Part shown: positions 1 to 42,697 of the stretch, piece by piece
Numbering within the stretch: position 1 is the stretch's first letter
Layout: each line of letters starts with the position of its first letter
Source: Rikenellaceae bacterium
GTDB taxonomy: Bacteria > Bacteroidota > Bacteroidia > Bacteroidales > Rikenellaceae
Direction: 5' to 3'
Length of the DNA: 42,697 nucleotides
Assembly: GCA_017415005.1 (NCBI GenBank)
Contig: JAFQJK010000031.1
Span: forward strand, 1-42,697
The notes under the pieces: model-generated
Told to the model about the DNA's origin: nothing
Seen by the model: only the letters and a program-made list of their open reading frames with translations
The model's database searches: none
Position numbers and translations under genes: made by a program

Positions 1-1048
1 ACAGGTACTGGTACGCGCCTCAGTGACGTTCCACGAGCTCTACGGCCTCTCGCTGCAGATCGTCGACATCGACCCCCGCTATACGCTCGGCGATCTGGCG
101 CGCCTGCGCCGCGAGACGATCGCGCGCCTCGAGCAGGAGGGCGTATTCGAGATGAACCGCGAGCTCGACCGGCCGGCCGTCATCCAGCGCATCGCCGTCG
201 TCTCGTCACGCAACGCCGCCGGGTACCAGGACTTCATGCAGGAGCTGGCGCGAAGCCCCTACCGCTTCGAGGTCGAGCTGTTCGATGCCTTCATGCAGGG
301 CGATGCGGCCGAGGCGTCGATCATCGACGCGCTGGGGCGCGCGGGCGAGCGATGGGACGAGTTCGACGCCGTGGTGATGATCCGCGGCGGCGGCTCGCAA
401 AGCGACCTGGGGTGCTTCGACAGCTACCGACTGTGCAGCCACGTGGCGCAGTTCCCGCTGCCCGTCATCACAGGTATCGGCCACGATAAGGACCGGAGCG
501 TCGCCGACCAGGTGGCCTTCGCATCGCTCAAGACGCCGACGGCCGTGGCCGGGTGGCTCATCGAGGGAATGGAGGAGTTCGACCGTTACATCGAGACGCT
601 GGCCGCGCAGGTCGAGGAGTTCGCCGCTGCGACGCTCGACGGGCAACGCGGCCGGCTGCAAACGGCGGGATACGAGCTGGCCCGGATTGCCACCCGGCTG
701 ACACACGGCCTCGAGCTGCGCCTCGAACGGCTGGCCGACGCACTGGCTCACGGCGCGGCGGAGATGCTCCGCCGGCGGAGCGAACGGACGGAGCGGGCCG
801 ACGGGCTGCTGCGCGAGCGGGTCCCGGCCCTGCTGTCCCAATGCGCCGCGCGGCTCGACCTGCTCGGCGAGCGCGTGGACGCCCGGCGTCCCGACCGTAT
901 CCTGGCCATGGGGTTCTCGATCGTCCGCGGCCCTCAGGGGGCTGTTACCGACAGCCGGAAACTAAAGGCGGGCGAGCAGGTCGAGATCACGATGCTGCAC
1001 GGCTACGCACAGGCAACGATAAACTCTACCGACAATGGAAAAAAATAA
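1..1048 (+). CDS. xseA: Exodeoxyribonuclease VII large subunit, 5'-truncated by the window edge
   Basis: The frame is open from base 2, so the N-terminal OB-fold part lies outside the window; the first in-frame GTG at 23 is not the real start. About 349 residues are visible, against 400-450 for the family. The visible part begins at the YGLSLQIVDIDP segment that joins the OB domain to the catalytic domain. It contains the RGGGS motif and the GIGHDKD segment of the XseA nuclease core, then a long helical region and the C-terminal ILAMGFSIVR stretch. With XseB it forms the ExoVII complex, which degrades single-stranded DNA to oligonucleotides in the cytoplasm. The stop codon overlaps the start of xseB by 14 bases, which suggests translational coupling. 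Confidence 0.95.
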   Translation, partial: QVLVRASVTFHELYGLSLQIVDIDPRYTLGDLARLRRETIARLEQEGVFEMNRELDRPAVIQRIAVVSSRNAAGYQDFMQELARSPYRFEVELFDAFMQGDAAEASIIDALGRAGERWDEFDAVVMIRGGGSQSDLGCFDSYRLCSHVAQFPLPVITGIGHDKDRSVADQVAFASLKTPTAVAGWLIEGMEEFDRYIETLAAQVEEFAAATLDGQRGRLQTAGYELARIATRLTHGLELRLERLADALAHGAAEMLRRRSERTERADGLLRERVPALLSQCAARLDLLGERVDARRPDRILAMGFSIVRGPQGAVTDSRKLKAGEQVEITMLHGYAQATINSTDNGKK

Positions 1049-1241
1049 GATGACCTACACCGAGGCGATGGCCGAGGTCGAGGAGATACTGGGACGATTC
1101 AGCCGCGAGGAACCCGATGTCGATGCACTGGCCGCCGAAGTGAAGCGGGCCACCGAGCTGCTTACCCTGTGCCGCGCCAAGTTGCGCAAGGCCGAGGAGG
1201 ATGTGGCCCAAGTGCTGAACCCCGACAAGCGGGACAAATAA
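1035..1241 (+). CDS. xseB: Exodeoxyribonuclease VII small subunit
   Basis: The product has 68 residues, the usual size for XseB, and the expected helical pattern: a first helix around TYTEAMAEVEEILGRF and a second around LLTLCRAKLRKAEEDV. XseB subunits decorate the extended helical arm of XseA and are needed for an active ExoVII. The gene starts inside the end of xseA in another frame, so the pair is almost certainly co-translated. An alternative start is the Met at codon 6. Confidence 0.95.
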   Translation: MEKNKMTYTEAMAEVEEILGRFSREEPDVDALAAEVKRATELLTLCRAKLRKAEEDVAQVLNPDKRDK

Positions 1242-1346
1242 TAGCCCCCGCAAAGTTTTTTATCTCCGCTTTTGGTGCTACATTTACGCCGCTTGTCCTG
1301 CTGCGGACGGGCGACGCATACGCAACCAGCAAGAAAGAAGAACGGT

Positions 1347-2129
1347 ATGAAAAAGATGATCCGCTTCGTGCTCAACACGGTCCCGCGCAAACATATCCAG
1401 CGGGTGGTCCACCTCATTACGCCGGTCATGGGCCTGGCCTACGCCGGCGACAGGGTGCTCTGCCCGGTCTGCGGCCACCGTTACGGCAAGTTCCTGCCCT
1501 ACGGGTACGTCAATCCGCGCGAGAATGCGCTCTGCCCCCATTGCCTGGCCCTCGAGCGTCACCGCCTGCTGTGGCTTTACCTGCTGCGCGAGACCCCCTT
1601 CTTCGACGAGAAACCGCGCCTGCTGCACGTGGCGCCCGAGCGCTGCTACATCAGGCGGCTCGAGCACCTGCTGGGCGACCGCTACGTGACGGCCGACCTC
1701 GAGTCGCCGCTGGCCAAGGTGAAGATGGACGTACAGCACATCCCGTTCGCCTCGGACGAGTTCGACGTCATCTTCTGCAACCACATCCTCGAGCACGTCG
1801 ACGACGACCGCCAGGCCCTGCGCGAAATGTTCCGCGTGATGCGTCCCGGCGGCTGGGGTGTCATGCTCTCACCGGTCAACTACAACCGCGAGACCACCTA
1901 CGAGGACCCGGCGATCGTGCTACCCGAGGACCGGCTGCGCCATTTCGGGCAGAAGGACCACGTGCGTGAGTTCGGGCGCGACTACCCGGCACGGCTGGCC
2001 GAGTGCGGGTTCGAAGTGAGCGAGATCGACTACCTCGCGCGGCTCGACCCCGAGGAGATCGCCCTCTACGGGCTGCGACACGAGATACTCTACCTGGTGC
2101 GCAAACCGTACGAGGCGTCGGTACGCTGA
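1347..2129 (+). CDS. Class I SAM-dependent methyltransferase with N-terminal zinc ribbon
   Basis: The product has 260 residues. I chose the ATG at 1347 because it follows a purine-rich stretch and because the longer frame from 1272 adds a low-complexity Arg-rich tail. Residues 39-66 hold two CxxC pairs (C39/C42, C63/C66) that look like a zinc ribbon. A Methyltransf_11-type Rossmann domain follows, with an acidic residue at the end of strand 2 (TADLES) and a motif IV-like FDVIFCNHILEHV, then a post-motif with RPGG. The family is seen in Bacteroidetes, but the substrate is not known to me; a small molecule, lipid or protein is possible. It lies 105 bases after xseB and probably has its own promoter. 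Confidence 0.8.
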   Translation: MKKMIRFVLNTVPRKHIQRVVHLITPVMGLAYAGDRVLCPVCGHRYGKFLPYGYVNPRENALCPHCLALERHRLLWLYLLRETPFFDEKPRLLHVAPERCYIRRLEHLLGDRYVTADLESPLAKVKMDVQHIPFASDEFDVIFCNHILEHVDDDRQALREMFRVMRPGGWGVMLSPVNYNRETTYEDPAIVLPEDRLRHFGQKDHVREFGRDYPARLAECGFEVSEIDYLARLDPEEIALYGLRHEILYLVRKPYEASVR

Positions 2130-2201
2130 GCCGGGAAGATTACCGTACACAACGGATGCCGGGGTTGCTCCGCATACACAGAACCACTTATCACACACAC
2201 G

Positions 2202-2981
2202 ATGAAATATATTCCCGTCTTTCTATTGGCGGCCGCGCTCTGTTGCGGCTGCTCGTCGCTGTTGCTCAACAAGCGGACGATCAGCGCGGCAGGCATGGCC
2301 CTGCACGGCGCGACGCTGACCGATGCGCAGGTCGCCAGAATGTCGCGCGAGTTCATCGCCGCCTCGGACCGCGAGAGCGCAATGGCGGCCGACACGAGCC
2401 AATACGCAGCACGCCTGCGGGCGCTGACCGATCCGTTCCGCAGCGAGGACGGCCTCGACCTCAACTTCGCCGTTTACGTGACTCCCGAGATCAACGCTTT
2501 CGCCTGCGCCGACGGCAGCATCCGGGTCTACTCGGGCCTGATGGACGTGATGACCGACGAGGAGCTCGCCGCGATCATCGGCCACGAGATCGGACACGTA
2601 CGCCACAACGACACGAAAGAGGCGATGAAACGGGCCTACTATGCCTCGGCCGCCACGACGGCGATCGGCGGGGCCAGCCCGACGCTCGAGAAGCTGACCT
2701 CGCTCGAGGTCGACAAGCTCGTGACGAGCTTCATCTCGGCCCAGTTCTCCCAGCAGCAGGAGCTGGCGGCGGACGACTACAGCTTCGACTTCGTGGTCCG
2801 GCACGGATACAACCCTTATGCAATGGCCAATGCGCTTGAAAAGATCGCGCGGATCGCCGGCAGCGACGGCGAGCAGGCCGGCCGGGTCGCCCAGTGGTTC
2901 TCCTCGCACCCTGACAGCGGCAAGCGCGCCGAGCGGATGAAGCAGAAGGCGTTCGAGCACGTGGCCGGGATACGAAGGTAG
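2202..2981 (+). CDS. M48-family metalloprotease, probable lipoprotein
   Basis: The product has 259 residues. The N-terminus is a short hydrophobic signal ending in a Cys-rich lipobox-like segment (lipidation most likely at Cys17). The zinc site is intact: H128-E129-x-x-H132 in GHEIGH, with the third ligand probably E187 in QELAADD. This matches periplasmic M48 peptidases of the LoiP/YcaL/BepA group, which trim or degrade misassembled outer-membrane proteins; the TPR domain of BepA is absent. Lipidation would place it at the periplasmic face of a membrane. It follows the methyltransferase by 72 bases on the same strand. The exact substrate is unknown. Confidence 0.88.
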   Translation: MKYIPVFLLAAALCCGCSSLLLNKRTISAAGMALHGATLTDAQVARMSREFIAASDRESAMAADTSQYAARLRALTDPFRSEDGLDLNFAVYVTPEINAFACADGSIRVYSGLMDVMTDEELAAIIGHEIGHVRHNDTKEAMKRAYYASAATTAIGGASPTLEKLTSLEVDKLVTSFISAQFSQQQELAADDYSFDFVVRHGYNPYAMANALEKIARIAGSDGEQAGRVAQWFSSHPDSGKRAERMKQKAFEHVAGIRR

Positions 2982-3370
2982 GCAATCCGGCGCAGACCGG
3001 AGCTGACGGGCACAGGCCCGTTACATGGAGAGAAACGCCGGCATTCGGGCGCCACAGCATGTCCCGGTCCCGTCGGCCTTCTGGCCGGGCCCCCGCTCCG
3101 GGGCGCCGCGGCCGTGACCGGCAGCGGGCGCCGTGCGGACTTTCCCGGTCACGGACACGGCTCTCGAGCGTCCAGGCTCCGTTACAATGGTCCCGGGCTC
3201 TCCTGAAACGGGCAAATCGCCGTATCACACACAGATCACCGGTACGGGCCATGACCGAGCAACCGACTGCCGGCACGGCAAGGTCGGAAAGGCCGGAGAT
3301 ACCGCAAAGACAGCGAATCCCCGACACGAAAATGCGATGAAGCGAGACGGACGGTCTGCGGGACCTCACC
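2982..3370. other. Gene-free G+C-rich spacer between the M48 protease and the mgsA terminator
   Basis: About 390 bases between two converging genes. Several frames are open, but only as short Arg/Pro-rich strings with no recognisable domain. No tRNA, mobile element or clear repeat was seen. It resembles the spacers at 10380-10859 and 11820-12518. Confidence 0.6.
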
Positions 3371-3408
3371 AGCAAATAAAACGGGACACTTCGGTCGAAG
3401 TGTCCCGT
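3371..3408 (-). terminator. Rho-independent terminator of mgsA
   Basis: A perfect 13-bp stem with a 2-base gap (3381-3393 with 3396-3408, acgggacacttcg and its complement) lies 22 bases past the mgsA stop. On the minus strand the stem is followed by TTTTATTTG, a good U-tract. It may also stop readthrough from the M48 gene on the plus strand. Confidence 0.9.
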
Positions 3409-3429
3409 TGGTATTATCCGGCCGCGGGC

Positions 3430-3915
3430 CTATTTCTCAAGCGTACGCTCGATATACGACTTGTAGTCCTTGGTCACGGGCTTATATTCGTCGCCCTCGA
3501 ACAACGGCGATGAGATCATATAGTCGGCGCTCGAGCGGTCGATGGCCGTGGGCACGTTGTACAGCGTGGCCAGGCGCAGTAGCGCCTTGACATCGACATC
3601 GTGCGGCTGGGCCTGCATCGGGTCCCAGAAGAAGATCAGCATATCGATGTTGCCCTCGGCGATCAGCGAACCGAGCTGCTGGTCGCCGCCGAGCGGACCC
3701 GACTTGAGCAGCGTGATATCGAAACGGCCGTGATTGTTGTCGCCACGGCGATCCATCAGCGTATTGGCCACCATGCGTCCCGTCGTCCCGGTACAAATCA
3801 GGTGGTGTTTGAGCAGGACTTCCCAGTTCCAGTCGACCCATTCGGCCAGGTCGCGCTTCATGTTGTCGTGTGCGACCAGTGCGATTCTTCTTTTCTTTTC
3901 CATATCATTGTTCAT
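3430..3915 (-). CDS. mgsA: Methylglyoxal synthase
   Basis: The product has 161 residues from the ATG at 3915, or 157 from the ATG at 3903 (E. coli 152). It converts dihydroxyacetone phosphate to methylglyoxal and phosphate, a cytosolic bypass of lower glycolysis under phosphate limitation or sugar-phosphate stress. Hallmarks are all present: IALVAHD near the N-terminus, the phosphate-binding TGTTG, SGPLGGDQQ with the catalytic Asp, FFWDP, and the HDVDVKALLRLA block. A TACCTTTG element at 3926-3933 gives it its own promoter with a very short leader, which slightly favours the 3903 start. It is the last gene of the minus-strand run and has a strong terminator. Confidence 0.95.
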   Translation of the reverse strand: MNNDMEKKRRIALVAHDNMKRDLAEWVDWNWEVLLKHHLICTGTTGRMVANTLMDRRGDNNHGRFDITLLKSGPLGGDQQLGSLIAEGNIDMLIFFWDPMQAQPHDVDVKALLRLATLYNVPTAIDRSSADYMISSPLFEGDEYKPVTKDYKSYIERTLEK

Positions 3916-3925
3916 GTTTCCACGG

Positions 3926-3933
3926 CAAAGGTA
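3926..3933 (-). promoter_or_regulatory. Promoter -7 element for mgsA
   Basis: TACCTTTG on the minus strand matches the Bacteroidetes TAnnTTTG -7 box. It lies 10 bases before the first ATG and 22 before the second. No convincing -33 TTTG at 19 bp was found. Confidence 0.6.
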
Positions 3934-3968
3934 TGAAAAACAGTCCAAAAAGAGACCCGCACGGCCTG

Positions 3969-4820
3969 TTATTTAACCATAAATTTATTGCGGCAGACAA
4001 AGTGCGGGTTGTGCAGGCTCTCCTTGTTGTAGCAGAGCGCGGCACCCTCGCCGTCACCGCGCAGCTCGCACAGCGAGCCGCCGGCCGCCTCGAGGATAGC
4101 CTGCCCGGCCGCCGTATCCCATTCATAGGTGGGCGACGTGCGCGGATAGTAGTCGACCGTGCCCTCGGCCAGCAGACACAGCTTGTAGGAGCTCCCCTGC
4201 TCGACGATCCGCGCATCGGGGTGTTGCATCCTGACCCGGTCGATATGCGCGAACGTCTCATCGGTATTGTGCGACCGGCTGATGGCGATCACGATAGGAT
4301 CGTTGGCCTGCGTGGTGACCGGCAGCCGGTCGGCGCCCTCGAAAAGAGCCTCATAGGCCTCTTCGGCCGTAGCATCGGCCGGGACACGCTCCTTGCGGAA
4401 CGCCCCGATCCTGTCGTCGCTGAAGTAAATGCGTCCGATATACGGGACATAGACGACACCGATAGCCGGGTGGTTGTCGCACATCAGCGCGATATTGATC
4501 GTGAACTCGCCGTTGCCTTTGAGAAACTCCTTGGTCCCATCGAGCGGGTCGACCATCCAGAAAAGGTCCCACCTGCGGCGCTCCTCGTAAAGCAGGTCGC
4601 GCCCCTCCTCGCTCAGCAGCGGAATGCGGGTCTGGCCCAGGTACTCCTTGATCAGCGTATGGGCTTCACGGTCGGCCAGCGTGATCGGCGTGTGGTCGCT
4701 CTTGATGTCGATCACATAGTCGTCACAGCTGTTATATATGTCAAGTATACGTGCGCCTGCCCTCAAGGCTGCATTGTAGGCCTTGGTCAGCAGGTATTCG
4801 CGTTGTTCCCGATTCAACAT
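3969..4820 (-). CDS. cysQ: 3'(2'),5'-bisphosphate nucleotidase CysQ
   Basis: The product has 283 residues of the inositol-monophosphatase superfamily. It hydrolyses 3'-phosphoadenosine 5'-phosphate (and PAPS) to AMP (APS), which keeps toxic PAP low. The metal-binding motifs are visible in order: LLSEEG (motif with the catalytic Glu), WMVDPLDGTKEF (DPxDGT) and YEWDTAAGQAILEAAGG near the C-terminus (WDxAAG). The TKEF and KGNGEFT segment is typical of CysQ rather than inositol monophosphatase. It sits 39 bases after the GH31 gene and 53 bases before mgsA on the same strand. Confidence 0.93.
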   Translation of the reverse strand: MLNREQREYLLTKAYNAALRAGARILDIYNSCDDYVIDIKSDHTPITLADREAHTLIKEYLGQTRIPLLSEEGRDLLYEERRRWDLFWMVDPLDGTKEFLKGNGEFTINIALMCDNHPAIGVVYVPYIGRIYFSDDRIGAFRKERVPADATAEEAYEALFEGADRLPVTTQANDPIVIAISRSHNTDETFAHIDRVRMQHPDARIVEQGSSYKLCLLAEGTVDYYPRTSPTYEWDTAAGQAILEAAGGSLCELRGDGEGAALCYNKESLHNPHFVCRNKFMVK

Positions 4821-4859
4821 GGCAGTAGATTTAGGCAGTATCGTGTAAGCGCAGTGCAG

Positions 4860-6431
4860 CTATTTGTCGCCCTTGGCCGGGCGTTGTTCGAAATATAGCA
4901 GCCGGTCGGGCGCCACGGCGATCTCGGTGACCAGCGGGCCCTTGTAGCGCTTGCCCCCGGCATCGTACCAGACCCCCTTGGGGAAGCGGACCAGCCGGCG
5001 GTCGGTCGAGTCGAGCACCGGGGCGATCAGATAGCGCGACCCGAGCATGAACTGGTCGGGGCAATCGGCAAAACCGTTGCGGGGAAACTGGTAGGCCATA
5101 TGGCGCAGCATCGGCTCACCCACCCGGACCGCGTCGCGGGCCAGCTCGGCAAGATAAGGCCCGAACAGCTCACGGAGCCTCACCGCTTCGCGGAACGGCC
5201 CGAGGTCGGCCCCCGAGGCGACGCGCCACGGGGCGAAACCGATATTCATCACCGGCATCGCGGCAGCTTGTTGCAGGTAGCGCAACAGCAAACGCGGATC
5301 GTCCGACGATCCGGCCCCATCCGCCGGAAGGGGCCGGCAGAACGGATAGCCCACCAAGCCGGCCGAGAGGATATCGGCCTGCCCCGAGGCCAGGAACTCC
5401 CAGTCGAACGGGCTACCGGCGGGCAGACCGTTGATATACGGCGTGAAGGGGGTATCGAATCCCGGAGCGTACTCGCAGAGCTCGATCCCTTCGCCCAGAC
5501 TGGCCCATCCCTTCATAAAAGCGGCCAGCCGCTCGCCCTGCAAGGTGGCGACGACAGTACCCGCATCGAAAAGAAAACCGTCAACGCCATACTCGGCGCG
5601 CAGTTTTGCAAGCTGCGCACGCATGCGCGCCGCCTCGTCGGGATTGCCCGGGTCGAGGCAAAGGTGGTAGCCCGATGCATTGCTGACGACCGTCGGCCGG
5701 CCATCGGCACCGCACAGGAAGCGCCCGGAAGCGGGATTGCGGAAATTGCGACCTGCCGCCGGGACATAGGGATTCACGGTCAGCATGACCTTGAACCCCT
5801 TGGCGTGCAGGTCGGCGATGAGCGTCCGCGGATCGGCAAAATACTCGGGATCGAACATGAACGAGCCGTCGGACGCCTGCCAGCCGTCGCCAACGAGCAG
5901 GATACCCGCGGGGAAGCCGTGCTGCACGATCTGTGCGGCATAGTCGGCCAGCGACGCGGCATCGGGAGCGGGGAGCTCATGGCCGGTGTCGTACAGCGGC
6001 AGGTTAAAGAAATCGGCCGAGGGAGAGGGCCGGGACGCATCGCCCTGCTCCGTACGGAGCAGGTTGCGCAGGCAGCAGACCGTATAGGCCGCACGCAACG
6101 TGCGGCCGCCCGAAACGGCTTTGACCTCCTCGACGTCGGAGCCGATGATCAGTTCGTCACCGGTAAACTCGATCTCGAGCGGAGCACTGCTCCAGATATA
6201 GCGTCCCGCTGTCGAGACGAGGAACGGCGTAGTGAGGCTCGACGCATCGTAGTCGGCCGTATTGACCTTGAACGGCTTGGTGAAAGGCTCCTCGTGGCCT
6301 CCGTTGACGAACACGCCCCACCATTGCTCGCCGCGAAGCACGGCGATCCGGGAAGTGAATCCGGCTGCCTGAGCCGTCACGGCAAGCAGCAGCCCGAAGC
6401 TGATAAAAAGAAGTGACAGTTTCTTTCGCAT
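4860..6431 (-). CDS. Secreted glycoside hydrolase family 31 protein
   Basis: The product has 523 residues with a cleavable signal peptide ending about AQAA at residue 23, so it acts in the periplasm or at the surface. An N-terminal beta-sandwich is followed by a TIM barrel. The barrel carries DGWQASDGSFMFDPEYF, the strand-4 segment GVDGFLFDAG with the presumed nucleophile Asp, and the GH31-type REAVRLRELFGPYLAEL helix. The FPKGVWYD strand belongs to the C-terminal domain. At about 520 residues it is shorter than typical alpha-glucosidases. The GYPFC segment recalls the MYORG/YihQ-like side of GH31, so the substrate could be an alpha-galactoside or other alpha-linkage. It lies 9 bases after the DUF4286 gene. 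Confidence 0.85.
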   Translation of the reverse strand: MRKKLSLLFISFGLLLAVTAQAAGFTSRIAVLRGEQWWGVFVNGGHEEPFTKPFKVNTADYDASSLTTPFLVSTAGRYIWSSAPLEIEFTGDELIIGSDVEEVKAVSGGRTLRAAYTVCCLRNLLRTEQGDASRPSPSADFFNLPLYDTGHELPAPDAASLADYAAQIVQHGFPAGILLVGDGWQASDGSFMFDPEYFADPRTLIADLHAKGFKVMLTVNPYVPAAGRNFRNPASGRFLCGADGRPTVVSNASGYHLCLDPGNPDEAARMRAQLAKLRAEYGVDGFLFDAGTVVATLQGERLAAFMKGWASLGEGIELCEYAPGFDTPFTPYINGLPAGSPFDWEFLASGQADILSAGLVGYPFCRPLPADGAGSSDDPRLLLRYLQQAAAMPVMNIGFAPWRVASGADLGPFREAVRLRELFGPYLAELARDAVRVGEPMLRHMAYQFPRNGFADCPDQFMLGSRYLIAPVLDSTDRRLVRFPKGVWYDAGGKRYKGPLVTEIAVAPDRLLYFEQRPAKGDK

Positions 6432-6440
6432 GCTCCCCCG

Positions 6441-6746
6441 TTAATAGTCCTCTTTTTTAAGCAACGAAGTGAACCAGACCACCTTATCCCCGAAGAGCGG
6501 CGCGGCGATCTGCGCGTACTCGGCAAAGATCTCGCCGGTCAACACGCGGTAGGCCGGAATATCGGGCGCTTCAGTCTGGATCGAATAGGTGAAATGTTCG
6601 GTGATCTCTTCCGAGACGACCCGCGTGAACACCGGCCTGGCGAAACCCCGGTCGATGATCAGCGGGATATAGTGTTTGCGGACAAGGTCGAGCCACTGCG
6701 TCTGCACGGCAGGATCGACCATGAACGAAGTGTTGACGATGTACAT
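6441..6746 (-). CDS. DUF4286-family small protein
   Basis: The product has 101 residues and matches the DUF4286 pattern: it opens with MYIVNTSF, has a central EEITEHFTYSIQ and ends in GDKVVWFTSLLKKEDY. It looks like a ferredoxin-like alpha/beta fold of the dimeric barrel type. No catalytic residues are obvious and no function is known to me. It is widespread in Bacteroidetes. It sits 33 bases after the GT2-like gene and 9 bases before GH31, so it is probably in one transcription unit with them. Confidence 0.85.
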   Translation of the reverse strand: MYIVNTSFMVDPAVQTQWLDLVRKHYIPLIIDRGFARPVFTRVVSEEITEHFTYSIQTEAPDIPAYRVLTGEIFAEYAQIAAPLFGDKVVWFTSLLKKEDY

Positions 6747-6779
6747 GGCAGTCTAATTTTGTTACAAGATAGAAAAGAA

Positions 6780-7976
6780 TTACGGATTCACGAAATTTTT
6801 AATCCGCAACGTGCGGTACACGTAATGGAACGGGTACAGCAAGACTCCTGCCAATGTGTGCCGGAAAAGGATGCTTCCGGACTTGCCCTGAACGGGCTCG
6901 ACGACCTGGAGGCCGAGCAACGCAGCCACGACAGCGCAGCAATACAGATAAATGAAGAGACAGCCCATCAGACGCAATCCGCCCCAATCGGCCGTAACGG
7001 CATAATAAGCCGAAAAACAGATCAGCCCGGCAATGACGACCAGAAAGCAGGCCTTCAATAAAACCGAGCGTGTCGAGATACCATACTTACGGCATGAGGC
7101 GAGGTGTTTCACATCGCTGTAAGCCAGCACCTCAGGGATCAGGACCGTCCTCTCCTGATGGATAGCGCCCTGCGACTCTTCAACCATCGTCGTCATCCGT
7201 CGGAACAGCTCGGCATCGAAACAGCAGTCAGCATGAAACCCGCCGGCCTTGATGAGCGTCTCACGTTTGAACAGGACCGATACGTAGCGGAACCGGCCGT
7301 AAGCCTCGGGAGTCTCGAGTCCGGCCCCGTGGCAAAGCATGTCGATCTTACGGTCGAGCCGCTGCGGGACCGAAGCGCTCATACGGTCGGTATGGAAACA
7401 GCGCAGCGCATAAAGCGACCCGTGCGGAGAGCGCGACATCTCGAGCAGCAGACGCTGCAACGCGTCGGGATCGAGGCGTGTCCGCTCTTCGAAGCAGATC
7501 ACGTATTCGTGGTTGCTGATATTGGCGCCGCAATTGAAAATATGGTGCAGCGCCTCCTCCCGGCGGTCGACCAGCGTAAAGCGATTGTACCGCCTGATAC
7601 GTGACGAATAGATGTTACGCACCTGCTCGTAGATCAGCTCGCTCGGTCCGTGCGTACTGCTCTTGATCATCTCGTAGCGCAGCAGCAGCTCGTGGATGTC
7701 GGGGATACGGGCGAAGTCGCAGATGTAGATCAACTCGTAGTTGGCATAGTCGAGAGAGAGCCAGCGCTCAAGGTCGGGGATCGACCCCGAGCCCGCCACG
7801 ATCACCGAGATATGCGTATCGAGCGGGCTTTCGAGCCGGCGGTTCAGGCGCGAGAGAAACAGGTTGCGTCTGTGCCGGCTCCGCTTGACAAAGCGCAGAC
7901 CCCGGATCATGACCGCCCCTGCAGCAAAAGTGGTGAGCAGGGTGAAGATAACGAAAGCCAGGGTCAGTGCGTGCAT
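6780..7976 (-). CDS. GT2-like membrane glycosyltransferase homologue with degenerate active site
   Basis: The product has 398 residues: one N-terminal membrane helix (about 3-24), a GT-A-like cytosolic domain (55-290) and two or three C-terminal membrane segments (about 305-327, 334-357, 372-388). That topology is typical of processive polysaccharide synthases. The fold markers HISVIV, the LxSLDYxNYEL segment, PDALQRLLLEM and AGGF align with GT2. However, the DxD site reads F-E-E-R-T (162-166), the later ED base motif reads FDAE (253-256), and no QxxRW is present. It may be a pseudoenzyme or an unusual transferase. It follows the HEAT gene by 24 bases. Confidence 0.72.
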   Translation of the reverse strand: MHALTLAFVIFTLLTTFAAGAVMIRGLRFVKRSRHRRNLFLSRLNRRLESPLDTHISVIVAGSGSIPDLERWLSLDYANYELIYICDFARIPDIHELLLRYEMIKSSTHGPSELIYEQVRNIYSSRIRRYNRFTLVDRREEALHHIFNCGANISNHEYVICFEERTRLDPDALQRLLLEMSRSPHGSLYALRCFHTDRMSASVPQRLDRKIDMLCHGAGLETPEAYGRFRYVSVLFKRETLIKAGGFHADCCFDAELFRRMTTMVEESQGAIHQERTVLIPEVLAYSDVKHLASCRKYGISTRSVLLKACFLVVIAGLICFSAYYAVTADWGGLRLMGCLFIYLYCCAVVAALLGLQVVEPVQGKSGSILFRHTLAGVLLYPFHYVYRTLRIKNFVNP

Positions 7977-8000
7977 AATCCGGGAACGGTGTTCAGCAGT

Positions 8001-8993
8001 TTAGTGAGCCGTCGCAGCGATCGGACGCAGCGGGATGGTATGTCCCGAGATCATAAGGTTGAGGTATGCCGCCAGCGGACTGTCGCCCTCGTACTTGGCG
8101 AAACGACTGAGGATCGGGGTCGAATATTGGGCACGGACCAGCATACGGTAGAACATCTTGCGGTCGTGCTCGCCCATCTGGTCGAGCGCACGGTACACGG
8201 CGCCGTCGATCTGGCTGAAGCGCACGATGACCAGTACGCGCAGCGCACCGTCGCGGATCGCCGGATCGAGGCTGTCGACCAGCTCGAGGATGACCGGACG
8301 GTATTTCTGCAGGTCGAAATAGGCGATCATGCTCAGGCCCAGCAGCACACAGTTCTTCCGGCCCGACTCGAGCAGGCGACGGCAGCAATCGCTGACCGGC
8401 ACGAAACGCGCCGCCAGCAGTCGGCAGATCTCTTTCTGGCCGCTGAGCGTCAGCTCGTGAGGATAACGCATCAGCATGTCGGCCGTCTTCTCGGGGCAGT
8501 AGTTCAGGTGAGCCAGCAGCGCATAGAGCCGCACATCGGGATTCTCGCTGCGGAGAAAACCGGTAATCTGCTTGAGCGTATCGAACGTCGGGACGATCTC
8601 GGTATAGAAGCGGAGCAGATTGGCTCGCTCGGCGTCATCGGCGCGACATATATCATTGCACAGGCGCTTCTCGAGACCCAGGTCACGGAACAGACCGAGC
8701 AGGCGCTCACGCTCGCGTCCGTACAACTGTGCCGCCAGCTTCGAGATGAGCAGCGTGAGCGTCGAGGCGCCGATCGGACTCCCGAGCAACGGGAAACGGA
8801 CTTTACGGACCGGCTCTTCGCTATCGAGGAAACGATACAGCTCAGCCCGGTACTGCGCCTCAAGGCTTAGGCTTGACGCCTTGAGCGACAACACGGCCCG
8901 GCGCAGGCGAAAGCCGGCCGCAAGGATCAGAGCGATTACGACAAGCGCTCCGGACAAAATATTCAGCAGCAGGGAAAGGATAGCGTCTGTCAT
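8001..8993 (-). CDS. HEAT-repeat-like membrane-anchored protein
   Basis: The product has 330 residues. Residues about 5-27 form one hydrophobic helix followed by RLRR, so the rest is predicted cytosolic. The remainder is almost entirely helical and reads as repeated antiparallel helix pairs, such as NPDVRLYALLAHLNYCP and DPAIRDGALRVLVIVRF, in HEAT/Armadillo style; such scaffolds bind other proteins. No enzyme motif is seen. Its start overlaps the stop of the pseudo-receiver gene by four bases (ATGA), and the GT2-like gene follows after 24 bases, so the three products probably act together at the membrane. Confidence 0.72.
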   Translation of the reverse strand: MTDAILSLLLNILSGALVVIALILAAGFRLRRAVLSLKASSLSLEAQYRAELYRFLDSEEPVRKVRFPLLGSPIGASTLTLLISKLAAQLYGRERERLLGLFRDLGLEKRLCNDICRADDAERANLLRFYTEIVPTFDTLKQITGFLRSENPDVRLYALLAHLNYCPEKTADMLMRYPHELTLSGQKEICRLLAARFVPVSDCCRRLLESGRKNCVLLGLSMIAYFDLQKYRPVILELVDSLDPAIRDGALRVLVIVRFSQIDGAVYRALDQMGEHDRKMFYRMLVRAQYSTPILSRFAKYEGDSPLAAYLNLMISGHTIPLRPIAATAH

Positions 8994-9352
8994 AAGGCAA
9001 GTTTTTTATTAAGTTTATCCATCAATCGGGGGAGGTTAAGGGGCAGCGTCAGGTATTCGTCGGCACCCGACTCGAAAAGGCTCATGACCGTACTCTCGTA
9101 TTGGACCCACGAGAGGACATAAACCGCCGGCCGGGAAATAGACCGGTCGGACTTGATGCGGCGGATCAGCTCGCAATATTCATCAATCGGCTTACTGTAA
9201 TGAACCAGCACTGCGTTACAACTATCATCCGCGGCTTTCGCCAGAAGCTCGTCTTCCGTACTGATATCCGCCACCGCGGCCCCCTGTTGTCGCAGTCGAT
9301 GCGAAACAAGGCCGCCCAGTAGCTCGTCGGGACACCAAATAAATACTTTCAT
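8990..9352 (-). CDS. Stand-alone receiver-like domain lacking the phospho-acceptor
   Basis: The product has 120 residues, the size of a single CheY-type receiver. The fold markers are present: an initial strand KVFIW, a strand NAVLVHYSKP, VYVLS, and GADEYLTLPL at the beta5 turn. The functional residues are not. The acidic pair after strand 1 is Cys7-Pro8, the phospho-accepting Asp is His51, and the conserved Lys is Leu103; only the Ser/Thr switch position survives (Ser81). It is therefore most likely a non-phosphorylatable pseudo-receiver used for protein binding. It is the first gene of the cassette and is coupled to the HEAT gene by an ATGA overlap. Confidence 0.75.
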   Translation of the reverse strand: MKVFIWCPDELLGGLVSHRLRQQGAAVADISTEDELLAKAADDSCNAVLVHYSKPIDEYCELIRRIKSDRSISRPAVYVLSWVQYESTVMSLFESGADEYLTLPLNLPRLMDKLNKKLAL

Positions 9353-9486
9353 AGCTGATTGGATTAGATTATTGAATAAGTATTGAATATTATAGGTATA
9401 ATCGGGTGCGACATCAGAGAGATACTCGGGTTAAAGTTACTTCTTTTCATTGAAATATAAAAATCCAACTGAGAATTAATGCGATC

Positions 9487-9520
9487 GCCATTGGCAAAAG
9501 CGAAGATTTTAGCCAATGGC
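9487..9520. promoter_or_regulatory. Long imperfect hairpin in the leader of the pseudo-receiver operon
   Basis: GCCATTGGC (9487-9495) pairs with GCCAATGGC (9512-9520). The stem extends inward through AAAA/TTTT with one bulged base. No U-tract follows on either strand, so it is not an ordinary terminator. It could be an operator or a leader structure. Confidence 0.4.
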
Positions 9521-9675
9521 ATGACAAATAGGTCGTTACGCACAACACACTGATCTATTACAACATACATACCAAACACCGGGTATTTTTACGTACCTTT
9601 CACGAAATAAACCGGCCTTAAAAAACACATAAATGCGCCCGAATATGCTATTGCAAGAAAAAAGAGTTACAGGTT

Positions 9676-9706
9676 TTTGTTTTTTAGCGAATTATCCATA
9701 CCTTTG
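9676..9706 (+). promoter_or_regulatory. Promoter of rplU-rpmA
   Basis: TTTG at 9676-9679, a 19-bp spacer and TACCTTTG at 9699-9706 make a full match to the Bacteroidetes promoter consensus. It lies about 30 bases before the rplU ATG, leaving a short A+T-rich leader without a Shine-Dalgarno sequence. Confidence 0.85.
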
Positions 9707-9736
9707 CTGTCCAAAATAGTTTTTAAACTTATTTGA

Positions 9737-10048
9737 ATGTACGTAATCGTAGAAATCGCAGGCCAACAATTCAAAGTTGAAAAAGGTCGTAAGCTCTATG
9801 TCAACCGTCTTCAGGGGGATGAAGGTTCCTCTGTGAGCTTCGACAAAGTCCTGCTAACAGACAACGACGGTCAGGTTAAGGTCGGCACACCTGTAGTGGA
9901 AGGGGCCGCAGTGAAAGCCAAAATTCTCCGCCATCTGAAGGATGACAAGGTGATTGTCTTCAAGAAGAAGCGCCGCAAGGGATACAAGGTTAAGAACGGC
10001 CACCGGCAGTTCCTGACCCAGCTCCTGGTGGAAGACATTGTAGCATAA
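9737..10048 (+). CDS. rplU: 50S ribosomal protein L21
   Basis: The product has 103 residues, the normal L21 size. It has the canonical start MYVIVEIAGQQFKVEKG and the Lys/Arg-rich KKKRRKGYKVKNGHRQ segment that contacts 23S rRNA. L21 is a core component of the large subunit. It is followed after 20 bases by rpmA, the usual bacterial order, and both share the promoter at 9676-9706. Confidence 0.98.
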   Translation: MYVIVEIAGQQFKVEKGRKLYVNRLQGDEGSSVSFDKVLLTDNDGQVKVGTPVVEGAAVKAKILRHLKDDKVIVFKKKRRKGYKVKNGHRQFLTQLLVEDIVA

Positions 10049-10068
10049 CGCATTAAACTCGAAAGAAA

Positions 10069-10329
10069 ATGGCACATAAAAAAGGTGTAGGTAGCTCGAA
10101 GAACGGTCGCGAATCAGAAAGCAAGCGACTGGGCGTAAAGCTTTTCGGCGGTCAGTTCGCCAAAGCCGGCAATATCCTGGTCCGTCAACGCGGAACCGTG
10201 CACAACGCGGGTGCTAATGTAGGCATGGGCAAGGATCACACTCTGTTCGCCCTGGTGGACGGCACGGTGACCTTCTGCAAGAAGGCAGAGGGCAAGTCTT
10301 ATGTATCGGTAACCCCTATCGCGGAATAA
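10069..10329 (+). CDS. rpmA: 50S ribosomal protein L27
   Basis: The product has 86 residues. It begins [20 protein letters not shown], the L27 tail that reaches the peptidyl-transferase centre, and continues with the conserved [10 protein letters not shown] and [14 protein letters not shown] blocks. There is no N-terminal extension of the kind cleaved in Firmicutes. It is the second gene of the rplU operon and is closed by a strong terminator 22 bases after the stop. Confidence 0.98.
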
Positions 10330-10351
10330 CGCAGGATACCATATCACACGA

Positions 10352-10379
10352 AGCCCCGGGTTTGACCCGGGGCTTTTTT
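10352..10379 (+). terminator. Rho-independent terminator of rplU-rpmA
   Basis: AGCCCCGGG (10352-10360), a 5-base loop and CCCGGGGCT (10366-10374), then a run of six T. This is a textbook terminator. Confidence 0.95.
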
Positions 10380-10859
10380 GTGTGTCCCTATCTGCGGGAA
10401 CGATACGGGGCTTGGCACCCGGGCGAGACCAAGTCCATGAAAGACCGTGTCGGGCGTCTCTGCCCCGACCGGAAACCGACATTCCGGGACATTCCGCCGA
10501 CAGGACCATCCATGCGGGCGGCAGCGGGAAAGCAAAGCATGTAGAACAATCCGACAAGACGCTACCCGTTCAAATGCCCCCGAAAGCAGGGACAGACATA
10601 TCCCCATTCCGGTGCGAAACAACAGGCCAGGGAAGGAGGGGCAAGCAACGGCTGACAGACGATGCAGGACAGCGAGGAAGACAGCCAAGGGCGATCGGAG
10701 ATGGGACGGCAGAGGAACAGGAAAGGCGGGAGGAAAAAGTTGCAGACGGAGGGACACGGGAGGTCAGAGATGAGCGCGCAGGCGACGGAAGAAGGAACAG
10801 ATGATGAGGTGCGGTACGGAAGGCGGGAAATGGGAGGCAGCGAGCCCGATGAAGGGATA
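10380..10859. other. Gene-free purine-rich spacer
   Basis: 480 bases between the rpmA terminator and the end of the TIGR01212 radical SAM gene. The plus strand is strongly purine-rich at about 10630-10860. Open frames here encode only low-complexity Arg/Gly-rich strings without a domain. No RNA gene or repeat was recognised. Confidence 0.6.
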
Positions 10860-11819
10860 TTACCGGGCCTCGTACAGCCGTCCCTGCCAGGTATCGCGTT
10901 CGGAGAGCCGGCGCTCGAACATCGCCAGCAGTTGTTCGTTGCGCACCCGTCCCCAGGTCGGGCCGGCATGGTAGCGCGGAGGCGCCTCCCCGGCAAAACG
11001 CTCGATCACCAGGCCGGGCCGCAGCCGCTCCAGCACATCGACAAAAAAGTCGATGTAGGCTTCCATCGTCCAGAAGCGGAAGCGCGCAGGATCGGCGGCG
11101 TACTCGGCCGCCATCGCCGTTCCCCGGAACAGCTGCAACTGATGGAACTTGACGGTGGTGAGCGGCAGCGCATTGATCCGGACGGTCTGGTCGAGCAACA
11201 TCCGTTCCGTCTCGCCCGGCAGGCCGAGGATAAAGTGCGCGCCCACCGGAATGCCACGCCCGGCAGTCATCGCGATCGCCCGCTCGGCCGTGGCGAAATC
11301 GTGCCCGCGGTTGACGGCCCGCAGCGTCGCGTCGTGGCACGACTCGACGCCATACTCGATCGCCACGTAGTGCGTGCGGGCCAGGCCGGCGAAATAGTCG
11401 AGCTTCGCCTCGTCGATGCAGTCGGGACGTGTCCCCACGATGATACCCGCAACACCCGGCACGGCGATCGCCTGGTCATATACCGCGCGCAGGCGATCCA
11501 GAGGGGCATACGTGTTGGAATAGGCCTGGAAATAGGCCAGGAAGCGGTCGGCCGTGCGGTAGCGCCGGGCATGGAACTCGATCCCCTCCTCTACCTGCTG
11601 TCGCACGCTCTTGCCGGGCTGGCAGTAGGAGGGGCAGAACGCCCCGTTGTCGCAGAACGTGCAGCCGCCGGTCGAGACCGTCCCGTCGCGGTTGGGACAG
11701 CCGAAGCCGGCATCGATCGTCACCTTCTGGACCCGGCCGCCCATAAGGCGGCGAAAGTAGCCCGAGTAGCTGTTGAACCGGCGGTCGTCGCCCCAGGGAT
11801 ATGTTGTGGTTAAAGCCAT
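10860..11819 (-). CDS. TIGR01212-family radical SAM protein (YhcC-like)
   Basis: The product has 319 residues from the ATG at 11819, where the family start YPWGDDRRFNSYSGYFRR appears; a longer in-frame extension upstream is low-complexity. An N-terminal cluster region reads CPNRDGTVSTGGCTFCDN, giving the TIGR01212-type Cx(n)CxxC binding site for the [4Fe-4S] cluster. It is followed by the conserved AYSNTYAP, GTRPDCI, EYGVESCHD and HFILGLPGET blocks. The family resembles the Elp3/YhcC group of radical SAM enzymes; the substrate is not established. The gene stands alone between two gene-free spacers. Confidence 0.9.
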   Translation of the reverse strand: MALTTTYPWGDDRRFNSYSGYFRRLMGGRVQKVTIDAGFGCPNRDGTVSTGGCTFCDNGAFCPSYCQPGKSVRQQVEEGIEFHARRYRTADRFLAYFQAYSNTYAPLDRLRAVYDQAIAVPGVAGIIVGTRPDCIDEAKLDYFAGLARTHYVAIEYGVESCHDATLRAVNRGHDFATAERAIAMTAGRGIPVGAHFILGLPGETERMLLDQTVRINALPLTTVKFHQLQLFRGTAMAAEYAADPARFRFWTMEAYIDFFVDVLERLRPGLVIERFAGEAPPRYHAGPTWGRVRNEQLLAMFERRLSERDTWQGRLYEAR

Positions 11820-12518
11820 CGCGGGATCAGTTTCGTAGAACGGGTTGCCTGCGGCCCCGGCGCAGAGCGGCCGACCGTACGGAGTGCCGGCAGCCGTGCG
11901 GCAGGCTCCGGTACGCCTCGAAGCCTGCGGCGACCCGCAACAGGCACGGAGTCCGACAGCCGGCAACGCCGCACCCTATGCCGGTTCCGAAGCGGAGCAC
12001 CTACCGACGGGCAATCGCGACGGAGGGGCATGCGCGGGGCCGGGTACCGGGGGATCGGCCCCCGGCGAAGCGGGCTGCCTGCAAGCGGCCCCTCCGGAGC
12101 CGGGAAGGTTCCCGAGAACGGGAGCGGCAAGCGACCGGTCCTGCGGATACGCCCGGCGCGACCTTGCCGCAACCGGACGCCGGCCAACATCGAACCTTCC
12201 GCCGGCATGGGCATCCGAGGTCGCAACCGACTGCCCGCAACACCCCGGTCCCGCGCTCCGGAACCAGGCAAAGCGGGCCCGGAGGAACCACCCGCATCGG
12301 GAATCGGAGGCAGCAAAGGCGAACCCTCTGCCTGCATGCACACAAAGGCGGAGATCAGCGGGGCTGCCCTACCCTCAGGCCCGACACCACCTTCCCGCAC
12401 AACCGGGCGCCACGTACCGAAACAGCAACAGACCGGGTAACGGGGGTAACGCCTGCGCCGGCCCTGCGGCACTCGACGGGATGAAGCCTGCGGAGCGGGC
12501 CGCACCGGCACCGGGCGC
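11820..12518. other. Gene-free G+C-rich spacer of about 700 bases
   Basis: It lies upstream of the TIGR01212 gene and downstream of the helical-repeat gene. Frames are open on both strands, but all encode Pro/Arg/Gly/Ala-rich strings with no domain, signal peptide or start context. I saw no tRNA, inverted terminal repeats or tandem array. It could be decayed coding DNA or a long untranslated region. Confidence 0.55.
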
Positions 12519-13226
12519 CTACGCCGCGCGCAACGCTTCGATGAAGCCCGGGAAGAGGCTCCACAGGTGCTCGGTCTGAAGCCAGAGCTCGCGGGCGAGC
12601 GTCTCGCGCGAAGGCCGGTCGCTCTCGATGTCAGCCAGGTATTCGGGCGTCACCTCGTGCCCGTCGGCCGTGAACTCGCTGAAGAAGACCGAAAAGCTCT
12701 TGCGGAAATGGATCAGCTCGCCCTGCGGCAGCACACCGTTACGGCGGAACTCGCTCCAGAGCTTGAGTATCTCCTTCTCGGGATACTTATCGCTGATATC
12801 GTTGATCACCTCATCGAACAGCTCGTACTCCTCGAGTGCCACATAGGCATAGGCCAGCGTCTTGGTCGCCTCGAGATGGTCCTCGGGATCGATATCGAGC
12901 AGCATCTCGAGCATCCCGGCGCACATCTCGAAGTCGCCGACCAGGAAATGGTCGATCGCCGAGCAGCTCACCAGCAGCATCGCGCTCTGGTTGTTCTCAT
13001 CCTCCCACTCGAGCGTCACCTCCTCGTCGTCGGGGATCACCTCCAGCAGGCGCTGGAACGCCGCGTAGCGCGTGTTGCAGGCCGCCTCGATCTCGCCGCG
13101 GCGCTCCTGCTCGCGCGAGGCGGCCAGCGCGCCGCCGAAGTCATAGGGATAGTCCTTGCCCCGGCCGGCGGGATAGACGATCTTGTAAGTATTCTCGGCG
13201 GTAGGGTTAAGCTGCGGTTTTTCCAT
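12519..13226 (-). CDS. Helical TPR-like repeat protein of unknown function
   Basis: The product has 235 residues from the ATG at 13226. It is acidic and helical. A central part (about 85-160) reads like TPR pairs: SAIDHFLVGDFEMCAGMLEMLL, then TKTLAYAYVALEEYELFDEV. No signal peptide or membrane segment is present, so it is probably cytosolic. Its first 20 bases overlap the end of the CstA gene in another frame, which points to translational coupling and a possible accessory role. I do not recognise a named family, so function is open. Confidence 0.7.
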   Translation of the reverse strand: MEKPQLNPTAENTYKIVYPAGRGKDYPYDFGGALAASREQERRGEIEAACNTRYAAFQRLLEVIPDDEEVTLEWEDENNQSAMLLVSCSAIDHFLVGDFEMCAGMLEMLLDIDPEDHLEATKTLAYAYVALEEYELFDEVINDISDKYPEKEILKLWSEFRRNGVLPQGELIHFRKSFSVFFSEFTADGHEVTPEYLADIESDRPSRETLARELWLQTEHLWSLFPGFIEALRAA

Positions 13227-14628
13227 AGCGGCGCATGAGCGTGATAAAGTAAAGCATGACAAACAAAGTGAAACATCCGGCGAGCACCATGCCCAGCGTA
13301 TAGCCCATCCCGAACATCTGGCCCGAAACGAGCAGGTAGCTCGACGTGACGAACGTCATCGCAGAGGCGGGAACGAAGGCGATCCACACGTTCTTACCCT
13401 TCTGCAGCAAATAGACCGACACCGCCCACAGCGCCACGACCGAGAGCGTCTGGTTGGCCCAGGCGAAATAACGCCACACCACGTCGAACTCCATCAGCGT
13501 GATGGCATAGCCGGCTGCGAAAAGCGGGATGCAAATATAAAGACGTTTGCGGAAACTCCGCTGCTCGAGACCCAAAAAATCGGCCACGATCAGCCGCGCG
13601 CTGCGAAACGCCGTATCGCCCGTGGAGATCGGCGCGGCCACGACGCCGAGCAGCGCCAGGATACCGCCCACTTTGCCGAGCGTCGTCTTCGAGATCACGT
13701 CGACAGCCCAGGCGGCATTGCCGCCGTGCTCGGCGAGCGCCGTGTTGAGCCCCCCGACCCCGCCGAAAAAGGCCATGCCGGCCGCAGCCCAGATCATCGC
13801 GATGATGCTCTCGGCGATCATCGCTCCGAAAAAGACCGGGCGTCCCTGACGCTCGCTTGTCACGCAGCGGGCCATCAGCGGCGACTGCGTGGCATGGAAG
13901 CCCGAGATCGCACCGCAGGCGATCGTGATGAAGAGCGTCGGCACGATCGGGAAGGCGGCCGCATCGGCCTTCATATTCCGGAGACCCGTCAGTTCGGGGA
14001 TCGTGTAATCACCGAAAAAGAGCACGCCGAGCAGACCGAGCGCCATGAAAATGAGCGCCGCCCCGAACACCGGGTATATCTTGCCGATGATCTTGTCGAT
14101 CGGCAGCAGCGTAGCCACCACATAATAAGCCAGGATGATCCAGACCCACGACGAAAGGCCCAGCCCCGTCATGCCGCTCAGCAGGCCGGCCGGCCCGATC
14201 ATGAAGACCGCCCCCACGAGCACCATCAGCAGCACGGTGAACACGCGCATGACCTGCTTGCACGTCAGGCCCAGGTACTTGCCGACGATCTCGGGAAAGC
14301 TGAGCCCCTTGTTCTGGAGCGAGATCATACCCGAGGTGTAGTCCTGCACGGCACCGAAGAAAATACCGCCGAAGGTGATCCACAGGAAGGCCACCGGACC
14401 GTACGTGGCGCCGAGCAGCGCGCCGAAAATGGGCCCGAGGCCCGCAATATTGAGCAGCTGGATGAGAAAGGTCTTCCACACCGGCATCGGCACATAGTCG
14501 ACCCCGTCGTAGCAGCTCTTCGAAGGGACCTCGCGCGAGGGATCGGCCTCGAAGGTCCGCTCAAGATACTTCGCATAGGTGAAATACGAAACGATCAGCA
14601 ACGTAAGACACAGTACAAATGTGATCAT
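13207..14628 (-). CDS. CstA-family carbon starvation transporter (short form)
   Basis: The product has 473 residues from the ATG at 14628; a 20-residue longer frame exists but would run into the promoter. About twelve membrane segments are visible. CstA-domain blocks include FGALLGATYGPVAFLWITFGGIFFGAVQDY, GLSFPEIVGKYLG, SGFHATQSPLMARC and GVVAAPISTGDTAFRSARLI. E. coli CstA has about 700 residues, so this is a compact form of the kind found in anaerobes. The family imports peptides or pyruvate under carbon limitation; the substrate here is not evident. The helical-repeat gene overlaps its end by 20 bases. Confidence 0.92.
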   Translation of the reverse strand: MITFVLCLTLLIVSYFTYAKYLERTFEADPSREVPSKSCYDGVDYVPMPVWKTFLIQLLNIAGLGPIFGALLGATYGPVAFLWITFGGIFFGAVQDYTSGMISLQNKGLSFPEIVGKYLGLTCKQVMRVFTVLLMVLVGAVFMIGPAGLLSGMTGLGLSSWVWIILAYYVVATLLPIDKIIGKIYPVFGAALIFMALGLLGVLFFGDYTIPELTGLRNMKADAAAFPIVPTLFITIACGAISGFHATQSPLMARCVTSERQGRPVFFGAMIAESIIAMIWAAAGMAFFGGVGGLNTALAEHGGNAAWAVDVISKTTLGKVGGILALLGVVAAPISTGDTAFRSARLIVADFLGLEQRSFRKRLYICIPLFAAGYAITLMEFDVVWRYFAWANQTLSVVALWAVSVYLLQKGKNVWIAFVPASAMTFVTSSYLLVSGQMFGMGYTLGMVLAGCFTLFVMLYFITLMRRYGKTAA

Positions 14629-14652
14629 CGGCCGTTTGGGTTTAATTCGCCA

Positions 14653-14660
14653 CAAAAATA
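14653..14660 (-). promoter_or_regulatory. Candidate promoter -7 box for the CstA gene
   Basis: TATTTTTG on the minus strand matches TAnnTTTG and lies 24 bases before the ATG at 14628. No clear -33 TTTG at the right distance was found. Confidence 0.5.
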
Positions 14661-14760
14661 GCAAATTAACCGTTACGATCGCGCGCATGGAACGAAAAAT
14701 CCGGCCTGCGGGCAGCAGGCCGGGTCAACGGACGGGCACCATACAGGACCCGCAGCGCCG

Positions 14761-16095
14761 CTATTCGAACGGGATCATGTCCTCGATGCGCAACCCGGCG
14801 GGCTTGTCGGGGTTCTCGAAGAAGAAATGCTCTCCCCCGAAGGCCGGGCGCAACTGGTCGAACCATGTGGCTCTGGGGTCATAGGCCGCGAAGAACGGGC
14901 GCCCCACCCAGTCGGGATTGCGCCCTTGCAGGAAACGCAGCACGAAGACCTTCTCGCCGCCGGCCTCCGCGACGCCGAGCAGCTGTACCTTGCCGGGCGT
15001 GGCGCTCATGCTGGGCCCGCGCACCGTGCGGCAGACACCGCTCACCTGGCTGTAGGCCTTGCGGTAGATCTGCCAGCACCGCTCGAGGCTCAGCTCGAAG
15101 AACTGGCGGCAGCCCGTGTCGCGGGCGATGAACATATAGTAGGGAATGCAATTGAGATCGACCTGCCGGCGCCAGAGCTGCGAGAACGTATCGGGATCGT
15201 CGTTGATGTGGCGCAGGATCGGGGTCTGGGTACGGATCTGCGCTCCCGTGGCCCGGATACGGCGGATCGCCGTCTCGACGGCCTCGGTCGACAGCTCGAC
15301 CGGGTGGTTGAAGTGGGCCTGGATCGCCAGATTGCGCCCCGAGGCGACGACCCTCTCGAACAGGCGGATGATCTCGTCCGAGTCCGCGTCGGTCAGGTAG
15401 CGGTAGGGCCAGTAGGCCAGCGACTTGGTCCCGATACGGATCGTACGGATGTGGCGGAACTCGTCGGAGAGCAGCGGCTCGATGTACGAGGCGAGCACCG
15501 AGGCGCTCATCACCATAGGGTCGCCGCCCGTGAAGAGCAGGTCGGTCACCCGGGGGTGCTTTTTAAGGTATTTGTAGAGCAGGTCGGCCTCCTTCATCGA
15601 GAACCTGAGGCCGCTCATCGACGAGAACTGCGGCCAGCGGAAGCAGAACGTACAATAGGCGTGGCAGGTCTGTCCCTGGCTCGGAAAGAAAAGCACCGTC
15701 TCGCGGTACTTGTGCTGCACGCCGTTGAGACGTATCTCGCCCAGGTAGGGCACGTTGTGCTCCTGCCCCGCCGGGTTGGGATTGAGCCCGAGGCGGATCG
15801 CGTTGGCCGCCTCGACGACCTCGGCCTTCGGCGCTCCGCGGTCGAGCAGCTCCTTGATCCTATTGTAGCTGCTTTTGCGGAGCATCTCGGCCCGCGGGAA
15901 GTTGAGCGTGAAGATCGGATCTTCGGGAATATTGGTCCAGTCGATCAGCTCATTGACGACATAATTGTTGGTTTTGAACGGCAAAACGTGGCCCACCACC
16001 TCGATCGCCTCCCGCGCCTCGGGCGTGAGACGGGCGATCTGCTTGATGTTGCGAAAGTTGTGGAGCGTATACGCCTGGTACTTCATCTCTTTCAT
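14761..16095 (-). CDS. KamA-family radical SAM aminomutase-like protein
   Basis: The product has 444 residues; the second Met (codon 4) is an alternative start. The radical SAM triad is C144-x3-C148-x2-C151 in CHAYCTFCFRW, followed by LLFTGGDPMVMS, typical of lysine 2,3-aminomutases. A PGK segment near residue 368 could supply the PLP-binding lysine. An extra C-terminal region (about 385-444) contains FVLRFLQGRNPDWVGRPFFA. Family members include lysine 2,3-aminomutase, glutamate 2,3-aminomutase and EpmB; length argues against EpmB. I cannot decide the substrate. It stands alone, with the CstA gene downstream on the same strand. Confidence 0.85.
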   Translation of the reverse strand: MKEMKYQAYTLHNFRNIKQIARLTPEAREAIEVVGHVLPFKTNNYVVNELIDWTNIPEDPIFTLNFPRAEMLRKSSYNRIKELLDRGAPKAEVVEAANAIRLGLNPNPAGQEHNVPYLGEIRLNGVQHKYRETVLFFPSQGQTCHAYCTFCFRWPQFSSMSGLRFSMKEADLLYKYLKKHPRVTDLLFTGGDPMVMSASVLASYIEPLLSDEFRHIRTIRIGTKSLAYWPYRYLTDADSDEIIRLFERVVASGRNLAIQAHFNHPVELSTEAVETAIRRIRATGAQIRTQTPILRHINDDPDTFSQLWRRQVDLNCIPYYMFIARDTGCRQFFELSLERCWQIYRKAYSQVSGVCRTVRGPSMSATPGKVQLLGVAEAGGEKVFVLRFLQGRNPDWVGRPFFAAYDPRATWFDQLRPAFGGEHFFFENPDKPAGLRIEDMIPFE

Positions 16096-16352
16096 GCAAT
16101 AGAATTATTTGATGGTCAATTAGATGGCGGTCGGGTACGGAGCCAGCCACGCTGCGCTGCGGAGAACCGGTTCCGCATCGTCGCCCGGTCATTCCCAATC
16201 GACAGATGTTATGCCTGAAAATCCGGACGTAGAAGCCGCCGGAACGAAGGATGGCACCCTGTGCCTCGACCCCAATATACGCAAAAATCCGGAGGAATCA
16301 AAACGGCGCGCTGCCCGTTCCGATGGAAATCCTCCGGAAAAGACCCACAAAA
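16096..16352. other. Intergenic region upstream of the KamA-like gene
   Basis: About 257 bases with no gene or clear TAnnTTTG box. Together with the terminator and repeat A, it forms the 813-base gap between the KamA-like gene and serS. Confidence 0.5.
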
Positions 16353-16385
16353 ATAAGGCCGTCCCGCACAGTCGCAGAACGGCCC
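16353..16385 (-). terminator. Probable terminator on the minus strand, downstream of serS and repeat A
   Basis: GGCCGT and ACGGCC (16357-16362 and 16379-16384) form the base of an imperfect hairpin. On the minus strand it is followed by TTATTTTTG. The only upstream minus-strand gene is serS, about 520 bases away, so repeat A would lie between serS and its terminator. Confidence 0.6.
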
Positions 16386-16410
16386 TTAACAAGAAAACGA
16401 TCGTATTTTA

Positions 16411-16895
16411 CGGGATGCCCTGTCGGGCAGTTACTTTTGCCATTGCCGCAAAAGTAACCCCAAGGCTACCGCTCATAAAACGCGGCTGAAACCGGCTCGT
16501 CCGTCCGGGCGACGGCTAACTTCTCCTTTTAGGCCTCGGGCGTTCATGCGCCCTTCGGCCTAACGTTCGGCGGACGACAGCCGTCGCTTTTGCCGTCCGG
16601 CCTTCCGTTTCTTAACGCCGGTTTTATCAGGCGGAATCCTGAGGTTTTCAAGCGGTTGTCTCTTTCGTTAGAACGCCGGCCCTTGCGGATTGCGCGACCC
16701 GCTTACCGCTCGCCGTCCTGAGCCGCACAACTCGCTTCGCCCGGACAACCTGCGACTCCGGGCGGACGCCTTCGCGGAGCGGGTATCCCGCGCAATCCGC
16801 AAGGGCCTTGACCTTTTGCTTCTTGTGTGTCAAAACAAAAGAAGATGAGTGTTTTTCGGAGTCGCCGCAGCGACCTTTGGCATCAAGGCAAAAGG
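16411..16895. repeat. Long intergenic repeat, copy A
   Basis: Read on the plus strand, 16440-16645 aligns by eye with 26870-27078. The landmarks are ccgcaaaagtaaccc (16446 and 26876), taccgctcataaaacgcgg, gtccgtccgggcga, ggcctaacgttcg and acagccgtcgct. The second half contains a large inverted repeat (16680-16805) and ends with a GTCGCCGCAGCGACC block (16861-16875) that recurs in copy B. Frames across it are not conserved between the copies, so it is not protein-coding. It has no recognisable mobile-element ends. Confidence 0.8.
16680..16805. repeat. Perfect 17-bp inverted repeat inside copy A
   Basis: cccttgcggattgcgcg (16680-16696) is exactly complementary to 16789-16805, and pairing continues imperfectly inwards (ACCCGCT with AGCGGGT). 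The result is a 126-base structure with a long loop. Confidence 0.8.
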
Positions 16896-16908
16896 AAAAT
16901 ACGATCTA

Positions 16909-18180
16909 TCATTTGATCATATCGAACCCGGTGTAGGGAACGAGCGCCTCGGGGATGCGGATACCTTCGGGTGTCTGGTTGTTCTCGAGCAGCGCGGCCA
17001 GGATACGCGGAAGCGCCAGCGAACTACCGTTGAGCGTATGCGCGAGCTGCGTCTTCCGGTTCTCGTCGCGGTAACGCAGCTTGAGGCGATTGGCCTGGAA
17101 CGACTCGAAGTTCGACACCGACGACACCTCAAGCCAGCGGTCCTGGGCGGCCGAGTAGACCTCGAAGTCGTAGGTCAGCGCCGAGGTGAAGCTCATGTCG
17201 CCGCCGCACAGGCGCACAATGCGGTACGGCAGGCCCAGCTTCTGCACGATCCCCTCGACATGGGCCACCATGCCGTCGAGCGCCTCATAAGACGTCTCGG
17301 GAAGCGACAACTGGACGATCTCGACCTTGTCGAACTGGTGCAGGCGGTTGAGCCCGCGCACGTCCTTGCCGTACGACCCGGCCTCGCGGCGGAAGCAGGG
17401 CGTGTAGGCGGTCATTTTCACGGGGAAGTCCGACGCATTGAGGATCACGTCGCGGTAGATATTGGTCACCGGCACCTCGGCCGTCGGGATCAGGTAGAAG
17501 TTGTCGACCGTGACATGGTACATCTGGCCCTCTTTGTCGGGCAGCTGGCCCGTGCCGAAACCCGACGCCTCGTTGACCATCAGCGGGGGCATCACCTCGG
17601 TGTAGCCGGCCGCCGTATTGCAGTCGAGGAAGAACGAGATCAGCGCGCGCTGCAACCGCGCGCCCCGGCCCTTGTAGACCGGGAAACCGGCGCCCGTGAG
17701 CTTGACGCCCAGTTCGAAGTCGATGATGTCGTACTTGCGGGCCAGCTCCCAGTGCGGCAGCGCATCGGCCGTGAGCGACGGAGCCTCGCCGCCCTTTTTA
17801 ACGATCACGTTATCCTCGGCCGTGCGCCCCTCGGGGACGATCTCGGCCGGGAAGTTGGGCAGCAGCACGATCGTCGCATTGAGCTCGGCCTCGACCGCGC
17901 CGAGCTGCTCGTCGAGCTCCTTCGCGCGCTCCTTGATCGCCGCGGTGCGCCCCTTGGCCGCCTCGGCCTCGTCGCGCTTGCCCTGCTGGAACAACTGGCC
18001 GATCTGCTTGGCGATCGCGTTCATCTCGGCCTGGCCGGTCTGGAGCTCGGTCTGGATCGCCTTGCGACGGTCGTCGAGCGCCTCTATCTTCTCGATAATC
18101 GGAGCGGCATCGACCCCCTTGACGGCGAGCCGGCGGATGGCATACTCCTTGTCTTCACGGATTTGCTTAAGTGTCAGCAT
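16909..18180 (-). CDS. serS: Seryl-tRNA synthetase
   Basis: The product has 423 residues from the ATG at 18180 (MLTLKQIRED), the normal size; an upstream in-frame extension would cover the promoter. Residues about 28-105 form the long antiparallel coiled coil that grips tRNA-Ser. The class II catalytic domain follows, with motif 2 (FRREAGSYGKDVRGLNRLHQF) and motif 3 (NGSSLALPRILAALLENNQ) intact. It charges tRNA-Ser and also supplies Ser-tRNA(Sec). It is transcribed alone, divergently from the glutaminyl cyclase-metH operon, from a promoter at 18248-18255. Downstream it runs into repeat A. Confidence 0.98.
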   Translation of the reverse strand: MLTLKQIREDKEYAIRRLAVKGVDAAPIIEKIEALDDRRKAIQTELQTGQAEMNAIAKQIGQLFQQGKRDEAEAAKGRTAAIKERAKELDEQLGAVEAELNATIVLLPNFPAEIVPEGRTAEDNVIVKKGGEAPSLTADALPHWELARKYDIIDFELGVKLTGAGFPVYKGRGARLQRALISFFLDCNTAAGYTEVMPPLMVNEASGFGTGQLPDKEGQMYHVTVDNFYLIPTAEVPVTNIYRDVILNASDFPVKMTAYTPCFRREAGSYGKDVRGLNRLHQFDKVEIVQLSLPETSYEALDGMVAHVEGIVQKLGLPYRIVRLCGGDMSFTSALTYDFEVYSAAQDRWLEVSSVSNFESFQANRLKLRYRDENRKTQLAHTLNGSSLALPRILAALLENNQTPEGIRIPEALVPYTGFDMIK

Positions 18181-18247
18181 ATGGTTGTCTGTTTTAAAAT
18201 CGAACGGAACGGCCGCGCAGGCCTCTGTTTTCGTCGGAAATATGCCG

Positions 18248-18255
18248 CAAAGATA
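18248..18255 (-). promoter_or_regulatory. Promoter -7 box for serS
   Basis: TATCTTTG on the minus strand matches TAnnTTTG and lies 67 bases before the serS ATG. It is only 11 bases from the opposing box at 18267-18274. Confidence 0.6.
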
Positions 18256-18266
18256 CAAATTTTCCG

Positions 18267-18274
18267 TACCTTTG
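18267..18274 (+). promoter_or_regulatory. Promoter -7 box for the glutaminyl cyclase-metH operon
   Basis: TACCTTTG matches the Bacteroidetes -7 box, 22 bases before the ATG at 18297. The predicted leader is about 16 bases, so no riboswitch can fit between promoter and gene. Confidence 0.65.
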
Positions 18275-18296
18275 TACGATCCAATCCGAGTAATTT

Positions 18297-19385
18297 ATGT
18301 CAGCAGCAACAGCCAGATACGCCCTCGCGCTGGCCTCCGGGCTGGGCCTTGCGGCCTGCGCCGGGCAAACGGCTCCCGCCGCGGGGGGTACAGCCGTGGC
18401 GGGACCCGCCGGCAAAAGCCCCATCGCATCGATAGCACCGGCGTCGGGAAGCACGTTCCACCAGGGCGACCCCATCCCGGTGCGATACACCCTGCAAAAC
18501 GGCGAGACGGCCGACAGCGTGGTCCTCTACGCCGGGGGCCGGAGGATCGGCCCGGTCGGGCCCGCAGGCGACACGCTCGGCGCGCCCGAGAACAGCCTGG
18601 TCGGCCCGCTGCAGCTTTACGTGATCGCCTACACGGGGGGAGAACAGCACCGCCGCGGCACGGCCGTCACGATGATGCCCAAGGCGGCGCCCGTCCGGCT
18701 CGGATACCGCGTACTGTGCAGTTACCCGCACAGCACGGACTCGTACACGCAGGGCCTCCTCTGGCACGACGGCGCGCTCTATGAGGGAACCGGGCTCTAC
18801 GGCCGCTCGGCCCTGATGCGGGTCGACCCCGCGAGCGGCCGTGCGGCACAGCGGATCGACCTCGAGGGCGACCAGTTCGGCGAGGGCATCGCGCTGCTCG
18901 ACGGCAGGATCTACCAGCTCACATGGCAGAACGGCAAGTGCCTCGTCTACGACGCCGCATCGCTCGGCCAAACCGGATCGTTCGACTATGCGGGCGAGGG
19001 CTGGGGCCTCACCGCCGACGGGGAGCAGCTCTATATGAGCGACGGGTCGAACCGGATCGCGGTGCGCGACCCGGCCACGTTCGGCGTCCGCCGCACGATC
19101 CAGGTATACGACGCCGACGGCCCCGTGGGCCAGCTCAACGAGCTGGAGTGGATCGACGGCGCGATCTGGGCCAACGTATACCTCACGAACCGCATCGTCG
19201 TGATCGATCCGGCCACGGGTGCCGTCACGGCCGACCTCGACCTTACGGACCTCACCCGGATGATCGACCGCACGCCCTCGACCGACGTGCTCAACGGTAT
19301 CGCCCACGACCCGCAGACCGGACGCACATTCCTCACCGGCAAGAACTGGAACAAGCTGTTCGAGATCGCAATCAGCAACCAATAG
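18297..19385 (+). CDS. Glutaminyl-peptide cyclotransferase, lipoprotein
   Basis: The product has 362 residues. A signal with lipobox LAAC places the lipidated Cys at residue 21, so it is membrane-anchored facing the periplasm. Residues about 40-130 look like an Ig-like domain ([23 protein letters not shown]). The rest is the five-bladed propeller of the plant/bacterial cyclase type (Glu_cyclase_2), with [43 protein letters not shown] and DVLNGIAHD. It converts N-terminal Gln of exported proteins to pyroglutamate, common in Bacteroidetes because signal peptidase often leaves Gln at position 1. metH follows after 16 bases. Confidence 0.92.
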
Positions 19386-19401
19386 ACCCCACACCACGCA
19401 T

Positions 19402-23073
<3,672 letters not shown>

Positions 23074-23123
23074 ACCCCGGCAGGCAACCGCCCGCCACGA
23101 AACGAAATACGGAAAAACCCGCC

Positions 23124-24086
23124 ATGCAAATCATCGAAACGATAAACGACGCGATAGCCGGCCGCAGGACCCGCTTCACGTTCGAGCTGCTGCCTCCGCT
23201 CAAGGGCGACGGCATGCACAAGATATTCGAGGCCATCGACCCACTCATGGAGTTCGACCCGGGCTACATCAACGTCACCTACCATCGCGAGGACGTCAAG
23301 TACGTCGAAAAGCCGGGCGGCCTGCTCGAGCGGCGCATCGTGCGCCGCCGCCCCGGCACGGTCGGCACGGCCGGAGCCATTATGAAGCGCTACGGCGTCG
23401 AGGTGGTGCCGCACCTGATCTGCGGCGGCCTCACGCGCTACGATATCGAAGACGCGCTGATCGACCTCGACCTGCTCGGCATCAACAACGTGCTGGCCAT
23501 GCGCGGCGACAACCTGCGGGGCGAGCACACCTTCTCGGCCCATCCCGACGGCCACGCCCACGCCTGCGACCTGGTGCGCCAGATCGCCGACATGAACAAC
23601 GGCGTGTTCATCGACCGCGAGGTCGACGAGTGCCACCACTCGCAGTTCTGTATCGGTGTGGCGGGTTACCCCGAAAAGCACGCCGAGGCCCCCAACATGG
23701 AGCAGGACCTGCGCCACCTCAAGGCCAAGGTCGACGCCGGGGCCAGCTATATCGTCACGCAGATGAGCTTCGACAACCGCCGGATACTGGACTTTATCGA
23801 CGCCTGCCGCCGCATAGGCATCACCGTGCCGATCGTTCCGGGCATCAAGCCCTTCTCGACCAGGGCCCAGCTCTCGCTGCTGCCCCAGATCTTCCACGTC
23901 GACCTGCCTGAGGCGCTCGTGGCCGAAGTGCTCAAATGCAAGGACAACAAGGCCGTGCGCGAGGTCGGTATCGAATGGGCCATCGCCCAGGCCCGCGAGC
24001 TGAAGGCGGCCGGGCTGCCCGTGCTCCACTTCTACACAATGGGCAAGACGGACAACATGGTGAAGATCGCCAGGGCCGTATTCTAA
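23124..24086 (+). CDS. metF: 5,10-methylenetetrahydrofolate reductase
   Basis: The product has 320 residues from the ATG at 23124 (MQIIETINDAI); the frame is open further upstream, but only inside metH. The TIM-barrel markers are FTFELLPPLKG with the catalytic Glu, PHLICGGLTRYDIEDAL, NVLAMRGDN, VAGYPEKH, KVDAGASYIVTQMSFD and VPGIKPF. It reduces methylene-THF to methyl-THF with FAD, the substrate MetH needs. The size matches the bacterial single-domain form. It lies between metH and the M20 gene with short gaps (50 and 43 bases). Confidence 0.97.
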   Translation: MQIIETINDAIAGRRTRFTFELLPPLKGDGMHKIFEAIDPLMEFDPGYINVTYHREDVKYVEKPGGLLERRIVRRRPGTVGTAGAIMKRYGVEVVPHLICGGLTRYDIEDALIDLDLLGINNVLAMRGDNLRGEHTFSAHPDGHAHACDLVRQIADMNNGVFIDREVDECHHSQFCIGVAGYPEKHAEAPNMEQDLRHLKAKVDAGASYIVTQMSFDNRRILDFIDACRRIGITVPIVPGIKPFSTRAQLSLLPQIFHVDLPEALVAEVLKCKDNKAVREVGIEWAIAQARELKAAGLPVLHFYTMGKTDNMVKIARAVF

Positions 24087-24129
24087 ACACCGGGCCGGCC
24101 ACGGCCATCGCCCGCAAAACCGCAAACGC

Positions 24130-25305
24130 ATGACGGACTACAAAATACTGATCGCCCAGGCCGCTGCGCTGCACGAACACACCGTGCGGCACCGCAGGCA
24201 CCTGCACGCCCACCCCGAGCTCTCGTTCGGGGAGCATGAGACGGCGCGCTACATCGCTGCCGCGCTCGACACGCTGGGCATCCCACACGTCCCGATAGCC
24301 GGAACGGGGGTCCTGGCCCGTATCGAGGGCCGCGGCGACCTCAGGAGGGCCGTCGTCCTCAGGGCCGACACCGACGCGCTGCCGATCGGCGAGCAGACGG
24401 GCCTCGCCTATGGCTCACAGAACGCCGGCGTGATGCACGCCTGCGGACACGACATGCACGCGGCCGCGCTGCTCGGTGCCCTGGCGCTGCTCAACAGCCG
24501 CCGGGACGAGATCGAAGGTACGGTGCTGGGCCTCTTCCAGCCCGGCGAGGAGTGCTGCCCGGGCGGAGCGTCGCTCGTCCTGGCCGAGCACCCGTTCGAC
24601 GCCTTCGACATCCGCGCCTTCGTCGGCCAGCACGTCGATCCCGACCTCGCGGTCGGTACCTTCGGTCTGCGCGCGGGCGTCTACACGGCCTCGAGCGACG
24701 AGCTGCACATCACCGTCCGCGGGGTGGGCGGCCACGCGGCCATGCCCTCGCGCCTCAGGGACCCCGTGGTGGCCGCCGCGCAGATCGTCACCGCACTCCA
24801 GCAGGTGGTGAGCCGCAATGCCGACGGCAACATCCCGACCGTACTGTCGATCGGCCGTCTCATCGCCGACGGGGCGACCAATATCATTCCCGACGAAGTG
24901 ACGATGCAGGGCACGTTGCGCACCTTCGACGCCGACTGGCGCGCCGGGGCCAAAGAACGCATCCGCGCGATCGCCTCGGGCGTCGCATCGGCCTACGGCA
25001 CGGAGGCGATCGTCACGATCCGCGACGGCTACCCGTCGGTGGTGAACGACCCTGTGCTCACCCGGCGGACGGCCGACATCCTGGGTGCGCTGGCCGGGAC
25101 GGACCGCGTGCTGGCGCTCGACCGCCGCATGACGGCCGAGGATTTCGGCTACTACACCGCGCACTACCCCTCGGTCTTCTACCGGCTCGGCGTCGGACGC
25201 CCCGGCGAAGAGCCCCAACGGCTCCACACCCCGGGATTCGCACCCGACGAGCGGGCGCTCGACCACGGCGCAGCAGCGCTGGCAGCCCTCGCGCTCAGCC
25301 TCTAA
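24130..25305 (+). CDS. M20-family metal-dependent amidohydrolase
   Basis: The product has 391 residues and no signal peptide. The M20D pattern is clear: RRHLHAHPELSFGEHET, LRADTDALPI, HACGHDMHAA with metal ligands, FQPGEE with the catalytic Glu pair, the dimerisation domain around VGGHAAMPSR, and AEDFGYY. Such enzymes hydrolyse N-acyl amino acids, hippurate, or related amides such as N-acetyl-diaminopimelate; I cannot pick one. It follows metF by 43 bases and may be the last gene of the glutaminyl cyclase-metH-metF unit. A metabolic link to methionine is conjecture. Confidence 0.93.
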   Translation: MTDYKILIAQAAALHEHTVRHRRHLHAHPELSFGEHETARYIAAALDTLGIPHVPIAGTGVLARIEGRGDLRRAVVLRADTDALPIGEQTGLAYGSQNAGVMHACGHDMHAAALLGALALLNSRRDEIEGTVLGLFQPGEECCPGGASLVLAEHPFDAFDIRAFVGQHVDPDLAVGTFGLRAGVYTASSDELHITVRGVGGHAAMPSRLRDPVVAAAQIVTALQQVVSRNADGNIPTVLSIGRLIADGATNIIPDEVTMQGTLRTFDADWRAGAKERIRAIASGVASAYGTEAIVTIRDGYPSVVNDPVLTRRTADILGALAGTDRVLALDRRMTAEDFGYYTAHYPSVFYRLGVGRPGEEPQRLHTPGFAPDERALDHGAAALAALALSL

Positions 25306-25344
25306 ACCGCCCGTGCCGCCCGGGAGAACATACTATATCCGTGA

Positions 25345-25605
<261 letters not shown>

Positions 25606-25628
25606 CCGACCCCGGAATATCAGAACAC

Positions 25629-25660
25629 AACCGTCTCTTCGGCCGAGGAGGCGGTTTTTT
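25629..25660 (+). terminator. Terminator after the ferredoxin gene
   Basis: AACCGTCTC (25629-25637) pairs with GAGGCGGTT (25648-25656), one mismatch, followed by T6. It ends 20 bases before the mqnC start, so mqnC expression would need readthrough or an internal promoter. Confidence 0.85.
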
Positions 25661-25679
25661 GTTTTCAACGCCCGCCGCC

Positions 25680-26783
25680 ATGAATCGTACAGACACGCTC
25701 CGCAAAGCCCTCGACCACGCGCCGCTCACCCGCGACGAGGCACTCGACCTCTACCTGCACGCCCCGCTCCAGGAGCTGATGCTCGCGGCCGACCGGCTGC
25801 GCGCCGGAGCCGTACCCGACCCGGAGGTCGCAACGTGGCAGATCGACCGCAACGTCAACATTACCAACGTCTGTATCTCGGGCTGCAAGTTCTGCAATTT
25901 CCACTGCAAGCCCCACCAGACCGACCGGGCCTATATCACCACACCGGAAGCGTACGATGTGAAGATCCGCGAGACGCTGGCTCTCGGCGGCGACCAGCTT
26001 CTGTTGCAGGGCGGCTTACACCCGCGGCTCGGCATCGAGTTCTACGAGGAGCTGTTCAGAGGCCTGAAAGCGCGCCATCCTCAGATCCGGCTGCATGCGC
26101 TCGGGGCCCCCGAGGTGGCCCACATCGCGCGGATCAGCCGGCTCACGGTCGACCAGACGCTCGAACGGCTCGTGGCCGCCGGGCTCGACTCGCTGCCCGG
26201 GGCCGGGGCCGAAATACTGGTCGACCGCGTGCGGCGCCGTATCTCGCCCGCCAAGCCCTCGGCCGACCAATGGATCGAAGTGATGCGTGCGGCACACCGG
26301 ATGAACCTCCCGACCTCTGCCACCATGATGTACGGTCACATCGAGACGCCCGCCGAGCGTGTCGAGCACCTGCTGCGCATCCGCGACCTGCAGGCCGAGC
26401 GTCCGGCAGGACACTACGGATTCATCGCCTTCATCCCGTGGATATTCCGCAGCACGGGGACCGAGCTCGAACGCGAGGGCGTCGTCTCGCACTTCTCGGC
26501 GCCCGAATACCTGCGCACGATCGCGCTGAGCCGCATCGTACTGCACAACATCGCCAACATCCAGGCCTCATGGCTCACGGTGGGCAAGAAGACGGCCCAG
26601 ATCGCGCTGCACGGCGGGGCCAACGACCTCGGGTCGATCATGATCGAGGAGAACGTCGTCTCATCGGCCGGAGCCCACAACCAGTTCGACGCCGAGGGCA
26701 TCCGGCGGGCCATCCGCGAGGCCGGGTTCACGCCCCGCCTGCGCGACCAGCTCTACCGCATGCGTCCCTGGCCGGCGGAATAA
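25680..26783 (+). CDS. mqnC: Cyclic dehypoxanthinyl futalosine synthase
   Basis: The product has 367 residues from the ATG at 25680. The radical SAM cluster is CISGCKFCNF (CxxxCxxC) after RNVNITNV. The C-terminal block LHGGANDLGSIMIEENVVSSAGA is typical of MqnC and separates it from MqnE and CofH. It cyclises dehypoxanthine futalosine in the futalosine route to menaquinone. Other mqn genes are not in the window. It starts 20 bases after the ferredoxin terminator, and no separate promoter is obvious. Confidence 0.92.
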   Translation: MNRTDTLRKALDHAPLTRDEALDLYLHAPLQELMLAADRLRAGAVPDPEVATWQIDRNVNITNVCISGCKFCNFHCKPHQTDRAYITTPEAYDVKIRETLALGGDQLLLQGGLHPRLGIEFYEELFRGLKARHPQIRLHALGAPEVAHIARISRLTVDQTLERLVAAGLDSLPGAGAEILVDRVRRRISPAKPSADQWIEVMRAAHRMNLPTSATMMYGHIETPAERVEHLLRIRDLQAERPAGHYGFIAFIPWIFRSTGTELEREGVVSHFSAPEYLRTIALSRIVLHNIANIQASWLTVGKKTAQIALHGGANDLGSIMIEENVVSSAGAHNQFDAEGIRRAIREAGFTPRLRDQLYRMRPWPAE

Positions 26784-27511
26784 CCGGATCGAACGGAAAC
26801 CCCGCACATTTCCCCGATACGCAGGGCTTGTATCATCATGATTCTTTTATGCTCTCCGGGCAGTCATTGCCTTTGCCGCAAAAGTAACCCAAAGGTCTAC
26901 CGCTCATAAAACGCGGCTGAAACCGCGCAGTCCGTCCGGGCGATGGCAGGCCTCTCCTTTCGGGCTTTCGGACGCTTTCGTTCCCTCGGCCTAACGTTCG
27001 TCGGACAACAGCCGTCGCTCCCGCCATCCGTCCTCCCCGGTTTCCGGACATCGGCTTTATCTGGCAGGATAAGCAACAGGCTAAGACAGACCGTGTGGAA
27101 TGCGCTCTTCCGGCAGGCGATCGGCTCTGCGGACCGCCCTGGGACCCCGCCCGCAAAGGCGTCCGGGAGGAGCCGCAAGCTGTCCCGACGAAGCGGGGTT
27201 TGCGGCTCGCGACAGCGACAGCCGATACGGTGCACGCAAAACACACCCCCTCATCACTCGGTGTCGCCACAGCGATCCTCCTTGGTGCCAAGACAACAGA
27301 AGATGGACCCGTCTTTGCTTCAAGACAAAAGAAGATAAGCGGTTGGGCGTCGCCGCAGCGACCTTTTGCATCAAGACACAAGAAGACAGAACACGATCGG
27401 CTCACCCTGCCTCGACCGACAGCAGAGCCGCCTCCCTTCGGCATCGCCCGCCACCCGATGTCCGCCGGCACATCCGGCGCCCCCTCCCGGATAGTCCGGG
27501 CTCGGCACCGT
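26784..27511. other. Gene-free region dominated by repeat B
   Basis: 728 bases between mqnC and the end of the SDR gene on the opposite strand. About 26850-27395 is repeat copy B; the flanks hold nothing I recognise. Open frames that cross it run into the antisense of the SDR gene and are not credible. Confidence 0.7.
26850..27395. repeat. Long intergenic repeat, copy B
   Basis: The same orientation and landmark order as copy A at 16411-16895. The first 210 bases align well by eye; the middle is diverged. The end carries two GTCGC-type blocks, GTCGCCACAGCGATC at 27263 and GTCGCCGCAGCGACC at 27349-27363. Each lies near CAAGACA and (A)AGAAGA words, whereas copy A has a single block. No transposase or terminal repeats are present. 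Confidence 0.78.
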
Positions 27512-28468
27512 CTATATCTCCCCGGCCTCGCGGCGCGCCGCGATCTTCCGGACCATATCGGCCACCGTCTCGGGCAGTTTCCACTCGGGCTTCCAACCCC
27601 ACTCCTCGCGCGCTGCCGAGTCATCGAGACTGTTGGGCCAGCTGCGGGCGATCGTCTCCTTGACCGGGTCGATCATATACTCCATCCGCAGATCGGGCCA
27701 GTGCCGGCGTATCTCGGCAAGCAGGATCTCAGGCGTAAAGCTCATCGCCGTAATATTGAAACTGTTGCGGTGAACGAGGCGCCCGGGATCGGCTTCCATC
27801 AGCTGCACGCAGGCGGCCAGCGCGTCGGGCATGTACATCATGTCCATATAGACGTCAGGCGAGACGGGACAGACGAAACGGCCCGTCTTCACGGCATCGT
27901 AGAAGATCTCCACGGCATAGTCGGTCGTCCCGCCGCCGGGCAGCGTCTCGCTCGAAATGATACCCGGGAAACGCACGCTCCGCGTATCGACCCCATACTT
28001 GTGGAAATAGTAGTCGCTCAGCAGCTCGCCCGTCACCTTGCACACCCCGTAGATCGTATTGGGCCGCATCAGCGTGTCCTGCGGCGTATTGTCCTTGGGC
28101 GAGCTCGGCCCGAACGCCCCGATCGAGCTGGGCGTGAAGAGCGCACAACCGTATTGCCGCGCAATGTCGAGCGAGTTCATCAGCGCGCCCATATTGATGT
28201 TCCACGCCAGCTGGGGGTCCTTCTCGCCCACGGCCGAGAGCAGCGCTACGAGGTTGAAGATCGCGTCGACCTTGTACTTGTTGACCGTATAGCCGTACGA
28301 GTGGGGATCGAGCGCGTTGAGCACGGCGAAGGGGCCGTCGTCACCCAGGCTGCGGCACTCGCGCACGTCGGTGGCGATCACGTTCGCCCCGCCGTAGATC
28401 TTGCGCAGGTAGGCCGTCAGCTCCGAGCCGATCTGGCCCCCTGCCCCGACAATCAGGATTCTTTTCAT
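27512..28468 (-). CDS. NAD-dependent epimerase/dehydratase-family protein, probable L-threonine 3-dehydrogenase (SDR type)
   Basis: The product has 318 residues from the ATG at 28468. It has the Rossmann motif GAGGQIG at residue 8, the catalytic TPSSIGAFG and YGVCK (YxxxK), and the characteristic segment GGGTTDYAVEIFYDAV. That segment is typical of SDR-type threonine dehydrogenases, which oxidise threonine to 2-amino-3-ketobutyrate. Nucleotide-sugar epimerases are the main alternative. The partner KBL ligase is not in the window. It is convergent with mqnC across repeat B. Confidence 0.85.
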   Translation of the reverse strand: MKRILIVGAGGQIGSELTAYLRKIYGGANVIATDVRECRSLGDDGPFAVLNALDPHSYGYTVNKYKVDAIFNLVALLSAVGEKDPQLAWNINMGALMNSLDIARQYGCALFTPSSIGAFGPSSPKDNTPQDTLMRPNTIYGVCKVTGELLSDYYFHKYGVDTRSVRFPGIISSETLPGGGTTDYAVEIFYDAVKTGRFVCPVSPDVYMDMMYMPDALAACVQLMEADPGRLVHRNSFNITAMSFTPEILLAEIRRHWPDLRMEYMIDPVKETIARSWPNSLDDSAAREEWGWKPEWKLPETVADMVRKIAARREAGEI

Positions 28469-28549
28469 AAGCGTTATACTATTGGGTCCGGGCGTCGCCC
28501 GCCAGGCCCGCATCCGCAAAATCCGGACCCCGGCTCCGCGCGAGGCAGA

Positions 28550-28753
28550 TTATTTCGTCTCCTTTTCAGTCAGTTCGCGGATCAGCTGCCAGATCAATAC
28601 GCACAGGTAGAGGCATACGATCGCGATCACGCCGAGCGATGTCCACAGGAAGAAGTTGCCCGGCGCAAGCATATAGGCCAGGAAACCCAGCTCGAATAAA
28701 AGGATCACGGCCAGTAGCCAGACAATAACTCTCAGCTTTCCAATTCGTTCCAT
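28550..28753 (-). CDS. Small two-helix membrane protein
   Basis: The product has 67 residues: a basic N-terminus (MERIGKLR), two membrane helices (about 8-29 and 34-58) and a charged tail ending ELTEKETK. No family is recognised. A TACCTTTA box at 28782-28789 on the minus strand, one base off consensus, lies 28 bases before the ATG and supports expression. It precedes the SDR gene by 81 bases. Confidence 0.65.
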   Translation of the reverse strand: MERIGKLRVIVWLLAVILLFELGFLAYMLAPGNFFLWTSLGVIAIVCLYLCVLIWQLIRELTEKETK

Positions 28754-28781
28754 ACTTAGGTCGTCACATTCGTTGTTGCGA

Positions 28782-28789
28782 TAAAGGTA
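28782..28789 (-). promoter_or_regulatory. Weak promoter -7 box for the small membrane protein
   Basis: TACCTTTA on the minus strand matches TAnnTTTG at all but the last base, 28 bases before the start codon. Confidence 0.35.
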
Positions 28790-28815
28790 ATAATTTTCAA
28801 GAGATTTCGCTGTCG

Positions 28816-28847
28816 GCTTGCAAAATTCAAAAATGATTTCTACTTTT
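28816..28847 (+). promoter_or_regulatory. Promoter of the tRNA-Thr-Tyr-Gly-Thr array
   Basis: CTTG at 28816-28819, a 20-bp spacer and TACTTTTG at 28840-28847, about 25 bases before the first tRNA. The same -7 box TACTTTTG precedes tRNA-Gly(GCC) at 42539-42546. Confidence 0.75.
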
Positions 28848-28872
28848 GTCCCCGCTGAAAAGCTATACCGAT

Positions 28873-28946
28873 GCCGATGTAGCTCAGTTGGCCAGAGCAG
28901 CTGATTTGTAATCAGCTGGTCGGGGGTTCGAATCCCTCCATCGGCT
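28873..28946 (+). tRNA. tRNA-Thr(TGT)
   Basis: 74 bases with a GCCGATG/CATCGGC acceptor stem and discriminator T. The D-arm is gtagctcagttggcc, the anticodon stem is ctgat/atcag with loop TTGTA around TGT, and the T-arm is gggggttcgaatccctc. CCA is not encoded. It is first in the four-gene array. Confidence 0.97.
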
Positions 28947-29062
28947 CAATGAACCGGGGAAGAGGACCTCAATGCCGGTTCGGCACGCGGGATGACGGCC
29001 CCGCTCTCCTGCGGAGGAAGCCGGTCACGGATCGTATTTACGTTCTCATCATACTGGAACAA

Positions 29063-29148
29063 GGGGAGATACCAAAGCGGCCAACTGGGGCAGACTGTAA
29101 ATCTGCTGACTTATGTCTTCGTAGGTTCGAATCCTGCTCTCCCCACCA
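29063..29148 (+). tRNA. tRNA-Tyr(GTA) with encoded CCA
   Basis: The mature body is 29063-29145, with acceptor stem GGGGAGA/TCTCCCC, a long variable arm as expected for class II tRNA-Tyr, and anticodon GTA within cagactgtaaatctg. It is directly followed by an encoded CCA (29146-29148), unlike the other tRNAs here. Confidence 0.97.
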
Positions 29149-29194
29149 AGCGGCCACTCGTTTCCCGAAACGTCGGCCCGGTTCATTGCAGATT

Positions 29195-29267
29195 GCGGAA
29201 GTAGCTCAGTTGGTAGAGCATTAGCCTTCCAAGCTAAGGGTCGCGGGTTCGAACCTCGTCTTCCGCT
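29195..29267 (+). tRNA. tRNA-Gly(TCC)
   Basis: 73 bases; acceptor stem GCGGAAG/CTTCCGC, anticodon TCC in tagccttccaagcta, T-arm gcgggttcgaacctcgt. CCA is not encoded. Confidence 0.97.
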
Positions 29268-29342
29268 CAAAGGCCATGCCGCCCGAAAGACTCCGCACCG
29301 GGCAGCGGTCGAAACGGTCTCCGGACCGGTATGAAGTATGTT

Positions 29343-29414
<72 letters not shown>

Positions 29415-29452
29415 CAATGATTTGAAACTGCCGAAGGCAGCGGATACGCAAT

Positions 29453-29494
29453 GAAAGACCGCCTGAGCTTGCTCAAAGGCGGTCTTTCATTTTT
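29453..29494 (+). terminator. First terminator of the tRNA array
   Basis: GAAAGACCGCCT (29453-29464) pairs perfectly with AGGCGGTCTTTC (29477-29488), with an inner GAGC/GCTC stem, followed by ATTTTT. Confidence 0.93.
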
Positions 29495-29617
29495 GAATAT
29501 AGTCTTGCGCCTGCAATTTCAAATCATGGAGGCGCCCCGAGGCAACGGAAAAGGAAAACAAGCGAAGTTGATCCTCGTCAATGCTCCAATGAGAATGCCA
29601 CAGGCAACGATAAAAGG

Positions 29618-29646
29618 CCACCGAAACTTGTTTCAGGTGGTTTTTT
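29618..29646 (+). terminator. Second terminator, in repeat unit 2
   Basis: CCACCGAAAC pairs with (G)TTTCAGGTGG with one bulged A, followed by T6 at 29641-29646. It has the same place in the repeat unit as the first terminator. Confidence 0.85.
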
Positions 29647-29772
29647 ATTTGTGAAGATTGGAGTGAAACGACATTCTTTTCGAATCTGAAAGCACCCGCG
29701 GCAGCGCAATGGGAAAAGAATTAATCTTCGTCAACAACTCAGGATCTGAACCTGCCGCAGGCAGAGCGACGG

Positions 29773-30126
29773 ACTGAAAAACACCCGGGTTTACGCTCTG
29801 GCCGTTTTACCAAGGTCCGTTACCGCGTATGGGAGGTTCATAGCTTTGCCGCCCGTTGGACAGAACAGACATCCCCAAGACAATCCTACCCCCACGACCA
29901 ATCGATTGCAACTTAATAACAATGGCTTGGGAAGACCTGCATGGATGGTTATTTCTTATGCCCTTTGGGCAGATCCTTTTTGCGGCGATGACCCAATCTG
30001 GCTGTGTCTCGGAGAAAATGATCATTTAACGCAGCCAGCGAGGTCTCTCTGTAACTTTCGAACAACTATGATAAGCGATCCTATCACCATCCGGCCGACT
30101 GTCGAATCAATATCCCCTCAAAAGAG
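29773..30126 (+). other. Possible orphan transcription unit between the tRNA repeats and the efflux operon
   Basis: A TAGCTTTG box at 29841-29848 matches the -7 consensus, without a clear -33. A 35-codon frame starting MAWEDLHGWLFLMPFGQI runs 29922-30029 and contains one hydrophobic stretch. A hairpin at 30127-30154 could end the transcript. The segment is richer in A+T than its neighbours. It could be a small RNA, a small membrane peptide or nothing. A 72-codon frame on the other strand (29807-30025) has no better support. Confidence 0.3.
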
Positions 30127-30154
30127 AAAGAGGGGCCGCACAGGACCCCTCTTT
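30127..30154. terminator. Bidirectional terminator between the tRNA region and the efflux operon
   Basis: AAAGAGGGG (30127-30135) pairs with CCCCTCTTT (30146-30154). The minus strand continues CTCTTTTG and the plus strand ends in TTTT. It is about 105 bases beyond the efflux operon stop. Confidence 0.75.
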
Positions 30155-30259
30155 TGACGATGCCCGAAGGCATGCCTCTCCTTTTTCACGGCGATACCAC
30201 AATCCGGCAGGCCGGCATAACAAGCAGATCACCGTCAGACACGGCCGCCGGCCGGGCGT

Positions 30260-31618
30260 CTACTGCCCGCCTCCCAGCGCGTGGTACAGGTTCACAACGC
30301 CCTGGATCGCCTCGAAGCGGTCGGATGCCTGCGACATCTGCGCCTCCAGCAACGACTGCTGGGCCGTCAGCACCTCGAGGTAAGTGGTCGAGGTGTGCTG
30401 CATCAACAGCTCGGTCTTCTCGACCGCCCGCTCGAGCGAGGCCACCTGCTGGGTGCGCCACTCGGCCTTGGCCTGTGCGGTCTGATACTGCGTGAGCGCG
30501 TTGTTGACCTCGCCTCCGGCATCGAGCAGCGCCTGCTGGAACGCCAGCTTGGCCTCCTCCTGCTGAGCCTTGGCGATCTTTACGCGCGCACGGTTGGCTC
30601 CGGCATTGAAAATGGGCTGCGTGAGCGAAGCGGCAGCCGTGAGCAGTAGCTTACCCGGATTGACAACCGCCGCACCGAGCGAGTTGGTCCACCCTGCCGT
30701 TCCGCTCAACGAGAGCGCCGGATAGAGCGCCGCACGGGCCATATTGGTCCCGTAATAGGCCTGCGCCAGCGATTGCTCGGCCGCCCGGATATCGGGACGC
30801 CGCGCCAGCAACTGGACAGGAACGCCCACAGCCAGCTCGGTCGGGAACCGCTGGTCGTCGAGGCTGCCGCGGCCGATCGCATGGGGCGTCTCGCCCAACA
30901 GACTCGACATCGCATTCTCGACCTCATTGATCGAGCGCTTCATATCCTCGAGCGACGACACGACAGCAAAATAGGCCGCCTCCATCTGGGCCACGCCCGC
31001 GTCGGTGGTCATACCGGCACGCTTCATCGCACGCATCACGCGCACGCTCTCCTTGAAACGGCCGGCCGTCTGTTCCGAGATACGGTACTGCTCGTCGAGC
31101 ATCAACAGCGTGTAATACTGGTTGGCCACCGAAGCGATGAGCCCGGTCTGAACGGCCTGCCGGTAATCCTCGCTCTGCAGGTAGAGCGCTTTGGCCTGCC
31201 GCTTGGCATTGGTCATCCGGCCCAGCACGTCGATCTCCCAGCTGGCTGCAACGGGCACCGTGTAGGTCCACGACGCCTTCGAGCCGTCGAAACTGCTCAC
31301 GCTGCCGTTGGGCGCAAAGTTGAACGACGGCAGATAGGCCAGCCGCGCCGACTTGAGCGACGCCTCGGCCTCACGCACGCGCCACTGTGCCGATTGCAGG
31401 TCGGTGTTGTTCTCCAGGGCCTTTGCGATCAGCGCCTGCAGGTGCGGATCGGTGAAGAGCTCGCGCCAGCCGAGCGAGGCAAGGCTCGCCGTGTCGCCGG
31501 ACATGTACCGCTCGCCGTAAAGCGAGTCGGTACGGATGTCGGCAGGGCGCGAATAGGGCTTATAGATGCCGCAGCCCGTAAGCAGCAGCGCGGCACCGCA
31601 TATGATGGTTATTCGCAT
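30260..31618 (-). CDS. Outer-membrane efflux lipoprotein (TolC/OprM-NodT family)
   Basis: The product has 452 residues. A lipobox LTGC gives lipidated Cys16, followed by GIYKPYSRP, the usual start of NodT-type channels. Two OEP domains follow, with the repeated pattern seen in AEASLKSARLAYLPSFNF and RARVKIAKAQQEEAKLAFQQALLDAGGEVNNAL. It forms the trimeric exit duct of the pump. Its start overlaps the end of the RND permease by 10 bases, so the two are coupled. Last gene of the operon. Confidence 0.95.
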   Translation of the reverse strand: MRITIICGAALLLTGCGIYKPYSRPADIRTDSLYGERYMSGDTASLASLGWRELFTDPHLQALIAKALENNTDLQSAQWRVREAEASLKSARLAYLPSFNFAPNGSVSSFDGSKASWTYTVPVAASWEIDVLGRMTNAKRQAKALYLQSEDYRQAVQTGLIASVANQYYTLLMLDEQYRISEQTAGRFKESVRVMRAMKRAGMTTDAGVAQMEAAYFAVVSSLEDMKRSINEVENAMSSLLGETPHAIGRGSLDDQRFPTELAVGVPVQLLARRPDIRAAEQSLAQAYYGTNMARAALYPALSLSGTAGWTNSLGAAVVNPGKLLLTAAASLTQPIFNAGANRARVKIAKAQQEEAKLAFQQALLDAGGEVNNALTQYQTAQAKAEWRTQQVASLERAVEKTELLMQHTSTTYLEVLTAQQSLLEAQMSQASDRFEAIQGVVNLYHALGGGQ

Positions 31619-34600
31619 TTGTCTTCCTTCTTCTGGTTAGTCAATTGATTCATCTCCTCCATCTCGGCGGTTATCGCCCAGTCGGGGTCTTTGTGGCGTA
31701 CGGGGCGGAAGCGCTCCTGTATCCACTGGAACACGACGAAAAGCGAAGGCACGAGGAACAACAGCACCAGCGTACCGATCAGCATACCGCCCACGGCGCC
31801 CGTACCGAGCGACGAGTTACCGTTGGCCCCGACGCCGTGCGAGAACATCAGCGGCAGCAGGCCGAAGATCATCGTGAGCGCCGTCATCAGGATCGGGCGC
31901 AGACGCACCTTGGCCGCGCTGACAGCCGCCTGCGCGAGGCTCATGCCCGCTTTGCGGCGCTGCGAGGCGTAGTCCGTGAGCAGGATGGCCGTCTTGGCCA
32001 GCAGGCCGATCAGCATGATGATACCCGTCTGCAGGTAGATGTTGTTCTCCAGACCGAAGATCTTGGCGAACAGGAAGCTACCCATCAGACCGCACGGCAC
32101 CGCGAGGATGATGGCGATCGGCAGGAAGACGCTCTCGTACAGTGCACACAGGATCAAGTATATCAGCACGATACAGATACCGAAAATGATACCGGCCGTA
32201 TTCGTCGTGCGGCTCTCCTCGCGGGTAATGCCGGCAAACTCGTAGCCGTAGCCGCGCGGAAGCGACTGGGCGGCCACCTCCTCGATCGCACGGATCGCGT
32301 CGCCCGACGAGTAACCCTCGGCCGCCGTACCGTTCACCGCGATCGAGTTGTACATATTGAAACGGCTGAGCGTCTGCGGACCGTACACTTTGGTCAGCTT
32401 GACGAACTCGCTGAGCGGAGCCATCTCGCCATTGTCCATACGCACATAGGTACGCTCGAGCGACGAGGGCTCGACGCGGTACTGCGGGTCGGCCTGCAGC
32501 ATCACGCGGTAGATGTGCGAGAAGCGGTTGATGTTCGACACATACTGGCCGCCGTAATAACCGGCCACGGTCGAGAGCACCGTTGCGGGCGACACGCCGG
32601 CACGCTTGCAGCGGGCCGGATCGACATCAACGATATACTGCGGGAAGGCCGGGTTGAAGGTCGAGTAAGCCATCGCTATCTCGGGCCGCTGGCGCAGCTT
32701 GGCCAGGAACTCCTGCGTCACCCGGAAGAACTCGTTCACGTCGCCGTCGGTCTTATCCTGCATATGCAGGTCGAAACCGTTCGACGTACCGTAACCGGTG
32801 ATCATCGGGGGCGCCACGGCGAACACCTGCGCATCCTTGATGTCGGCCGTGCGGCGCTGGATCTCTGCGATCAGCGCATCCACGGCGTCCTCCTTGTCGG
32901 GACGCTCGTCCCAGTTCTTGAGGCTGAGGATGAACATACCGTACGACGAACCCTCGCCGGCGATCATGCCGTAACCCGTCACGGCGGTCGCCAGACGGAT
33001 CTGCTCGATGCCCTCGAGCCGCTCCTCGATCTGCTGCATCACCTCGTCCGTGTTGCGCAGCGAGCTGCCCGGCGCAGCCGACACGTTGACCATGATCGTA
33101 CCCATGTCCTCGTTGGGCACAAGACCCGTTTTGGTGGTGGACATCAGCACGAACAGCGCGACGAGCGCCGCACCCAGCACCGACCACATCACCCACTTGC
33201 GGCGGATGAAAAAGAGCACACCGTATTTGTAGCGGTTGATCATCGCGTCGAACGAGGCGTTGAACGCCTTGCGGAAGCGGGCCGCGAAGTTATCTTTCAT
33301 CTGGCCGTTCTCGTCCAGATAGGGCTTGAGCAGCAGGGCGCAGAGCGCCGGCGAGAGCGTCAGCGCGTTGATCGCCGAGATACCCACGGCCACGGCCATC
33401 GTCACACCGAACTGCGGATAGAAGACACCCGACGTACCTCCCATCATCGAGACGGGGATGAACACGGCCATGAAGACCAGCGTCGAGGTGAGGATAGCCG
33501 CCGTAATACCGCCCATCGCATCGACCGTCGCATGGTAGGGCGAGCGGTAGCCCACATCGAAGCGGGCCTGGACGGCCTCGACGACGATGATCGCATCGTC
33601 GACCACCGTACCGATGGCCAGCACCAGCGCAAAGAGCGTCAGCAGGTTGATCGTGAACCCGGCCACCGACATGAAGGCGAACGTACCCACCAGCGAGACA
33701 ATGATCGCCACCGACGGGATCAGCGTCGAGCGCAGGTCCTGCAGGAAGACGTAAACGACCAGCAGCACGAGGATGAACGCCTCGATCAGCGTCTTGATCA
33801 CCTCGCCCATCGAGGCGTACAGGAAGTCGTTGACGCTCATCATCGAGTCGAGCTCCACGTCGGGCGGCAGGTCGGGCTTGATGCTCTCAACGAAAGCGTC
33901 GATGTCCTCGACCACCTGAGTGGCATTGGACCCCGCCGTCTGGAAGATCATCGCCATAGCGCCCGGGGCTCCGTTGAGCCGCGACAGGTAGCCGTACGAC
34001 TCGGTGCCCAGCTCGATCCGGGCCACATCGCGCAACCGGAGCACCTCGCCGTCGGGCAGCGCCTTGATCACGATCTGGCCGAACTCCTCGGGCGTCATCA
34101 GGCGGCCGCGGTACATCATCGTATACACGAACGTGGCATCCGAGTTCTCGCCGAACGAGCCGGTCGCCGCCTCGATATTCTGCTCGCCGAGCACCCCCGC
34201 AACATCGTCCGGGATCAGCCCGTACTGCATCATCGCGTCGGGGTTGAACCAGATACGCATACTGTAACTGTCCGAGAGCAGTACCATATCGCCGACGCCC
34301 TGGATACGCTTGATCTGAGGCTCGATATTGAGCTTAAGGTAGTTGCCGAGGAACGTCTGGTCATATGTGCCGTTCGGGCTGGAGATGGTCAGCACCTTGA
34401 GGATCGAGGTCTGCCGCTTGACCACCGTCACGCCGATACGGGTCACCTCGGCCGGTAGCTGGCCGGTCGCGCGCGACACGCGGTTCTGCACGTTGACGGC
34501 CGCCATGTCGGGGTCGGTCCCCTGCCTGAAATAGACGGTGATCGAGACCGAGCCGTTGTTCGACGAGGTCGACCGCATGTAGTCCATGTTCTCAACGCCG

Positions 34601-34812
34601 TTGATCGCCTCTTCGAGCGGGGCGATCACCGACTTCTGCACGGTCGAGGCGCTGGCGCCGGGATACGAGGTCATCACCATGACCGTGGGAGGAGCGATAT
34701 CGGGATACTGCTCGACGGGCAGCGTCGCCAGACCGATCACACCGCCCAGCAGGATAATGACCGAGATCACGCCGGCCAGGACCGGGCGCTCGATAAAATG
34801 TTTGAGTGTCAT
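31609..34812 (-). CDS. RND multidrug efflux permease, HAE1 family
   Basis: The product has 1067 residues (AcrB 1049). It opens MTLKHFIERPVLAGVISVIILLGG. The proton-relay Asp pair lies in GTVVDDAIIVVEAV of TM4, and the relay Lys in GLLAKTAILLTDYA of TM10. Two large periplasmic loops hold the porter and docking domains; the substrate loop cannot be assigned by eye. It drives export of drugs, bile salts or similar compounds with the proton gradient. It lies 6 bases after the adaptor gene and overlaps the channel gene by 10 bases. Confidence 0.97.
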   Translation of the reverse strand: MTLKHFIERPVLAGVISVIILLGGVIGLATLPVEQYPDIAPPTVMVMTSYPGASASTVQKSVIAPLEEAINGVENMDYMRSTSSNNGSVSITVYFRQGTDPDMAAVNVQNRVSRATGQLPAEVTRIGVTVVKRQTSILKVLTISSPNGTYDQTFLGNYLKLNIEPQIKRIQGVGDMVLLSDSYSMRIWFNPDAMMQYGLIPDDVAGVLGEQNIEAATGSFGENSDATFVYTMMYRGRLMTPEEFGQIVIKALPDGEVLRLRDVARIELGTESYGYLSRLNGAPGAMAMIFQTAGSNATQVVEDIDAFVESIKPDLPPDVELDSMMSVNDFLYASMGEVIKTLIEAFILVLLVVYVFLQDLRSTLIPSVAIIVSLVGTFAFMSVAGFTINLLTLFALVLAIGTVVDDAIIVVEAVQARFDVGYRSPYHATVDAMGGITAAILTSTLVFMAVFIPVSMMGGTSGVFYPQFGVTMAVAVGISAINALTLSPALCALLLKPYLDENGQMKDNFAARFRKAFNASFDAMINRYKYGVLFFIRRKWVMWSVLGAALVALFVLMSTTKTGLVPNEDMGTIMVNVSAAPGSSLRNTDEVMQQIEERLEGIEQIRLATAVTGYGMIAGEGSSYGMFILSLKNWDERPDKEDAVDALIAEIQRRTADIKDAQVFAVAPPMITGYGTSNGFDLHMQDKTDGDVNEFFRVTQEFLAKLRQRPEIAMAYSTFNPAFPQYIVDVDPARCKRAGVSPATVLSTVAGYYGGQYVSNINRFSHIYRVMLQADPQYRVEPSSLERTYVRMDNGEMAPLSEFVKLTKVYGPQTLSRFNMYNSIAVNGTAAEGYSSGDAIRAIEEVAAQSLPRGYGYEFAGITREESRTTNTAGIIFGICIVLIYLILCALYESVFLPIAIILAVPCGLMGSFLFAKIFGLENNIYLQTGIIMLIGLLAKTAILLTDYASQRRKAGMSLAQAAVSAAKVRLRPILMTALTMIFGLLPLMFSHGVGANGNSSLGTGAVGGMLIGTLVLLFLVPSLFVVFQWIQERFRPVRHKDPDWAITAEMEEMNQLTNQKKEDKCE

Positions 34813-34818
34813 ACGCCG

Positions 34819-35934
34819 CTACTCCTCCTTTCCGTTGGTTTTGGGCGTAACGGGCATCCCGTCGCGGAGCGTACCCACGCCCTCGGCAACGATCACATCG
34901 CCCGCCTCAAGCCCCGAGGTCACGACATACTCCTGTCCGCCGTCGACCGGGATCACCGTCACCGGCGCCGAAACCGCCTTGCCGTCAACCACTTTATATA
35001 CAAAAACCTTATCCTGGATCTCGAACGTCGCCGAGCGCGGAACGACCAGGCCATCCTTCAGCTCGCGCGGAAGCAGCACATTACCCGACGCGCCGCTGTG
35101 CAGCAGGCCGCCGCCGTTGGGGAACACGGCCCGCATCGACACGCTGCCGGTCGAGGCGTCGATCACGCCGCTGATCGTCTCGACATACCCTTTCTTGTCA
35201 TACATCTTCCCGTTGTTAAGCCGCAGGTCAACCTCGGGCAGCGAGGCGATCACCTCGGGCATCGAGCCGTGCTCGCTCGTCAGGTCGTAGAGCTGGCTCT
35301 CCGAGATCGAGAAGTAGACGTACATCTCCGAATTGTCGGACACGGTGGTCAGCGGCTTCGGGAGCGAGGGAGAAACGAGAGCGCCGGCCCGGTAGGGGAG
35401 CGTCCCGACCACGCCGTTCGACGGACTCTGGACCGTCGTGTACGACAGGTTGTTGCGCGCCGTCACCTCCTGCGCCTCGGCCTGCGAGAGCTGGGCCTTG
35501 GCCGTCAGCAGTTGGTTCTCGGCGGTCCGCAGGTCGAACTCCGAAACGACCTCCTCGTCGTAAAGCGCCTTCTTGCTGTCAAAGACGAGCTGAGCCGTCG
35601 CGACACCGGCCCTGGCGGCCTCCACATTGGCCTCGGCCACCTTCAGCGCCGCCTTGTAGGGCACCTGGTCGATCACGAAAAGCGTCTGGCCCTTGCGGAC
35701 ACGCTCGCCCTCCTTGATGCACACCTCGGAAATGGTCCCCGACACCTGCGGGTAGATCGCAATGTCCTGACGCCCCTGGATCGAGGCGGGATAACTGCTC
35801 GTGAGCTCCCGGTCGGCAGGCGAAAGGGTCAGCACGGCATAGCTCGCATCGTAGCTGAGCGTCGGGGCCTCATGGCATCCCGACAAGAAAAAACAGCAGG
35901 CCATTGCTGCTGCACACATCGATGTTCTTTTCAT
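34819..35934 (-). CDS. RND efflux periplasmic adaptor subunit, lipoprotein
   Basis: The product has 371 residues with lipobox LSGC, lipidated at Cys20. The membrane-fusion pattern is clear: IAIYPQVSGTISEVCIKEGERVRKGQTLFVID (lipoyl half), a coiled-coil hairpin around AEANVEAARAGVATAQLVFDSKK, the second lipoyl half TVQSPSNGVVGTL, and a beta-barrel domain. It links the permease to the outer channel. It is the first gene of the operon, with a TAACTTTG promoter box 21 bases before the start. Confidence 0.95.
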   Translation of the reverse strand: MKRTSMCAAAMACCFFLSGCHEAPTLSYDASYAVLTLSPADRELTSSYPASIQGRQDIAIYPQVSGTISEVCIKEGERVRKGQTLFVIDQVPYKAALKVAEANVEAARAGVATAQLVFDSKKALYDEEVVSEFDLRTAENQLLTAKAQLSQAEAQEVTARNNLSYTTVQSPSNGVVGTLPYRAGALVSPSLPKPLTTVSDNSEMYVYFSISESQLYDLTSEHGSMPEVIASLPEVDLRLNNGKMYDKKGYVETISGVIDASTGSVSMRAVFPNGGGLLHSGASGNVLLPRELKDGLVVPRSATFEIQDKVFVYKVVDGKAVSAPVTVIPVDGGQEYVVTSGLEAGDVIVAEGVGTLRDGMPVTPKTNGKEE

Positions 35935-35954
35935 AGTTTGCTGTTAAGTCGGGC

Positions 35955-35962
35955 CAAAGTTA
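35955..35962 (-). promoter_or_regulatory. Promoter -7 box of the efflux operon
   Basis: TAACTTTG on the minus strand matches TAnnTTTG. The expected -33 position reads CCTG instead of TTTG, which would suit an activator-dependent promoter. Confidence 0.65.
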
Positions 35963-36004
35963 GCGGACGCAGGCGGTAGAACAGGTTTCAATAGGTGGAC
36001 ACTA

Positions 36005-36023
36005 TTGTTCAAAACGTGAACAA
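36005..36023. promoter_or_regulatory. Candidate operator between the efflux operon and the AraC regulator
   Basis: A perfect inverted repeat, TTGTTCA-AAACG-TGAACAA, with 7-bp arms and a 5-bp spacer. It is 43 bases upstream of the efflux -7 box and 61 bases before the regulator start. AraC proteins more often use direct repeats, so another dimeric regulator is possible. Confidence 0.5.
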
Positions 36024-36083
36024 ATCGAATCATAAATTCCCTGCAAAATCGTTATATTGGCACCGAACCACAACAATACAGGT

Positions 36084-36926
36084 ATGCGACCTGACAGCCA
36101 GCTCACCCAGGAAACCCCATACATCGTTGAACGAACGGATTTTGCCCCGCTCCTCGACTGCCCGATGCGCATCCGCGGAGGCGCCCTCGCCTTCTGTCTC
36201 AAAGGGCGCGCGACCATCACGATCGACCTGAAGGAGTATACGATCACGCCCGATACGGAGATGGTCCTGCTGCCCGACTCGACCCTGATGCTGGTCGACG
36301 CGGACGACGACTTCGAAGTGGCCCTGTTCGCCTTTTCGCGCCAGCTGTTCGTCGAAGCGCACTACCGCCTCGACTCGATGTTCATCCGCTACCTCTGGCA
36401 CCATCCCGTCTACCGGCACTCGCCCGAAACGGCCGACTTCTCGCGCAAGCTCTTCGATGTGATCGCCGCGACCTACGCCGACACGGGCAACCGGTTCCGC
36501 ACGGCCATCATCGCCAACTACCTGCGCAATATCCTGCTGATGATCTACGACAAGGTGCAGGGGCAATTCATCCAGGAGACCGACACCAAGTTCAGCCGCC
36601 GCGAAGCGCTGTTCCACCGCTTCATCCAGCTGCTCAACACCCATTGCACCCGTCACCGGGAGGTGGAATTCTTCAGCGACGCGCTCTGCATCTCGAAAAG
36701 CTACCTGGCCTCGGTCACCCGCACGATCGCCGGCGAAACCCCCAAGGCGATCATCGACAAGCACGTTGCTCAGGAGATCAAGATCCTGCTCGCCTTCTCC
36801 GACCTGACGCTCCAGCAGATCGCCGACCACCTGAATTTCCCCGACCAGTCGTACCTCGGGCGCTATTTCAAGCGTCACACCGGCCAGTCGCCCTCGGCCT
36901 ACCGGGCCCTGATCATGGCCGGGTAG
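36084..36926 (+). CDS. AraC-family transcriptional regulator
   Basis: The product has 280 residues from the ATG at 36084; a TTG at 36057 is a less likely start. The N-terminal part (about 20-110) is a cupin-like sensor, with GRATITIDLKEYTITPDTEMVLLPDS. The C-terminal part (about 180-278) has both AraC helix-turn-helix motifs: FFSDALCISKSYLASVTR and LTLQQIADHLNFPDQSYLGRYFKRHTGQSPSAYR. It is divergent from the RND efflux operon with the inverted repeat 36005-36023 between them, so it probably controls that operon. The inducer is unknown. Confidence 0.93.
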   Translation: MRPDSQLTQETPYIVERTDFAPLLDCPMRIRGGALAFCLKGRATITIDLKEYTITPDTEMVLLPDSTLMLVDADDDFEVALFAFSRQLFVEAHYRLDSMFIRYLWHHPVYRHSPETADFSRKLFDVIAATYADTGNRFRTAIIANYLRNILLMIYDKVQGQFIQETDTKFSRREALFHRFIQLLNTHCTRHREVEFFSDALCISKSYLASVTRTIAGETPKAIIDKHVAQEIKILLAFSDLTLQQIADHLNFPDQSYLGRYFKRHTGQSPSAYRALIMAG

Positions 36927-36999
36927 CCTGCCACACCTGCGATAGGCGCTCCCCCACCCGCCCGGACCGACGGGCCGCCTGCCGGACACGCCCCGACAT

Positions 37000-37026
37000 C
37001 CCGCCCTCCCGAAAGGATCGGGCGGG
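37000..37026. terminator. Weak hairpin between the AraC gene and the converging glycosylase gene
   Basis: CCCGCCC pairs with GGGCGGG around a short loop. There is no U-tract, so function as a terminator is uncertain. Confidence 0.3.
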
Positions 37027-37034
37027 CGGCCTAC

Positions 37035-37463
37035 TCAGCGGACCCTCTCCCAGGATTCGGGGGGACCCTCCACCACATCGAACATCGGGTGCGGGGCGAC
37101 ATGCGCCGCATCGGGCAGGCCCGCGCAGCGCGCCGGATCGCGCCGCACGAGCTTGCCCCTGAGATGCTCCAGCTCGTAGACGAGCTGCCCCCGGGTCACT
37201 GTCAGCCGGACGCCGCCGGGCGTGCCGATCAGCGCGCGGTCGAAGCGGTAACCGCGCCGCTGCGCCTCATCGTGCACGGCCGACAGGTAGGCATCGATGG
37301 CCGCAACGGGGTCGGCCGCCCGGCGAAAGCGGTCGAGCTGGGGGTGACGACGGTAACCGCGCGTCGCACCGGCGAGCACCTTACGGGCCAGCAAGCCCTC
37401 GCGCCAGCAGGCTGTAAGGCCCGCGGCGTCGAGATATCGGGGATGTATCGACCACAACCGCAT
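37035..37463 (-). CDS. Pyrimidine dimer DNA glycosylase (T4 endonuclease V-like)
   Basis: The product has 142 residues and matches the Pyr_excise family: MRLWSIHPRYLDAAGLTACWREGLLARKVL at the start, then GYRRHPQLDRF. The Glu of WREGL is in the place of the catalytic Glu of T4 endonuclease V. The enzyme would cut UV-induced dimers by a glycosylase/AP-lyase mechanism. T4 uses the amino group of Thr2; here residue 2 is Arg, so initiator Met would probably be retained and the nucleophile is uncertain. It stands alone, divergent from the TonB receptor gene. Confidence 0.85.
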   Translation of the reverse strand: MRLWSIHPRYLDAAGLTACWREGLLARKVLAGATRGYRRHPQLDRFRRAADPVAAIDAYLSAVHDEAQRRGYRFDRALIGTPGGVRLTVTRGQLVYELEHLRGKLVRRDPARCAGLPDAAHVAPHPMFDVVEGPPESWERVR

Positions 37464-37483
37464 CGTCGTATCGATCTTGGTAT

Positions 37484-37491
37484 TACCTTTG
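37484..37491 (+). promoter_or_regulatory. Promoter -7 box for the TonB-dependent receptor
   Basis: TACCTTTG matches consensus, 56 bases before the ATG at 37548. No -33 TTTG at 19 bp. Confidence 0.6.
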
Positions 37492-37547
37492 TTTCCAGAA
37501 AAGCGAACGCGCTCTGCCCCTTACGCCGCAAAACCGATGCTAAACGC

Positions 37548-39986
37548 ATGAAAACCGCCGCAATTCTTTTCGTCCTGCTGCTCTCCGGCCTCTGCCTGCA
37601 CAGCCACGCCCAGCCGACGCCCGCGCCACGTACCGGGACGATCCGGGGAACCGTGCTGAACGCCCGGGACCGCACGCCGGTCGCCGGAGCCACGGTCTCG
37701 GTGGTCAACGACACGCTCCGCACGCTGACAGCCGCCGACGGCACCTACGCGATCCGCGGAGCGACGCCGGGCTACCGCATGCTCTACATCGAGGCCGACG
37801 GCTTCTCGGCCGTCGTCACCCCGTCGGTCCTCGTCACCGCATCGGCTCCCGCAACGGTCGACGCCGAGCTCGACCCGATGCTGATCGAGGTCGAGGAGAT
37901 CGTCGTCAGCTCATCGCCGCTGGTGGCCACCGTCGAGTCGCCCGTCTCGCTGCGGCGCGTCGGGACCGAGGAGATCGACCTGACGCCCGGCGCCAACCGC
38001 GACATCTCGAAGGTCGTGCAGTCGACGCCCGGCGTGCTGACGATCAACACCGGCAACCGTAACGACGTGCTGGTGCGCGGCGGCGGGGCCGGCGAGAACC
38101 GCTTCTTCCTCGACGGCATCGAGATCCCGGTGCTCAACCACTTCGCCGTGCAGGGCGGCTCGGGCGGCTATGCCTCGCTGGTCAACTCCGAGCTGCTGCG
38201 GTCGGTCGACTTCTACACGGGCGCCTTCCCGGCCCGGCTCCCGGGCGCGCTAAGCTCGGTCATGGACATGGAGATGCGCAGCGGCAACCCCGACCGTCCG
38301 CACGGCAAGCTCGTCGTAGGCGCCTCGGACGTGGGCCTCACGCTCGACACCCCACTCTCTCGCAACGGACGGACCACGCTGCTCGCCTCATACCGCCGGA
38401 GCTACCTGCAGATGCTCTTCGACATCCTCAGCCTGCCGTTCCTGCCCACTTACAACGACTACCAGTTCAAGGTCACGTCGAAGATCGGCGAGCGTGACGA
38501 GATCTTCGCGCTGGGCCTCGGTTCTTTCGACCGCAACCGACTTAACCTCAAGATGAAAGACCCGGCAGAGGATCGCAAGTACATCCTCGGCTACATGCCC
38601 GAGAACGACCAGACGAGCTACGTGGCGGGCCTCGGCTACCGCCACACGATGCCGCGGGGCGAGTTCCGCGCCACGCTGAGCCGCGACCACCTCCGCAACC
38701 TGATCTACAAGTACGAGGACAACGACGACGCGCGCCCCCGCCTTTACGACTACAATACCCGGGAGACCAACCACCGCTTCCGGGCCGAGATCGACCTGCG
38801 CGACCTCGGCGGCTTCCGCCTCACGGGCGGGGTGAGCGGCGGGCACGGCGCGTACCGCAACACCACTTCGCGCACGGTCTACGCCGGCAGCACGCCGCTC
38901 GCCGAGCGCTTCGACAGCCGCTTCTCGGCCTGGCGCTACGGTCTGTTCGCCACGCTGAGCCGCTACTTTTTCGGCGACCGCTTCTCGGTGCTGGTCGCGC
39001 TGCGAGCCGACGGCATGAGCTATTCGGACGCGACCCGCAACCCGTTCGGGCAGCTCTCGCCCCGCGTGGCCCTTTCGTGGCGCGTGAGCTCCAGGTGGCG
39101 CATCAACGCCTCGGTGGCCCGCTACTGCCAGGAGCCTTCGTTCACCACGCTCGGTTATCGCGACTCGACCGGCGTACTCGCCAACAGGGCATCGGGGCTC
39201 GGGTACAGCGCCGCCAACCACTACGTGGCCGGCGTCGAGTTCGCCCCCGACCGGGGCTCGCGCCTGGCTGTCGAAGGTTTCTACAAGGCCTACTCGCACC
39301 TGCCCGTCTCGCTGCTCGACTCGCTGCCCATCTCGACGGGCGACTTCGCCGACTTCATCGTGGGCGACGTACCGGCCCGCTCAGTGGGCAAGGGCCGCGC
39401 CTACGGCGTCGAGCTCTCGTACCGCAACATCGGCCTCGCGAACACGGTGCTCAACGTCTCATACACGCTGGTCTACTCGCGGATCAACCGCCCGGGCCGC
39501 GACCTCGCGCCGACCGGAGAGCTGCTCCCCTCGAGCTGGGACGCGCGGCATATCGTGAACCTGTCGGCCATCCGCAAGTTCCCGCGCAACTGGTCGGCCG
39601 GCGTCAAGTGGTACCTCTGCGGCGGCTACCCCTACACGCCCTACGACGCCGAGCTCTCGTCGCTCATCGGCGCCTGGGACGCCCGCCTGCGTCCCTATCC
39701 CGATTACGCGCGATACAACGCGCTGCGTACCGGCCCCTACCACCAGATGGACATCCGTATCGACAAGGTGTGGTTCTTCAACAAGTGGCGCCTCGGCTTC
39801 TACATCGACATCCAGAACCTCTACAACCACAGCACGCCGGGCCAGGCCATCCTGATGCCCGAGACCGACGCCGCGGGAGCTTACCTGCCCGACCCCGACC
39901 GGCCGGGCCACTACCGGATGAAGTCGGTCGCGCACGACCTCGGGGGCACGATCCTCCCCACCCTCGGGATCACCATCGAGCTGTAA
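37548..39986 (+). CDS. TonB-dependent receptor with carboxypeptidase-regulatory-like domain
   Basis: The product has 812 residues from the ATG at 37548; the frame is open upstream, but only across the promoter and antisense to the glycosylase gene. A signal peptide ends at HAQ (residue 22). Residues about 28-110 are a CarboxypepD_reg-like domain (GTIRGTVLNARDRTPVAGATVSV). The plug follows (EEIVVSSSPLVAT, DISKVVQSTPGVLT, VLVRGGGAGENRFFLDGIEI), then the 22-strand barrel. It is shorter than SusC and no susD follows, so it probably imports a siderophore, cofactor or small ligand. The last residue is Leu rather than an aromatic. Confidence 0.93.
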   Translation: MKTAAILFVLLLSGLCLHSHAQPTPAPRTGTIRGTVLNARDRTPVAGATVSVVNDTLRTLTAADGTYAIRGATPGYRMLYIEADGFSAVVTPSVLVTASAPATVDAELDPMLIEVEEIVVSSSPLVATVESPVSLRRVGTEEIDLTPGANRDISKVVQSTPGVLTINTGNRNDVLVRGGGAGENRFFLDGIEIPVLNHFAVQGGSGGYASLVNSELLRSVDFYTGAFPARLPGALSSVMDMEMRSGNPDRPHGKLVVGASDVGLTLDTPLSRNGRTTLLASYRRSYLQMLFDILSLPFLPTYNDYQFKVTSKIGERDEIFALGLGSFDRNRLNLKMKDPAEDRKYILGYMPENDQTSYVAGLGYRHTMPRGEFRATLSRDHLRNLIYKYEDNDDARPRLYDYNTRETNHRFRAEIDLRDLGGFRLTGGVSGGHGAYRNTTSRTVYAGSTPLAERFDSRFSAWRYGLFATLSRYFFGDRFSVLVALRADGMSYSDATRNPFGQLSPRVALSWRVSSRWRINASVARYCQEPSFTTLGYRDSTGVLANRASGLGYSAANHYVAGVEFAPDRGSRLAVEGFYKAYSHLPVSLLDSLPISTGDFADFIVGDVPARSVGKGRAYGVELSYRNIGLANTVLNVSYTLVYSRINRPGRDLAPTGELLPSSWDARHIVNLSAIRKFPRNWSAGVKWYLCGGYPYTPYDAELSSLIGAWDARLRPYPDYARYNALRTGPYHQMDIRIDKVWFFNKWRLGFYIDIQNLYNHSTPGQAILMPETDAAGAYLPDPDRPGHYRMKSVAHDLGGTILPTLGITIEL

Positions 39987-40019
39987 GCTGCACCGTGCAG
40001 ACTGCGTGCAGCCGCCCGC

Positions 40020-40050
40020 GTTGTATTTGTCCGGCTTATCCGTATCTTTC
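40020..40050 (+). promoter_or_regulatory. Probable promoter before the truncated hydrolase
   Basis: GTTG at 40020-40023, a 19-bp spacer and TATCTTTC at 40043-40050, one base off the -7 consensus. Confidence 0.45.
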
Positions 40051-40081
40051 AGGCACGAGAACCCCTCACATGCGATCCCCG

Positions 40082-40561
40082 ATGAAAAAACTGATCGTCC
40101 TGGCCACGCTGCTCGCAGGCTGCACGTCGCCGCACGGCCACAGCGTCGCAGGCACCTGGAACGGCACGCTCGCCCCGGACGGGGCCAGGCTGCGCGTCGT
40201 GTTCCACATCACCCGCAACGGCGACGCGCTGCAAGCCACGATGGACAGCCCCGACCAGGGCGCCAAAGGGCTGCCGGTAAGCGCCGTCAGCTACGAGCCC
40301 CCCACGCTGATCATCCGGGCCGACAACCTCGGCATGGTCTACACGGGGACCCCGAAAAACGACACAACGATCGAGGGCACTCTCACGCAGGGCGGCCACG
40401 CGTTCCCGCTGTCCCTCGCGGCAGGCGACGCCGGTATCCCCCGCCGCCCGCAAGACCCCGTTCCACCCTATCCGTACCGCTCGGAAGAGATCGTCTTCCT
40501 CAACCCGGACGCCGGCGTCCGGATGGCCGGCACGCTGCCCCTCCCTGTCGGCGCATCCGCA
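40082..40561 (+). pseudogene. Truncated alpha/beta-hydrolase lipoprotein (N-terminal domain only)
   Basis: The start at 40082 gives a signal with lipobox LAGC (Cys14); an in-frame ATG at 40070 is also possible. Residues about 22-115 match the N-terminal domain of Bacteroidetes serine hydrolases: VAGTWNGTLAPDGARLRVVFHI, TMDSPDQGAKGLPVSAV and GTLTQGGHAFPLSL. The linker RRPQDPVPPYPYRSEEI and NPDAGVRMAGTLPLP follow, after which the catalytic domain should begin. Similarity stops near 40560 and the frame runs on into the next gene out of phase. The whole catalytic domain, about 300 residues, is missing. It may still make a lipidated domain. Confidence 0.75.
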
Positions 40562-40682
40562 GGGTCGGGCATCCTCCGGCCGCCGTTATTCCCCCCAATG
40601 GCACAAATTATGCGTATTGCAGAGCACGGAGTTCAAGTGCCCCGGCTACCGGGCTCCGACCCAACCCTAAATACGCACCTGT

Positions 40683-41555
40683 ATGAAAAAACTATGCCTA
40701 CTCACCCTCGGTCTGGCGGCAGCCGTCACGCTCCGCGCCGCCGAGAAAGCGGACACGACCTACTGGACCAGCAACGGCAACGCGGGACTCAACCTCTCGC
40801 AGGTCAGTCTGAGCAACTGGTCGGCCGGCGGCGACGGATCGGTCGCCTTCGACCTCACGTTCAACTACAGCCTCGACTACAAGCGGGCCAAGCACCTGTG
40901 GCAGAACCGCCTCGAGCTGGCCTACGGGCTTAACCACACCTCGTCGAACGGCGCACGCAAGACCAACGACAAGATCTACCTCTCGTCGGTCTATGGCTAC
41001 CGGATCGCGGACAACCTGTACCTGAGCGCGCTGCTCAACTACAACACGCAGTTCGCCAACGGCTATGATTATGCTGTGAGCTCATCGACCTACATCTCGC
41101 GCTTCATGGCCCCGGGCTACCTGCTCACCGGTGTCGGCGTCACCTGGACCCCGAAGAAATGGTTCACCGCCACGTTCACCCCGGTCACCTGGCGCGGCAC
41201 GTTCGTCTGCAGCTCGCGGCTTTCGGACGAGGGCGCCTACGGAGTCGATCCGGGCAAGCGGCTGCTCTCGGGCCTGGGCGGCAACCTCAAGCTCGAGTTC
41301 AACTACGAATTCCTGCCCAACATGAACGTTTACTCGCGCATGGACTTCTTCTCGGATTACCTCAAGAAACCCAAGAACATCGACGTGCGCTGGGACATCC
41401 AGCTCAATATGAAGATCAACAAGTGGTTCGCCGCCAACCTCAACCTCAATATGATCTACGACGACGACATCAAGATCACCAAGCCCGACGGCTCGAAAGG
41501 CTCGCGCCTGCAGTTCAAGGAGGTGCTGGGCGTCGGCTTCCAGGCGTCGTTCTAA
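40683..41555 (+). CDS. DUF3078 outer-membrane beta-barrel protein
   Basis: The product has 290 residues with a signal peptide (about 1-19, MKKLCLLTLGLAAAVTLRA). The family signature is clear: TTYWTSNGNAGLNLSQVSLSNWSAGGDGSVAF, then alternating beta strands such as YLSALLNYNTQFANGYD and WFTATFTPVTWRGTF. It ends in an aromatic residue (GFQASF), as expected for a BAM substrate. The function of DUF3078 is not known to me. It follows the truncated hydrolase by about 120 bases. Confidence 0.9.
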   Translation: MKKLCLLTLGLAAAVTLRAAEKADTTYWTSNGNAGLNLSQVSLSNWSAGGDGSVAFDLTFNYSLDYKRAKHLWQNRLELAYGLNHTSSNGARKTNDKIYLSSVYGYRIADNLYLSALLNYNTQFANGYDYAVSSSTYISRFMAPGYLLTGVGVTWTPKKWFTATFTPVTWRGTFVCSSRLSDEGAYGVDPGKRLLSGLGGNLKLEFNYEFLPNMNVYSRMDFFSDYLKKPKNIDVRWDIQLNMKINKWFAANLNLNMIYDDDIKITKPDGSKGSRLQFKEVLGVGFQASF

Positions 41556-41611
41556 AGCCGCTGCAAGCGGCTCGCAGCCGGGTAATGAACAAGCGCACCC
41601 CGAATATACCG

Positions 41612-41642
41612 AGTCCCGGCTCCTGCGTCAGGAGCCGGGACT
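41612..41642. terminator. Strong hairpin between DUF3078 and the SGNH hydrolase genes
   Basis: A perfect 14-bp stem (41612-41625 with 41629-41642) and 3-base loop. It lies between two converging genes, so it probably stops transcription from both sides although U-tracts are lacking. Confidence 0.65.
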
Positions 41643-41667
41643 TACCTTACATGCGGCCGGACACCCG

Positions 41668-42336
41668 CTACCGCCCCTTCCGATCGATCACGGGCTTGAG
41701 CATCTCCTCCATGATCCGGTACCCTTCGGCCGTCGGGTGCACCCCATCCCCCGCCAGATCGGCCGGCAAACCAAACCGCTCGTCCTTCATCGCATGGTAA
41801 AAATCGACATACGGCATCTTATGCGCATGGGCATAGGCCTCGATCTTCCCGTTAAGCTCGGCGATCAGCCTCACAGCATCGACATCGGGACTCCACGGGT
41901 ATTGGTATACGGGCAGCACCGAGCAGAGGATCACTTTGATCTTGTGAGCCCGGGCCAGCTCGGCCATCGACACGATATTGCCAAAGATATCGTCCACCGC
42001 GATATATCCGTTGTTGCCGGCAATGTCGTTGGTTCCGGCCAGGATCACGACTGCCCGGGGCTCAAGATCGAGCACATCGGCCCGGAAGCGCACGAGCATC
42101 TGCGAGGTGACCTGCCCGCCTATTCCACGACCTATATAATTGTTATCCACAAAGAAAGCGGGACGTTGTGCAGCCCAGCCATCGGTGATCGAGTTACCCA
42201 TGAACACCGCCGCGGCATGGCGCGGAGCCGTGGCATTCGCTTCGCGGTAGCGGCCGAAGTTAGCCCAGTCAGGCCCCTGGGCCTGCAAAGAAAAGACGGC
42301 ACATAGCCCGGCCGCCAGCATCAGGTATTTCTTCAT
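41668..42336 (-). CDS. SGNH/GDSL-type esterase, secreted
   Basis: The product has 222 residues. A signal peptide (about 1-19) ends at QAQ. The SGNH blocks are complete: MGNSITDGW with catalytic Ser49, GIGGQ, LAGTNDI, and DGVHPT with the catalytic Asp and His. This looks like the acyl-hydrolase group that includes platelet-activating-factor acetylhydrolase-like and carbohydrate esterases. A likely role is deacetylation of glycans in the periplasm or at the surface. It stands alone. Confidence 0.92.
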   Translation of the reverse strand: MKKYLMLAAGLCAVFSLQAQGPDWANFGRYREANATAPRHAAAVFMGNSITDGWAAQRPAFFVDNNYIGRGIGGQVTSQMLVRFRADVLDLEPRAVVILAGTNDIAGNNGYIAVDDIFGNIVSMAELARAHKIKVILCSVLPVYQYPWSPDVDAVRLIAELNGKIEAYAHAHKMPYVDFYHAMKDERFGLPADLAGDGVHPTAEGYRIMEEMLKPVIDRKGR

Positions 42337-42515
42337 TTCGATTATAAGTTAGGTAGTGGATGATCGACGCCCCATCAGGAACGGGCCGCCATTGTTTCTA
42401 CAAATATGCGGATTTTCTTCGGGATAGCCACGATCGGACACGTACTATTTTCAGGAAAAACGGCGGCAGGGCTCGGCTCCCGGACAAAAAAAATCAAAAA
42501 AAAATCGCGAAAGAA

Positions 42516-42546
42516 TTTGCGGTTTTAAAATTTTGCACTACTTTTG
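42516..42546 (+). promoter_or_regulatory. Promoter of tRNA-Gly(GCC)
   Basis: TTTG at 42516-42519, a 19-bp spacer and TACTTTTG at 42539-42546, a full consensus match. It is 36 bases before the tRNA. Confidence 0.85.
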
Positions 42547-42582
42547 TCACGCTTAACAAAGCAAACACGTTCACAACATTCT

Positions 42583-42655
42583 GCGGAAATAGCTCAGTTG
42601 GTAGAGCACAACCTTGCCAAGGTTGGGGTCGCGAGTTCGAGTCTCGTTTTCCGCT
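42583..42655 (+). tRNA. tRNA-Gly(GCC)
   Basis: 73 bases; acceptor stem GCGGAAA/TTTCCGC, anticodon GCC in acaaccttgccaaggttg, T-arm gcgagttcgagtctcgt. CCA is not encoded. Nothing recognisable follows to the window end. Confidence 0.97.
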
Positions 42656-42697
42656 CCCAATGTCGTAAATACTTGACTATCAAATGGTTGCAATTAA

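Follow-up and report, generated by a model that had tools for sequence, protein, structure and literature searches.

The three-gene cassette in the window, the 42,697-nucleotide stretch of Rikenellaceae bacterium DNA (contig JAFQJK010000031.1) analysed here, is a degenerate, family-specific descendant of a Bacteroidota receiver (REC)-(YaiO)-HEAT-GT2 module. On balance, and with modest confidence, we favor the reading that its products make up a putative phosphorylation-independent scaffold or signalling complex at the inner membrane, built on a pseudo-synthase and derived from a phosphorylation-controlled ancestor. Throughout, "family" denotes the host family of the window, and "trio" the receiver, HEAT, and GT genes.

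The trio lies on the reverse strand, and the open reading frames agree with the initial annotation on its layout: a single-domain pseudo-receiver of 120 amino acids (8990..9352), a transmembrane (TM)-anchored HEAT-repeat protein of 330 amino acids (8001..8993), and a pseudo-GT2 membrane protein of 398 amino acids with a hyaluronan-synthase-like fold (6780..7976). The receiver and HEAT frames share the 4 bases of an ATGA overlap (8990-8993), and a 24-base gap separates HEAT from GT. Upstream stands the divergent rplU-rpmA pair (9737..10329, forward strand), which anchors the position of this locus in relatives; a second anchor, outside the cassette, is the downstream block of DUF4286, GH31-like, cysQ, and MGS-like genes (3430..6746, reverse strand), which is present at the locus even without the cassette. 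The family match of the GH31-like secreted protein (4860-6431) spans only part of the TIM barrel, and this protein stays with DUF4286 and cysQ at cassette-less loci too. Just upstream of rplU, an exact Bacteroidota-type promoter pattern, TTTG-N19..21-TANNTTTG, occurs at 9676-9706 on the forward strand; the window holds 2 matches to this pattern vs 0.06 expected.

Against Pfam, the receiver matches PF00072 at an E-value of 1e-4, below the curated cut-off, and it shows clear homology to intact receivers in profile search. The HEAT protein, which has a hydrophobic N-terminus, matches PF13646 (HEAT_2) weakly (E 4e-3); its model (pLDDT 92.8) consists of a long N-terminal helix (residues 2-57) and then an alpha-solenoid of serial, paired helices, as in HEAT-repeat proteins, and in Foldseek it retrieved generic repeat proteins only, at modest E-values. 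For the GT, neither Pfam nor the curated libraries gave a match. Its AlphaFold model (pLDDT 85.6) has a membrane GT2 fold in which one long helix lies at the N-terminus and three lie at the C-terminus, and its best PDB match is the hyaluronan synthase 8snc (Z 18.0, rmsd 3.9 over 328 residues), that is, a membrane GT-A fold with N- and C-terminal TM helices. The AlphaFold models bear out the earlier description of a membrane-anchored HEAT protein beside a membrane protein with synthase topology. In fold and topology, the GT resembles the PgaC/IcaA and hyaluronan-synthase-like GT2 synthases, but unlike them it has no Pfam match and lacks every GT2 catalytic motif.

The catalytic signatures of both the receiver and the GT2-like protein are lost, as had been read from the window at the outset. 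In the receiver, the phospho-Asp position (CheY D57; codon 51, 9200..9202, reverse strand) aligns with His and the conserved-Lys position (CheY K109; codon 103, 9044..9046, reverse strand) with Leu, and the equivalents of the DD pair are gone. Among family members, an acidic DD1, Asp at D57, and Lys at K109 are each found in 0/34 (the K109 position being Phe in 19 and Leu in 15), whereas outside the family D57 is Asp in 31/32 and K109 is Lys in 32/32. With a receiver fold by profile homology and both phospho-Asp and Lys replaced, the protein resembles the pseudo- or aspartate-less receivers (PMC12632262, PMC4395418); judging from these residues, standard phosphorylation cannot take place, which agrees with the phosphorylation independence initially proposed. 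Unlike those receivers, it is single-domain, and its gene stands together with those of a HEAT protein and a pseudo-GT2. According to review, both Y-T coupling residues are kept in only 47 % of pseudo-receivers (PMC12632262, PMC4395418), whereas most family receivers keep both (Ser or Thr at the T87 position in 29/34, Tyr at the K-3 position in 33/34). The K+2 position is V/L/I in 33/34 family members vs Phe in 20/32 outside, and this aliphatic class is said to favor active states of receivers (PMC12632262).

In the window GT, the DxD position (residues 163-165, 7482..7490, reverse strand) reads E-E-R, and GED, KADALN, and QRxRW were not found by alignment; across the family, DxD, (G/A)ED, KADALN, and QxxRW/QRxRW occur in 0/36 copies as aligned. 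Retention of the membrane GT2 fold, together with the first Asp (VNDGS position, D87) in ~32/35 family copies, might suggest that the GT has kept enzymatic activity, using a remodelled active site or a novel chemistry, under the control of the receiver and HEAT protein. We consider this very improbable, as none of DxD, the KADALN Lys, the (G/A)ED Asp, and QxxRW is left and the former motif regions are little constrained.

The survey of relatives found the trio conserved together, as the initial annotation had supposed. In a first search of 81 same-family genomes, a HEAT match was obtained in 19, and at nearly all of these loci the receiver, HEAT, and GT genes follow the window's order; when 120 family genomes were searched with a GT profile, ~54 had a cassette-type match by our reading of the table. 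Among the 36 family loci examined, the REC-HEAT-GT order holds; one of them leaves its contig before the receiver (L019), and one has its GT split into two ORFs (L010). Because this order is kept at protein identities of mostly 20-30 %, the genes are more than chance neighbours. Most loci with long enough flanks have the divergent rplU-rpmA upstream and/or DUF4286, GH31-like, or cysQ genes downstream, and where the flank seen holds no anchor gene (L007, L008, L010, and L017), the trio is still together. Around rplU in 27 family genomes, picked mostly for having no strong cassette match, no cassette gene was found in 26, and in several cassette-less genomes rplU has DUF4286, the GH31-like gene, or cysQ as its immediate neighbour. 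Chance association is ruled out by the conserved order and this clean absence. These loci support joint inheritance of the trio, which occurs or is missing as a whole save for one partial case: in G387 (L143), a receiver and a shortened HEAT gene lie beside rplU, the GT is gone, and the genome has a second intact HEAT-GT2 system. Since it is missing from roughly half of the family genomes, the cassette is dispensable. A divergent subgroup (L007, L008, L010, L017, and L019) has a shorter HEAT protein and neither rplU nor cysQ in the flanks seen; its trio order is intact where the locus is complete, and catalysis was possibly lost there independently.

Outside the family, the same genes are found in an intact state. 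An order-level HEAT profile gave matches, at the thresholds used, in 34/294 genomes of the order and 40/296 of the phylum; GT2 adjoins HEAT at nearly all loci with enough flank, and a receiver is nearby in many, often directly upstream. The full-length GT2s carry P-A-Y/F-N-E, NDG, DxD, (G/A)ED, and QRxRW with few exceptions (L109 and L120 read AAAYNE and NDAS; L112 and L121 are without the ED pattern as searched), and the intact homologues match TIGR03937 (PgaC_IcaA) below its cut-off. At several fully read loci, genes for a YaiO TPR-barrel protein and for REC or Hpt proteins occur as well. The intact module, receiver plus HEAT plus PgaC-like GT2, is widespread (L031-L039, L120-L129, and L161-L190), and its partners are often a YaiO TPR-barrel of the outer membrane, REC/Hpt, a protein of ~390 aa that has no Pfam match, or a membrane protein of the sulfatase family. 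It is apparently undescribed, as open-access papers contained no relevant description of a REC/HEAT/YaiO/GT2 system; on family membership only, it may be presumed to make and export polysaccharide.

The window cassette has homologues of this module's receiver, HEAT, and GT2 in the module's gene order, with the same membrane GT2 and TM-anchored HEAT protein. An intact phylum relative (L161) has an identical REC-HEAT-GT order, and in a genome of another Bacteroidales family, f113 (G367, L120), the chromosomal locus is also shared: a receiver with both Asp and Lys, HEAT, and GT2 stand beside the same divergent rplU-rpmA. Unlike the module, the window version has neither the residues for phosphorylation nor those for GT2 catalysis, and it comes without the YaiO porin and REC/Hpt proteins; the porin is absent from the cassette, PF19413 finds nothing in the window's genome (G000, 92 % complete), and YaiO is variable even among intact loci. 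The expectation that homologues would likewise lack their active sites therefore stood within the family, where no cassette copy is intact, but not at the order and phylum levels, where homologues are intact, and this split makes the loss of the active sites a lineage-specific event in which an active module was converted. In the most parsimonious history the module was converted at its existing locus, losing catalysis and, where once present, YaiO. All family copies group in the HEAT tree, on very long branches, and the GT tree sets L007/L008 apart from the remaining family copies; because of both features, a single loss of catalysis in the family appears likely but is not proven, and the exact sister group of the cassette is left unsettled by trees with such branches. 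Descent from the family's second HEAT-GT2-TPR system (L071-L077) is not favored, because the family HEAT profile matches the order-level REC-type copies (down to ~1e-28) far better than this paralogue (~1e-4 to 1e-5).

Between close pairs (NG86), dN/dS was 0.05-0.33 for the receiver, 0.12-0.43 for the GT, and 0.12-0.46 for HEAT, where at some loci the ORF start was extended across the receiver gene, which may distort the value. Selection on the trio is purifying, but the constraint is weak, since these figures are ~2-4 times those of the neighbouring cysQ (0.04-0.14). A simple pseudogene cluster is ruled out by the open frames and dN/dS of 0.05-0.46; slow decay remains a rival. Mean pairwise identity over receiver residues 1-70 is 0.25 in the family vs 0.37 outside, a drop that, like that of the GT, is if anything understated, the outside sets being taxonomically wider. 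Over residues 71-114, the β4-α4-β5-α5 half (9011..9142, reverse strand), it is 0.50 vs 0.45, and HEAT conservation in the family is about equal to that outside or higher, rises that may partly reflect narrower family sampling. In the GT, residues 119-137 (VRNIYSSRIRRYNRFTLVD, 7566..7622, reverse strand) form a segment without a conservation drop: the family/outside identity ratio is 0.96 for residues 119-139 vs 0.28-0.75 in other segments, and RxxYRSRxRRY is still conserved at this hot spot. Judged from these identities, constraint has been redistributed, with the catalytic half of the receiver relaxed, its β4-α4-β5-α5 half kept, and HEAT not relaxed.

These patterns bear on whether the cassette is a slowly decaying relic, an operon that lost its porin and activity, does little, and is drifting to loss. 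Evolution is fast (between two species of the genus, the GT is 46 % identical vs 97 % for rplU), dN/dS is above that of cysQ, the cassette is missing from many family genomes, and partial decay is seen in G387 and in the split GT of L010. We nevertheless regard this reading as rather unlikely: frames are open with dN/dS well below 1 across many genera, constraint is concentrated at specific segments, and loss is mostly of the whole block.

The initial annotation had also suggested control of envelope polysaccharide export. This is not borne out for the window organism: its genome, 92 % complete, yielded neither an intact GT2 of this type nor a YaiO porin, so the polysaccharide link derives solely from the ancestor. 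When the order-level intact GT2 profile was run over the 120 family genomes, seven matched, all with the second HEAT-GT2-TPR system. In this second intact system (L071-L077, L122, and L123), after HEAT and GT2 come a TPR protein of ~950-990 aa that matches YaiO weakly and further envelope genes. The dead complex might act in trans on another envelope polysaccharide system, competing with or stabilizing an active synthase elsewhere; the ancestral module is a PgaC-like synthase system, and in G012 (same genus as the window) and G409 the dead cassette coexists with an intact second HEAT-GT2 system. Such a role seems quite improbable, since profile search detected no intact GT2 of this type in the window's genome or in most cassette carriers.

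The joint function of the trio we infer as follows, returning to the phosphorylation-independent complex. The three products would still assemble into a single complex at the inner membrane. Within it, the pseudo-receiver would be fixed in one state, probably active-like, because the Y-T coupling residues are kept and K+2 is aliphatic (cf. PMC12632262). It would dock via its β4-α4-β5-α5 half on the cytosolic HEAT solenoid, which in turn would hold the pseudo-synthase, perhaps via the RSRxRRY segment. Binding would be the complex's mode of action, whether as a scaffold, as a sensor, or by titrating a partner at the inner membrane, and its control would come from a ligand or from how much of it is made rather than from phosphorylation. 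More tentatively, and at somewhat less than even chances, a whole signal-controlled polysaccharide synthase module may have been converted as one in Alistipes-type gut bacteria into a non-catalytic complex whose members still bind each other and which has taken on a new binding or sensing job.

The analysis further brings to light a widespread receiver-HEAT-GT2 system that we found nowhere described in the open-access literature searched. Pseudoenzymes are usually studied singly; here, a response regulator and its co-encoded synthase have lost their chemistry jointly, and the HEAT protein between the dead receiver and the dead synthase has not been relaxed. Active homologues exist phylum-wide, one of them at the same locus, and the family therefore offers a natural experiment on which surfaces of the receiver and the synthase carry the coupling.
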